Part shown: piece by piece, positions 1-64,000 of the stretch | How the letters are laid out: each line of letters starts with the position of its first letter | Position numbering within the stretch: position 1 is the stretch's first letter | Source: Gracilaria domingensis | Taxonomy: Eukaryota > Rhodophyta > Florideophyceae > Gracilariales > Gracilariaceae | Assembly: GCA_022539475.1 (NCBI GenBank) | Contig: VCMS01000237.1 | Location: forward strand, 1 to 64,000 | Direction of reading: 5' to 3' | Length of the DNA: 64,000 bases | The notes under the pieces: generated by a model | Told to the model about the DNA's origin: nothing | What the model saw: the letters and a program-made list of their open reading frames with translations, nothing else | Databases searched by the model: none | Position numbers and translations under genes: made by a program

Positions 1-559
1 ACCACCTCAAGACCTGGGTCATTGCTTCGCCGTGCAACTCGCGGCGTAAGAACACTTCAATTCCATGCAACAACGCTTCCCGACATGCACCTTTCCTTTC
101 ATCCTCAATATCCATCTGCAGAGAAACCCGCATTCAACCTTGGCAATAATCGAAGTGCTCGCCGAGTGCAAGGAGTCACGCTTTGCGTACGCTTTCGAAC
201 ACGAGTTGTTCATTTGAACAGCTAGTGCACCGTGAAAGGTGTATTCAACAATACGCTGCGCGCTCTGGACGATTACAACAAGGGAGGCGAGCCTTTAATG
301 CGACTTACGCTGGCACCCGCTTTCGCAGCTCCTCCCAGCCGCAACTGCGTCTTTCGTCCGTGTCCTGTCGCGTGGCCAATCGCACCTCGATTGTACAACC
401 TTTAGAGTCTGGAGTTCGCGCATGATGAACTCACGCGAGCAATGGTCGCGTTCTCTAAATCATGCTCTTCAAATGCTTTGCATAGTAGTCAGAGTAACTC
501 AATTCATTCATGTACACCTACTCCGCAAATACACGTGGACAGCGGCGCAACGTAACCGG
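1..559. other. unassigned left flank
   Basis: Moderately GC-balanced sequence with short open frames on both strands. None has a recognisable domain, compositional bias or convincing start. I see no gene, repeat or RNA that I can support here. Confidence 0.4.
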
Positions 560-1420
560 GGGCCGGTGTTAGCGAAACCACTGCGCGGCGGCGTGTTTTG
601 GGAAGGTCCCGGGAAGGACCGGAAAGTGGCCAGCAACGTGCCGGGGCGGGGGGGGTCGGTCGTGTTAGGGTACCTACCCTAGGCGGGGGGTCCGGTCGTT
701 GTTAGGGTAGGTACCCCCTAATACACGATCACGTAAAGAGCGGAGCTACCCCCCCTCGCCCGCGGCATAAATCGGACATTTTTCAAAAATCGCCCATAAA
801 CGTGTCCCGCGGGCGGCGGGGCGGTCGTCGTTAGGGTAAACCTACCTAACCGACCGGACCCCCCACCCCGCCCGCGGGCACGTTCTGGCCACAATCTGGC
901 ACCCTCCGGAGACCTCCCAAAACACTCCCCCGGCACTTCCTGTACCCACTGCGTCACTTAGTGCACCATCCCGTCATCTTCACCTCCAGACACTCCTAAT
1001 TTCCGGGATGGTGCACTGAGGTGACCATCCCGTCTTCTCCACCCTCCGACACTCCTAATTTCCGGGATGTGCACTGAGGTGACGCAGTGGGTACAAGAAG
1101 TGCCGGGAGGAGTGTTTTGGGAGGTTCCGGAGGGTGTCAAAAAATCGTCCAAAACGTGCCCGCGGGCGGGGGGGGGTCGGTCGTGTTAGGGTAGGTACCC
1201 TAACACGACTGGACCCCCCCGCCCGCGGGCACATTTTGGACGATTTTTTGAAAAATGTGCGATTTTATGCCCGCGGGCGGGGGGGTCCAGTCGTGTTAGG
1301 GTACCTACCCTAACACGACCGGACCCCCCCGCCCGCGGGCACGTTCTGGTCACATTCCGGCGCCTTCCGGAGACCTCCCAAAACACTCCTACCGGCACTT
1401 CCGGCAGTGATTTCGCTGCA
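560..1420. repeat. nested GC-rich foldback repeat complex
   Basis: Four palindromic cores lie at about 643-720, 806-880, 1157-1231 and 1268-1341. Each core starts with CCCGCGGGCGGG-like sequence, runs through a GTGTTAGGGTA half-site and returns as its reverse complement. The outer arms also match each other inverted: the GTGTTTTGGGA block near 593 and its complement near 1375 share about 90 aligned bases. The whole stretch could therefore fold into a large multi-stem structure. It lies just left of the methyltransferase promoter and is the probable left subterminal region of the transposon, or a foldback element inserted into it. Confidence 0.75.
893..1145. repeat. inner palindrome with tandemly duplicated hairpin at its centre
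   Basis: TGTACCCACTGCGTCAC at 941-957 is matched exactly by its reverse complement at 1079-1095. The arms continue outward for roughly 50 more bases with few mismatches. The centre (958-1078) contains two tandem copies of a sequence that is itself hairpin-forming, with GTGCACCATCCCG and its complement at about 961-973 and 1004-1016. This looks like a small non-autonomous foldback unit. Confidence 0.7.
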
Positions 1421-1439
1421 CACGCCGTGCACATATATC

Positions 1440-1689
1440 AAACTAGAGAAAACTAGCGCTTGACACCTACTTGATCCGCGACTTTTAGCACAATACGGGA
1501 CCGTTGCAATAGCTCCGAATCGCGACGTGGCCGACACGCGACGCTATCGCTCCGACACGCGACGCTATCGCTCCGAGCGGACACGGACACGGACGAGACT
1601 GGCAGTGCGCTGGGAGGAGCTGCCGAAAGCGGGGGTGCCCAGCGTAAGTCGCCATTTAAAGGCTCGCCTCCGTTGTTTGCGCTGAAGCG
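1440..1689 (+). promoter_or_regulatory. leader/promoter region of the methyltransferase-SET gene
   Basis: This is the 250-base stretch between the foldback complex and the methyltransferase start codon. It contains an exact 21-base tandem duplication (1531-1551 and 1552-1572), then a GGACAC triplet repeat and an AT-rich TTTAAAG motif near 1655. No canonical TATA box stands out. The promoter assignment rests on position only. Confidence 0.35.
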
Positions 1690-4600
1690 ATGGATTCCAC
1701 CGATGTTGGAGAGGAGATACATCCTATCGACATGAGTGCTCCGCCTCCGGCGTTCCATGCATATGTCAGACTTTTCTTGGTTCTTCGCGATGCTTTGGCA
1801 AACAGCGATGGAGGCCCTGATCGGCCACGGGACGTGGGGTTTAGAGGGTTAATAGAGTTCTGCGCCGAGAACTATAAGGATATTCCGGAGGCAAGGAAGA
1901 TGTTTGAGGAGGCCACTAACTCCAAGAACCTGCAGAACTTGACACTGCAACAGCTGCGAAAGAGTGTTGTGAATAACAAACCTGTGGAACAGCGATATCT
2001 TGTAACGAAGATTCTTGACAAGAAGGACGGGGATGAGGACCAGAGACTGCGCGATTTTTTCCTTCTCTCTATGGATATGGGTATATACCTACCGGTGCGA
2101 TGCCTGGCTGGTTATTTCATGACCAGGAGAAAGCAGGTTCTGAAGACGACAGTGTTCATCCCACCAACAGCTGTGAACCCATTTGAGGTCGTTATATACT
2201 TATCATATCTCAGCCACATAATGGGAGAGAACGACAACATCCGAATGATGAAGAAGAAACAACCGAAAAAGAAACGAAAAGTGAACCATGCACCATCTGT
2301 GTACATACCCACTTTTACGTCGTTCTCCAAAGACAACTGTGATCGACTGGGATTCGCTATCAGTGAGGTCGTATGGGCATGGAGTTGTTTTGCGGCTCAT
2401 CTTGGATACACGAACGTTCAGCACATGGTGAAACCATACATTTACATGAATATGCAGACGTTGAAGTATACAGCGCTAGAGACACGGGAGTCTGGTTATG
2501 CCCCGCCGAGCCAGAGTACTCGATTCAACACAAAGGATGTGCCACAGAGCAGTACTAGTGGATCGGTGGAGACCTTGAGTGATGAATGCGATACAAACCT
2601 GCGAATACTGGCTAAGGAGTTTTTGACAGACCTCGAAACCATATGCACCCACGATAGCCTCTATAGCTTACGGGCTGATCAGATGAGGAACTGGATAGAG
2701 TTTTCGAAGATACGGATGGATACCGTATCTAGCTCTGACTCCGGTGAGTTGCCTGCTCGATTTCAGAAGTTTTCGGAGTTGCTATGGAAACCGATACAGG
2801 ATATGCGTCATGCGGCAGGGTTCCATGTCGGCATTCACGCGAAACCTGATATTGAACTGACGAAAACCCCTAAAACTTCCGGTAATGCCGAACCTTCTTC
2901 GACCAAGTCTGCCCCACCCCCACCTCGTCGAGAGTATATGAACCTCGTGAGCTCCGATAGCGACGAGTTCGAGAAGCCGGTGGATCTTGCGGAGCATGAA
3001 TCTCGGGTTGCCGGTTACAACATCCAAAAGACTGGTATTGAGCCGCCCATGAAGGGGATATCCAGTCTCCTTCGAATGAATATGGACAAGGTGTGGAAGG
3101 GGATGAGAAAGTCACACTTGGTAGCGTACAACTGTGACATGACGGACCTGAGGCACACACACGAAACGTTTGTGAATCAGAGTGAGATTTTATGGGGTGA
3201 GGCACAGCTTGTCCTAACAGACCCTCCCTTTAACACTCGAAGGAAGAGGAACAATCGGAATAGTGGTCACGATGTCTTCAGTGAGGAAGACATGATCCGT
3301 ACGGCTGACTTAATAAGTTCCGCGCTTCGGTCAGGTGGGCACTTCATTATATTCTGTGCCATGGCACAGTTTCATGTGTGGCACAGGATACTTTCGGAAA
3401 CGGCGAGTACGAAAGATGAAGCTGGAAGCGAAGGTAAACCAGAACTCGTGCCTTCGTTTAAAGTGGATGCGAATCTACTGGTGTTCATCCGGGATCGCAG
3501 TAATGTTGGAGGGAATCCACGGAAGTTTGGGATACAGCCCGTAACGGAGTACGCCGTTCATGGGGTGAAGCGTGGATTGCGACCATCGGAGGAAGCCAGT
3601 CTTACTCCATTTGAGGAGAACAATTTCATTCCTTCTACTTTCCCGGCTAACAGGAATGTAATTGACCGGGTGCCAAAACCGAGAGCGGGGGAGTGGTTGA
3701 CATGGAAGGTACATGAGCCAGGTAGTTCAGTACCAGGTGGGCAGTACATAAGACCGGAGCAGAAGTCGAGGGAGTTGATGAAGGAGTTGATATGTCGCTT
3801 CACAAGACCGGGTGACCTTGTCATGGACATGTTCGCGGGAACTTTTTCTACGGGTATGGCGTGCCTATCGCTGACAAAGCATAGGAAGTTCTTGGGGTGC
3901 GAGAAGAATAGGCCATGCTTCAGCCATGCGAAGCACCGTCTAACGACTCTTATGGCCGAAGTTATTCGCGTGGGGAAGAATGACATCCTGGTTGAACAGG
4001 AGGTGGTGGATGCGGCTTCAACGACCCATGAACGGGTTCCACATTGGGACCGAGGTCGGCTTGAATGGGAGGCTCCATTTGGTTACCCCCAGTACCAAGT
4101 GATGCCTGGACATATTACTCAGTTCTTAGGAAGATACTGGAAGGACTGGGACTTTGTCGAGAAGTGTGGACAGCGTACTGTAGATCTTTGGGAGAGGAAG
4201 TACCGAGGAGCTCTGAATCTTATGGATATGCATATGCTGTTGACTGTTGAAGCCAATCGCTATCGCTTACATATAGCATCTTCTAAGATTCGACATCCCC
4301 GTGCTGGTATGGGGGTGTTCACGGAACATAAGATATTGGCTGGGGAAACTATCTGTCATTTCTATGGAACTTTGGTATACACGGATCTGACGAACCGGAA
4401 GGAAAGACACTTAACGTATGGAAGTGGCTGTCTCGGAGCAACTCCAGTGCGGTACAAGTTGTGTTCTATGATGGTCACTGTGACTGGTACGGAGTTTTTG
4501 CACCTGAGGAACAGACCAGGACAGGCTCAGGATAGAAAGGAGAGCGAAGTCTACATTGTCCCGGCGCCTTTTTGTATCGGGGGCTACATTAACGACGCCG

Positions 4601-4827
4601 GATATCATGCCGGGGATCCCGATTTATCGGGGCCCCGGTCAAACAGGACTCGAAGTGCCAATGTGCAGGTGGTGGAAGCGAAGTCCGTGATACAGTTCAA
4701 GTCAGACCTTTCTAACTATGCTCTACTTCGTTGTAGAGCAGTAAGAGATATTGAGAGGGGCGAAGAGTTGTATTTCAACTACGGAGAGCAGTACGCCTGG
4801 GACTGGGCTCTGACATTGGAGCAATAG
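1690..4827 (+). CDS. DNA (adenine-N6 or cytosine-N4) methyltransferase fused to a SET domain
   Basis: This 1045-residue frame is uninterrupted. The N-terminal half (1-480) is unrecognised apart from PKKKRKV at 192-198, which matches the classic SV40-type nuclear import signal. A methyltransferase domain follows. TDPPF is near 510-514 (catalytic motif IV), and GQYIRPEQKSRELM then leads to MDMFAGTFSTGMA at 712-724 (SAM-binding motif I). That motif order is the beta class of amino-methyltransferases, which in bacteria modify adenine N6 or cytosine N4. A SET domain occupies about 862-1036, with GMGVF, then YINDAG in place of the usual NHSC-type motif, and the closing GEELYFNYGEQY. SET domains methylate protein lysines, commonly histones. 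One protein could therefore write marks on both DNA and chromatin. The position beside a transposase suggests element self-marking; this is inference. The start ATG is the first in frame, after a stop-containing leader. Confidence 0.85.
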   Translation: MDSTDVGEEIHPIDMSAPPPAFHAYVRLFLVLRDALANSDGGPDRPRDVGFRGLIEFCAENYKDIPEARKMFEEATNSKNLQNLTLQQLRKSVVNNKPVEQRYLVTKILDKKDGDEDQRLRDFFLLSMDMGIYLPVRCLAGYFMTRRKQVLKTTVFIPPTAVNPFEVVIYLSYLSHIMGENDNIRMMKKKQPKKKRKVNHAPSVYIPTFTSFSKDNCDRLGFAISEVVWAWSCFAAHLGYTNVQHMVKPYIYMNMQTLKYTALETRESGYAPPSQSTRFNTKDVPQSSTSGSVETLSDECDTNLRILAKEFLTDLETICTHDSLYSLRADQMRNWIEFSKIRMDTVSSSDSGELPARFQKFSELLWKPIQDMRHAAGFHVGIHAKPDIELTKTPKTSGNAEPSSTKSAPPPPRREYMNLVSSDSDEFEKPVDLAEHESRVAGYNIQKTGIEPPMKGISSLLRMNMDKVWKGMRKSHLVAYNCDMTDLRHTHETFVNQSEILWGEAQLVLTDPPFNTRRKRNNRNSGHDVFSEEDMIRTADLISSALRSGGHFIIFCAMAQFHVWHRILSETASTKDEAGSEGKPELVPSFKVDANLLVFIRDRSNVGGNPRKFGIQPVTEYAVHGVKRGLRPSEEASLTPFEENNFIPSTFPANRNVIDRVPKPRAGEWLTWKVHEPGSSVPGGQYIRPEQKSRELMKELICRFTRPGDLVMDMFAGTFSTGMACLSLTKHRKFLGCEKNRPCFSHAKHRLTTLMAEVIRVGKNDILVEQEVVDAASTTHERVPHWDRGRLEWEAPFGYPQYQVMPGHITQFLGRYWKDWDFVEKCGQRTVDLWERKYRGALNLMDMHMLLTVEANRYRLHIASSKIRHPRAGMGVFTEHKILAGETICHFYGTLVYTDLTNRKERHLTYGSGCLGATPVRYKLCSMMVTVTGTEFLHLRNRPGQAQDRKESEVYIVPAPFCIGGYINDAGYHAGDPDLSGPRSNRTRSANVQVVEAKSVIQFKSDLSNYALLRCRAVRDIERGEELYFNYGEQYAWDWALTLEQ

Positions 4828-5010
4828 ATGAGTTCAGTACCGAATAAAAAGTAAATATGCTTGTGAGTGTTGCAGCTGCCTGCAATACGCGTTGTTGTAC
4901 ATGTACACTGGAGCTCTTCATCTGTAACGGCGATATTTCCGACCCATTGGGCACCTCAAATTCCTAAAAAGCAGGAACTGCGGAGTCTCCCGGAATATCT
5001 GAACCATGCA

Positions 5011-5037
5011 CCCCCCCCACCCCCTCCCCCCCTCCCC
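5011..5037 (-). promoter_or_regulatory. four-run C tract, possible G-quadruplex on the minus strand
   Basis: Runs of 8, 5, 7 and 4 cytosines are separated by single A or T bases, 38 bases upstream of the ATG at 5075. The opposite strand has four guanine runs with one-base loops, a strong quadruplex-forming pattern; the plus strand could form an i-motif. It would lie in the leader or promoter of the coiled-coil gene. Function is unproven. Confidence 0.5.
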
Positions 5038-5074
5038 AACAATTTCGTTTCATTACCCTGTTTATCTCCACAAC

Positions 5075-7039
5075 ATGGGTATAACGCCGAGAAAGCGAAA
5101 TAGTACGCAGCGGAACAAGAGTGGACAGAAGAAGAGAAGAGCATCGGATGATACGAATCAGGCTACAAGCACCGCACTTCCTAAACGGAAGTCGTCCTCG
5201 ACGAAGGAGAGAGTCAGTGGGCGTCCTTCTACAGGACTCTCTCGCCCATCTCGCAGCGGAGCGTCTTCCGGGATTGCGTCAAGAATTCGTGGATCAGCGA
5301 ACGATGTCGTGCCGTCAACTGCCGATAATGCAAATCGTGCATCTGTCTCTGCTCCTCAAGAAGATGAGGTAACTCGGCCCAGCGGGTCAGGACAGGAAGG
5401 CATGACAACTGGAACCGAAGAGGTTCGTATGACACCAAAACCTTCATGTCCCCGGCCGATATCGAAGACCGGAGCTACTGGGGCGCGGGTAACGCCGCCC
5501 AGTGGATCTGGACAACAAGGGACAATGACGAGAAGTCGTGAGAGCCCTAGTATATTAAGATCGTCACGTCCATCCCTGTCTTCTAGAACTGGGGCCACTA
5601 TGAATCGTATCATGCCTCGCAATGGGTCCGGACAAGGGAGAAAGACAATAAGAAATCGAGAGACAACTGATAGACGAGTTACTCCTCGACCTTCCCCTCT
5701 TTTTAGAACGGGGGCCGTTGCAGCTCGTACGAGGCCCAATTCATCTGATATACCATCCCATGGAGGAGGACAGACACGGGAGTTGGAGCTCGGAGCCGTG
5801 CCAAGGGTGGACACAGAACGCCTGTAGCCTCTCGTGTCTAAGGCTATGGCACATGAGGATAGTTCCGATAACGAAATAACACCGAATCCTGCGGCATTAC
5901 CGGGGCCTGTCGCCGAAGAAGCTAGGAAAATAACGGAAGATATCCAAACTGGTGTGAATTCAAGCTCTATGAACAAACCTGATCTTTTAAATGAACTGAA
6001 TTGCTTGAAAGAAAAGGTTAAGACGCTACAAGAGGACTTGATGGTTCGGGGAATTCTAGTGAAGGTCGCCCAAGAGCAGAGTACGGCTTTGAAAAAGAGG
6101 CTTGAAGAGAAGGATCTAGTCATTGAAGGGCTAAGAGGGGCACTGAAACAGGAGGGAGATAGGAGTACACGTGCTGGTGAACCTGGGCAGACAGGTCGAA
6201 AGAAGCATAAAATTGAGGTGTGCGACGAGTTTCGAGGGGTTGCTCGAGCAGTGTATCACAACATGCTGACGTAGGCAAGGAGAGAAACAAGTGAGCTATG
6301 GCTCGAAGGTGAGTCGCTCACCCGAAATTGGGGTAACCGTGCCGAGAAGGTGGAAGACGCAACTGAGAGTGGGGAAGGGCTTATTGAGCCGGAGGAAGGT
6401 GGTTCATACATGGTTCCTAAAAACCCCGTGGAGCTCTTGGGCAGTTTTGGCATGTTCACACCGTCGGTAGAGGGGGCGCCAGATGCTTTGCTGAAGAAAA
6501 TGGTTGAAAGCGAGTTGAAGGAGTTGAGCTGGGAAGGTATTAGAAAAGCATCTCTTACCGACAGGTGTATACTGGAACTTTGTGCAGATATGTGCCTTAG
6601 GCAGAGAATGCAGCAGACCATGAGTGACGTCGTGGGCGTTCGTAAGAGAAATACGAGAGATAAACTATTTCTGCTCCTGGGGTACGATCGGATTTGGAGA
6701 AGAACAAAGCTGGTAGAAGAGAATGCTGACGAACTCACAATGCAGTTGAAGGAAGCGCAGGAGAACATACTGCGTCTTGACGAAAATGGTGTACCGAACA
6801 CTTCATGGTGGAGAAAAGCCCCATTTGTTAAGCTTAAGTGCCTTAGAAGACGAATCGAAGTGTTCAAGAGTCGGAAAGAAACCGCCTTTCACGAGGGCCG
6901 AATTCACCACAGTTATCCTTGTCTTTTCTGGGAAGTATGTAATAGAGTGCTCATCCAGTGTTTCTTTCACGAGACTGAGGAAAGGAGGAAGGGCCTGTTC
7001 ACCAATTTGATCAAGAATCGACCTTGTGTCCCTACTTGA
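5075..7039 (+). CDS. basic repeat plus coiled-coil protein of the transposon; one frame crossed by two TAG codons
   Basis: A single reading phase runs from the ATG at 5075 to TGA at 7037-7039 (654 codons). It contains in-frame TAG at 5825-5827 and at 6272-6274. The first part (about 250 residues) is Ser/Arg/Pro-rich, with RKRN and KKRR nuclear-signal-like clusters and three tandem repeats of about 40 residues, each built around a GSGQ core and an RTGA-like end. The second part (about 149 residues) has a heptad-rich helix (LLNELNCLKEKVKTLQ and on). The third part is helical with another coiled coil (KLVEENADELTMQLKEAQ). The third part has no ATG until 6410, so separate genes are unlikely. Either two nonsense mutations broke it, or short introns remove the stops: GT-AG candidates of 36 and 57 bases, both multiples of three, surround them. 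I do not recognise a family. It probably works with the transposase or the methyltransferase. Confidence 0.6.
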
Positions 7040-7060
7040 GAACATCTCTCTAACAGCAGT

Positions 7061-9577
7061 CTATGTTTTTGAACTGGACATACTTGAAACACAATGTTGA
7101 AGAGCTCGTAAAGTGAAAGAACGCCCTCTCATTGCAAACCGAGGAAGCTGTGTGGAAGTTCCTGGTAAACCTGGATTACGCTGGTAAGGAGTATTGCCAT
7201 TCCATTGCTTTCTAACATGTCCGTGCTCAATGGAGCGAATAGTCTCCTCCACAGCCGTTGCTGTTCTTCTGGACGTCTTTTTGTAGTGTCTCTTAAATAG
7301 CAGGTGTGCATGTTCGTATATGCCTGCGTCGTAGTACTTGATACTTCCCAGACGGCGAATATCGTCCACGAGATGATCGAGAAGATGAAACTTCAGAGTT
7401 CCCAGTCTGGAGGGATGAAAATCCGCCAGAGTCTTTGTTGCGGAACGCTTGAAGGCTTCAATCTCCGAACTAAGACACAGGAGAGAGCTTTCAGTCCAAT
7501 ACGGGTCACGATTGTATCTGAATAAGGTCGAGAGCAAGTCCGAGTACTGAGAGAAAACGGTTGTGATTGGGGCAACGTCCTGTTCTCCACAGCATATGTC
7601 AAAGAATGCTCCTATGAAGGGAAAGACCATGTCAAGTGCTTTGTAGTTTTTGGCCTCCAGCATTCCACGGAGACCGTCTTTCGTGAAGATACCATTCAAA
7701 GATTTGCCTTTCTCCTGCGTGGAGAAATCGATATGTAAACCTTTGGCAGGAGAATCGCGTTCTATGGCAGCTAGAATTGCGTTTGCATGGTTGAGGAGTT
7801 GGGTGCGTATCGTTCGAAATGAACGCGATGCAGATGTTCCTATTGTGGTGCACAGGGTGTGTGACTGCAGTCTCTCGATTGTGGCCGTTTTTATCAACTT
7901 TGAGATGCCGAGATGCAAGTTGTGTAATGGTTCGAATGAGAACAGACTGTATGGAGACAATCCCGGGATCATTCCAAGGCTTACGGAAGTTTCGAGGAAC
8001 GAAGGAATGAGAGATATGGAATTTGAACGCATCAGAGTATCCGCTTGAGATCTTCTCTCCCTCGCACGACGTGGACGTCTTTCCGCCTCGTCTCTTTGTG
8101 CATGTTGCAAGATAGCTGTGTATGTCTTTCGGATGCTTTTCGTGTGCTTTTGAGAACGTCCGTTGAATGAGGTGGGAATAGGACTGCATAAAGATGAGCG
8201 AGGGGCTTTGCATCTATGACACGGGCTTTCCGTTTTGGTCCCATGAAGAATGGACAGAATGTCCTTAGCCTCAGGAATATCCGCACAATAACTTGCAAGC
8301 AGATGATGGCACACTCGACTTAGTTTGTCTTCCCGGATGAACTGAAAACCTTTCTGCGTGAGATTTAGAATGGGCTCCAGGACTTGACGAAGAGATTCTT
8401 GAAGGATTTGCATCCTGGACTCGCGTAGAGACTTGCTAGAAACAAATGGCATTGCGTCTGCTTCAGATGCGGAAACCTCGATCGGTGTGGTAGGGAAGTA
8501 TGCCACTACTGTGAGGTCATCACGGATACACTTACGGCGAAGCTCGTCGGAGAAGTTGAGAAATATGAGGTGAAGAGGATAGGCGGTAACCGATGTTTGC
8601 TTTAGAGTTGTTGAAGACTTATCTGTGTATACCTGCAGAAGACCTAAGAAAGATTCACTGTAACTTATTTCTTGGGAGTACCACACTATTCTACTACCCA
8701 AAAAGCCCATGACCATTTCCTTAAGTTTTGAGGTGGCGTCTCTTGCGAGAGAGCCGGACATGGGGTGAGATATTTTCGTGGAGTGGGTCTGAGGTATAGG
8801 GTGGAAGAATGTGTTTTCGTTGTTAGCCAACTGGAGCTGTTTCACAAGTGTCTGAACGGGGTCTCTCGTGTAGAGGGTGGCGCTGAACTTACATCCTTCT
8901 GGCGAGACAGTTCTGCGATTGAAACCGTCCTTTGAGGCGTATCGTTCGAAAATGGCGTTCTTCAGTTCTGTACAGCGCTTGGAACTTGTTATGGTCTCGT
9001 TGAATCGCTTTTGCGAGAATCGCGGGTCCCGAAGTAGCCCAATTAGCTCGTCCGCCTCACGATGACCAAGGTTGGAAGCTACTGAAGCCAGACAAACCGT
9101 GAGATAATCCATATGCAAATCACCGAGGGTCTCCTCAGAAGGCACTGGGCGGGAACTGCTTCCGTGTTCTCGCTCTAATGACGCGGGACCCGGGGAAGGA
9201 GAAACACAATGCGAAGTGTCCGGAATGAGAGGGGCGCACGGAGTGGGGTCGACGATGTCCTCGGACACTGGAGGCTCGGGAAGGCGACAAGGGGCAGTGA
9301 CCGTTTCGGAAGATGCGGGCGCGGGCGCGGAAGGCTTGAGACGCTTGCTTCTCCGAATGGCCCGGCTATTGTCGTCTTCCAGCGCTGCTTTCAGACGAAA
9401 CGGGCAATGGTTGACATGCTGTTGAAGAGATAAGACTCCTCGGCGAGTAACGAAGGGGCACCCACGCTTCTTATGTGTACAGTAGTAGACCATGGGAAGA
9501 AGAAATGAACGAGAAACGACGACAAAGACTGCAAGGGAAGGGCGTCCGAAGGGAGAAGGAGGTGGAGCGACAGTCAA
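7061..9577 (-). CDS. Plavaka/KDZ/CACTA-like DDE transposase
   Basis: An intact 838-residue frame. A C2H2/C2HC-like zinc finger lies near residues 33-59 (YYCTHKKRGCPF then HVNHCPF). A disordered Pro/Ser segment follows to about 150. The catalytic core shows VYTDKSS with Asp319, as in the Plavaka motif that begins the RNase H fold, then CHRCKAP, FEPLHNLHLG with Glu549 where relatives usually have Asp before LH, and YYDAGIYEHAH with Glu755. An Asp319/acidic549/Glu755 triad is therefore plausible, and family members cut and paste DNA through such a triad. The start could be 9577 or the ATG at 9493 directly before the zinc finger. It converges on the coiled-coil frame with 21 bases between the stops. 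Glu at the second catalytic position is unusual and could mean altered or lost activity. Family placement is from motif memory, not a search. Confidence 0.72.
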   Translation of the reverse strand: MTVAPPPSPFGRPSLAVFVVVSRSFLLPMVYYCTHKKRGCPFVTRRGVLSLQQHVNHCPFRLKAALEDDNSRAIRRSKRLKPSAPAPASSETVTAPCRLPEPPVSEDIVDPTPCAPLIPDTSHCVSPSPGPASLEREHGSSSRPVPSEETLGDLHMDYLTVCLASVASNLGHREADELIGLLRDPRFSQKRFNETITSSKRCTELKNAIFERYASKDGFNRRTVSPEGCKFSATLYTRDPVQTLVKQLQLANNENTFFHPIPQTHSTKISHPMSGSLARDATSKLKEMVMGFLGSRIVWYSQEISYSESFLGLLQVYTDKSSTTLKQTSVTAYPLHLIFLNFSDELRRKCIRDDLTVVAYFPTTPIEVSASEADAMPFVSSKSLRESRMQILQESLRQVLEPILNLTQKGFQFIREDKLSRVCHHLLASYCADIPEAKDILSILHGTKTESPCHRCKAPRSSLCSPIPTSFNGRSQKHTKSIRKTYTAILQHAQRDEAERRPRRARERRSQADTLMRSNSISLIPSFLETSVSLGMIPGLSPYSLFSFEPLHNLHLGISKLIKTATIERLQSHTLCTTIGTSASRSFRTIRTQLLNHANAILAAIERDSPAKGLHIDFSTQEKGKSLNGIFTKDGLRGMLEAKNYKALDMVFPFIGAFFDICCGEQDVAPITTVFSQYSDLLSTLFRYNRDPYWTESSLLCLSSEIEAFKRSATKTLADFHPSRLGTLKFHLLDHLVDDIRRLGSIKYYDAGIYEHAHLLFKRHYKKTSRRTATAVEETIRSIEHGHVRKQWNGNTPYQRNPGLPGTSTQLPRFAMRGRSFTLRALQHCVSSMSSSKT

Positions 9578-9858
9578 TATCGACGTCTTGCTCAGAACGG
9601 AGAATATATTTTGAGTTTAAATCACGTGCTTTCGTTCAAAAAGGAACGTAGGTACACGTCGACCTCAACACAAGGGTGTACTTCTCGTATTATCTACCAC
9701 TGGTTATAAACCTGTGGTTTCCCAACGTTGTACGCTGTACACTTGTCCAATCTCGCACAGAAAAATAAATCTCTTCCCTCCGCCGCCGCCCCCGCCCGTC
9801 CGACGTCCGACCTTTTGTTACCGTCGTGATCCGTGCCATCCTCGCGTTCTACTCCGCT

Positions 9859-9922
9859 CCGTCGTACGTTTTTCCGCCCTCGCACTCGCTACAAAGTGCG
9901 AGGGCGGAAAAAAGTACGACGG
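9859..9922. repeat. 28-bp near-perfect hairpin right of the transposase
   Basis: CCGTCGTACG... pairs with ...GTACGACGG through 28-base arms with a single mismatch and an 8-base loop (CGCTACAA). The stem includes TCCGCCCTCGCACT and its complement. It lies about 280 bases upstream of the transposase start and is probably part of the right subterminal repeat region. Confidence 0.85.
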
Positions 9923-10189
9923 ATTACGAAGTAGCGTGCTGAGAATGGATTGCATTAAGCGGACATGAAGCGTACCTCATTCTCTTTCTCCGCCCTCGTC
10001 GGACGCCTCCATGAAGCGGACAGCATCCGTATCTCACGGATGTATTCCGTGCAGTCTTTCCGTGCAGTCTTTTCGTACGTGCTTCCATATCCTTCTACGT
10101 ATCTTTGTTCTAAACTAACCAATCCTCACCACGTCTCTTCGCGCTCTGCGACATGTGAACGGCAGGAAAAAGGCTTTGGGTTACTTTTG

Positions 10190-10706
10190 CGAGTTACTAG
10201 GTCCCTCGACTTTTCTAGCGCAACGTTTCTGTTTTGCTCTTATCAATGGTACGTTCTATCGCATTTCAACTGTATCCAACGGAGCATTGACTAACATATG
10301 GATACTTTCTGCTTGCGTATACAGGTAAACGACCAATTTCATTTCGTCTCTCAAGATCGATCTCTGGCTGTTCGGGATAGGCGATTCTGGTACTTGGTTG
10401 GGACATAGGCTGCTCTTTCGTTTATCGCATCTTGAGGTATGTTTGCTGCATGGGCATTCTTGGTGTCCTTGCTTGTGAGTTCTCGCTTCGACACCTTTCG
10501 CGCTTTACGATGATGGTGGGCTGGTAATCTAACCGATCCCTTTCCTTCTTCTTTTTCATTTTACGAGTTACTAGGTCTCTCGACTTTTCTAGCGCAACGT
10601 TTCTGTTTTGCTTTATCAATGGTACGTTCCATCGCATTTCAAATGTATCCAACCGATCATTGACTAACTTATGGATACTTTCTGCTTGCGTATACAGGTA
10701 AATGAC
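10190..10706 (+). repeat. direct repeat of about 143 bp, two copies (10190-10332 and 10564-10706)
   Basis: Both copies start CGAGTTACTAG and end TATACAGGTAAA; they differ at about a dozen positions. The copies are spaced 374 bases start to start. The end resembles a splice acceptor followed directly by a donor (ACAG/GTAA). That could be chance, or a remnant of a duplicated leader exon boundary. No coding potential was seen. Confidence 0.8.
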
Positions 10707-10743
10707 TTTTGATGCGGACGTAGCTCACGAGTTGCAGGTGCAG

Positions 10744-10921
10744 GTTCCTCAAGTAGGGAACCATGCATCTGGGCATGGTTCCCTACATGAGGAACGGAGA
10801 GGATGAGGCGCTTCGCGCCTCATCCTCTCCGTTCCGCTTCGCGCCTCATCCTCTCGGAGTGCGTATTTGTTCTACCGATACAGCCGATGGTGGACTTGCA
10901 GTCTGCGGCATCTGCCGCAGA
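10744..10921. repeat. cluster of three perfect or near-perfect hairpins
   Basis: Hairpin one has about 23-base arms (10744-10766 and 10773-10795, one mismatch) around ATCTGG. Hairpin two has exact 21-base arms (10791-10811 and 10815-10835) with a TTC loop. Its right half is repeated again at 10836-10857. Hairpin three (10902-10921) is TCTGCGGCA with its complement. Such stacking mirrors the palindrome complex at 560-1420 and supports a right transposon end here. Confidence 0.8.
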
Positions 10922-10925
10922 TTGC

Positions 10926-11372
10926 GCCTACACCCGCTCCATCATGGGGATATGGTACATGTAATATAGCGAAGTAGTGGTTAGCAAAAGCGGTCGATAA
11001 AAGAATAGATACGAATAAAAGGGTATGATTTCATAATGGGCATCATCTGTACTAGCACTAGTATTCCATGCGTTGCAGGGTATCATTCCGCAGAAGGTGT
11101 CGTGTAATGTGCACCTTAATGGAAACTGAACCTAGACTTCGCGAAATACAGTTCAGGTAGCCCTCGACTAAAGAACTAGCACGAGTGGAAAACCCACCAG
11201 TATTTACTGCACAGCGATTCTGGACGACCCAAGCAATTATCTGCAAATTTTGAAATAATTGATCTCGATATTTTTTCAAAAAATTTACTGGACGACCCTT
11301 GCCAATTTCTGGACGACCCTCGCCAAAAACTAGCATCTGCAAGAGACAGACGCGGACACTTCCGCTTACGCC
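10926..11372. other. spacer between the DNA transposon and the Gypsy element
   Basis: AT-rich and non-coding. TCTGGACGACCC or CTGGACGACCC occurs three times (about 11219, 11288 and 11311) just ahead of the Gypsy open frame. No LTR matching the downstream LTR-like block is present, so the 5' end of the Gypsy element is missing or unrecognised. Confidence 0.5.
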
Positions 11373-12650
11373 TTGGCTACAATGGATGATGGGGAAGTCC
11401 CAGTCTCTGGGGAGCGCGCTTCAGATGCATTCCCAGAACAGGACGCAGTGGAACTTATTGCAGAACTCAATGTCACTGAAAATCAACGCGAGCCGGTTGT
11501 TCCTCACTCTCAAATGATGGACGAAGAGCGAAGCTGGTTCGAAGATACCGAGAGTGACGAGAGTTCAAGTGAAGAAGATGACGAAGGCTCTCCGCCACCT
11601 GAGGAAACCCTCGTGCTCCCGATAAGGAGTGATGTTGTCTTGCTCCGGCCTGAAGACCCGGATCGTAGGCCGAACTATCTAATCTTCCGTGTGTACCGCC
11701 GCTACCCTGAGCTGGCTCCAGGAGATCTTATTCATCCTCACGTTACTGAGTTACCATATGGCGAGATGACTGTCCTGGAACTCGACCATCGAGAGCAGCA
11801 GGTGGTTCGCTTTGGTGAAGGATGGCCGATCCCAGAGGCCAGTGTTGAGGAAACTGCTGCCCAGCCAGCTGGAGCCGAAGCGACTGAAGGGCACGTTACC
11901 TATGTGGGAATTGAAGATTCTGAGGATTATCTGGAGGGTCGAGTGATCAGCTTCGGAAACCTCCCTATGCACGATACGTTCGATGATCACCCCCCGAATT
12001 TTTCATCATTCCAGAGCTTCTCCACCGACACCAGCGTCCAGCAATACGCTGCTGGCAATGTGCCGATTGAGAAAAGCGAGGGCGCTGAAGAAGATGTTAC
12101 GAATAAAGATTATGAAGATGAAGCTTATGAAGCAGAAGATGAAGATGAAGATGAAGTTAATGAAGATGAAGAAAAATCTGAAGATGAAGACGAAAATGAA
12201 GAAGAGAACTTCTCTTCAGAAAAGGTTGAGATATTTGGTACACCGCTCTATCGTGATCCTGTCCTGACTATACCTATTAAGGACGATGTGAAGCTGCTAC
12301 CATTAGAAGAGGGTGAGCTCGTCAGCGACTTTCTCTTCGTACGAGTGGAAATACGTTATCCTGTTCCTTCTCCTGCTCATCCACCCCACTTAGGCGTCCA
12401 CAATATGCCTTTTGGCCGCATCGGACACCTAGAAGAAGACGATGATGGGGGATACGTGATCGCGTTTGATGAAGAACTTCCGCAAGAAGAGTTCCAGCCT
12501 TAGTTGGAATCGCAAGAGGAGCGTTCCGGAGCTCAACCGGGACCTTCACAGATAGAATGCACTCCTCGCGCCCCACTTGCCACGCACGCTGACGAAAGTT
12601 CAGACGTTGGTCAGATGGTTCCTGAAGAGCGGGCTGAAGGTTACTAGAGT
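11373..12650 (+). CDS. Gypsy upstream region: acidic protein with an internally duplicated domain
   Basis: The region encodes about 376 residues or more. Two copies of a domain of about 75 residues are separated by a very Glu/Asp/Lys-rich linker (GAAGATGAAGAT-type DNA near 12110-12200). The first copy begins VLPIRSDVVLL and contains FRVYRRYP; the second begins LTIPIKDDVKLL and contains VRVEIRYP. Both end in a PFG- or PYG-type turn and an acidic tail. It occupies the place where gag normally lies, but no CCHC knuckle or aspartic-protease D(T/S)G motif is visible. It may be a divergent structural protein or an acquired accessory gene. Part of a fossil element. Confidence 0.6.
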
Positions 12651-12695
12651 GATTCAGAAGAAGTATGCTTGACGCAATGAATCAAGTACTCATTA

Positions 12696-15600
12696 TTGGA
12701 TCATATTGCTAAAGATTCTAGGGGACGCACATTTGACAGGCGAGACTACCATCCCGACACGGATCAGGAAGCGGTCATTTCGGAGAAGATATCTCACTTG
12801 CTTCCTCAAGCGCAGGAGAGGCTACGTACTACTCTACTTGATTTGGATGTCGTGGCCTGGTCATTGTACGATCTCCGCCCTTCGAATGTCCCCGTCATGC
12901 ATGAGTTCTCCCATAGAGACGATACACCGATACATTCGCGAGTACGCCGCCTGCCGCCGAAACACGACGAGGTGGTTAGGAAAGAAGTCGATAAGATGCT
13001 GTCAGCCGGAATCATCAAGCCTTGTACGTCCCCTTGGTCCTTCCCAGTCGTCATAGCGACCAAGAAAGATGGGAAACCAAGGATCTGCGTAGACTACAGG
13101 CCTCTGAATAAGGTCATGAAGGCTGAACGCTGGCCACTCCCTCACATGGACCAGATCTTTGATGACTTGCGAGACGACAGCTATTTCACCACTCTCGACC
13201 TGTTCTCTGGCTATTGGCAGATCCGGATGTCGCCTAAATGCAAGGAAATGACCTCTTTTGTCTGCAGGCAGGGCACGTACCAGTTCGAAGTCATGCCTTT
13301 TGGTCTCAAGAATGCACCTTCTACATTCCAGCGCATGATGGACTCAATTCTGAACCATTGTGAATACGCTCGCGTTTATGTGGACGACGTGTTCATATAC
13401 TCTAAGAGTCTTGAAGAGCATAGAGAGCATGTGGAGGACGTTCCAAGAACTATAGCGCGCATGGGTTGAAGCTGAAGATTTCCAAGTGTGAGTTTGCACA
13501 ACCTAGGATCGAGTTACTTGGGCACGTCGTGGACGAAACTGGTGTCGCAGTGGACATGAGAAAGATCGACACGATTCGAAACGCACCTGTCCCGACTACC
13601 GTCACTGAGTTGAGAAGCTTTCTGGGCCTTGCAGGGTATTACCGTCGGTTCATCACGCACTTTGCTGAGACTTCGTCGGTCTTGCATGCCTCCACCTCGG
13701 GTAAGGGAAGACTCGAATTCACTGAGGAAATGCTCAAGGCCTTCAATGAGCTGAAGCAAAAGCTCACGAGTCCATCGGTGTTGGCATTCCCCGACTTTGA
13801 CTCACCTTTCCGTGTGGAGACCGACGCTTCGTCGGTTGCCCTCGGAGCTGTCCTCACTCAAAGAAAGTCGGATGGAACGTATCACCCTGTGCAGTACGCA
13901 AGCAGGACCATGACAGCTGCGGAAAGAAAGTACTCAGTATGTGAGAAAGAAGCCTTGGCTGTGATCTTCGCTTTGAAAACGTTTAGGATGTATCTGCTTG
14001 GGTCTCAGCCTTTCCAGTTGGTCACGGACCACCAGGCTTTGAAGTATGCTTTCTCGAAGAAAGATATGCATAGCAGATTGGCAAGAGGGTTAGACTTCCT
14101 GGCAGAATATGAGTTCGAGATCCTCTACATGGAAGGCAACAAGAACCACGCCGCTGATTATCTCTCTCGTTATGCCGCTGCGAAGGAGAAAGCGGAAGAG
14201 GAGGATACGGCGATGGTTGCTGCACCGATTTCTGACGTCTTTAGTGGGCTGGAACCGTACTACGCCAACATCGGAAGACACCTGAGCCAGATTCCAATTG
14301 ACGAACCTAACATGAAGCTCATAGCTGCCGTGAGGCGCAACTCGAAGAAGTTCACTGTCTGGAACGGGCGCCTCTACTGCCGTATTGGCACGTGGCTGAG
14401 ACTTGTTCCTGATATAATCGAAAGGACCCAAATCATCCGGACCTTCTATGATGACGTTGGGCACTGGGACGTGGCAGCCACCACGAGGCATCTTTTGGAC
14501 AGATTTTGGTGGCCTGCTATGCGCGTTGAGGTCACCAAATATGTCAAGAGTTGCAATGGTTGTCAGTTCATGGGACCTTTTCTCTCCTACCGCGCCGGTC
14601 AGCAGGCTCTTCTCACTAATGTGTTTGACACATTTTCTACTGACTTTGCTGGACCTTTTCGGCCTACTAGCAGTGGAAATAGGTTTCTTCTGATGGGAGT
14701 GGAACACTTGACTGGATGGCCCATAGCCCTGGCTACAAGAAACGCGACTGCTTCAGAAGTTCTGAGATTTGTCCGACAAGAGATTGTCGGTTCTTTCGGG
14801 TGCCCTCGGACGATCGTCTCTGATAACGCAACCTCTTTCCTTGCAGCCACCGTTCAGCAGTACATGAGAAAGCATGACATCTCACTGAAGCCGGTGCTAG
14901 CATATGCTCCTGTCTTGAATGGACGCGCAGAAAGAATGGTCGGAACCAGTAAGAGAGCCATTGGAAAGATCGTCTATGAAAGAGGAATCAACTGGGACGA
15001 AGCACTACATGACGTGCTGTACGGATACAGGACTCGTAGGATGTCTGAGGGATACTCACCCTTTCAGCTTCTCTATGGGACCCGTCGTCGTATGCACCGT
15101 ACGGACTTTCCTCGTCTGATCCCCGATGCCACAGACGCGAATCGTCTCACGGAAGTGGAAGCAGCTACCGTGGGAAGGGCCACTCGAGTCGACAGGCAAG
15201 TACCCCGGCAGGATGACGAACGATATGGACACAGGTTCGCAGTTGGAGATCAGGTACTTGTCATGCGTGGTGAAGCCATGAATCCGTCGATCAAATGGCC
15301 TCCGTTTGTTACTAAGTTCTATGGCCCTTGTCGCATCATACGCGCTAGCCATCCGCGTTACTACTTGATCTCCCCACACCGCCGCATGTCCAGGAGAGGT
15401 ACTCATGCAAGAAGGCTCAGGCTCTACCATGAGAGACCGGATAACCTAAGGATTGACGCCAATGACACTCAGGATGCTCTCGCTATGCCGATCTTGGTGG
15501 ACTACGAAGTCTACAACAATGAAGTGAATTACTTGGAAATGGAAGTCGGTGGAATTACCCTGCGTGACTGGCTCTCTCCGCTGCACTGTGAAGACTGGGA

Positions 15601-15970
15601 GAAGCACAGGATTATTTGGAATTGTTTCCACTTGTGCCTTAGTGTGCACCACGTTTATGGCCAGTATATCACACGACGTTCTCATGAGATGCTTGGACGA
15701 CTGGCACGTAGGCTACACCCCCAGATGGTGAGGCTTGGCGCCGACAGGGCCATCTTTCTTCTCTATCACTACGTTGTTGGGAAGTATGGCCTTCTACCGC
15801 CAGCAGCCACGCATGAAGAGAGAGTGGTGGACTATATCAGGCTCATTGGTCAGCGAGAAGAGTTCATTGTGGACTTTGAGCCGGACCCGTACCACCCAGA
15901 GCCCCCATACCCGTTCCAGTACACTACGGAAGAAGTTTCAACGAATGAATCTGTGGAGCCGACGATGTAA
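12696..15970 (+). CDS. Gypsy pol region: reverse transcriptase, RNase H, integrase
   Basis: Reverse transcriptase motifs are clear: RICVDYRPLN near 13085, then TTLDLFSGYWQI, then VMPFGLKNAPSTF, then YVDD near 13380. RNase H follows with ETDASS, CEKEALAV and VTDHQAL. Integrase has an H2C2 finger (HWDVAATTRH... CNGCQ, about 14460-14560). Its catalytic core contains TDFAGPF, SDNATSF and GRAERM, the D,D,E set. The GPY-like C-terminal part (FYGPCRI) is followed by an extension of about 170 residues with no recognised domain. Fossil copy; frames long but broken. Confidence 0.92.
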
Positions 15971-16590
15971 GAAGACTTGTCGTTCGCCCAGGCGAAGCGA
16001 CCGCTGAGCAGGGGAGTCTGTGAAGAGCGAAAGAAACACAAAAGAAAAAAAAAGAAAAGCATACATTTACTTGAAGCTAATCTACGGCGAGGCAAGAGCG
16101 GTTACGAGTCTAGCAAACGGGCCTCAATGGCCATCAGAAAGCGGCGCATGGTCCGTAGGGTTCTAGAGAGGACCCCATACGTGATTTCTGAGGAACGATG
16201 ACGGTTCATCGTCTTCTCTACGCATCTGTACGAATCCTGCCACCCAGCCAAATAGGCTCGCGATAGGTGGAAGGTGGATACAGAGCTTGAAGAAGCCGGG
16301 TTGGTGAGCGAAACGGAAGCGCCAACGGGGAACCAGAATGTGCAGCTGGAGCCGGCTCGACGGAAGGTGGTGGAGCGGGAGGCTGCGCGATAGGAGAAGC
16401 ACGAATCTCGCCGACGAACTCGATCGAGTCGGGCTCGTCAAGGTCATCTGATTCGACGGCGGCAGCGACAACGGCAGGAGCGGCAACGAAGGCAGGACTA
16501 GGAGGAGGCATGGTAGTAGCAAGGACAGAAGGGCCCGGGCGAAGTAAGAAAGCAGAATATGTTATGCAAAATCTGCAGTACTGCTTGGAG
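15971..16590 (-). other. spacer before the LTR, with a possible antisense frame (16218-16512)
   Basis: After pol there is an A-rich purine stretch (about 16020-16062). On the opposite strand an open frame of about 98 codons starts at the ATG near 16512 and is Ala/Pro-rich with an acidic patch (ESDDLDEPDSIEF). Composition suggests it could be expressed, but no family is recognised and it may be a chance frame. Confidence 0.25.
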
Positions 16591-16655
16591 TGACAACCCG
16601 TCACGCGCGCCACAAAAGGTCGCGAGTGGGAAAAGCGCATGTGCTCCCCATTACA

Positions 16656-16740
16656 GGAAAATTCTGGAACCTTTAAGAGTGAGCTAGAAATTTCTAGAAA
16701 ATTCTAGAAAATTCTGAAAAGTTCCAGAAGGCACTGGAAA
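16656..16740. promoter_or_regulatory. extended heat-shock element array inside the LTR
   Basis: At 16686-16730 nine consecutive pentamers alternate nGAAn and nTTCn in perfect phase, with a single imperfect unit at 16716-16720. Another three-unit site lies at 16656-16670, and a further GGAAA unit at 16736-16740. Alternating inverted pentamers are the established binding site of heat-shock factor trimers. The array lies about 310-390 bases upstream of the TATA box, so heat or stress induction of the element is a reasonable inference. Confidence 0.8.
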
Positions 16741-17046
16741 TTACTATTTACTTCTTATCAGTGATGTTAGATTTATACATTTAAGAAGCACGGGCGCTTC
16801 TAGATGTTTCTGAAAGACTTCTTTAGAAGTCTTTAGACTAATCTAGAAGTTCTAGAAGCTCCTTAACAAAATGTTAGAATTGGTTGAATGGCTGCGGGCT
16901 TCAGAGAAGGAACGAGTAAGGCAATAATAAGGCGACAAAATGTTTAGAATTAATCTTGCGATAGAGTAGAAATTAGAAATGCGTAGAAATGGTTTCTACG
17001 ATTTGCTATCTTCAAAGAAAAGCTAGAATCGAGGGTAGCAATCGTC

Positions 17047-17054
17047 TATATAAG
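17047..17054 (+). promoter_or_regulatory. TATA box of the LTR
   Basis: TATATAAG is followed about 30 bases later by a CT-rich segment (CTTCTTCGGTCCTCTCC) suited to a start site. It lies in the middle of the LTR-like block, as expected at a U3/R junction. Confidence 0.6.
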
Positions 17055-17644
17055 CAGGGTGGCATTCGAGTTGACCCTTCTTCGGTCCTCTCCAACCACC
17101 CACCACCCACCACACCGCCACATAGCAACACCTGCTGGTCAACCTTCCCCTCAACTTTTTCCTTTCTTCTCCCCTTTTAGTCTGGTGGGCTTCCCTCAAT
17201 TGTTATCCACTCCCCCTCTTGGCCACTTGGTGGTTCTGGCCTTTTCCTGTTTTTCCTTTTTTTCTCATCCTTTGCCTACCTCTGGGGATTGGCTCTCATT
17301 ATTTCTTTTTATTGTTTCGAGTTCGTGTCTGAAGTTTGACACGGACTTTTGCCGAGTGAAGTCGAGCTGTGTCTTAAGTTTGGCACGGGCTTTAGCTGTT
17401 TTGTTTCGAATCTGTGTCTGGAGTTTGACGCAGATTTTAGCCGAATTATTTCGAGTCCTCGTCTGGAGTTGGCGTAGGCTTTAGCCGTTTTTATTTGTTG
17501 TCTATTTTATTGTGCACATCTGCACATTGCCATTAATTTGGCTGGTACCCCCTGGCACTTCCGTTGGGTTTGTCACCACCCGCGTCATTCCGTTCAAAAA
17601 TGACGTCCTCACTTATATGCAATTCTGCTGAATATCGTTCACAT

Positions 17645-17960
17645 GTCTTTAATTGTCTCGAAATCTGCATCTTTTACACTCGTTAAACGGGGGAAAGTCT
17701 CAAAGTTTAGTTCAGATTCAGAAAGAGTACACTTTGCCTGAAATAATGGCAACTTAATTGCCTGAAGTCACTCTCCTTCCCGACAAGTAGGTTTATTTTT
17801 GGCACTGGGAGCCTTTCTATCGGTTAAGATAGCCACCTCTTCCACCACAGAAACAAAAGTTTTCGTCCTATGCGATACATAAATCTGCCATGGGCTGTAC
17901 GTGCATATGTACTACTCGAAGTTCATGTTTAATATGAAACCACTGACATTTACGCCGCAT
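17645..17960 (-). pseudogene. decayed copy of an unrecognised coding repeat (family also at 32.6 and 57.5 kb)
   Basis: The reverse strand matches the plus strand at about 57400-57700 over some 230 bases. Shared peptide pieces include PWQIYVSHRT, AKCTLSESE and FETFPRLTS. A third diverged relative lies at 32620-32859 on the minus strand. Conservation at the peptide level between copies implies that it was once protein coding. In-frame stops are present. Family and function are unknown. Confidence 0.5.
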
Positions 17961-18157
17961 ATGCTAGATGAAAGTGCATGAGATGTAAACGGCTACTGTG
18001 CATTTACCTGTTTTGCATTATCATCTTGCATACGTGTAAACAAACGTGTCATGTGCACATTTGTGTTTAGAAAATATTCGAAATGCATTTGCGGGTTTTA
18101 GTAATAGTGACTTAGGGCTTGTGCGGGACACTTTGTCATGACATTTTCTCCCTTTAA
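17958..18157. repeat. left piece of an AT-rich dispersed repeat, split by later insertions
   Basis: This stretch aligns with 24190-24390 (shared words TGCATA, GTCATGTGCAC, TTAGGGCTTGT/CTAGGGCTTAT). The alignment resumes at about 19540, so roughly 1.38 kb was inserted between 18157 and 19540. The uninterrupted copy at 24.2-25.3 kb acts as the empty site. Confidence 0.65.
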
Positions 18158-18482
18158 CCCTTTTGATCCTTAAAAACATTTAACGCTGTTGAGACAGTTT
18201 TAAGAAGCACCAATTTAAATCGAGAATTATGTCTCAACTGAGTGGTTCAAACCTGTGCTGAGATTGATTGTATGCTTGCAGGGTGCACGTAGCCTTTTGA
18301 GTGGCAGATATTGCAATCTATTGCCCTTGCGACCAATTAGCACGTCTTGCTTATCGCTGTTAAGCCAGCGAGAAGCGGTTTTAACACACGGCAAAACTCT
18401 ATCTAATGAATCCAAATTTGGCCCAATCGCTCTTCATCGTAAACACTATCTCAACAGGTTAAAGCGTTTAGGGTCAAAAGGG
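18158..18482. mobile_element. piggyBac-like MITE with TTAA target duplication
   Basis: The left end CCCTTTTGATCC and right end GGGTCAAAAGGG are inverted, and arm similarity extends about 45 bases. TTAA flanks both sides (18154-18157 and 18483-18486). TTAA targets with CCC ends are typical of piggyBac-type elements. The 325-bp body has no transposase, so it is non-autonomous. The empty site TTTAAGATT is visible in the sister repeat near 24383. Confidence 0.8.
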
Positions 18483-18489
18483 TTAAGAT

Positions 18490-19540
18490 TGTGTGAAGTG
18501 GGACTGCTGTGATCTGCATTGATGTCACTTTATGTGTTATTCTACATTGTAATTATGCATTGGCTTTGCATACCTGTTCGTACAGCAGAATGCCCAACGT
18601 GACTTGGCACACGTGGATTGCTTCGACGCAACTCCACGTGTGCTAAATCAGCCAATGGCCGCTCTCTGCACTCAGGTGGTGCCTACTATTCTACATGTAG
18701 GAGTAGCACTGCGTTAATATAGTAAATATTATGTTAGTATGCATTTCTGAGCCCACTAGAAGGGTTCAGAACTCTATATAAAGGGTCAGAGAGACGCCTA
18801 GCGGTGTCTCGACCCAACACAACATTGCGTTCATCAACTTTATTATTCTATCAACCTTACCCAATACCTTGGGGCAGTGCATCTAAGTAAGTTATTACTG
18901 CGTTTAGGCCTCTGTGCCTTTCTAACATTTTTTGTGTTTGCGCGTTTCGTGCGAGCACTGCTCTTCTCATCTTAATCCCAGTACCGGTCGAAGCGCCTTA
19001 GGCGTGGACGGTAATCGGGTGGCGTGTACCAAAGGCTTCTTTGTCGTCAGTGAGCCCCACCGGAGCTTCTGATCGGATAACGGTGTCGGTCGAGAGACCT
19101 GGTGCTACACGGACCTAGTTGCTGGACGGGAAGCTGTCCGTTGGGATTTAAGTTGAGCGCCGCGTCACGTCTTCTGCGAGAAACTAGCTTGGGCATAGAT
19201 TGAAGACTTATCTTCAGTTAGTAACTCTCCTTGGGACGTCTCGTAGGAAGTTTATACGCTTGTCTCTGGACGCGTAGACATAAGTTTGGCTGCAGAATTC
19301 GCGTGCAGTTTGTTGTTGTCGGTTTTTTGTTTTCTCTTGAGTGGTGGTTGTCCAACCACTAGTTTGTCTCTTTCCTTTCTTTGCCCTGGGATATTTCCCT
19401 TGGCATACTACGTTTATTTCTTTGGTGGATTCTGGACCCACGTTGGTCTTTTTTGAGTGGCTGGTTGTTCTACCCTGACTTTCTTTCTGCTACGAGAGGG
19501 AAGTGTAAGGGTCTGTAAACACCAGCGTCGTTTGCCACCA
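18490..19540 (+). mobile_element. LTR-like insertion of about 1.05 kb
   Basis: Comparison with the uninterrupted repeat at 24.2-24.6 kb shows this stretch to be an insertion. It contains a TATA box (CTCTATATAAAGG near 18770) followed by a leader-like region and no coding frame. Candidate ends are TGTGAAGTGG and TTGCCACCA. It is probably a solo LTR or TRIM-like element, but target duplications are not clear. Confidence 0.45.
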
Positions 19541-20545
19541 AAATGACGTCTAGAGATTGCGTGTCAAAATTTGTGAGTGCGCGTAGTCAACGCGTGTAGG
19601 TTTATCAAATGTATGGCATGCATATGTATGTTTGAAGACTTTCTTATGACATCGAGCATTTGATGTGTTCTTTGCAACAAAAATTGCTAAAAATACGTAG
19701 CTAAGCTTTAATTTGAGAAAAAACCTGTTGGATTCTACACGCGTAATGTTTCTAATTTATATGATTAATAACACAGAGTACATTTACATAGAATGCGTCT
19801 GCCACATAGAACGCACCCATAAGTATATCTTTCCTTTTATTCTATCAGAGTAAACATTATGAATGTACATCTTAACTCTCTTCATCATAGCTATAATGTA
19901 AACCGTTAACAATGCCGAATCAAAGTACAGCTAAAAATTCAAAAACATTGAAGCAAATGTTTTTATTACCATTCACGACAGTCATGTCAACAAATAGAGG
20001 TATTCTTCGATTCCGTCGCACAAACGCACACATTCTTACAAAATGTGTGCGCCGCATATTTCGAAGTAAAATAAGCTACTTTTGTGGAATAAAAAAATAG
20101 CTTTACGGTGTAAAATAACTGCGTTTCTCTAATTTTTTCCAACGTTTCTCTAAGAAAACTGCTGAATTTCTACAGTTACGGAATTTTTTCTCCCATCATC
20201 TATCATCTGTATGCGAGCATTAAGCTTAAAAGTTTTTTTTGGCTTATCTTGAAGTTGCTGTCGTACAAAAGTAGAAGGTTACTTTCATTTCCTTGGACGT
20301 AGACTGCTACACGAGGATGAAAGATACAAATGTAGTCATCAGAGTATGGATTGTGAATTCGAAAAGAATTTTTAGATGACAATAGTTGGTTACCAATTAG
20401 CGGACGCAGCTGTTTAAAAACAACTAAATTCTGTACAAGATAAACCATAATATTTACAAAACTAGAGTGTTCAGTAATGACCATGTAATTTTCTTCGAAC
20501 AATGGCATAAATTTTTCGGTTCGTCAAGACTCTCTTCTGTGTTAC
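19541..20545. repeat. AT-rich dispersed repeat, right piece of copy one
   Basis: 19540-19700 aligns with 24390-24560, and 20200-20520 aligns with 21850-22120 and 25080-25300 (shared words CTGCTACACGA/AAACCGTACCCGA, ATAAACCA). It is strongly diverged and has no supported gene. It ends at a HAD-hydrolase gene fragment, the same junction order as in the 21.5-22.3 kb copy. Confidence 0.55.
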
Positions 20546-20760
20546 ATGTTCATGCCTTCACATCTACAGCGTTACAGAAAGGTGCTGGCGTCAGATGAGC
20601 AATTGTCGCTGTTTGTAAGTGAGATATGGGCGTGTTCAATGCGCACGAGCTGGAGATACCTGCCTTGGAAAAGTAATAAGAAGGATTGTGGGTATTCATG
20701 GGAAACAACCCCAATTAACATCTCCCTTATGTTTTCTCGCGTCACCACGTGAAATCGGTT
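20546..20760 (+). pseudogene. fragment of the HAD-hydrolase-type gene, 5' part
   Basis: CCTTCACATCTACAGCGTTA and the following 120 bases align with 27657-27790, where the same segment reads LRPSHLQRHRHVLAPDE. Only the N-terminal portion is present and it is diverged. It lies downstream of an AT-rich repeat copy, as the fuller copies do. Confidence 0.5.
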
Positions 20761-21539
20761 ATCGAGAGGTACGCATCAAAAACTTCTGCGAAGTAGCCTG
20801 TAACAATTCTACATTGCCAATATGTATGCATTATATTGAACATATTTCAAGTTGTGTACATATGGACTTTCGCACAAAGTTATTTACCTTGATATCTTTA
20901 GCTTGCGCGTCGTTCTCTACAAAACGTTTTGATGTAGGTACAGAGCATCAACATCTCAACTACTAACATTAAAGTTAGTCTTAGCTAAACTTTACACGAC
21001 TACAATCATTAAACCAGTTTGTACAAGGCACATATGTGCTTTTTGAGGTACATATATCCATTTTAAACGACTGTATTTTTGTCTTCCAAGTGTTTCATAG
21101 CTTGAAAGCCTTCTGAGTCCAAGATCCTTCACTGCGCTGCAACCAAGCAGAAACAGAGGGAGAACAAAGAAAGAACCTCTTACCTACGGTTATTATAATA
21201 TGTGTTCCGGAATACATATGGTCCGTGCAGATATCCCATAAGCGCTAAGATCGCAACGATGGCGTCATATTCAAAAAACCAGAGTATTTCTCTCCAAGCG
21301 ACAACAATGCTGGAGAGATGGTGTTACACGTAGATGTCACGATTATGTTTCTTGTACTTTATACACAACTTTAAATACAAATTATATGATTCTTTTCTCG
21401 TTTTCTCAAACACTGAAAAAACTGTATTGCATCAGAAGCAATGTGCGAAAGACACCCTCTCTCACAATCTGTGAGGAAAGCAGTCGAATCGTAGTATAAC
21501 TAATTTTCGCGCAGCTCCCATAGAATTGCATTCTTCCGA
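20761..21539. other. AT-rich stretch, nothing recognised
   Basis: No frame, tRNA, long hairpin or repeat partner that I can support. Confidence 0.4.
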
Positions 21540-22135
21540 AGTGTCGCAAAAAACAGCTGACTTATTGAGTACCATTCTCAACCTGTATTTCGTAAAGACC
21601 TATTATCATAAGGTTGGATTTAGCAGCAAAAAGAACAGAAAAAAATGTTTAAGCTGCACTACTGATAGTAGAAAGAAGGCTTATTAAGCATGTTTCTTAA
21701 TAAAGTCAAAGTTTTAGAGAGGCATACAATAAAAACTGTCCCACTTTTAATATACTCAATATTTTCGTAAGAAATACGTCAACATCTTAAGCTTCATAAA
21801 GTTGTTCCCAATAATTCTAATTTGGCGATCGATGAGCATGAAATCTATTTACGTGGTGTCGAGAAGTCGTTGTTGTAGAAATATAGGTAGTTAATTTGGT
21901 TTTCTTCGACAAAAACTGCTACACGATGATATCAGATGCAATGAACTCATTAAAGTAGGGATTGTGCATCCGAAAAGAGCATTCTAAATTGCAATAGTTT
22001 GTATTGCGGCTGAAGTTGTTGCAAAACACCAAATTCTGCCAGAGATAAACCAAAATATTTCTCAAGATTTGAATTCTTTGCATTGACTAAAATTATAATT
22101 TTCATAGAACCAAAACTTGGCCTTACTTCTAGACT
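21540..22135. repeat. AT-rich dispersed repeat, copy two
   Basis: It aligns with 24830-25330: GAGTACCATTCTC versus TTAGTACCATTCTCG, and AAAAACTGTCCCACTTTTAAT versus AAAAACTGTCGCACTTTTAAT-type words. Its second half aligns with 20200-20520. Identity is low, so the duplications are old. Confidence 0.6.
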
Positions 22136-22149
22136 TCAAGCGCTGAAGA

Positions 22150-22712
22150 ATCTTAATGTGATTTTTTGGCGCTTGTACTTTCTAATAGGCCACAAGCTCT
22201 GCTACTCCATTTGACAGCAGGAAAGATGGCGGGTTGTCTCTTTCGACTCTCATCTACGACCGCCGATTGCTGGGAGCTCATGAGTTGAATGAGTCGCTCA
22301 GGCCTTCACACCTGCAGCGTCCCAGACATGTGCTGGCCTGTCGTGTCGTACCTTGCCTGAGAGGTATTGACAGTGTGCATTTGCGTGTCTAGTTTGGACA
22401 TGTCGATTGTTACAGTAGCACACGATAGCAAACGTTAGACAAGTACGTCCGATGACGTAAGTTTCACCGTGCTTCGGCGTTTGCTGTGCGGTATACAGGC
22501 GTTTGAATGGACCCAACGCGCACTGAACGACGGGCAGGCGTCTGGTCGAAGCTCACTGCGTCTCCCTCCTCCCTCCTGCTCCACATTTTCCTCAAAAATG
22601 TGTTTTTGTTTTGTTTGTTTTTGGTTTGAAATATTTTCTTTCCTTTGTCCACCACCGGATTCGCAAGATATAGCGTGCGCAGAAGAAATGGCGCATGAAG
22701 CATCCCTCTTGG
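22150..22712 (+). pseudogene. second fragmentary copy of the HAD-hydrolase-type gene (22190-22345 and 22640-22712)
   Basis: 22225-22333 aligns with 27588-27693 (GTCTCTTTC..., GAGTCGCTCAGGCCTTCACA). 22650-22712 reads PPPDSQDIACAEEMAHEA, matching PPPDLQDISSAEEMAHEA at 27851-27904. An unrelated stretch of about 300 bases separates the two parts. CTTTCTAATAGGCC near 22175 is the empty counterpart of the target of the solo LTR at 27.0 kb. Confidence 0.6.
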
Positions 22713-22764
22713 TGTCTTGACAGCATACGAATTGTGCTTACAGTAGCAGTGTACAGAAATCTTC

Positions 22765-22845
22765 TGACATGTCCGGGACTCGAACCCGGGACCTCTGTAT
22801 CTAGGCCCATAATTATGGAAAACCACTAAGGAACTCCGGCGCTCT
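22765..22845 (-). ncRNA. tRNA-like sequence, probably the head of a tRNA-derived SINE
   Basis: On the minus strand CCGGGTTCGAGTCCCGG (22773-22789) is a perfect T-arm and B box, and TTCCTTAGTGGTTTTCC near 22817-22833 resembles an A box. The 5' and 3' acceptor halves do not pair, so this is not a functional tRNA. It truncates the preceding HAD-gene fragment. Confidence 0.45.
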
Positions 22846-22899
22846 GCCTGGATCTCTGTACTGTGTCTCAACCGTTTTATAGGCATAATAGATCTAAAC

Positions 22900-24179
22900 A
22901 AGCAAGGCATTCGCCTTACTTCCAAATTTGAAAGGGCTGGAAATGCAAGTTTGTCTTCTAACTAACGAAACACTATTTAAAAACGGCTATTGTGACAGGA
23001 ATTTTCTTTCAGATTCTCGCTTTTGATGTTTAGGGATTGTGTACATTTAGCAGTCCGTGTGTTTCTCTTGAACTTTCCAAAAGTGTCTGACGGGAAAATG
23101 ACCAGCACTATTCTACAATTCTGTAGATGATAAATAAGGGCGGTGCACAGAAGACTACGCCAGATACATAAAAAATCGTTACAGAGAAGACATTCAAAAT
23201 TCTTCGTTGCTAATATCAAAATGGGTGACTGCTTCAATTTTTATCGTCGAAAATAGAAGCAGTCAAGCATGCAACGAATCTTTGATATCTAAATAGTACG
23301 AAGACAGTAATCTTTTATGTTTATGAACTATCATTGGGTTCAGTCGCAGATTCAATCTGAAAAGAATGGCAAACATCGAGAACGTTTTATTCTTACAGAG
23401 TAATACTTTGTAACAGTTCCAATATCACGCGGTTTCAACGGTTGCGGACCGTATTGGGTATTCTGGTATGTCTATAATGCTTTGCGTGAATCGTTTCACT
23501 GCACTTGGTCTTTGAAATTTGTTCAGTGAGACTGTGGAATTTGTTGTGATTTCCAGTGAATGAAAGCCACATGAAGCACAAGAAGAAGCCGTAGATAAAG
23601 TAATTGTATTGCTTACTCTAGTTTCTTCCTTTCTCGACTGATTTAAAAAAGCGTACCCCGAATCGAACAGATCGCTCGTTTCGAACAGATCGCTTGTTTT
23701 TCGTGTTGCAAGTGAAGTACAAATTTTGGCAAGAAAAATGTTTTCTTATTGAACTTCAAATAATTGAGCGAGAAAAAAGTCTTTCGGTTTTTTCTTCTCA
23801 TGCTGTTTTTGGCACCAAACCAATCATGACACTGTGGTTTTGGTAATTAATAGGCGAGAAAAGTTTTGCGTGGGAGCAGAACTCTACGCTGTCTTCCTAC
23901 AATTACCATTCTTGAAAAATATTTTTTTACTTGCTTCAGTTTCACTCAGTTCTTTAAACAAATTTTGGGCTCACACAAATTCGATTGATGAAAGAATTCA
24001 ATTCGAAGGCATTTTTTATCACTGCAATGGTTTGTGAGCTTTTTATGGCAGAGAAATACCAAGATGACAGTAACGATCTAGACAAACAGCGCCAAAAACG
24101 CTTTGCCTAGTTGTTTTAAGGGAAGGTTGCCTCTCTTAAGTTTTTGTGTCTGCCTTGCTGCTGTATACTGTAAGCATAT
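22900..24179. other. AT-rich stretch, nothing recognised
   Basis: Only short chance frames occur. No repeat partner, RNA gene or strong palindrome was seen. Confidence 0.4.
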
Positions 24180-25330
24180 CTTTGTATCTAGTGCATTGCT
24201 GTTAAACCATTTGAGATGTGATACGCATATACTTAGTTTGCATCGTCATTTCTTGCATATGCGTGAATAAAGCTTGTCATGTGCACGTGTGCGTCTCAAA
24301 TATACAAAACGCATTTGCTTGTGTTACCCATAATGGACTAGGGCTTATTATTGGAATATTTCATGAAATGTTTCGAATTTAAGATTTTGTCGTCTGCAAG
24401 TGCGTGCCAACATTTGTGAATGTCTATGGCAAACGTGTCTAAAAGTTTTAAGTGCTTGAAGCTTATGATTTGTATATGTTTGCCGGAAACGTCTTACCTA
24501 ACATATGGCATTTAATGTGTAGTATGCATCAATAAGACGCAAAAGGCTAACATTTTGAATAAATGAATTGAATGTGTGAGAAGCAGACCTACACGTGAGC
24601 TCTTTGTTACAAACGTAGTTTTTTTTAAGTTATTCTGCGTCACAAATCTCGCTAGTTCAAAACAGAACATTACAAGTGTACTATTGTAGACAGATAAAAG
24701 TATTAGTGCAAAGTCAAAACGTGGAAATATATTTATTCATTTTTTGCCATTGCTGCATTGCACAAGTTTAACTTCTATAGTTTAAGCAGAATTAAATTAC
24801 AGCCTAAATCTTGAAAATGATTTGAGAACATTACTTAGTACCATTCTCGACGTCCAGTAGTTAGGGGCATGTTATCATACGTTTTGACTTAAATCCAAAA
24901 TTAACATAACCAAATCTTTACGTCGCGTTTTAGGACTTATTTTTTTGTTAAATATAGCGATAGTTTTAAGAAATCTACAACAAAAACTGTCGCACTTTTA
25001 ATTCAAGAATTTTTTTTTGTACGAAAAACTTTAAACTTCAATATTTGGAGCTATCTTGAAGCTCTCCGAAAATCCTCTTAGAACAGTCATTAAGAGTTAA
25101 ATATGTCATTGATGTATCGTGAAGACACTGTTGTACAAATGTAGAGAGTTACCTTTTTTGTCCCAGAAAAACCGTACCCGACGTTTATTCTTTTCTTTTC
25201 GGCATTGATGCGGATTCCTAATTGCATTTTTATCAAAACAGTTTGACACAGTCGATAATCACTTCTACTTTATATGAAATATGGTATAGCATGGTAAGAT
25301 TAGAAATACAAAATAATTTGAACTAAAATT
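24180..25330. repeat. AT-rich dispersed repeat, uninterrupted copy three
   Basis: This copy aligns in order with 17958-18157, 19540-19700, 21540-22135 and 20200-20520. It therefore represents the least interrupted form of a non-coding unit of about 1.1 kb. It has no terminal repeats and no frame, so its mobility class is unknown; it may be part of a segmental duplication. Confidence 0.6.
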
Positions 25331-25964
25331 ATTTGTAGGTACGAACTCTGTAAAGTAATACTGTGAGATGTTTTAAAATAAGAAATTGTAAATATTGCTA
25401 TTGTTTGAAATAGATGTGTTCGGGGATCACACGCTGCGTAAATTGAGATAATTGCTATTGTTAATTTATTTACAGTTTGCCGAAGATAGAATTAAATGAC
25501 GTAGTTCTGTGTGTATCAATGCCTCATAATATGCCCTGTCGCAATAGACTTGCTTAACGCATTGTTGTTTCGGCGCTAGAGCACACATTCTGCCAAAGAA
25601 AGAGTTCAAGAAGTTTTGTAATTGTAACCTGGTTGGTAATATATGCACTAAGAAAGAATGTTTTTCGGAGAAAATGAAGGGTACAGCAATTTTCTGTTGT
25701 AGTGTAGCGTGCAAATGTAAGAGTATTTCTGCTACAGCAAAGGGGTTATGTATATGGAAGAGGTTTTATTCCAAAATTTGGGAAAGAACGATATAATTTG
25801 AGTGCATTTTGAAGCGTTAGGTGACAAAATTTGTGAAAAACGCATCTTTAAAACTATGTACGTGTATAATTTAAAATCTCTGGCAAAATACAGAGAATAG
25901 TAGCATGTATTAGTCCGCAGAACTACAAAATATAACCTGGAAAGGTTACAAAGTTGCGAGTGCT
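25331..25964. other. AT-rich stretch, nothing recognised
   Basis: Short frames on both strands (for example minus 25466-25714) show no domain or conserved partner in the window. Confidence 0.35.
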
Positions 25965-26249
25965 CAAATGGTATTATTGTGGCTGACCATTTTTCTAACT
26001 TAAGGATATAATTGACTACTATGGCAGATCGAGTAGTCAATACCCAATTTATTTATTGTTTCTAGCAGCGTTGTGACGATCGAGTAGTCAATACCCAATT
26101 TATTTATTATTTCTAGCAGCGTTGTGACGATCGAGTAGTCAATACCCAATTTATTTATTATTTCTAGCAGCGTTGTGACTATCTGACTTGGCATTTTATG
26201 GCTTTTGACTGATCATTCCACTATTTTGGTAGTCACAAAAATGCCCCTG
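25965..26249. mobile_element. CAGGG-ended MITE with an internal 51-bp triplication
   Basis: The right end (reverse complement CAGGGGCATTTTTGTGACTA) and internal words match the element at 27264-27448 in opposite orientation. The left end near 25965 aligns more weakly (TGTGGCTGACCATTTT). At 26027-26179 an exact 51-base unit occurs three times (one substitution), each starting GATCGAGTAGTCAATACCC. The triplication is absent from the sister element and so arose inside this copy. Confidence 0.65.
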
Positions 26250-27011
26250 GGAAAATGGGCATTCATAGCAAACCTCCTAGTGCCTTGGTCGCCCGCTTTG
26301 CAGATCTGATGTAGAGCTATTCTAAAGAATATTCTTATTTTTTGTGCCAAGTAGGCTTTGTTTTGGCATTAGTAGGTGACTAGTTGGCACACGTTCAAAA
26401 ATTAATGCTTATATATAGAATGACGTGTTTTCTTTCAAAGACAGTATAAAACACAAAAAATATTTGCCGTAAAACACGGGACATTTTGGCTTCTTTTGGG
26501 AGCTTCAATCTACTTTTGATCTGTGACATGCAAACAAATTAAATTCTGTCCAACGAGAAATCTTTGTAGGCAGACGTTTTGGATATATACTCGAATAGTA
26601 TTCCAAAATGTTTAGTATTTTGTTCTACTCCTCAACAGATGTTTGGCAGAGCTTCTCCAAGTCTTTGCATAACATGTTTTTGCTGAAAAGAATTACACCT
26701 TCGCCTGTGAACTTAAATAAGTTTTCAAGGCAGATTAAGGTCGTGATATAAACTATTCGTAAGAGTCAAATTTTTTATCTTCTTCACTGCACGAATTTGT
26801 AGACTTTAAGCATTAAGCCTGTGAAGAATGTTATGTTAGATAGTACGCTCTACTATTATATATTATTTTTGTTAAGTTTTGTCATAAAGGTTTTCTTTCA
26901 AAGGAGTTTTGCAACCGTGTCTTAGAGAAGCTTGCTTCTCTTTGTACCGATTAGTTATTTCATGTCTGTTCGATAAGGGTTAAGATTGTGACGATTTGGC
27001 GCCTGTACTAT
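26250..27011. other. AT-rich stretch, start of the duplicated block
   Basis: No gene is supported. From about 26970 the sequence (TTTGGCGCCTGTACTATGTA) aligns with 22150-22175, so this edge belongs to the duplicated segment that carries the HAD-type gene. Confidence 0.4.
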
Positions 27012-27016
27012 GTAAT

Positions 27017-27540
27017 TGTTGGTCTACACAGGGGGCGCAACTGCAACGCAGTCGCACGCAGTCGCTCCTAGTCCGGGCGGACGCAGGTTGCAAGGAGAGC
27101 AGGCACATATCCCAGGAGACTTTCCCATGCCTCCGGACACGAACAGAATGCTGCTATGTCCGGGTATTTATTACCGCCGAGTAACGGCAGAAAGGCAGAC
27201 TAGATTTCCTCTGTGGAATGCGATTGCGCTCTACGTGCCAGGTGCGCAAGAAACGTGTTTTGCCAGGGCCGTATTTGTGATTACCAAAATAGTAAATTGA
27301 GTAGTCAGTAGTCAACAAAAATGGCATACCGACTAGTCACAACGCTCTAAAAATAAGAAAAAAATAGGATGATAACTATTCGTTTTTGCTGAAGTAGTCA
27401 GTCAATTTCTATTTTTTGGCAAAATAGTCAGTCACAAATACGGCCCTGAGAGAAACACTACAAGTACACGTACCTACGCAATTCGGTAATGAAATGAATT
27501 GTGCTACCCACGCAAAAACTGCACTGCTTGGGTATCAACA
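27017..27540 (+). mobile_element. solo LTR (Copia-like ends), copy A, with a nested MITE
   Basis: It starts TGTTGGTC and ends GGTATCAACA. GTAAT flanks it on both sides (27012-27016 and 27541-27545), a 5-bp target duplication. Removing the 185-bp MITE leaves 339 bp, the length of copy C (338 bp). The pre-insertion site is preserved at about 22170-22180. Old fossil; no internal region remains. Confidence 0.88.
27264..27448. mobile_element. CAGGGCC-ended MITE nested in solo LTR A
   Basis: CAGGGCCGTATTTGTGATTA at the left is the inverse of TCACAAATACGGCCCTG at the right. The body is AT-rich and 185 bp long. The ends resemble hAT-type MITEs, but I could not see an 8-bp target duplication. It entered after the LTR had inserted. 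Confidence 0.75.
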
Positions 27541-27579
27541 GTAATAGGCCAATCTGCGCTACAGCGTTTGGCGACAGGC

Positions 27580-28697
27580 AGGATTGCGGGTCGTCTCTTT
27601 CTGCTTCACCTCCGATCGCCGACTGTTGGGCGATGATGAGTTCAATGAGTCGCTCAGGCCTTCACACCTGCAGCGTCACAGACATGTGCTTGCGCCAGAT
27701 GAGAAAGTGCCGCCAAGTTTGTATGGAATACCCGTCGTGTTCAACGCTCACGTGCTCGAAAAGCATGCGTGGACCGCCATGGCAGAGGAGAACGCTCTGT
27801 AGTGTGTAGTGTAGTGTCTTCGATCTGCAGCTCGCTGACACTACACTCTGCCACCACCAGATTTGCAAGATATCTCTTCCGCAGAAGAAATGGCGCATGA
27901 GGCAGCTGTGAAACGCGTGTTGTACTGGTTTGCCGGAAGTAGACGACGTCAAGCGCTATTCATTTCGTAAGGCAGAGGTATACCAACGATTATGTGCCTC
28001 CTTTGAGTTTCGGGCACAAAAGGGCATCTCTGTTAGCGCTGATGTGCGCAGTGTGGTTCGAGTGAACCTGGGAGCTGCCGGACGAACCCTCAGGAGGTTC
28101 TGTCTCAGCGTCTTTTATACGTTTTATTGTTTCCAATTTAGGAAACACTCTGCTAAGCTACTAAATAATTTAACTATTACGTAGCCCTATAGACTATTTC
28201 TTGTCCGCTATAATATTAGCCAAGTAAGGGCTTGACACTCTCTCAGATTATCTCTGACAATCTCGGATTGGCTCCACAGCCTTGGCCAGTATGGCGTGAA
28301 GACTATTCTGAGCTCACCACATCCGAGACAATTCATTATGGAAGTGCTTCAGAGTATCGGCCTCGTGTCTTGCTTCACTTCAAGCGATATGGTTTCGGCA
28401 GAGGATAAGTGCGAGTCGATGGGGCACGTTTTCTTACTAGCTGCAATCAAGGCACAGCGACCCCCCAGCAAGTGCGTGGTCTTCACTGATAGGCCATCCG
28501 GTGTTACTGCCGCACACGACGTTAGCGCAAAAGTTGTTGCGCTGTTGGGTGTTCATGCAGCGTATGAGGTTAGGTCTGCCGACCAAACTGTCAGAGATTA
28601 CGAAGATCTCGTAGTGTACAACATTCGCCGCTTGTTTTCACAGCAAGGAACTGAGTTTCTGGATCCGCGCACCGAGCTTGAGGTTGACGGCAAGTAA
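27580..28697 (+). pseudogene. HAD-superfamily hydrolase-like gene, broken (fullest copy)
   Basis: Recognisable pieces in order are YGIPVVFNAHVLEKHAW, PPPDLQDISSAEEMAHEA, then VDDVKRYSFRKAEVYQRL (cap-like region). Next comes ILSSPHPRQFIMEVLQSIGL (motif II-like, Ser), and CVVFTDRPSGVTAAHDVSAKVVALLG (motif III/IV region, given here only as a landmark). This is the layout of subfamily-I HAD phosphatases. The reading frame changes near 27930, and about 150 unrelated bases interrupt it near 28110-28280. A 46-bp element sits at 27800. The final frame closes at 28697. The gene lies tail to tail with LpxC, about 50 bases away. It was probably plastid-targeted or cytosolic; this is unclear. Confidence 0.6.
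27800..27845. mobile_element. 46-bp short element with hairpin end and CTCTG target duplication
   Basis: CTCTG occurs at 27795-27799 and 27846-27850. The inserted sequence ends with GTGTCTTCGATCTGCAGCTC and then GCTGACACTACA, which is shared exactly with the end of the 179-bp element at 56218-56396. TAGTGTC and GACACTA form a stem. It interrupts the HAD-type frame and, together with its duplication, adds 51 bases. Confidence 0.7.
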
Positions 28698-28744
28698 GTG
28701 TCGTCTCATTCATTTGCATCTGCATCTTGTATGATACAACCGCT

Positions 28745-29690
28745 TCATTGCTGCTCTTGTGCCGTCTGTTTCGCAGATTGCGACTTTTTGTTTTTGTTGG
28801 CTCCACCGTCGCGTTCTTCGTCTCTCAGTCGCCCTCTAGGTCGTAATTGTCCGGATCTCTGTAAAGCTTTCTCAACGTTTAACCAATGCGCTGGTCTTAC
28901 TGCTGTATATCTGCCCAGTACAACCCCTCCCAATCTCAGGTCCCCAATGCAATCAACAGCAAGATGACGACATATCTCGTCTGAATATCGAAGTCCTTCT
29001 GAGTTGAGCACTTTCCCTCCTTCTTCATACAAGAGAGAGTTATCCATGCCACCTCCCAGTATGAGCTCTTTCGCGCGCCATCGCTCTAGTTCACTCCTGG
29101 ACCAGAACGTCCGCGCAACGAGCGACATTTCTTCGGAAAGATCCTTCAGACAGTGTGAAGGCCACTCTCTGAGTGCCCAAGTTAAAGCGTGAAATGCCAT
29201 TTACAAACGTCATCACTTCCACGTCCAGCGATCTTTCTCCTGGAAGCGACCATAGTGATGCGTGTGCTTTCCCGTCTTCTGAATTAACACGAACTGCTCG
29301 CCGAACGATTGTTAGGCGCTTTGAGACATTCAATGGAACGACCTGCCCCTTCAACGCGAGCGTGAATGGCCATGCGGAGCCGTCCATGATAGGTAGTTCC
29401 CTGCTTAAAATATGTGCTAGCACGTTATCTACCCCAGCTGCCGACAGAGCGGCGAGCAAATGTTCGACGCTTGAAACGGTTGTAGCAGAAGATGATGGCG
29501 CCCGCTATGTAGTGCAGAGCGTGGCATCTGCAACGTTCTCAAACGTTGCAGGGATGCAATCGTTGCGATGATGGAATGTGATGCCAGTGTTTGCAGGAGC
29601 TGGACGCAGAGTTAGCACCGACGGCGTTCCTGTATGAAGCGCAGTGCTTACAAACCGCATCGCTCGCTTTATTGTAGTCTGTCGCGCCAT
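28745..29690 (-). pseudogene. lpxC: UDP-3-O-acyl-N-acetylglucosamine deacetylase (LpxC), broken
   Basis: LpxC is the zinc enzyme of the second, committed step of lipid A synthesis; plants and red algae keep lipid-A-pathway genes for organelles. The N terminus (TTIKRAMRFVSTALHTG) matches LpxC directly, and SSVEHLLAALSAAGVDNV holds the Glu-His zinc/catalytic pair. IPIMDGSAWPF, LGGGMDNSLL, LRYSDEICRHLAVD (His and Asp ligands) and RPAHWLN (general-acid His) are all present. Leu replaces the Lys that usually follows the zinc-ligand His. Breaks are an in-frame TAG at 29505-29507 and a one-base frame change near 29100. Length is otherwise normal (about 315 codons). It is divergent from the CRTISO-like gene and convergent with the HAD-type gene. 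A 5' fragment is repeated at 55030-55256 and a 3' fragment at 45085-45330. Sequencing errors could mimic the breaks. Confidence 0.85.
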
Positions 29691-29998
29691 TCTGAGGTAT
29701 CTCCCTTCGCCGCGTACTCAGAACGGAAGCAAGTATCTTCGGAAGTGTAGGCGTATGCACAGCCTGTCTGACCGCACTCTCGGCACGATTGGCCATAATT
29801 TCGCTCCGAATCTAGGTTCGTGCAGATTATCTCACACGTGAATAACTTTACTCCACCGCAATCCCCCGAGTCGACGATCATGATCTCGCCGCAAGACCTC
29901 CTCCACGGTACTACTCGTTCGTAGCGTTCATAGTAGGGCAGGTAGCTCGTCTCGAGAATTCAGTTGGGGCAATTGACACTGCAAGTAATTGGACAGCC
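29691..29998. promoter_or_regulatory. shared intergenic promoter region, LpxC/CRTISO-like
   Basis: These 308 bases lie between divergent start codons. They may include an LpxC N-terminal targeting extension, since a minus-strand frame continues upstream of the LpxC ATG. No TATA box stands out. The region is duplicated, diverged, at 55257-55461. Confidence 0.4.
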
Positions 29999-31727
29999 AT
30001 GTTTGTCGCCTTCAGTTCGTTCGCTGGAGTGTCGCTTTGTGACAAACGTGCTCGAATCAGTCAGTCAGAGGGATTCATCCACCGAGCATCGCAGGCTCAT
30101 GCGAGCCATGGTAGAGTTTCAATCAGAAACTCGTTATCAGACGAAAGTTACGACGTTATCACAATCGGCTCAGGACTCGGCGGGCTTTGCGCATCAGCGT
30201 TGCTTTCCACATATGGTCTTCGCACACTTACACTCGAGTCTCATACTGAGACTGGTGGTGCTGCTCACTGCTTTTCGAGAAGAACTGCCCACGGCAGCGT
30301 AACTTTTGAGTCAGGGCCGCATCTTTTCTCTGGTCTTCAGTATCCCTCTGACAACCCTATGTATCATGTGTTGCGTGCCGTAGATGCCCGACTTGACGTC
30401 ACTTGCTACGATGCCTGGGGTGTGTTCCTGCCAGACACTTACGTGCGAACAACACTTCGAGCTCGAGAGCCCCTTTTTGAACAATTACTCAACGTAGCCG
30501 GGGGACCAACTGCCCATACTGAAATGAGCAATCTTACGAATGCTTTGCGCCCGTTAGGGGAAGCCGCATCTATATTACCTCCGGCGGCTCTACGTGCCTC
30601 TGACATTACTGGTTCTCTTCGAGTTGCTTCCCGATACATACTATCCCCAAGCTCCTTGTCCCACATCCCACGCATATCCCAACTGTCACGCCCCTTCTCC
30701 ACAGTTCTAGATCGCTTCGTGTCTGATGATTTTGCCCGCAACTTTATGAACCTTTTATGCTTCCTACTGGCCGGAACAACAGCAGAAAGAGTCCCTGTTG
30801 CTGAAGTAGCATTCATGTTTCGCGAGTGGCTCGGTGATGATGCCGTTCTTGGTGCTCCTGTCCTACAGCGACCTGTCGGTGGGGCTTCCGCTGTAGCAAA
30901 GTCGCTCATCGAAGCCATAGAAAGGCGGAATGGTGTTGTGCAGACAAGATCACATGTGAATCGCGTTCTTATTGAAGCTGGCCGAGCAACTGGAGTACAA
31001 CTAAAGTCTGGTCGTACAATCCGAGCCAAGAAAGCTGTCATTTCGAATGTCTCTGCGCTGGATGTTCACCGTTTGCTGCCGGGATGGAAGAACCACGTTG
31101 ACAAGCCTCGGAGGGAAGGAAGCAGTGGCGAAATGTGCCCATCTTTCATGCACCTTCACATTGCATTAGAATTAACAGACGATATTCGGTCTCGTTTGCC
31201 TCATGGCACTCTGGAGCCGAACTATGTTAGCGTTGAAGACTGGTCGCTCGGATTAGAGCATCCGGATAATGTCGTTCTTATCAGTGTGCCTTCTGTGTTA
31301 GACCAAGGTGTATGTCCAGCTGGTCACGCTGTGTTACACGCTTACACACCGGCAACTGAACCATTTGAGAACTGGAGCTCACTGGAGCCTGGCACTCCGG
31401 AGTACGATGAATTCAAAGATAAGCGTTCTCAGGTCTTGTGGAGAGCAGTTAATCTCATCTTCAACACTGACATTCGTCCAGAAGCATACATAAAGCTTAT
31501 TGGTACCCCAAAAACCCATGCCCGATTTCTTCGTCGACGAAAAGGTTCATACGGGCCGAAGGTTAACAAGGATGCCCGGTTTGGGGCTTCCATTTCCTGG
31601 ATCGGGAGACTACCCAGAGCGATTTCATTGCGTAGGTGATGGTGTGTTTCCTGGGATCGAGGTGCCTGCTGTAGCTGGAAGCGCATGGATAGCAGCGAAC
31701 GGATTTATGTCCGTTCAAGAACAATAG
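29999..31727 (+). pseudogene. carotenoid isomerase (CRTISO)-like FAD oxidoreductase, one frame change near the 3' end
   Basis: A dinucleotide-binding motif lies at residues 57-62 (GSGLGG in DVITIGSGLGGLCAS). It is preceded by about 50 Ser/Arg-rich residues that fit a plastid transit peptide. Downstream are FESGPHLFSGL, FREWLGDDAVLG, QRPVGGASAVAKSLIEAI and GTPKTHARFLRRRKGSYGP, all typical of CRTISO-like flavoproteins that isomerise or reduce polyene substrates. The first frame closes at 31639. The expected C terminus (HCVGDGVFPGIEVPAVAGSA) continues in another phase to TAG at 31725-31727, so a single-base change lies near 31570. Everything else is intact, so this could be a recent pseudogene or an assembly error. 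A strongly decayed copy lies at 55.5-57.4 kb. Exact substrate unknown. Confidence 0.8.
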
Positions 31728-31866
31728 AACTTCTGATGAAAATAGGTTTGTGAGTGTCCAGCCTTCCTTCCTCTCTGAAGAAATGTTTGGAGTCTTATTT
31801 CCAAGCTTCATTGTTGTAATAAAGTACTATCGCTTCACTGCTGAAGAGAGGTCAACGGCTTCCCCG

Positions 31867-32185
31867 TGTTGGTCAAGGCAGAGAAAGAACGGTACTGAAA
31901 TCGCACATAGACGCTCGCAGGGACGCTGCGTGGAAAGAGGGAGACGAGGGCAAGAAGAGCAGGCACAAAAGATCTCAGGAGACTCTTCTGATGATGCCTC
32001 CGGACACTAGCAGACTGCTGCTGTGTCCAGGTATTTATTGTGGCTGACTCAGGCAGATCACAATGTTTCTCTGCGCAGGTGTAACCCAGCACGTGGGTAG
32101 CCTACGCAATTCAGTCTACAAACTGAATTCGGTGTTGGTAGAACTTCTCCACCTACGCAGTGCCTACACTGCGTAGCCATCAACA
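31867..32185 (+). mobile_element. solo LTR, copy B
   Basis: It starts TGTTGGTCAAGG and ends GCCATCAACA, 319 bp. CCCCG flanks both ends (31862-31866 and 32186-32190). Internal words (AGAGCAGGCACA, GCCTCCGGACAC, GGTATTTATT, CCTACGCAATTC) are shared with copy A, and AGATCTCAGGAG is shared with copy C. Fossil; no coding region remains. Confidence 0.88.
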
Positions 32186-32190
32186 CCCCG

Positions 32191-32619
32191 CTTTATTAGA
32201 CTAACGCAAACGAGCTAATAACGTTCAGAACGTTCATAAGAATATCTCTCTAGATAGAGCGAATAAACGCAACAACGAAATGGTGATCATGAGAGTAGAT
32301 ATCTCAAAGACCCCATCTAATCGCTACACGTAAAATGTTCTCTTCGATTCTGCTGATGAAACGTGATGCAAAAGTGGCAAACAGTAAAGTTCATAGAGTC
32401 AGACTTCACTTAATCGCCCGTTCGTATTTTGGGATCATTAACGCCATTATCTTCTCCAGGCAACCAAATCTGCTCTACGAACTGCTCTACATCGTCGGTG
32501 TTCGGTCATGAACGAGATTATGACCTGGGAGCGAGTCGTACAAGTACACAAGTACCGCTTACTTCTCACAAAAACCGAGCTGGCCCATCCGTGAGATATA
32601 TCCATTTAGTTCTTCGCCG
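32191..32619. other. stretch without a supported gene
   Basis: A short plus-strand frame (32429-32629) shows no domain. No repeat or RNA signal was seen. Confidence 0.35.
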
Positions 32620-32859
32620 AGTATCATAACATGAACGAAGTGTCAAGCAATCGCCAGAAGAGAGGCATGATTCGAAGTTTAATTGTGCTTTCACGAAGAC
32701 CACTCTTCGCACGAAAGAATCAAAACCCAATTGCCGGGAATGGCTCCCCTTCACCATAATCAGAGGTCGTTTGGCATTGGAAACCTTCTTGCCGACAAAA
32801 ACAGACATATCTTCCGCCACAGAAACCAAATTTACTCCTTCTGCGTTGCCACATTTCAA
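32620..32859 (-). pseudogene. second copy of the unrecognised coding repeat
   Basis: The minus-strand frame (97 codons, 32566-32859) contains VNLVSVAEDMSVFV and FVKAQLNFE. These align with VSVTDKVAVCF and SESEQKFE of the 57.5 kb copy and with the 17.7 kb copy. The family is unknown. This copy keeps the longest open frame but lacks a plausible start context. Confidence 0.45.
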
Positions 32860-33470
32860 GGTTGGCCACGTTCAATTGACTGAGTACTATACTAAAAAGT
32901 CTAGCTTCCAGGCAGATTCTTGCAACGATTCATCACGGTAAAGATTAGAATGAATAGCCACCCTTTTACACGGCACAGCCTCTCTTAGTGAACGTTCTGT
33001 TTCTCAAACACACGCAATGATCTGATAGAGCTTTGCGGTCACCTTTCCACTGAAGCCATGCTTCTCTGAGCCTCTGATTTTTCTTTATTAATAAATATTG
33101 ATAAGATAATGATAGAGAAGTTAGCTATCTGCTGTAAAAGCTTCCCTTTTATACTATTTCTAAGCTTTTCTACGGTTGCGAGTCATTTGCGGAAAATGAA
33201 CACTTCATCTTGCTCTCAACTGTTTCCTGTCATTACCAGCACCATACGCGGCATAGAAATACGTATGATATCTACCAAATCTATAGAGTGCATTTGGTGT
33301 GATGCATAACATCGGTTGCATTGTGCATTTGGACATGGCCATTAACATGTGATTATCTGCACTATTCCAGAGAATGGATGTGCCGGAACACGTAATAGTT
33401 AAGAGTAGAACTATATTACGTAGCACAATGTACTTTAAGCATTTAGGAGAGTGCTACCATGCTAGAGCCC
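32860..33470. other. AT-rich stretch, nothing recognised
   Basis: No supported gene or repeat up to the TATA box at 33471. Confidence 0.35.
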
Positions 33471-33480
33471 TATAAAAGAG
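33471..33480 (+). promoter_or_regulatory. TATA box upstream of the beta-prism gene
   Basis: TATAAAAGAG lies about 180 bases before the ATG at 33652, in a short GC-balanced island inside AT-rich DNA. Position and sequence fit a core promoter. Confidence 0.5.
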
Positions 33481-33651
33481 GCTAGAATTTCTAAATGCGC
33501 TTGGAGTGACGTCCAAGCACAAGCAACGACAGATCAGCCTGACAAGATAAACCTCAGTAAAGTGTGCTTCAACCCCTCAAGTGTCCTAACATTCTGTTAT
33601 CGGACAACGAACCGCCCTCAGTTGTTCCGAGTCGTTTGTTTTCAAAATCAT

Positions 33652-34576
33652 CATGTCCGCAAAAACCGAAGTCAGCATTTCCGGTCAAGTAACATGATTG
33701 AAAAAAGACGGTATTACAATACCATCCAACTTTCACTCACCAGCACCGTTTACTGAGGAAGTTACAGGCACCAATACAAGCTCGCGATCTGAGATTGAGA
33801 GCATTGCTAAAGAGTACACCTCATCTAGTCCGCAATCGCTTTCAATCACCGTCAGAGCCCATATTAAGATTGTCAATGTCTTCTCCAAAGCAGCGTACTC
33901 CTGGACGCAGTCTGCTCTCAACCGTGCGGCCAATGACACGACATCGACCGAGACGGAAAAAACAGCAAAGAAGGTCACGATTGGAGCGATCACTCTCAAC
34001 CTTGGTGAGTCGATTTACATTTATCAGAAGGAGCTGAGGTTCTCATCACACAAATTTGGCAGCACTGAGCTCCTGATTACCAATGAAAGCACTCCCCCGG
34101 ATCTTAATAAAGGCATTACCATGACCATCCCCGTCACGGTTATCAGCTCTTCCCTCCACACGAGAATCGATGTGGAGTACTACGATGATTGTGTGTTCTC
34201 TAAGGACTTCATGCAGGTGGTTGGCGGCGAGACGGAAAACGACGGAAAGATACTGGACATCAACAAGGGCCATCTGGGAAAATATTTTTACTTGGTACCC
34301 AAGTGGACTACTGACCCTAGCCAGGCAGCCGACCAAATTCAAGTCACAGTTGGGGGTTCCGACTTGGGAGGAAAGGACCTTGCGAAGGGAGCTGGGTGAG
34401 ACTACCGCTACATCGAAGCTAAAAATACGGGCAAATCGAACAAAATTATTGCAGCTCAGCTGTGGGATGGTCGGCTGTATCGCATCCCTGACGGGTGGGA
34501 TGGACAAACTATCGACCTAAACAAGGGGCGTGGGGGTCGCTATCTTTATGTTGTGTACAAGCTATTCGAAACTTAA
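33652..34576 (+). pseudogene. MABP-like beta-prism protein gene, possibly of a pore-forming/defence type; broken fossil
   Basis: The C-terminal part contains two copies of the beta-prism signature: ILDINKGHLGKYFYLV and TIDLNKGRGGRYLYVV, the D-x-N-K-G-x-G-G-x-Y-x-Y pattern of MABP domains. The N-terminal part is Ser/Thr-rich beta-strand sequence (SITVRAHIKIVNVF; YIYQKELRFSS) of the kind seen in secreted or membrane-acting proteins. About two breaks are present, so this copy is treated as a fossil. Toxin-like function is a guess; a host membrane-binding or trafficking protein is equally possible. It stands alone between AT-rich stretches. Confidence 0.5.
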
Positions 34577-34958
34577 CTGTATTCGTGCAGCGGAAGGATT
34601 GGCAGTGTATACAGGCAGCCAGTAGATCTCTTTATGAATTACTAGGCGGCTTGGTTAGAAGTCTCTTCCCCAAATGAGAATATTTATTTGGTAAGAGTTC
34701 CAGATGCGTAGATGCGTAGTTAGTGACACCCACCGTTGAAAAGGTCACAAGATATAATTCTGGGTTTTGGTGGATTTACCAGAATGCCTTTAAAGCTAAA
34801 AATTTCTAGTCTTCCAATAGAGATACGTCAGAATGCTACTGGTTCTTCGGACGTTTAGAATACTCCCATCTGATTGAGTAGGCTTCTTTGTGCTTTAAGA
34901 AGAAATTATGGGGGTTCAAAAACTATTTGTTTCAAACAACTTCAGGTTCTTCATCATA

Positions 34959-34992
34959 TTATGGTGAAGCACCTGAAGATGCTTCACCATAA
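34959..34992. repeat. 12-bp perfect hairpin
   Basis: TTATGGTGAAGC and its exact complement flank ACCTGAAGAT, followed by AAAAAG. It lies 380 bases after the beta-prism fossil; a role in transcript ends is possible but unsupported. Confidence 0.5.
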
Positions 34993-35460
34993 AAAGCTGC
35001 TTCTCAAGAAAAGGTGGCAAAGCTCTTATAAAGAGAGCTTTTGTCTCTATCATATATATCAGAACGCAGTTAGATCATTGAATAAAATATAAGATCTTGG
35101 GTAGGCTCGCCTATTGATCAGGGCGTCAATACCATCCAAGAGGTGCGCCTCCTGGAGAAACTGCAGATGCGACATGGTTTTGACAGGAGGGAAAACGAAG
35201 GAGTTACTGGAATAAAGGGGCTGGGTGCAAAGCAGGTTGGTGTCGAAGGCTCGAAAGAGCGTTCGGATGGCGGAGGAAACATAGTCCGGGAATGCCGCGG
35301 CTGGTGCATGCGAGCCTTATCAAGCTACGGGCAACAGCTACGTCGATGCCACGCGGCACGTACGAAACGCACGTGTCGCGTAGATGCGCAGCGTTGTGCG
35401 CCACGCAAGAGTTGAAGTGGATGAAGGGGAGTATTGGAAGACCCCGCGCGTGAGGTGTTG

Positions 35461-35496
35461 CGGCGTGGCGCGGCGTGGCGCGGCGTGGCGCGGCGT
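35461..35496. repeat. 10-bp tandem repeat, 3.6 units
   Basis: CGGCGTGGCG repeats three times plus CGGCGT. It forms a GC-rich island in AT-rich DNA, next to a GCGCGTGCGGCGCGCG-type segment near 35524. Confidence 0.8.
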
Positions 35497-37134
35497 ATGT
35501 TCTCTCTGGGGGAGGGTGCATGTGCGCGTGCGGCGCGCGTGCGCTGTAAAGTAAGCTTACTGTACCGCACATTGCTGGGGCCGATGCTGCACATTGTACC
35601 TTCAGTGCCACAGTTTGGTCGATCCTTTACCAGCCGCAAGATTATTTTTGGAATTGATTCTCGTTTTGAATGCTATCTACTTATTTGCGTTTTGCTGAAA
35701 TTCCATATTTGTCTTTCCTCTTCTGAATGGTGCTCGTTATGTTGAGAGATGTTGCAAAATTTGGGGTCATGATTTTGAAATATGTTCGTGTAGCACGTGC
35801 TGTTAAGTGACGTAGTAGACAAAATCAAAGCTTTACTGAGAAACAAAAGTATTTGGCACCTTTTCAAGATGTAACATAAGGTTAAAAGTACAATCAGGTA
35901 CGTGAAGCGTTAAATTGCGGTAGTAATGTAAGATGTAAAAGATACTGCTTTAATTTAACTATTAATATTTGAATGCGTTATATATTGATTATTTGACAAC
36001 TGATTTATTTTATGCGTACTAATAGAAGTGGTGGCTGGCAAAGAGGCGGATTTTCTTTCAATAGATAAATATAAAGCAATTAAGAGACCGAGGCTTTCAT
36101 TTAAATAACTTGGAAAAAGCTGCTTTAAGGAAACAATTTGCCATCTCATGAGGTACGAGTTCGTGACTTTTTATGATAGAATGCTGACAGCCTCAATGCT
36201 AACAATTAGCGTATTAAAGATGGTACCTTCACATAAAAAGGCACGTAGCGTTCACAAGGTTGAGAATAAATTAACCTAAAATCTATTTAGTGTCTTACAA
36301 AGAAGTCCATAAACTCTGAGTTACTCCCAGAAGTTCGCAAATAAATGACCAGCTGAAACGTATGGGTTTCACAGTATCATAGTTCAACAAAGTTTGTAGT
36401 CTATCTAATTTTTTAGACTACGATGTGGCACGCTTTGCCGAGCAGAACAGATTCTGTCATTCGTAGATGCCAGTAGGCTTGCAGTGGCGTGCCAAACCTC
36501 GAGTCTTTGCGATTCATTTATATCAGCTCCAGATCTTGAATCGTTGCCGCAAACTTAGCGTGCCGGTAACGAAGAGAATCGCTCCATTCTCGTTGCTTCG
36601 TGCGCAGCCAACGTTGACGCACCGCTCCAATGATAACGCCATCAACCGCAGGCGTGCATGTACAGCCTACTACCCGACGCGATGCTTGTTTCCTCATTCT
36701 TCATAACGTCACTCAATTTCATGGCACTGGCTGGGGCTGCACTGTACACCATCAATCCCCACTGGCAACTGCTGCTGTATTGCCGGAAGTTTAGGATGAC
36801 GTTTTCAAAACTTTGGGTTTTATTTCTTCCAGGTCGTACCGTAAATTCTATTTCTGACCTGTCAATGTATTTTACTATATTCACATCCGTTCCGCAATAT
36901 TCAATCCAATGTGCATTTTTAACATTTATTTAATGCGTTTCGCTCAAAATAATTCTTAAAGTGCCCATCGCCAATCTTATCAATCTTTGAGGTCTGAGCA
37001 ATGCAAATGCATTCCATGCTTAAGACCACGACAAATACAAACTCAGCACTTCACTTTCGGCAGAAGTTGACACCAATTTCTCAGTTCTAAATGCAGAAAA
37101 CTGTGGCCCATCGACAATGGGCGCATTATTAGAA

Positions 37135-38040
37135 TGGTGGTTTTAGTTGGTCTTACATGGACTTGATTGGAAGACCCAGAGCCAGTTTCATTCCTTACAT
37201 ACTACCGATATATAAAGTGGAGAGAACTGCATAAAAATATGTGTAGCTATGTAATAGTCTTGTCATAGTAATCAAATATGTATCGAGAGGTGCACTTCTC
37301 TCATAATCACAAAATTAATTCATACTCATATGTCCTTGGTGAGACCAATATATTTGTTGCATTCCTCTTCGAAAGTTCAATAGATTTTCAATGGCATCAT
37401 ATATCCAAGACATCTGTGTCCTCTGTAATCCAAATATCCAATATAAATATCGTGATAGTGCAAAAGGTAATCTAATAGAAGATGTATTAATTAAAAATGA
37501 TACAATTATTTTGAACAGGTTAAGGGGCTGTGGAAGGTGATGTATTAGGATCGAATTTGGGATACAAAGGTTGGTATAAGCATTGCAACGCTCCGTAAGC
37601 CCAATATCCAGTTTTGTGCATCGACGACACTTAGAGGTCTTCTTCAAGATTTCAAAGTCTTCTTTACGTACAGTTTGTAGTGTCTTCGACCTGGAAAAAA
37701 GGGCCTAATAATTCAAAAAAAATTTGAGACGAACAACAAAAAAATACTGCTTAGACAAACTTAGTGGTAGCAGCAAGATCGAAGGTGCGAGCAAAGATGC
37801 TTGGGATGAAGTCCCATAACTATTAAGATGGTGGTTTTCATTGGGCCTGGATGGACTTGGTTCGTAGACCCAGAGCCAGTTCTATTCCTTTTGTACTACT
37901 GATAAATGGAACGAAGAGAACCGCATAATAGTTGGTATCCGTTAAATGGATATATTAAAATTTAATAGGCCATATAATAGTCTGTTCATAATAAGCAAAT
38001 ACAGAACATGAGGTATATTACTCTCATGGCCATAATGTTA
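37135..38040. repeat. direct repeat of about 190 bp, copies at 37135-37320 and 37827-38040
   Basis: Both copies start TGGTGGTTTT. They share AGACCCAGAGCCAGTT, GAGAACTGCATAA/GAGAACCGCATAA, ATAATAGTCT-like words and CTCTCAT. They are diverged, with spacing of about 690 bases. They could be old LTR or MITE remnants; no terminal motifs were found. Confidence 0.55.
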
Positions 38041-38450
38041 TTTTTCCTGCATCAGCTTGTGCACTCTCATCAGATATGTGGGCAGTTCTCTTTTTCAGAG
38101 GTGCGCAAACCAGTTGTTTTGTATCATGCTCAAAAGGGTCGTTTGAATGAAGCAGTATGGTTGAATTTGTAGAATGCCTGTCTCATACAAGAGTGCTGTT
38201 CAATCTTTAATACAAACGCTTCTATCATTCCCGTAATTATGTCATTTTCTTCATTCGATACAGCCTCGTCAAACATGCGGCAGACTGGCGAAAGATTCTG
38301 TCTCTGATACTCTTCTAGGCCTCCTTTAAAAAAATTTCGGATTATATGGCAACCCGTTCTTTCGGTTGGAAGGCTTTTCAATTGGGTATGAGCGTGATGG
38401 ATTCAAATCTTCTATGCACTGCACAGAAGCAAAACCTTCAGTCATAGATT
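38041..38450. other. stretch without a supported gene
   Basis: A short minus-strand frame (38130-38381) shows no domain or repeat partner. Confidence 0.3.
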
Positions 38451-38872
38451 CCATAGCATCGCGGGACGTTAAGAGCTGTCGGTGCGCTACATTGGTAGGA
38501 AGATGGGATCCGGAGACGATAATGGCATGGAAATAGACGCTTAAAAGCTATTACTAAAGGGTGTAACAAGCAGGGACATTGATTATTCCGCAATGGAACC
38601 AACTGAAGACCTGTACGTGTTGCAGTCCGTCGTCCTCGTACCATACTAATCCATTCAAATTCCAGCAGGGTAGTGTTAGCACTTGAGCCAGCCTGCACCT
38701 GCGCATGCGCAGCGATGGAGACTGAGCTTGACTTACAGCGCACGCGCCAGGCACTGGAGCGCGCAAAATTTGGACAATCACCGCCAGGGTGCACCAGCCT
38801 ACGCGTCACGCGGGGGCCGTTCCTCCTGAAACATTCCAACCATTCAACTGTTTTAACTCTTGCGCTGGCACG
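38451..38872 (+). repeat. dispersed repeat of about 420 bp, copy one (partner at 51811-52216)
   Basis: It aligns with 51811-52216 along its whole length. Identical words include GGAGACGATAATGGCATGG (reading GDDNGMEID) and CTACGCGTCACGCG. Some blocks stay alike as peptides: EPTEDL.VLQ and LVP in both copies, then LDLQRTR. This suggests a former coding exon, but each copy has stops and no family is recognised. Confidence 0.65.
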
Positions 38873-39607
38873 ACTGTAAAAAGTTTTTTGGTCTGCGCTT
38901 GGTGTCACGCTCTACATTCGTAAGGAAACGCAAATGATCAGAATTTGTCCTTGTATGTTTGTGGTTCTGGGGATTACTCATACAAGTCTTAAATCTTGAA
39001 TCTACTTCAAATTGTATTCGCTTCGAAGCTTTGATGCCTTTGATGCAAGACATTCATCTAGAAGTTTTGTTTGTAAGACCGCTATCAAATGGTTTTTTTT
39101 ATTTAGATAATTAACTATTCTGGACTTCCAGGAGAAATAAATATCTCCATTCAGCTTTTCAATTTTGAGAGGATTGCGATCTTTGGAATCCATTTTTGAA
39201 CTTCAATAAAAATAGATGTGTGGGTCGGCGTTGCTTGTCTTTAAACGTTTTTCAAATAATAAAATTTCTTTGTCCTATTCGAGTTTGAACTTCTACGTAG
39301 TTTGGATATCTTGAGAGAAGTCCGAATTCTAAGCGTTACTGTAGGTTTCGACGTGAGCTGGGTCCATAACCTTTGTTGTAGATGGAAACGCTTAGGATAA
39401 AAGAAAAGTGGTTTTAATCATTGAAACTTGGCTTGAATTCTAATTTTCGTCAACCTTGAGGTTTCCTCTCCTTTTTTATACTATCACAAAACAATCTTAG
39501 TGTTCTAGACAACGATAGAGTTTCTATCATTTGCGCATTATATGTTTCTAATTGTATGTTCATTAAAACTTTTTAGAGCTCTCTGGAAGGTAGAAGATTC
39601 CAATTGC
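38873..39607. other. AT-rich stretch, nothing recognised
   Basis: No gene, RNA or repeat is supported. Confidence 0.3.
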
Positions 39608-39632
39608 TTTCTAGAAGCTTCTAGAAGCTTCT
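39608..39632. promoter_or_regulatory. perfect five-unit heat-shock element
   Basis: Five consecutive pentamers alternate nTTCn and nGAAn in exact phase. A further nGAAn-nTTCn pair lies at 39592-39601. It sits about 42 bases upstream of the ATG at 39674 and fits a heat-shock-factor binding site. Confidence 0.65.
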
Positions 39633-39673
39633 ACAACGCCAGAGCGATACAAAACACCTCCTTGTTGGTGAGT

Positions 39674-39886
39674 ATGGCTGTCGCGCGCACTATGAAGGGC
39701 AGAGAAAGAAAAAAGGCGCCGGACCAAGAGAGCAGGGAAACGAACCTCCAAGAAAAATTCGCTGCTCTGCTCATCTCCGAAGTTGCTCACGGTCGGGTAC
39801 CGGAGAACTTTTGTGGCAAAGCTCAAAGAGCTTTGCTCTTACAGGCTGGAAAGTCAGCAACAAGATCAATTTTTGGAGCTAATTGA
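39674..39886 (+). CDS. small basic hypothetical protein
   Basis: The 70-residue frame starts MAVARTMKGRERKKAPDQ and continues with a helix-like Glu/Ala/Leu stretch (LQEKFAALLISEVAHG). From about 39783 another phase also looks coding (LESQQQDQFLELIEALF). The gene may therefore be frame-broken and longer, to about 40030. No family is recognised. The neighbouring heat-shock element suggests stress regulation if it is expressed. Confidence 0.3.
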   Translation: MAVARTMKGRERKKAPDQESRETNLQEKFAALLISEVAHGRVPENFCGKAQRALLLQAGKSATRSIFGAN

Positions 39887-40030
39887 AGCACTTTTCGTGA
39901 AAAACGAAGCGCGGTCCTTGTTCTTGGTGATCTCCAAGATTTTTTGGAACATCAACGAAACCTTACCGCTTATATATAGATCCGATGAATGCTTTTCAAT
40001 ACTGCACTCAGCAAGCTATAATGTTTTTTA

Positions 40031-40357
40031 AAAAAATTCCCCGTGTCACACGGCGCATATTTCTTTGTTTCTGAATGTAAGCTCTAGTTTGGATCTGATC
40101 CCTCCAATAAAGTGAAATGAAAAGATAAAGGTAGCATAATCCGCAGCAAATTTGGATGTCTGGTACCCACAACATCCAATTATACAAACTGTATCTAATA
40201 CGGCTTTACATGTCGTTGAAGATCAGAGTACCAAAAGGTTGGTAACTTCTGTGTGTTTCCCCATATTACTGTTACAAATGATAGGAGGCAATTTTATCCT
40301 CACTATTTGTCAAACAATAGGTTTGACCGACCTGCTTAACTTTTAATTCTTTCAACC
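40031..40357. other. AT-rich stretch, nothing recognised
   Basis: Only short frames without domains. Confidence 0.3.
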
Positions 40358-41126
40358 CTACATATTTTCTGGCTTTGTTTCTTTAAATTCCAAGCTTGGC
40401 GATTCCATCATTGATGCAACAAATGTCTTAAAGACTTTTGCTGTCACGACATGAATATGTAAATACTCCAGCTTAGCATGTAGAATTGCATTATACGTCT
40501 CGTCGAACGATTTTGCGTCCAAGCATCCTTCAATAAATACAAAGGATCCTTTTTTCATCTTATTTTCCGCATCGGATAATATGAGAGTTGAACAACTTTC
40601 TGTTTCAATGCACATAGCGACGTATCCGACGGGATCCTTCGACGATAATTTTATCTTAGATGCAGTAACACAAATTTCATCAATCCTACCAAAACACTTC
40701 TCTTGTACCGAAGCATGAGCTACTAGCAAATTCAGAATGCATCATCTGACGAAAAACATCAGTAGTTGGAAAAGCTTTCCAAGATGGATTCTTCCACAAA
40801 AGATCATTTTTTTTCAAAGCACCTTGGTCTAGAAAAAACATCGGTTGATCACCAGAATTTTTTGATGGCCGCCATGCAACGTTTCCTGAAACAGAAATAT
40901 TGAATATGCATCTAGTATCTTCATTGCAATTGCTCTCTTCAAAATGATAGTTGGAAAGCCCAGTTTCTTTTGCTACCAAACCAATACTAAGAAATCCAGT
41001 ATAGTCAGAAATATAAATAAAACGAATATCATTTCTCTTCTGAATGCTGGCTGGGATTCTGCCGAGGCGATTTTTAACCACCGTACAGATAAAATCATTA
41101 AGTTTTACTTGTCCATTTTTTACCAC
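40358..41126 (-). pseudogene. broken gene of unknown family, beta-rich (possible OB-fold protein)
   Basis: Two long open stretches on the minus strand lie end to end. Peptides such as DIRFIYISDYTGFLSIGL and CFGRIDEICVTASKIKL, and then STLILSDAENKMKKGSFVF, have the strand pattern of single-strand nucleic-acid-binding OB folds. This is a resemblance only. Peptide quality stays coding-like upstream to about 41200. The gene is broken, and its origin (host or mobile element) is unknown. Confidence 0.35.
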
Positions 41127-42584
41127 AACGTCTATTAATATAACACGACGCAGAATATCTTTAATACTATTTGCTGGTTATCTAGGCCAAGAACTCTTTC
41201 CCAAGATTCTGAGAGAAATTTTGGCTTTCTTCTTCGGCGATTCCATAAAGTTTGTTTAGATACCTTTTTGTGATGGAGCTGCGGTACTTGCAGCAAAATC
41301 AGCGCTACTTAAAGAAGGATAAAATTTAAGATCTTCATTCTGTAACTTCGTTTTTCCACGAGCTTGCATACTGGGATTTTGAAGAGACTTTTGCTCAGCA
41401 CTATGTGAAAGCAATTTACAACCTTCGACGCTGATGGATCAAATCTGAAGATTTTTAAGTAGTACTTTATTTTGATATTCGAAATTGAATTTTTGTGTAA
41501 AGGAAGTGCTCTTCAGAAGAAGAACAAGGGCTGTCGTTTTCTTCGACGTTCATTGGTTTCCAGAAAGGAGATATATGTACAATTTGGAATTCAAACGAAT
41601 CATCGCACGCCATTAAAAAATGGTTTATCTATTCTTGTTAGGGACTAGCATTGTACTCTAATACGCATCAAGATTTCAAGCTGCCATACTCGTACAGCAG
41701 GGACGGTCACGGCTCATTCAATGCTAGTTATTGAGCTCTGGTGAGCGTCGGCACGGATGTACTCGGCTTCCAACCATCGCTTCGGCAGTCCGCCCGTACA
41801 TCGTGCTGTAGTGACGCCAGACAACACTTCTAGGTGTAATATCAGATAGGTTATTGATAATTAGATCTGAAGTTATAAACCAATATTTATCGCACTATCA
41901 ATCTTCTGTCAGAGATTCCTTGAATCTACAAAGCCACGTACCTCGCTGCTATTCCATCTATCTCGGCGCTCTTCCAGCTATATCGCATGAGCTTTATCCA
42001 GATGTTTGTTATATTCTCGGAGGAGGTAAATCAAATACGGTGTGTATCAAATTTATGTCGTATCATGCTCATATGTATGTGTACCAATAACAATTAGTTC
42101 TCACAAGAGACCGACACGCTCAGTAAAAGTTAAAGTGTAAATCAAAGGCAAACTGCTTTCAAGTCAAACACTACTAGAGCTAGATACTACTCTTGAGCAG
42201 ACGTGATCATTAAAGTCAAAAATTTAAAAGTTTCTGTAGCACACAAAAGTTGTTTTGTGTACTTGTGTCTAACGAGAGACAAGTCAGTAAATAAATAAAA
42301 GGGCGTTCTGCAATATATGAACAGAAAACCTTGGTAACAAACCTTTAGTTTGACTACAGATCTTACATTTTGGGTACAAAATAATTTCGAATCGAATATT
42401 ATCCCTGTACGTAACAATCATGGAGAAAGGCTGCAAAATATGGATTTGTTGAGCGTTAACATTAAACTACGAAGCCGTTTAAGAGTTCGAAAAAAATAAT
42501 TTCAGAAGGCTGCTGAAATTAGGTACGAATTAGTACGGAACCGTACATTGTTTGTCTATCAACAGACGTGTATTAGTAGAATAA
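41127..42584. other. AT-rich stretch, nothing recognised
   Basis: It contains the decayed upstream edge of the minus-strand gene and short chance frames. No repeat partner was seen. Confidence 0.35.
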
Positions 42585-42884
42585 AGTATGATTGCATGTT
42601 GTATATGCGATTATATAACCACATATGCAAAATGCGATCTTTACGTATGCCTCTTATGTTCCTTACGTAAGGTTATGCTGACTCATGTCAATACGTTCTT
42701 TCTAAAATGCCAGTAGCACATAGGTATATTACTCTGAAACTAATAGAGTACAGTAAGATTGCATCTTGCATACGGGATTATACGTATGCGACTGTATGTT
42801 CCTTACTACGGGTTATTTTGACTCATTTAACTACGCATTTTGTAAAATGTTCCTTGCCAGTAGCACTTAGGTGTATTACTCTGA
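42585..42884. repeat. tandem duplication of about 160 bp
   Basis: The two units begin AGTATGATTGCATGTTG (42585) and AGTAAGATTGCATCTTG (42753). They share TATGTTCCTTAC, TGACTCAT and CCAGTAGCAC. They are diverged by substitutions and small indels, so the duplication is old. Confidence 0.7.
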
Positions 42885-43292
42885 ACCGAAACACCCAAAA
42901 CGGAATGAATCTTTATAACTAATGTTTCTGCGTAAAGCAGTATCTCTATGTTTGCGCTTTTCGCCCTTTATCTGCCTGTGCTATCCTTTCTTTCTCATAA
43001 GTGGTGTATAACACAAGATTCGTTTTAATGTGTCATTTGTTTAACTAAAACACAACCTCAATTAGTAGAAACATTTGAAAATTTGATCACACTAATAGAC
43101 ACTGTGATGCTAAAGCAATAAAATTATCTTATTTTATTTGCTATATTTCTATTACGGATATTTGGTAGAAAACTTTTTTAAAATGAATCTTGTGATACCA
43201 ATACTGGAAACAGGTACGCATGTCCTAACGGAATAATCGTTTACATACTACAAGAAGGTCGGAAGTGTGCTGTTTTGAGTATTTGTTGTCAC

Positions 43293-43427
43293 CGCGCCCA
43301 GAGGAGTATAGGTCTTAAACGCGCTCGGAGGAGTATAAATTTTAGACGCGCCCGGGGTAGTGCAAGTCTTAAACGTGCCCGGGGTAGCATAAGTCTTAAA
43401 TGGGCCCGGGCGTATAAAAGCTAAACA
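43293..43427. repeat. 27-bp tandem repeat, about five units
   Basis: Units resemble CGCGCCCGGGGTAGTGCAAG followed by TCTTAAA. On the minus strand they read as a 9-residue repeat (PGxFKTYxT) within a 64-codon frame at 43248-43442. The frame is probably a by-product of the multiple-of-three unit rather than a gene. Confidence 0.65.
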
Positions 43428-43649
43428 CAACCCTGGGCTCATTTAAATTTTAAATTTACCCGGGCAGGTGTAGCTGTAGCCTGTCGGGCCCTCGCTTCCT
43501 GCAATTGTCTTGCCTTCTGCCACCAAGTTGTAGGTATGAGACACGATGATCGGGGTAGCAACCCGTTTTCTGGAAGAATCTGCTAATTTTTGGGTTGACT
43601 TTCTTGCCAAACTCCTCCAAGCATGCGGTATACGTGTCACAGGCAGCTA

Positions 43650-43850
43650 GCTCACCCGCGAATGCTTGCGCTGGCGCAGAGTAATCACCTACGATCACAG
43701 GCCGCCAACTCACCCCCAAACCCTTGCACTGGCGCAGAGCAACATGATGTTGCATGACACAGGGGAGGCCAAGGGTGTGTATATACGTGTAACTGTATGC
43801 GCGCTTCAGTGCCTTCCAAGATAATGATCATGATTGTGCCCGATCGCCGC
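43650..43850. repeat. dispersed repeat, copy one (partner at 49212-49420)
   Basis: Each copy contains two tandem units of about 60 bp around CCCTTGCACTGGCGCAGAGC, then a CAACATGATGTTG palindrome or its variant and a GTGTAACTGTATGCGCGCTT tail. No frame; class unknown. Confidence 0.6.
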
Positions 43851-43971
43851 GCTTACACCCGGATCCACCATCATGATGATGGTCACTGGTGTGGGCGCGG
43901 CCGTGGAAACCCGTTCTGGCAGCCGCAAACCGAACCCATTCTCCGGATTATCAGCTTGTGGGCGTTGCGCG

Positions 43972-44333
43972 CTGTGGCGAACTACGGAAGTGTTCGGCGG
44001 CAGTCTGCCCAAAATGGCTACACGCGCTGGTGTTCTGGGCCGCAACTTCTGCCTTTCTCTTCTTTTTCTGCTCTGCTGAAGTCGCCGAGGCTGTTCGGTA
44101 TCGCTCTTTGCTCTGCAAATGCTTTCGTGCGATCTATACTCTTCACTTACGTGTAATCCAACAGCACAACAAATTCTCTTGTCCAGTGGGACCTTGCGAC
44201 CAAACCCACCTTGGGCTTTGCGCCTCACTACCGTGTAGCCATTTATGGCTGCTTGCCGCCCAAAATGGCTGCTCGCTGACCCGGCAGATGCCGCAGATCC
44301 TTGACGCCAAACACTTCCGCAGTTCGCCACATA
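43972..44333. repeat. inverted repeat with 26-bp arms, possible foldback or MITE
   Basis: GTGGCGAACTACGGAAGTGT at the left is mirrored by ACACTTCCGCAGTTCGCCAC at the right (one mismatch). CCCAAAATGGCT also occurs in both halves. The long frames across this region on both strands (for example minus 43806-44582) look like GC-driven chance frames. Confidence 0.55.
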
Positions 44334-44518
44334 CCGGCTCCTGTATTCCTGGTCATCCGGCATCACTTCCTCCTCGAGATCGGAGCTCTTGCAGCCTGAC
44401 AGCGAGCCAGACACTTGTGACGAAAACATTAACGTGCTCGAGCCCCATGCCAACCCTGACTTTGGAGCATCCTGAAATATGATCGATTGATGGAAACTGC
44501 GAAGCCATATTACATCAC

Positions 44519-45060
44519 TTGGCTCCGCAAAAATGGTGCTTGAGAAAGCTTTTACTGGCTTGCCGATTTTGGACGACGTCAAGCGCTATGTATTTCTTAA
44601 GGAGAAGCTGTAGCGACAGTCATGGGCCACTTATGTACTTCACACTCGAGGCTGAGTTCCGGAATGACCCAAAATCTTCCATCGTACTGAGAGTGACCAC
44701 CATTTCGTACTCACTTGACTCAAAGTGCTGCATAGTACAGGCGTTGCGTCTTCTTCCATCCAAACGATGTTTTCTCAGCAGAGGAATGCGATTCGATGAA
44801 GTCTGTCTTCTCGTTAGCTGCAGTCAAGACACAGCGACCTTCCTTTTACTGCTTTGTCTTCACTGGTATACTAACGGCTGTTTCTCTCGCGACGTAATCG
44901 CAAACGTTATTGCATCTTTGGGGATTCATGCACAGTCTGAAGTCATTTATGCGGATCAAGCTGCCAGAGATTACAATCTCTGCTAGCGTAAAACAGTCGC
45001 CGCTTGTTTTCATCGCAAAGAGAGAGGTTTGCAGATCAACATACCGAGCTTGAGGTGGAC
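44519..45060 (+). pseudogene. HAD-hydrolase-type gene, decayed partial copy B
   Basis: PILDDVKRYVFLKEKL matches VDDVKRYSFRKAEV of the 27.6-28.7 kb copy. The AGAGGAATGCGATTCGATG region, VFTG and LGIHAQSEV match the later motifs. Several frame changes and stops are present. It is followed, as in copy A, by the 3' end of LpxC on the other strand. Confidence 0.6.
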
Positions 45061-45084
45061 TCAGAGAAACTGTCACCTGCCTCA

Positions 45085-45330
45085 TTTGCGTGCATCTGTT
45101 GCTTGTATGGTATAACCCGGATCATTGGTGCTCTAATGCCATCTTTCTTGCAACTTGCGCCCTTTTGTTCTTTTTGGTTCGACGGCCGGGTTTTTCGTCT
45201 CTCGACGGTCTTCTAGGTCGAAAATGCTCGAATAGTTGCTTGGCCTTCTCCAGAACCGTACGTTTATTCATTGAGCTGGTCTTTCGGCCGCATATCTGCC
45301 CAGAGCATCACCTCCCAGTCTTAAGTCTTC
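45085..45330 (-). pseudogene. LpxC 3'-end fragment, copy B
   Basis: The minus strand aligns with 28710-28945 (GGTCGAAAATG..., CATATCTGCCCAGAGCATCA versus TATATCTGCCCAGTACAACC). It retains LRLGG and LGRY-like peptides of the C-terminal domain only. Confidence 0.55.
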
Positions 45331-45379
45331 AAGATGATCTCTGCTCACCTTCGCATATTCTGAGTAACTCTAATACTCA

Positions 45380-45560
45380 TACAATTTGTACAGGCCTTTG
45401 ACGCGGAGCTCTACAGATATCTTCCTCCCGACGAGATCCGTCCCGTCCAGCGTGAGCACGAACTTCAGTCTTCCCCGCTAGTCTGTTCCTCACCCTCTCA
45501 AAGTGCTCCGGAGCCTCCAAGAGCTGCCTGCTTTGTATCCCACGCCATCCTTCCACCATG
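45380..45560 (+). pseudogene. fragment of a retinoblastoma-N-like gene plus duplicated leader
   Basis: FDAELYRYLPPDEIRP matches DAELDSYLPPDELRI in the 52.4 kb gene. The following 120 bases match the leader sequence directly upstream of the start codons at 45588 and 52441. An internal fragment has thus been joined in front of a second copy. Confidence 0.6.
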
Positions 45561-45587
45561 ATCTAAGTATTCTAACCATCCATAACA

Positions 45588-46417
45588 ATGTCAGGTATCA
45601 TCATTCCCCCGCGTGCCATATTCTATGATTCTATCGATGTACTGGTTTTTGGGCTCCGCTTCCCAAAGGTAGCTGTTTACCTGGCCAGAGCCATACAACA
45701 TTCGGTTATCTTAACGACACCGGACCCCTACTTCGCCGCATGTGCTGTATTTATTGCTGCAAGTCGTTCTGACCATATCCCGCAGAAAAAGCTCTTCGAA
45801 CTGCTCTTAGCGGCATACTCCGATGAACTTTACTACTCGTATTATTTTGTACACGACGTTGATGCAGAGCTCGACAGTTATCTTCCTCTCGACGAGCTTC
45901 GTATCATTCATGAACGGACCCAAACACCATTCCCGCCCCATCAGTCACACAAGGCTTTCATGGTTACGGCTCACGTTTGGCGTGAATACGACTATACTAT
46001 CGCGAGATGTTTGTCACAAGAGTCCGCTCATTTCGAAAGTTCTGTGGTTTTTTTATCTGATAGTCAAGGCTTCAATCTTGTCGCCGTCTGAGAGGGACAC
46101 ATCTCGGCGGCACTCGTATAACCTCATGTTGTCATGCCTCTTAAGAGTCCGGCTTTGTCGCCAGCGACGATCCTAAGGACGCAATATTTCGCGCCACGGG
46201 TAACATGCCACTCGCGTTACAGGATTATCAACAAGATCTTGGTTCTCAGTTAGACAGTTCCATCCGAGATATGTTACCGCTTTACGCGGCCACTCAAAAA
46301 GTATTGGAAACGTATTCCACGGTGTTGAATAGCACCTACTTTCAACAGATCATGACCAATCCTCGCCATCTAGGAACTGATGGGCGTATCTTTTTGACTG
46401 TACGCGGTTGTAGCTGA
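45588..46417 (+). pseudogene. retinoblastoma-N-like paralogue, broken copy
   Basis: Roughly 95% identical by eye to 52441-53298 and collinear with it from about 45460 to 46700, including both flanks. Small indels change the frame near 45990 and near 46143, and the 3' end differs. The high identity points to a recent duplication. It lacks the later intact reading of its sister. Confidence 0.75.
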
Positions 46418-48131
46418 CAACGCCACCCCCGCTTTATCGACTGATCGACCAGAATCGGTCATTAACGGAAGCATCAACGCTGTCTCAACTTCGTCGTGAA
46501 CGCCATCTGCCGTCAACGGATCTCCGTTTCCTTCCATGGCATCAGGTCGTCCACAGAAAGCCAACTCTCTGCATCTTCAGCACAAGTAATAAATTTATCT
46601 ATGCCACCTTTTCTCCACAGCAAGCGAATCTTGCGTCACATCCCTCGTACACGACGCCGCAGACATACTTCCAACTGCGCCGTTACATATCACAAGCTCT
46701 TCAGGTGGTTTCATGATGAAAACGAAGAGGTGATGAAAGAAGGTGTGGGATAAAATGCATGTGAAATTCTCAAGATCTTTAGCGCTTCGAAAGGGCATGA
46801 GCCGCACTGTCGTGGCAGCCATGGTGAGAATGGAGATCGCGGTCTGAAGCCTAATACAGAGTGGCAGAGAGGCACGAGGTGGCAGAGATGCGCCAAGGCG
46901 GTCGCAAGTCGGCGGTGTGGGGCCACAAAGCAAGGTCGAAAAAAGCAGAAGATCAAGGCGCTCGTCGCACCATGAGTCACGATGCTCCGCGATCCCGGCG
47001 CGGGGAACGCGAGTTAGCCGCGCCGCGACCGCTTGTGAATGATGATCGAGGGCAGGAGTCGCTGGCTACTTAAGTACTGGAACTTAGAGACCTTTGGATC
47101 AGTTTGAGCTCTTCTGCCGCTGACTGGTTCATGTAAATTTAACTTCCAGTTTGCGAAATCCGAAATAGAACTGCGTTCCGTGTAAATATTTGCGAAAATA
47201 TTAATGACAGCTTTTCATTATAATAAATACGTTATCAACAGACTTTGGTTTTATATGTACTTAAAAGATGGTCGCCCAGCAAGCTCACATCGCGGAGATT
47301 CAGAAGCTGCATGGAGGTACGAAAATTTGGCTTTGCCCCTAAAGCCGATCTGCGTCGTTGAGAAGGGTACGCCAACAATCGTTAGGATCACCCGCGCTCG
47401 TTATACACGAGCGAATGCGGCGTGGGGACACTTAAGTGCAGAACGAGAAAGAAAGGGGGCGGAGCCAGAAAATCTTGGTCGGCAAATCGCGCGCATCAAC
47501 TCCCGTTGCCGAGATGCGCACCGACGCATGGTTTGATCTTCGAGCTTTGCAGCGGCTGAATGGCCCGACACGTGTGTGCTGCGTGGCGCTTGGTAGTTGG
47601 TGAGGTGGTATGGCACGTGGCCGAGTGGCTAGGCTGGCACTTGCCTGTTCCGCACATTTACCTTCGGCAACGTGCACTCGTTGTGGAAGGTCACTGTCTT
47701 GCATCGCTGCTTCCTTGAACGCACTGCAGCCAACGCGACTCAAGTGGTAAAATCTCTCAGAAAATCACTCAGAATGAAGGACAGTTACTTCGGGAACGAA
47801 GATGTTTGCACCGATGTTCTGCGACTGCAATGATAATTTGGACGGCTGTGTAACATGGATTGTTGAAAACCCATGATTGAACAGCAGAAATATTCTTCCG
47901 AAAAGGGCAATCAATGTTATCAAACAGTCAAAAATGAGTGAAGGAGTGTGCAGTCGTTCAAATTTGGACGTTGGACGAGGAAGAGTCAAAGGAGTGATTT
48001 TGCAAGAAGCGCATTATGAAGACAGAAAGAAAATATCGTAGGGTGACTGTATGTGTCTAGGGCAGTTTTCATCTGCCACCAAACATTTTGAACGAATCCT
48101 TCACCAAGTTTGGCCGCCCACCACAACAAGC
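46418..48131. other. flank of the duplicated gene, then stretch without a supported gene
   Basis: 46430-46700 aligns with 53270-53580. Beyond this, a plus-strand frame at 47204-47536 (DGRPASSHRGDSEAAW) and others lack domains. GGCCGAGTGGCTAGGCTG near 47621 resembles a tRNA A box, without a matching B box. Confidence 0.35.
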
Positions 48132-48515
48132 ATGAGCAGCTCGATGACAAGTAAAGTCTTTAAAAACGCGTTCCTACCTCCACGCCACGTTCTAACAAAG
48201 ACGACGTTTGGCAGGTTTACAAATTCTGATTCAGAAACGACATACGTCCATGCGAAGAGGTACACTCCGAGAAATTTTGTTTGGTTGGCAAGAGACCTGA
48301 TATGGGAAGTAGCTCCCCATGAGAACGACTACGATCCTATTGCGATCCTATATGATGCTGTCGACGATCAAATTGATCGTGGTGCGAATGCCATGTTTGA
48401 TGCAGCAATGGAGGATGCCACGCAAGCTTGGTGGCCTGGCAATGTCATTGAGAGGCGAGTTTATCTCTCCATAGCTGTTGCAGTGCCACGTGAAGCCGTA
48501 GCTCTCAACTGTTGA
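48132..48515 (+). CDS. hypothetical protein, 127 residues
   Basis: The frame starts MSSSMTSKVFKNAFL and stays open to TGA at 48515. It includes YDPIAILYDAVDDQID, an amphipathic acidic helix, and WWPGNVIERRVYLSIAV. Residue composition looks natural. A longer start at 48051 is possible. I recognise no family, and no copy of it exists in the window. Confidence 0.35.
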   Translation: MSSSMTSKVFKNAFLPPRHVLTKTTFGRFTNSDSETTYVHAKRYTPRNFVWLARDLIWEVAPHENDYDPIAILYDAVDDQIDRGANAMFDAAMEDATQAWWPGNVIERRVYLSIAVAVPREAVALNC

Positions 48516-49211
48516 GAGCTACCGTGTGCTGTCTGTTGGCTCCCTCACCGCTAATCCTGTAATTTCTTCTTTCTTCCTTTTCAGTTCTACGCCCGTCACA
48601 ACTCCCGACGCCTTGCTTGTCGCCCCATCGGCAAGTTTCCTACTCCAGCGCTCCTGAGCGTATTTTTTTTGGCCTGGCCGTCGATTAAGATCATTTACTG
48701 TCACTCGTTCCGCCCCGCGCTCTGCTTCGGATGCTTCTACTTGTAGTCCTGTCGCTCACTTCGCTCTAGATGACACTCGAACGCGAGCACGAATACATCC
48801 CGTCGCTCCGTCCTGAACAGGGGTTTATCTGTCAGGTAAACGCGTTACCCCTTGACTCTAATCTGTTGATTAGTGTACGAAGCTCCCGCCTTTGTTTGGG
48901 AGCGCAACGCCCATGTTGCTCAGCTCGGCGCTTTGGAGCATGAAAGCCTTTCGTCCATTCTCCTTGAGAATGCCCCTTATGCACCGATTTGCGATTCGAT
49001 TGGACGCCATGTTCGTCGACATCAGACCCTCCCGAAGTATTCCCTGCAAAACGCGTCATGTCCCCCGCTTCTTTCGATTCTTATGCTGCCTGCCACCTAG
49101 TTGTAGTTAGGTGAGGTGATGATTTAATTCGAGAACGCTTTGTGCTCAAACTGTTTCCTTAAAGAATCACTTCAGCTTCGATTGACCTTCTGGCTGAAAC
49201 TTCTCCAGGTA
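48516..49211. other. possible small gene with a mini-intron, otherwise unassigned
   Basis: ATG at 48770 opens MTLEREHEYIPSLRPEQGF. A GT-AG stretch of 38 bases (48837-48874), with CTGTTGATTAG at its end, could be an intron leading into either of two open phases that run to about 49100. This is tentative. Confidence 0.25.
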
Positions 49212-49420
49212 GACACGTGCCATCACGTACGAACCCTTGCAATGGCGCACAGCAATCAAAGGCGTCCAGCTCTCCCATAAACCCTTGCACTGTCGCAAAG
49301 CAACTTCATGTTGCATGGCTGTCATGCAGCAAAAGGTATCTATGTGTAATTGTATGCGTGCTTTGAATCCATATTCTCAGCGTTTCACGATAACAATATG
49401 ACATTGCCCTATCATCTCAC
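49212..49420. repeat. dispersed repeat, copy two (partner at 43650-43850)
   Basis: It shares two units around CCCTTGCA(A/C)TGGCGCA, CAACTTCATGTTGCATG and TGTGTAATTGTATGCGTGCT with the first copy. Confidence 0.6.
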
Positions 49421-49775
49421 CCGCACCAGGCAACATCATCAAAAAGTGGAGCGTTGTACCTGAGGTGCTTATGTGCGTTCTTCAGGGACCGTTTTGTCCG
49501 CTCCAAAGTAATGATGGGTTGCCAAAAAGATGCTGCCGGAGGAACGATCCGCAGTAACCAAGTCAGGAACGTGAAAACACGTTCAAAAATGAGGATTGTT
49601 TGGAACTGTAAGCCGGCAAGGCTGTAAGTTTTTGCGCCATGGGCCCTTCGATTCCTCATGAATGTTCGTTCGGTTCAACCGAGGGGTCTCGGTGGTCCAT
49701 GGTTCCACACTGTGGAATCCACAGGCACCAAATTTGGTTCCTGTGTTAGGCGCACCCAATTGCTGATGATGATGG
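49421..49775. other. stretch without a supported gene
   Basis: Short frames on both strands without domains. It is the insertion context of solo LTR C. Confidence 0.3.
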
Positions 49776-49780
49776 CTGAT

Positions 49781-50118
49781 TGTTGGTCAAGAGGGGTTGC
49801 TGGAGCAGGGGGGCGACGGCGCAGCGGGCGAGGGACAGGCAAAAGGAGCAGGCAGCAAGGGATCTCAGGAGGTCTCTCTCTGAGTCTGCCCCCGGACTCG
49901 GCGTTCTTCCGCTCGAGTCCGGGCTTTTTATTTCCCTCATTCGGGCAATGCAGAGGAACTTGAGTCCTTGTAGGTCGCTCCAACTTGGGTAGCTCCCAAA
50001 ACGGAAACTGTATCCTATCGCTAATTCAGTTGGGTCATGCCCAACTGGTGCGTAGCTCTCTGCACGGCCACCTACGCGCCGCCAGCCACACAGAGATCAA
50101 CTTTCGTAGCTATCAACA
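49781..50118 (+). mobile_element. solo LTR, copy C
   Basis: It starts TGTTGGTCAAG and ends GCTATCAACA, 338 bp. CTGAT flanks both ends (49776-49780 and 50119-50123). It shares blocks with copies A and B (GAGCAGGCA, GATCTCAGGAG). CCCCCGGACTCGGCGTTC and GAGTCCGGGCTTTTTATTT form a hairpin followed by a T run, which could serve as the LTR polyadenylation or termination region. Confidence 0.9.
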
Positions 50119-50123
50119 CTGAT

Positions 50124-50502
50124 GTAGGCGCAACAGTGAAAACGAGTTGTTGCAAGCCGCGATAAAACAGGCGCTTTGAAGTGTCAGCTTGTGAAAGCTA
50201 CATGCCAGCTTTCTGGGGCAGAGTTTTTGCCCCTCTCTTCGTTCGTGTGCTTTGATGAAGTTTCCGAGACTGTTCAGTTGCGATCTTTGACGTACGAGTG
50301 CCTATGTGGTATCATACCCGCGTTGTGCTTTGCCCTTGTCCAATATCATTCTCAATTGGCTACGGACGTGAAGGTTTTTAAATTGGACCTTTAGTTATTA
50401 CGTGACAACGAATTGCTTTAATGATGTTACTCTTTGTTTCTTATCTTGTCTCATTCATGTCCTTCCCCAAGTTATGTATTGCGATTTGAAATTGAGAAGT
50501 CT
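50124..50502. other. stretch without a supported gene
   Basis: A short plus-strand frame (50176-50394) has no domain. It includes the 3' flank of the minus-strand gene at 50503. Confidence 0.3.
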
Positions 50503-51477
50503 TCAGGTGCTGAATCTTATAAATCTTCGCAATCTAGTACTTAGATTGCGCAAAACTCGTCTGTAGCTTTGATTCGGCCCCCTAGTAAAGAATGAAAACA
50601 ATGATCTATCCAATACCGAACGCAAAGGGTTTGTAGTGTGTGCCGTTCTCTGAGAAAAAAGAAAAACGCGCTCATCAAAGCATCGTCGTTCTGGATGGTC
50701 TCGATCCTCAATTACTTGTCCGTAAGCCCATCCCAAAGCCAGACAATTGTAACCCAAACCAATTTCATTTGACGTCAACAACGGTAGTCCAGATAAAAGA
50801 TCGTTGCTTAATCTATCCTCAAACTGAGATCGAAAGTACTGAATCTCTGATGGCTTGACGCCGGCTGCCTGCGATATGGCGTGAACAGGGTCTGCAGCTG
50901 CTACAAATCCTGATTCTACAAGACATGATAGCAGCAGCAAAAAGGTGTCTCTATGCCAGCGGTTGAGGCCTCTATCGGTTTCCAACGACATTGAATTCTT
51001 CACTACTAGAAACAATAGCCAAACAGCTTTTCGTAGCAGCAGATGATGATGAAAGAAGTCCTGTGATACTAAAAAGTCGAACTGACACCACACATGAGCA
51101 CTGATCATAAACCCTTTGTAATTCTTCGGATAAATCGCACGACATGGCGGAAGCGACGGTACCAACGTTGACTCAAGATCGTCTTCGCATGTAAGTCTGC
51201 CATCCTCCGTGACGTATAAATCAGCAAAGTAGATGTCGGCCTCCGCAAGGATTAAACGAAAAGACAGCGGCCACTCGGGGATATTATTGTAAGATATATC
51301 GTGCATGGCAAGATACACAGCAGAAGCAACTGTCTGACGATTTGGAAGTGTGTTCAAAGTTGAATAGTATATGACACGGGCCACTTCGGCGACGGAAGGT
51401 GGTAATCGGCACCCACGGACAATGGAAGTGATGCATCCCGTGAGATACGGTTCTGATGAGCGCGGTAGAGAAGACAT
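50503..51477 (-). CDS. retinoblastoma-N-like (double cyclin-fold) protein, intact paralogue 1
   Basis: An intact 324-residue frame, paralogous to the plus-strand gene at 52441. Shared blocks are FMISAHVWCQFDFL versus FMVTAHVWREYDSL, and AVWLLFLVVKNSMSLE versus VLWLFYLIVKASILS. Others are LLLSCLVESGFVAAADP versus LMLSCLLESGFVASDDP. The W-L-F...K...HLLL-CL pattern resembles the N-terminal DUF3452/cyclin-like region of retinoblastoma and p107/p130 proteins. That assignment is from pattern memory and is uncertain. No A/B pocket domain follows; the unique C terminus is Arg-rich (RRVLRNLSTRLRRFIRF). It is divergent from 52441 with a 960-bp spacer. It may be a truncated cell-cycle regulator or an unrelated all-helical family. 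Confidence 0.6.
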   Translation of the reverse strand: MSSLPRSSEPYLTGCITSIVRGCRLPPSVAEVARVIYYSTLNTLPNRQTVASAVYLAMHDISYNNIPEWPLSFRLILAEADIYFADLYVTEDGRLTCEDDLESTLVPSLPPCRAIYPKNYKGFMISAHVWCQFDFLVSQDFFHHHLLLRKAVWLLFLVVKNSMSLETDRGLNRWHRDTFLLLLSCLVESGFVAAADPVHAISQAAGVKPSEIQYFRSQFEDRLSNDLLSGLPLLTSNEIGLGYNCLALGWAYGQVIEDRDHPERRCFDERVFLFSQRTAHTTNPLRSVLDRSLFSFFTRGPNQSYRRVLRNLSTRLRRFIRFST

Positions 51478-51810
51478 GTCGGAGGAAGAAAAGAAGCAGA
51501 TGAAACCTTAAGGCTTGGACGGGCTATATGATGGCCGATATCCTACAGAGCGTGAGACGCTGCAGCGAAAAGGACGGGTGCTTAGAAGTAAGCCCTTATT
51601 GAACTGCGCGTCTCCAGAAAACACTAGACGCTTTCTGTGAGTACAGAAAACTGTCACGATTTGTGAACTTTGCGTGACATGTGCCCTTGCTTTTGATCGA
51701 CTTGCGGAGACAATGTAATCGTTTTTTCTTCCGCAGAATGACGAGGAAAGTGCCGTGAGTTGTGACGGATGTTCAAATGGAAACCTCGGCGATAATATTA
51801 TGAATACTCA
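51478..51810. other. upstream region of paralogue 1
   Basis: Non-coding. Probably carries the promoter of the minus-strand gene. No TATA box is obvious. Confidence 0.3.
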
Positions 51811-52216
51811 CCACGGCATTGCGGGACGTTGAGAGCTGTTGTTGCGCTACATTGGCACGACAATGGAATCCGGAGACGATAATGGCATGGAAATAGACGC
51901 TTAAAAGCTATTATTAAAGGGTGTAACAAGCACCGGCAGTGATGGTTCTGCAAGCGAACCGACGGAAGACCTGCGCGTGTTGCAGCCGGCCGTCCTCGTA
52001 CCACACGAATCCGTTCAAACTGCAGCAGCGTAGCATTAGCGCTTCACGCCGCCTGCACCTGCGCAGGCGCATCGACGAGGAGCAAGCTCGACTTACAGCG
52101 CACGCGCCACGCACGCGCGCGCGCAGCATTTGGAAAACCATCGCCGCATCGCACCCGCCTACGCGTCACGCGCAGGCCCTTCCCCTTCAACAATTTGAAC
52201 TCTTGCGCTGGCGCAA
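51811..52216 (+). repeat. dispersed repeat of about 406 bp, copy two (partner at 38451-38872)
   Basis: It aligns throughout with the 38.5 kb copy. It lies exactly in the spacer between the two divergent retinoblastoma-N-like genes, so it may now form part of their shared promoter. The peptide blocks ESGDDNGMEIDA and SEPTEDLRVLQPAVLVP suggest a coding past. Confidence 0.65.
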
Positions 52217-52440
52217 AATGCATTGAATACGCCCGACACGTGTGTACTGTATGTTAGCATCCGATCTCTCACAAAGTCGCTGTTGCCCGCTGCTTTATAA
52301 GAGCGTGAGCGCGAACTTCAGTCTTCCCAGCTCGTCGGTTCCACACCATCTCGAAGTGCTCCGAAGCCTCCAAGAGCTGCCTGCTTTGTATCCCACGCCA
52401 TCCTTCCACCACGTTCTAAGTTTCCTAACTATCCATAACA

Positions 52441-53298
52441 ATGTCAGGTATCATCATTTTCCCGCGTGCCATATTCTATGATTCTATCGATGTACTGGTT
52501 GCAGGGCTCCGCTTCCCAAAGGTCGCTGTTTACCTGGCCAGAGCCATACACCACTCAGTGTTCTTAACGACACCGGACCCCTACTTCGCCGCATGTGCGG
52601 TATATATTGCTGCAAGTCGTTCTGACCATATCCCGCAGAAAACGCTCTTCGAACTGCTGTTAGCGGCATACTCCGATGAACTTTACTACTCGTATTATTT
52701 TGTACACGACGTTGATGCAGAGCTCGACAGTTATCTTCCCCCCGACGAGCTTCGTATCATTCATGAACGGACCCAAACACCATTCCCGCCCCATCAGTCA
52801 CACAAGGCTTTCATGGTTACGGCTCACGTTTGGCGTGAATACGATTCTCTACTATCGCGTGATGTTTGTCACAAGAGTCCGCTCATTTCGAAAGTTTTGT
52901 GGCTTTTTTATCTGATAGTCAAGGCTTCAATCTTGTCGCCGTCTGAGAGGGACACATCTCGGTGGCACTCGTATAACCTCATGTTGTCATGCCTCTTAGA
53001 GTCCGGCTTTGTCGCCAGCGACGATCCTAAAGACGCAATATTTCGCGCCACGGGTAACATGCCACTCGCGTTACAGGATTATCAACAAGATCTTGGTTCT
53101 CAGTTAGACAGTTCCATCCGAGATATGTTACCGCTTTACGCGGCCACTCAAGAAGTATTGGAAACGTATTACATGGCCTTGAATAACACCTATTTTGAAG
53201 AGATCATTACCAATCCTCGCTATATAGGAACTGATGAGCGTATCTTTTTGACTGTTCCCTGTTCTAACCATCTCCACCACCCCAACTTTGTCGATTGA
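52441..53298 (+). CDS. retinoblastoma-N-like (double cyclin-fold) protein, intact paralogue 2
   Basis: An intact 285-residue frame with start context CATAACAATGTC, conserved with the 45588 copy. DPYFAACAVYIAASRSD looks like the second helix pair of a cyclin fold (compare ACALYVACR of p107). VLWLFYLIVKASIL and HSYNLMLSCLLESGF look like the second fold. The C terminus (RYIGTDERIFLTVP) is shared with paralogue 1 only weakly. It ends well before any pocket domain. It has a nearly identical broken copy 6.9 kb upstream. Family call is tentative; gene status is firm given the length and the conservation between paralogues. Confidence 0.62.
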   Translation: MSGIIIFPRAIFYDSIDVLVAGLRFPKVAVYLARAIHHSVFLTTPDPYFAACAVYIAASRSDHIPQKTLFELLLAAYSDELYYSYYFVHDVDAELDSYLPPDELRIIHERTQTPFPPHQSHKAFMVTAHVWREYDSLLSRDVCHKSPLISKVLWLFYLIVKASILSPSERDTSRWHSYNLMLSCLLESGFVASDDPKDAIFRATGNMPLALQDYQQDLGSQLDSSIRDMLPLYAATQEVLETYYMALNNTYFEEIITNPRYIGTDERIFLTVPCSNHLHHPNFVD

Positions 53299-55029
53299 TC
53301 GACAATTAGGTTCTTTCATCGACGGAAGCGTCAATGTTGTCATAACTTCATCGTCGACGTCGTCTGCTGCCAATGGATCTTGTTTCCGTCAATGACATCA
53401 GGTCGTCCACAAGGATTTAACACTCTGCATGTTCAGGACAAGCAGTAAAATCATCCACGCCACCGCTTTCCTGCAGCAAGAGAGTCTAGCAAAATGAAGA
53501 GCAGAGCACGAGAAGTCACATTCCTCGTCGCACACGACGCAGAGGTACTGCCGATACTCCATTACGCATGATAAGCTTTTTCAAACGTTTCCAAAACTGT
53601 TCTAAAGGACTTGTGCGATACATTGTTCTCGTTTTCTAATAAATTCCTCACATTCCCAAGACCGTTTCACATTAGATGTGGTATCCATGAGAGCAAATTG
53701 CATTGGTTCACCAGTTCCAGCTGCGGTCTTGTACGCATATGATGATAAACCTACCAGCGGAATCTCTGGGACAACTTCTCATGCGGCTCTACAAAAGAGC
53801 TTGTTCCTGAAGAAAAATGTGTGTCGAAACGCGAAAAGAAGCAGATCACGTCTGCACGCTTCTCATTTCAGTAGACTTTTCTCACAACTGCATCTCTGCG
53901 CTTAAATCTATGAATACGTGCCGACGATGCAAGCTGTGTCTTTTGCAAGGCGTACAAGGCTTTACCGTTTCCATGAACGGCAAAGTAGCACTTCTCCCGA
54001 CAAACTGTTCCAAGGGCACACGTCAGTGAAGAAAAGTATTGCCTCAAGAGTCTCAAATGAACTTTGCTTGATCTAAGGGAACGAACAAAGACTAGAAGCC
54101 CAATTCAATGAACAAGGTATCTATACAAACACGTGGAAGAACCTCAACTCGGGAAGTGATTTTCAGTAACTGGTATTCAAAGATTTCACTTAATAACTTA
54201 TGGCGGCATGAAAATCTGTCAGGCTTCTCTTACTTCTTCTCAGGTAATTTCATGTCCCGTTGATGAGTTCTCACACTCCCCCATATCGACACTAGTTATT
54301 CTCCCGAAATCACCAACTTCAAAAGTTGGATTGTAAGACTGCTCCGAAAAAGAGCCTTCTGATTTGCGAGACAGCACAGAGGCTTGTGGGGCATCGATAA
54401 TATAACTGCAGTAGTTTCTGAGGATGGAAGAAGCTGGAAATCCTTCGATAGAAGCATCACGAATCTTTGAGAGTATTCTGCGTTAAAAATCTCGTAACCT
54501 TCATTTATTAACGAAGTTGGAAACAAGATCGAAGGAGCTAGTTTGGACACCGAAGTTCTCAACATCAAGACATTCTGTACTCTTTACTTTTTGCAATATA
54601 TCCTTGAGTTCAGCCGTAAATGACAAATTTGGCATGGACTGCAACCTCGACTACTTCATGTTCTGATCTCCATCGTTCACAAATCGTCCTTATTTCTAAG
54701 AACAAAATCTAGCAGCTAAAGTGCATGTTATATTATCCTGATGTCCAGTTATGGAACACTCCAACATATATACTTGGTCCCTATTGTTACCGAAGACTTC
54801 CCGATTTGATCCGAAGTCTCGTCCCTGATCGGATGGGCCTCTTATTGGTACTTTGCTTGTTCAAAGCAATCTGGTGTGAGATCCATGCCAGCCTAGCGAT
54901 CCTTCTCGGAAGCGAACGTACTAATAGGTGTGGTACCGTTACTGTGGCATATAAAACGCGAAGATCGTTATACGTTCTAGTGACCAGAAGAATAGCAGGA
55001 TGAATCTCCCTTCGCTAAAGCAGCATCTA
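53299..55029. other. flank of paralogue 2 and stretch without recognised genes
   Basis: 53270-53580 matches the flank of the broken copy. Frames at 53678-53905 and 53817-54029 (DHVCTLLISVDFSHN, CRRCKLCLLQGVQGF) look partly coding but change phase. A minus-strand frame at 54296-54568 shows no domain. Confidence 0.3.
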
Positions 55030-55256
55030 TGATGGAGTGTGATGTCAGTGTTTCAGGAGCTGGAAACAGAGGTAGCACCAACTGCGTTCCTGTATGAAGC
55101 GCAGTGCTTACAAAACGCATAGCTCGCTTTATTGTAGTCTGTCGCGCCATTCCGAGGTATCTCCCTTCGCCGCGTACTCAGAACGGAAGCAAGTATCCTC
55201 GGAAGCATAGGCGTACGCATAGCTTGTCTGACTGACCTCTCCGCACGATTGGTCAT
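55030..55256 (-). pseudogene. LpxC 5'-end fragment, copy C
   Basis: It aligns with 29579-29796 at high identity (CTCGCTTTATTGTAGTCTGT is shared). The rest of LpxC is absent. The divergent neighbour is again a CRTISO-like copy, so the arrangement was duplicated as a block. Confidence 0.7.
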
Positions 55257-55461
55257 ACTTTCGCTCCGAATCTAGGTTTGTGCAGATTATCTCACACGTG
55301 ATTAAAATAATTCTACCTCAATCCCCCGAGTCGATCATCATGATCCCGCGGAAAGACCTCTTCCACGGTACTACTAGTTCGTAGCGTTCACATTAGGGGA
55401 GTTAACTCGTCTCGAGAATTCAGATGGGGTACTTGACACTGCAGTGAGTCATTTGGCAGAC

Positions 55462-57358
55462 ATGGTTCTCGCCTTCAGTTCGCTCGCTGGGGTGTCGCTT
55501 TGTGACAAGCGGGCTCGAATCAGTCAGTAAGAGGCATTCCCTCACTGAACATCAAAAGCTCATGCGAGCTATGTTAAAGTTTCAACCCGAAACTCGTTAT
55601 CAGACGAAAGTTACCACGTTATCACAATCGGCTCAGGACTCGGCGGGCTTTGCGCATCAGCGTTGCTCTCCACATATAGTCTTCGCACACTTACACTCGA
55701 GTCTCATACCGAGCCAGGTGGTGCTGCTCACTGCTTTTCGAGAAGAACCGGTCTCGGCACCCTAACTTTTGAGTCATGCACCTTTTCTCTGGTCTTCAGT
55801 CTCTCCCTCTGACAACCGTATGTATCATGTGCTGCGTGCCGTAGATGCCCGACTTGACGTCACTTGCTACAATTCCCAGGTTGTGTTACGACGAGACACT
55901 TAATTTCGAACAACACTTCGAGCTCGAGAACCCGTTTTTGAACAACTACTCAACGCAGCCGCGGTACCAACTGCCCAAATCGAAATGAGCAATCCTACGA
56001 ATGCTTTGCGCCATCCGTATTAGCTCTGGCGGCTCTACGTGCCTGTGATGTTACTGTTTCTCTTCGAGTTGCTTCCCAATACATACTATCCCCAACTTCT
56101 TTGTCCCACATCCCACGCATATCTCAACTGTCACGCCCCTTCTCCACAGTTCTAGATCGCTTCGTGTCTGAAGATTTTGCCCGCAACTTAATGAACCTTT
56201 TATGCTTCCTACTGGCCTGTAGTAAATTGGGGGAAGTGGCCGTGCCAGGACTCGAACCTGTGTCACGGGCTTCGTGAAAAAGTACTCACGGTGCTCACCC
56301 GCTGAGCTATGGCCGCTCATGTGCTTGCCCGGGGCACATGGCTGGAGGTGTTGAAGTACTGATAGTGTCTTCGATCTGCAGCTCGCTGACACTACATGGC
56401 CGGAACAACAACAGATAAAGTCCCTGTTGCTGAGGCAGCATTCATGTTTCGCGAGTGGCTCGGTGATGGCGCTGTTCTTGGTGCTCCTGTCCTACAGCGA
56501 CCTGTCGGTGGGGCTTCCGCAGTAGCAAAGTCGCTCATCGAAGCCATAGAAAGTCGGAATGGTGTTGCGCAGACAAGATCACATGTGAATCGCATTCTTA
56601 TTGAAGCTGGCCGAGCAACTGGAGTACAACTAAAGTCTTGTCGTACAATCAGAGCCAAGAAAGCTGTCATTTCGAATGTCTCTGTGCTGGATGTTCACCG
56701 TTTGCTGCCGGGATGGAATACCCACGTTGAAGAGCCTCGGAAGGAAGGAAGCGGTGGCGAAATTGCCCATCTTTCATGCACTTTCACATTTCATTAGACA
56801 CAGCAGAAGATATTCGGTCTCGTTTGCCCCATGCACTCTGGAGCCGAACTATACTAGCGCTGGAGACTGGTAGTTTCAATTAGAGCATCCGGATAATGTT
56901 GTTCTTATCAGTATGCCTTCTGTATTAGACCAAGATGCATGCTCAGCTGTTCAAGCTGTGTTACACGCTTACAAATCGCCAACTGAACCATTCGAGGACT
57001 GGAGCTCATGGGAACCCGGCACTCCGGAGTACGATGAATTCAAAGATAAGCTTTCTCAGGTTTTGTAGAGAGCAGTTAATCGCTTCTTCATCACTGTCAT
57101 TTGTCCAAAAGCATACATTTAGCTTATTGGTACCCCATAAACGCATGCCCGATTTATTCGTCGACGAAAAGGTTCATACAGGCCGAAGGTTGACGCAAGT
57201 ATGCCCGGTTTAGGGCTTCCACTTCCTAGATCGGGAGCCTACCCAGAGCGAATTTATTGCATCGGTGACGGCGTGTTTCCTGGGATCGGGGTACCTGCGC
57301 TAGCTGGAAGCGCATGGATAGCAGCCAACGGATTAGTGCTTGCTCAAGAATTTGTGAT
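55462..57358 (+). pseudogene. CRTISO-like gene, decayed copy C
   Basis: It aligns with 29999-31727 throughout, including GGCTCAGGACTCGGCGGGCT (the FAD-binding motif), the EAIESRNGVAQTRSH segment and the FPGIGVPALAGSAWIAANG end. Many frame changes and stops occur (for example the small deletion near 56010 and TAG near 57066). A 179-bp element interrupts it at 56218. Still, long stretches are over 90% identical by eye. Confidence 0.85.
56218..56396 (-). mobile_element. 179-bp short element with tRNA-like promoter and TGGCC target duplication
   Basis: TGGCC flanks both ends (56213-56217 and 56397-56401), and the intact copy at 30.76 kb shows the empty site. The minus strand carries TAGCTCAGCGGGTGAGC (A box, D-arm) and CAGGTTCGAGTCCTG (B box, T-arm) within 56240-56316. 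The acceptor halves pair poorly. The ends TGTAG and CTACA are inverted. The end block GTGTCTTCGATCTGCAGCTC is shared with the 46-bp element at 27800. This fits a tRNA-derived SINE, or a small LTR-like unit with a pol III promoter. Confidence 0.75.
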
Positions 57359-57399
57359 GAATATAAGTTTCTGGGGATCCAGCCTTCTTTCTTCTCCAA

Positions 57400-57700
57400 A
57401 GATATCAACTTCGTGCAGTACATACGCAAGTACAGGCCATGGCAGATTTACGTATCGCATAGGACGGGAAATTTTGTTTCTGTGACGGATAAGGTGGCTG
57501 TCTGTTTTTGGCGGCAGAAAGGCTCCTAGTGCCAAAAGACTCCTAATTTTCGGGACGCGGAGCGACTCCGGGCAATTGTGTTGTCATTATTTCGGGCAAA
57601 GTGTAGTCTCTCTGAATCTGAACAAAAATTTGAGACATTCCCCGCTTTGACGAGTGACGAAGACGCAGATTTCGTGACGATTGAAGAACTTTGAAATATA
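57400..57700 (+). pseudogene. third copy of the unrecognised coding repeat
   Basis: It contains RPWQIYVSHRTGNFVSVTDK and then AIVLSLFRAKCSLSESEQKF, followed by FETFPALTSDEDADF. It matches 17645-17960 (minus) at nucleotide level and 32620-32859 (minus) at peptide level. One internal stop. It directly follows the decayed CRTISO copy in the same orientation. Unknown family; transposon origin is possible. Confidence 0.5.
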
Positions 57701-58327
57701 GTTTGCAGAATCGCATTTACTTCTTGAATAAAAACTTTATGTCTTTCAAAGGTCGACTTAAAAGATCCGCAATGCATAACGTCCGAGACATATTTATATC
57801 AGACTCTACAAACTTCAGAAGGCTTTATATCTCGATCATATCTCATCTGCTATCATTTTTGAAACGGTCATGTTCGCATCGCAACGCAGCTACTTTTGTA
57901 GGTGGACGTTTCGGTCTGTGCTGTCTGACGTCGTCTGTTATAGGTAGCCTTGATCTGATGTCGAGAGGTGATTTAAAATTAGTGCGGCATCCTCTAGGGT
58001 TTGTTGATAGTTAGGCAGTTTAAAGACTATATGGCTGTGTGAATTAAAAACGAACCAATAGCAAGTTTATTACAACTGCGTAGGTATAAAAAATTAGCCC
58101 TGGTGGCTTTGCTCCTTATAAAACATTTTATCTTGGCCTAAATCGTTTTTCGGTGCTATTCCAAGCTGTTTCACATTTGTGAGCATGCAAATCATTCAGC
58201 TGCACTTGTCGGCTGCGAAACTGATCTATAGTTGTTTGCTGTGGATTGAGTGTTTTCTTGGTTGTGTAAACCGATACATTAGTTTCAATTCTCCCACATT
58301 TGGCTCATATGTTTCTTACTAATGTAT
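57701..58327. other. stretch without a supported gene
   Basis: A plus-strand frame (57691-58014) may continue the coding repeat, but it has no conserved partner here. AT-rich afterwards. Confidence 0.3.
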
Positions 58328-58493
58328 TTAGAACGATTCAAAGCCTCTCGACGGGGTTTAAGTGATGACGTGATGTGCTCAACAGTTTATCATGATAATC
58401 ATGGTAAACGGTTTTGCACATGATAATCATGATAAACGATTAAGCACATCACGTCGTCATTCAAACCCAGTCGAGAGACAAAAAATCGTTTCA
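58328..58493. repeat. long imperfect palindrome (foldback), about 70-bp arms
   Basis: CTCTCGACGGGGTTTAAGTG at 58345 is mirrored by CATTCAAACCCAGTCGAGAG ending at 58477. The arms continue inward through TTTATCATGATAATCATG and outward through AACGATT. About 10-12 mismatches in all. No coding content; a foldback or MITE-type insertion. Confidence 0.8.
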
Positions 58494-58635
58494 CAGCCAG
58501 CAATCATTACCGTACTGCAACTACCACTGATAGTGCGACTCCCAGGTCATTTTTTGTGCATTATGAATTGTCGATGATAGTAAGCAGCTTGAACAGCAGA
58601 AATGTCAAAACTCGGACTTAGTGCTGAAGTCGTTG

Positions 58636-59130
58636 TCACAGTTTGAGTGTTCGATACACTGCGCTAATCCTGCGCAACACGTTTGTATCAATTCGATATA
58701 TCGAATTTATACACTTGTCTAGATTATGATTGTGTTTTGCCCTTTTACTTGTCTTGTCGACGCTCATCCTCTCTTCGACTTCTCTGGTAGAAATTGTGTC
58801 TCGCAACAGTAAACTATACTGCCGCACCCGACCTGTGTCGGAGTGCCCGCGTCGTTTCTCTTCGCTCACCGTTCCTGTGAACAGCTTAGAGACCTGTGTC
58901 TCTTCGCCGAGCATCAACATTGTGTTGATTCCTGACAAGAAAGAGCTGGGTTGAGAAGATTTTGAAGTCACAAATTTCAGATACGAATGAGCAAACTCAG
59001 TTACGTTTGACTCTACCATCTTGGTATTCTCTCGTTTTGCGTCACGCTTCAACGACAAAATAGAATAAAACCGTTTACTTGTGTAGCGATTAGATACGAT
59101 ATTTGAGATATCTCCCCTTATGATCATCAT
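58636..59130 (-). CDS. hypothetical protein, 164 residues
   Basis: An open minus-strand frame, Ser/Lys/Arg-rich (VESNVTEFAHSYLKFVT, EEKRRGHSDTGR, VEERMSVDKTSKRAK). No domain, signal or homologue recognised. Its length is notable for AT-rich surroundings but does not exclude chance. Confidence 0.25.
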   Translation of the reverse strand: MMIIRGDISNIVSNRYTSKRFYSILSLKRDAKRENTKMVESNVTEFAHSYLKFVTSKSSQPSSFLSGINTMLMLGEETQVSKLFTGTVSEEKRRGHSDTGRVRQYSLLLRDTISTREVEERMSVDKTSKRAKHNHNLDKCINSIYRIDTNVLRRISAVYRTLKL

Positions 59131-62100
59131 TTTGTTCTTCTGTTAATGAACAGTATCTAGTAAGAAATTCTTATGAAGGTCATAAACTCTTTTATATTAT
59201 TTGTAAGTCTAATGAACTGAGAAGACCTTAGACATCTCTTCAGCAGTGACTTCATGACGGGATGGAGTCGAGGAAATGTTTCGTAAAAGTCCCTACGCAG
59301 CTCTTTTTCTAAGATCTTCCTTTCAAATTGAAGAATAACAATCTGATTTGGTTTTGCTTTCATCGTTGAACAGACATATTGTCAATGTAATCGGAATTAA
59401 CATGCATTGTTGTAGATAAGTCTATTCTTTAGAGGTCATTGAGCATATAAAATAGCCTAAATATTTGCATTGGGACTATGTACCAAATATCAATCGATTT
59501 CATATTCTTTTATTTCGTAATACTTTTTTTCAATCAACCTCAACAGGCTTCTTTTTTTTCCTTACAGGCTTCTTCTCTTTCACGTTGCCGCTAAACTCAT
59601 TTGCCATGCCTCATCACAGGCTTTCTACAGATACTGGTAACCAATTACAGTGAACGGCCGTGACATACCTCTTGGGATCTTTAACAAAAAGATTATTGGA
59701 AAGAACTGGAGTTGTTGAACTAGTTTTTTTTGTAGAAATTCCCAATGCGGGTTTTTGGGCTACACAATATACTCAATGAACTCTCAGATGTCAATTATAT
59801 GTACGGCAATGCATATTGATTCAGATTACGTCAGATATATCTCATTTACCACGGGGGAGCACGGGAAAACCGCTTAGTTCTCAAATATTCTGTTGTAAAG
59901 TTGGTGTGGGTAAAAAAATCGTATTGGTCACGTAGAATCAAAATGAATTGCATTGCTGTATTCCAAATGTTCGCTAGCGTTTGAAAGTATGCAAGAAACT
60001 TGCCTACAACGCACATTTTTGAAAGCGGGAAGAAATTTTTCATGAATACATTTTTGTAGACGACGTGAATGTTTCTCCGAACATTTTAGTACACAAAAGT
60101 TTCTTTTATTTCTATGGGCAGGTCCATGTCTATGTTTAAATTTTCATTGTGTAGCAAAACGATATATGAGCAGTACGAAAAAGATATCTTGAAGTTGTAC
60201 AACTACCACCGCTTTGCTAAGCAGTATAAAAATGTATATAATGCAAAAAACGCTATTTTGGAACAAAATGCGCAATGTTTGTTTTAGTTTATCTTTTTCC
60301 TGGCTGTACGGTTGAAGCCAATACTTTTGTTCTCTGTGTATCTTTGCATGAGCATCAAATTTGGACAAATAGATTACAGTTCTTGAATATGGACAAAGAC
60401 ATATTGCAGGTTCTTGAACACGCTCTGCAAATATTTGAAGTATGCGGCGATACATTAACCTGTAACATTTTATTAAAGCATCCCGTTGTTTGCATCTTAC
60501 AGCTTACATTTTACAGTGCCTACATGAAACGTGACACCAGCACAAGGAAAAAGAATTCTATGAAAATAAAGAAACAAATACTCATACAGCACTTTATTTG
60601 ACGAACCGACATTCTTCTTAAGGCGTATCATTTGAGGACATGTTGCGTTTCCCGTGCTCCCCTGAGAATGATTCAAATCAGACTGTTTGTCTCATGCCTG
60701 TATTTTATAACGCATATGCACAAAGGTATCTTGCTAAGCATACCAGTTTGAACCAAAAAGCATCGCGTTCGGATCTCTAAACAATATCGACACTTTTCAA
60801 GACAAAGATGAACTTTGAATGCATGCCTCTGAACCACTCGAAACTTTTCAAACTGTTTTTCAAAGAAATCAGAGAAACAAACTGAGAGTAAGGCCTTAGT
60901 TGCTCGGAAGGTTAATCCTTACAACGGATGCATGCAACAATAAAAATTCTTTGATTCTAGATGGGTTCTAAACAGAACCAAATTTTTGGATTAAACTGGA
61001 GAACGTTTGTTCATGGCGCATATCACAGAATTTTAAAAATCAAGCATTACATTAAAGTACAAAACGTTTCCAAACTTATTTGAAGGAGGACCCCTTGAAT
61101 TAGATTGTGAGCGTTAAAAGACGCTTAGCTGCCGAATCAGGAAAGAAAATGTGCATTAGACTATTTGTATTAGAATAGTTATAGAACAGAATAATTGGTG
61201 CTTAAGAGTAGATAAGACTTCTAAGCGTCTGTGAAAGGTACAAGACAAAAAAAATATTTGCAGCAATAGAATGGTCTTAACAACAATATTTTCTTTATAT
61301 CGCATTTCTTAAATTATACATCTAAATGTAAGAATTTCAAATCCAAATTCGTCAAGTTTTAACTAGCACGTAGCGTTTTGGAGGCAAAGAACTGTTCTAC
61401 AACTTAGAAATAACTTGGGCAAGCTTCTGTACCAGCTATCATCAGCGGCTAACAAACCAGTAAGTTGTCAACTTGACATTAACTACTAGCTAGACAATGT
61501 CAAGGTCTCAGATCCGCGGAACAAATTTGTAACGTGCACGTTCTGGAGCTGCTGTTTGTTCCACACAAAATAATGAATCAAAATATCTTAAAGGCCTCTA
61601 TGGAAATGTTTTTCGTCTAATTATATTATTTAATGAAAATATGTACTACAAAAAGCATCCAATTTGGAATAGATTAGAGCTTCGAGTGTGTCGTGAGTGA
61701 AAGGTCAAATTAAAGCTCTTTAATGCATTATAGAATTGAGCCCCGGCAAAATGGATTTTAAGAAGTCCCAAAACCTTTAAGATATTCATCCAGTTTATCA
61801 CGGTTTATGTTGGTAACATTCGTGCCATATTCCAGGAAAACTCGTGAATTTCGTAAAATGAACGGATAATGTAATTAAATGGGATGCATATAATGTAACT
61901 TTGCAAAATACTACAAAGCTGAGAGACAAATGTTTGAGAATATCTGGTTTAGTTTTTTCTTTTTTAATCTGCATTGTTCCAGAAGGGTATTGTCACGCAA
62001 ACTAGCGTGCCTAAAAACAGCAATGACCGATAAACCCTACTCAATTATTTTAATGATAGCTTCAGAAGTCATCACTGATAACATTTGAAGTTAACATGAT

Positions 62101-63599
62101 GAGTTGGGTGATAAGTTCGAACTTACCACATTTCAAAGCCTTGGCTCTTCGTCGTAGAAGCCGAAGACATCTAAGTCTTTCTCTGTTCTCCTAATACTTC
62201 ATTGAAATCAAAGTAGTTTTTAAATGTAGAAAGCCAAATTCAAACCACAGAATTCTAAAAATAGTATATTTTTGATTTTCTTCTAACTTCAACAATATGA
62301 TATTTGATAAGCTTGGCTAGTATTTGCTCTTTTTCTTAACGGTTTTGAGCTCTCAATACGTATTTTGTAGTACTTGATTGAGATCAATGTCTCGTGCGAT
62401 AACGTGGTTAAGCCTATCTCAGGCAACCTGAGCAAAGCCATCAACGTAACATCTGATTATTGTTTAGTATTGAGGCACCACTGCTTGCTGAATGAAGGAG
62501 ACAATGTAAGGGTATGGAAATGCGAAAAAAAGGAAAGCAAAGGAGGGAACGGGCACACTCATTGAGAACGTTGCTCTGTGTGAGTTACTATCCATTGTGA
62601 GTAGGGTGGCTTTTTAATGTCACCCCTGCCAAGATAGGTTTAGACCCGACTTGATGGATTCTTAATCAATTAAGAGATTGTCGCACATGCCTGCTTGGAC
62701 TTGGCACGACTTTCTGACTAGGCAACTATCCGGATAACCAAGAAACTCACATACAGTACAAACAAACAGAAGAAAACGCATTTGCGAACAATTCCGTCCA
62801 GATAAGACTGGCGTCACGCAGAGGCAGCATGTACTGCATTTCTGTACGTCAACAGTGCTAAGTGCGCTGGGGATCGCGGGGAGATGGGGGAAAAGGCAAC
62901 ACTTGCACTCTTTACAGTGAGCGCTAAATATAAAATGGTTTCTTCGCATTAAATTTAATCGCGTGTGTACATTATTGGGCATTGCTGTAACAGTACAAAA
63001 ATGTATTACATTAAAGTAGTTCCGCCTTGCGACCAAATATAATTACATTTTAAGCTTTGTAAGAATTCTGCGTCACCCAGAGCATTCGTGTCTCAGAATT
63101 CGCGTTATAGTAGAGAAGATTTTGTAAAACCTTCATGTTGCCATAAATACAAAAATAGAAAGTCTAAACAAAACTATTCATGCAAAAAGTTGAAAAATAC
63201 AAGGTGTACTAGTAATATAGCAGAAAAAATATGTAAAACCTGTTGAAGAAAAATTTTTTATGGCATAATACGAAGTGATATTTCTGCTCAAATAGCCTGT
63301 TTTTCCTGACTTACACTACCGTAGCTTGCAGGAAACACCAGAACTTGTATTGAAGGAGCAATATCTTGCAAATGTTGAAGAAAGTAGAACAATGTTCGTC
63401 TAAAGTGTCGTGCCAAGTGTTGCATGACGTGTTAGTTACAGTGCGTGTCTTGGGTTTACAGTTCGCATGGGCGCGGCTTGTTCATGTGTGGACGCGGCGG
63501 CGTCCTAACGTAGTGGACGAGAAACAGTTAGATTCTCACGTCAACACAGGTTAGTTTTAACGCGAGCATGCGTAGGATCAAGCTAGTAGATGTAGCACA
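59131..63599. other. long AT-rich stretch, nothing recognised
   Basis: Frames up to about 124 codons occur (for example 62662-63036 minus, Cys-rich) but without domains, start context or repeat partners. No tRNA, rRNA or strong palindrome was seen. Confidence 0.4.
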
Positions 63600-64000
63600 G
63601 CGTCAGCTGGGACAACATACTATGCCCTGGTTCGGGAACAAGTTGCGCAGCACCCAAGTGGGGACGAAGGAGCACTCAACGGACGCTAACAACGGGGCGC
63701 AAGATAGGCGCGCAGCACCGGTAGTGACCATAGGATAACCCTCGTGGGAAACTAGACGATGGAAGAATCGGTTAGGGGGTGCATAAGGTTTACCACGATG
63801 AGCTCTGCCCGGTGGGAGATGCTGAAGTGCACCTCCCATGGGCACTAGCCACGTGTCGAAAAAAATAAACTATATACCTATAAGGGGGGTCCCGAAGGGC
63901 GACACGACAACTGTCACAACCCTACACGTGTGCGACCCCGAGGTGCACCCTGTGCACACTAACTAAATAAACTAATACTATGCACTCGTCAGGGCGGTGC
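63600..64000. other. GC-richer right edge with LTR-like sequence
   Basis: TGTCACAACCCTACACGTGT at about 63911 resembles the start of a Gypsy-type LTR, and ATAAGGGGGG just before it could be a purine tract. The window ends before a partner or end could be seen. Confidence 0.25.

What the first reader, a model, noticed from the sequence alone, without database searches (positions are those of the whole stretch)
1690..9577. DNA transposon that appears to carry a DNA methyltransferase-SET fusion
Seen: an intact 1045-residue frame with TDPPF and MDMFAGTFSTG (beta-class amino-methyltransferase order) followed by a SET domain, packed against a convergent intact Plavaka/KDZ-like transposase and a coiled-coil frame. 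Known: KDZ-type elements in fungi are associated with DNA-modification enzymes of the TET/JBP family, and a recruited bacterial N4C methyltransferase acts in rotifer transposon silencing. Inference: this element may write both DNA and histone marks, to time transposition, protect its own DNA or hide from silencing. I know of no described transposon with this fusion.
Basis: partly seen in the sequence, partly recalled or inferred. Interest (0 to 1): 0.92.

Follow-up and report, generated by a model that had tools for sequence, protein, structure and literature searches.

The report
Giant algal transposon carrying DNA-marking enzymes
In a red seaweed genome, a large and recently spread family of jumping DNA carries a gene for an unusual enzyme that joins a bacterial-type DNA-methylating domain to a histone-methylating-type (SET) domain, which suggests the element may chemically mark its own DNA or chromatin.

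Summary
Window 1-11352 is the right part of a Plavaka-type DNA transposon in a red alga, most likely Gracilaria domingensis (inferred). The family has 459 exact right ends, 12/15-matching terminal repeats and 2-bp target duplications (13 of 24 paired ends, shuffle mean 3.3). The 1045-aa protein is a beta-class N6/N4 DNA methyltransferase-SET fusion, found at fixed spacing to the transposase (18 of 54) and right end (21 of 27). Relatives are 28-46% identical; one is named from Chondrus.

Corrections: the window copy starts at the contig end, and its transposase is not intact: a stop codon plus a ~1.15-kb deletion remove about 250 C-terminal residues. Longer copies (~22.8 kb, inferred) carry a ~1300-aa ParB-like/dioxygenase-like gene and host-like genes.

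Function is inferred: most likely trans-acting self-marking against silencing. None of 13 duplication-flanked copies contained a listed SET hit (the list is incomplete). New variant of a known kind.

The parts
1..11352 (+). Right part of a Plavaka-type transposon (left part missing: contig starts at window position 1)
   Evidence: DNA alignment to 10 other copies ends at 11352; contig C237 starts at window 1
11333..11352 (+). Right terminus GCATCTGCAAGAGACAGACG; its reverse complement matches the left terminus CGTCTGTGTTCTGCA at 12 of 15 positions
   Evidence: junctions of 11 copies (C315 has one changed base), left terminus from three loci, 459 exact 25-nt matches genome-wide, 0 control
640..1345 (.). 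Array of G/C-rich inverted repeats between the divergent ParB-like gene (absent in window) and the methyltransferase-SET gene
1180..1209 (.). 30-bp palindromic iteron GTCGTGTTAGGGTANNTACCCTAACACGAC
   Evidence: exact here; found (up to 3 mismatches) in 7 of 11 fetched copies, 0 in 5 shuffles of the window
1290..1319 (.). second copy of the 30-bp palindromic iteron
1690..4827 (+). Methyltransferase-SET fusion, 1045 aa, frame open
3205..3918 (+). beta-class N6/N4 amino-methyltransferase domain (residues 506-743)
4306..4785 (+). SET domain (residues 873-1032); usual NH motif (recalled) reads ND
   Evidence: Pfam PF00856 E 2.4e-7; column counts; family profile matches KMT2C and SETD8 chains at E about 2e-4; viral SET models
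5006..7039 (+). Remnants of low-complexity / coiled-coil ORFs (5006-5827, 5834-6274, 6350-7039), disrupted by the internal deletion
   Evidence: no Pfam match passing its cut-off
6829..6831 (.). Junction of a ~1153-nt internal deletion relative to other copies
7061..9577 (-). Plavaka transposase, truncated: stop at 7061-7063; region with D, D, C(2)C, H(3)H and E kept, C-terminal ~250 residues lost
   Evidence: PF18759 E 2.9e-18; 1100-aa frames in 39 of 54 copies; conserved columns; stop

Best explanation
Shown: the window holds a degraded right part of a high-copy, recently spread Plavaka-family DNA transposon whose longer copies carry a beta-class DNA amino-methyltransferase fused to a SET domain, a divergent ParB-like/dioxygenase-like gene, and palindromic iterons between the two. 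Inferred: the methyltransferase descends from bacterial or phage N6/N4 methyltransferases, possibly of the ParB-methyltransferase kind. Inferred: the fusion acts in trans on element DNA. The methyltransferase half marks adenine (or N4-cytosine) in element DNA and the SET half modifies a histone or other protein lysine at the same place, keeping element chromatin permissive and countering host silencing, much as transposon-borne TET/JBP enzymes are proposed to do in fungi. The chain is: methylation of element DNA (inferred), chromatin opening (inferred), transposase expression or access (inferred). My estimates: fusion inside the element 0.95; methyltransferase active in intact copies 0.7; anti-silencing role 0.4.
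Against: pN/pS of 0.68 for the methyltransferase-SET is weak constraint within this genome. That count skips insertions and deletions, and the frames of copies C91 and C315 are in fact broken up, by decay or assembly error. Many copies have lost the gene: of 11 copies chosen by transposase, complete or near-complete sequence is in 4 (C315, C65, C91, window), part in 4, none in 3. So it is not needed in cis, and may not be needed at all. No activity, expression or modification data. The SET domain departs from the usual NH motif: N in 43, then D in 42 of 48. The 6mA work concerns MT-A70 enzymes, not this class.
Confidence: 0.6

Rival explanations
1. Passenger cargo: the element picks up host and foreign genes, and the methyltransferase-SET gene rides along without a role in transposition or silencing.
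For: Longer copies carry other host-like genes: two HAD-type hydrolases, an ORF that by eye resembles a ketopantoate-reductase-like plant protein (no Pfam support), and a fragment that by eye resembles ribulose-phosphate 3-epimerase. Many copies lack the gene. pN/pS 0.68.
Against: The fusion has relatives at 28-46% identity (54 found), and catalytic residues are the same in the 48 sequences aligned, so it is kept over long times; it lies at fixed spacing to the same transposase.
Confidence: 0.25
2. Replication coupling: methylation of the ends or iterons tells the transposase which copies have just been replicated, limiting jumps to that time, as Dam methylation does for some bacterial transposons (recalled).
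Against: No target motif known; iterons are internal and absent from 4 of 11 fetched copies; does not explain the SET domain.
Confidence: 0.15
3. Self-silencing: the fusion lays down a repressive DNA and histone mark on the element to limit damage to the host or to let it lie hidden.
Against: The rotifer enzyme is a host gene, not transposon-borne; this family has spread recently to high copy number, which does not suggest effective self-silencing.
Confidence: 0.15
4. Host gene caught by chance next to a transposon in this window.
For: The element is cut by the contig start, so the window alone cannot show both ends.
Against: Same order and spacing at many loci.
Confidence: 0.02

Closest known systems
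Plavaka transposons carrying TET/JBP dioxygenase (fungi; PMC12730594, passages)
   Same: Plavaka transposase with C(2)C and H(3-4)H, 2-bp TSD, and a carried enzyme acting on epigenetic marks
   Different: Carries a DNA methyltransferase-SET fusion; no TET/JBP match was found; red alga, not fungus; termini CGTCTGT..ACAGACG instead of TGT..ACA or CATCA..TGATG; copies inferred up to ~22.8 kb
HarbingerS and MuDR transposons with SET genes (Phytophthora; named in PMC12730594, passage)
   Same: DNA transposons carrying a SET methyltransferase
   Different: Different transposase superfamilies; no DNA methyltransferase fused to SET is mentioned in that passage
Bdelloid rotifer N4CMT (PMC8885841, abstract and passages; PDB 8s9m)
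   Same: Bacterial-type N6/N4 amino-methyltransferase fold in a eukaryote, joined to a chromatin-type domain
   Different: Host gene with a chromodomain and SPPY motif; here transposon-borne, SET domain, DPPF motif
C5-methyltransferase-bearing retrotransposons and DIRS elements with a methyltransferase domain (recalled, not looked up)
   Same: Mobile elements carrying DNA methyltransferases
   Different: Retroelements; different methyltransferase classes; no SET (recalled)
Chondrus crispus protein 'adenine specific DNA methyltransferase' (P0006)
   Same: Same two-domain family, 33% identical over 98% of the query region
   Different: Genomic neighbours could not be seen here

Membership tests
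Plavaka transposons | Plavaka transposase domain (PF18759) over cut-off | tested here: met
   window 66.6 bits vs 26.3 cut-off; longer copy 68.1 bits
Plavaka transposons | C(2)C and H(3-4)H motifs between second D and last E | tested here: met
   D438, C458, C461, H736, H740 invariant, D324 and E760 nearly invariant in 21 sequences; the choice of the catalytic triad is mine
Plavaka transposons | 2-bp (or 2-3 bp) target site duplication | tested here: met
   13 of 24 pairs, shuffle mean 3.3; C173 TT and C63 CC read directly
PlavakaA / PlavakaB (fungal sub-lineages) | termini TGT..ACA (A) or CATCA..TGATG (B) | tested here: not met
   termini CGTCTGT..ACAGACG; so not filed under either sub-lineage
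beta-class DNA amino-methyltransferases | DPP[YF] before the FxGxG-type motif, matching fold | tested here: met
N6-adenine vs N4-cytosine specificity | base methylated | not testable with these tools
   PMC8885841 passage says the domain cannot settle it
SET lysine methyltransferases | SET domain over cut-off with conserved N and catalytic Y | tested here: met
   31.6 bits vs 22.4; N968 43 of 48, Y1031 41 of 48
SET lysine methyltransferases | usual N-H motif (recalled) | tested here: not met
   D969 in 42 of 48; so activity is uncertain
KDZ transposons | KDZ transposase (Pfam model recalled to exist) | tested here: not met
   only PF18759 listed at E up to 1; PMC12730594 places Plavaka near EnSpm
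TET/JBP dioxygenases (second gene of longer copies) | match to a TET/JBP or other dioxygenase model | tested here: inconclusive
   no Pfam match at E up to 10; only the pattern HTD..H..R by eye
ParB-like proteins (second gene of longer copies) | ParB-type domain | tested here: inconclusive
   phrog_3264 'ParB-like partition protein' E 0.0015 over residues 305-352; no Pfam match at E up to 1

The most novel reading that the evidence does not exclude
A giant (~23 kb) red-algal Plavaka lineage carries a portable epigenome kit: a divergent gene pair, one protein joining a ParB-like DNA-binding domain to a 2-oxoglutarate dioxygenase (DNA-oxidising), the other joining a DNA methyltransferase to a SET domain, set around palindromic iterons that act as a parS-like loading site. 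The element would thus read its own iterons, write and oxidise DNA marks, and write a histone mark on itself.
Probability: 0.25. Interest if true: 0.93.

Novelty: new variant of a known kind. Interest (0 to 1): 0.72.

Why it matters
Transposons are usually seen as targets of epigenetic marking. An element that carries a DNA-mark writer fused to a histone-mark-type domain would be an actor in it, and would show one route by which bacterial-type DNA methyltransferases enter eukaryotic chromatin. It makes a testable case: a red alga with hundreds of similar copies, some with and some without the gene, in which 6mA/4mC can be read directly from long reads. It also warns annotators: two copies of the second gene stand in public records as 'mediator of RNA polymerase II transcription subunit 15-like' and 'cell-wall-anchored protein SasA'.

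Tried and rejected
Chance adjacency: rejected by repeated order and spacing. Prokaryote origin of the fusion: of two scans of genome contigs the first confirmed no relative and the second one generic methyltransferase match, residues 687-751; both used narrow patterns. Context of relatives in other algae: the protein database gives no neighbours. The longest-contig lengths of the 54 methyltransferase and 22 transposase relatives showed no equal pair by eye; this proves nothing, since only top candidates were scored. Fold of the ParB/dioxygenase-like protein: the model from 2 sequences had mean pLDDT 28.5 and was not used. The two deposited proteins skip the HTD..H stretch, as if an intron, though 103 of 131 hits to the part tested have no stop inside (my count); this weakens the dioxygenase reading. 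Sequence searches for the dioxygenase part: no match in phages or Pfam, only chance-level PDB hits. P0046 vs the ParB-like gene: E 0.09, not evidence. The VIA-align listing tests residues 469-759 in the main; SET and N-terminal parts were not tested by it. The whole-genome search with the methyltransferase-SET protein did not complete, so SET-domain hits stood in for it.

Rows dropped before counts: of 150 SET hits (eight strong hits, L001-L008, and C3:333749) were left out, leaving 141; three hits on C382 and one on C356 that look diverged were kept. For one search, 99 of the 100 listed right ends were used (the one on C69 dropped), and only contigs C1-C68. For one search, all 100 listed left ends and the listed right ends on C2-C77 were used; both patterns leave out sites with G at the third flanking base, so some true pairs are missed or mis-joined. 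For one search, copies C63, C173 and C127, which lack the gene, were left out of the methyltransferase-SET comparison.

Full report

2. The transposase copy is broken. The convergent ORF 7061-9577 (-) is Plavaka (PF18759). An alignment of 21 transposases shows the CxxC, HxxxH and D/E positions expected of the family. In the window a TAG stands where copy C91 reads TGG, and ~1153 nt at window 6829/6831 are missing. Of 54 listed copies, 39 have a 1100-aa frame (two of these with one stop noted inside); the window's has 851. So the finding's 'intact transposase' is wrong for this copy, though long frames are common elsewhere.

3. Host and copy number. The window is positions 1-64000 of contig C237 in a 77.9-Mb, 680-contig genome. 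A protein of the element family is named Gracilaria domingensis and lies on a contig of 1,013,300 bases, the length of C22 here; I infer the host from that. PMC10388701 (passages) gives 78 Mb for this species. The right terminus occurs 459 times exactly as a 25-mer, with 0 control hits.

4. Ends. Ten fetched copies plus the window share the right end at window 11352 (C315 has one changed base in it). Three loci give the left end CGTCTGTGTTCTGCA, alike to the inverted right end at 12 of 15 positions. Two copies read at both ends, C173 and C63, have matching flanking dinucleotides, TT and CC. Pairing listed left and right ends gave 24 pairs, 13 with the same dinucleotide on both sides; shuffles average 3.3, maximum 10 in 20000. 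The 13 pairs are 10.2-14.5 kb long; none contains a SET hit from the (incomplete) list. Four longer pairs of 22.0-22.9 kb show no matching dinucleotide. A full length of ~22.8 kb is inferred from copy C315 and the position of the left end in C173; a whole copy with a TSD was not shown.

5. Gene order. Counting hits: 18 of 54 transposase hits have a colinear SET hit, mostly 4.93 kb away. 29 of 131 dioxygenase-like hits have a colinear SET hit, with 1 in another arrangement. 42 of 131 have ORF1 colinear, mostly at about 4.0 kb, with 0 in another arrangement within 6 kb, and nine loci show ORF1, dioxygenase-like and SET in order. 21 of 27 SET hits on contigs C1-C68 have a colinear right end within 12 kb, 1 in another arrangement. 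The hit lists are capped (for SET 150 of 311 candidates scored, for the transposase 54 of 1660, for the dioxygenase-like part 131 of 619, for ORF1 131 of 528), so these fractions are not estimates of how many copies keep each gene. Contig C34 shows ORF1 (187660), dioxygenase-like (191677), SET (199359) and right end (207523) in one row.

6. Other genes of longer copies. A ~1300-aa ORF on the opposite strand has a weak ParB-like match (E 0.0015) and a pattern HTD..H..R that by eye suggests a 2-oxoglutarate dioxygenase; Pfam finds neither. Among nine loci examined, HTD was read in 6, changed in C91 and not found in 2; the second motif with its His was read in 4, changed in C91 and C69, and not found in 3. 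Beyond it lie two HAD-type hydrolase genes, an ORF of about 415 aa and a fragment resembling ribulose-phosphate 3-epimerase (both named by eye). Between the ParB-like gene and the fusion gene is a palindromic array with a 30-bp iteron, in 7 of 11 fetched copies.

7. Selection. Against single reference copies, pN/pS is 0.34 for the transposase, 0.68 for the fusion, 0.54 for the ParB/dioxygenase-like gene. The fusion's value is weak constraint. No substitution to a stop was seen in its 4,504 compared codons, but that count passes over insertions and deletions, and the frames in C91 and C315 are broken up. Among relatives from other sources (54 found, 28-46% identical) the catalytic residues are kept in the 48 sequences aligned, which argues for function over long times.

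8. How it most likely works. The fusion is not needed in cis, since of 11 copies chosen by transposase three lack it and four keep only part. I think it most likely works in trans, marking element DNA and chromatin to keep them open, by analogy with transposon-borne TET/JBP enzymes proposed to counter silencing (PMC12730594, abstract and passages) and with the permissive association of 6mA across eukaryotes (PMC12695648, start of abstract and passages). This is inference; passenger cargo, replication coupling and self-silencing remain open.

9. Novelty. Transposons with SET genes (HarbingerS, MuDR) and with TET/JBP enzymes are known (PMC12730594, passages). Ten library searches listed no paper that, by title or start of abstract, describes a transposon with a DNA methyltransferase-SET fusion; the library is open-access only, the listings were capped, and Repbase was not searched. 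I call it a new variant of a known kind.

Noticed in passing
window 12681-15967: Retroelement just right of the transposon: reverse transcriptase in one ORF, RNase H and H2C2 integrase domains in the next (integrase core below its cut-off), in different frames.
   Followed up: partly
window 50506-51477 (-) and 52441-53295 (+): Two related-looking ORFs in opposite orientation that share stretches of sequence by eye; no Pfam match at E up to 0.01.
   Followed up: no
window 29999-31636: FAD-dependent amine-oxidoreductase-like ORF, by eye like a carotenoid isomerase; probable host gene.
   Followed up: no
G000 contig C382 (11387, 35738, 111587): Three SET hits with 504- or 501-nt spans in 1169-1170-aa frames, possibly a diverged methyltransferase-SET lineage.
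   Followed up: no
G000: Other Plavaka subfamilies (hits to about profile positions 106-317, several with 1110-aa frames) exist in the same genome; by eye they are not regularly near the listed SET hits.
   Followed up: partly
P0046, P0050: Two longer relatives of the fusion; P0046 has an N-terminal stretch that looks ParB-like by eye, which would tie the family to phage ParB-methyltransferases (compare A0A6J5MMM5); no profile support.
   Followed up: partly
C65:29401-29796: A left-end fragment of the same family lies in inverted orientation about 2 bases from the right end of another copy.
   Followed up: no
C63 and C173 copies: Copies with large internal deletions that still have both ends; the 13 TSD-flanked pairs are also shorter than the inferred full length.
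   Followed up: partly
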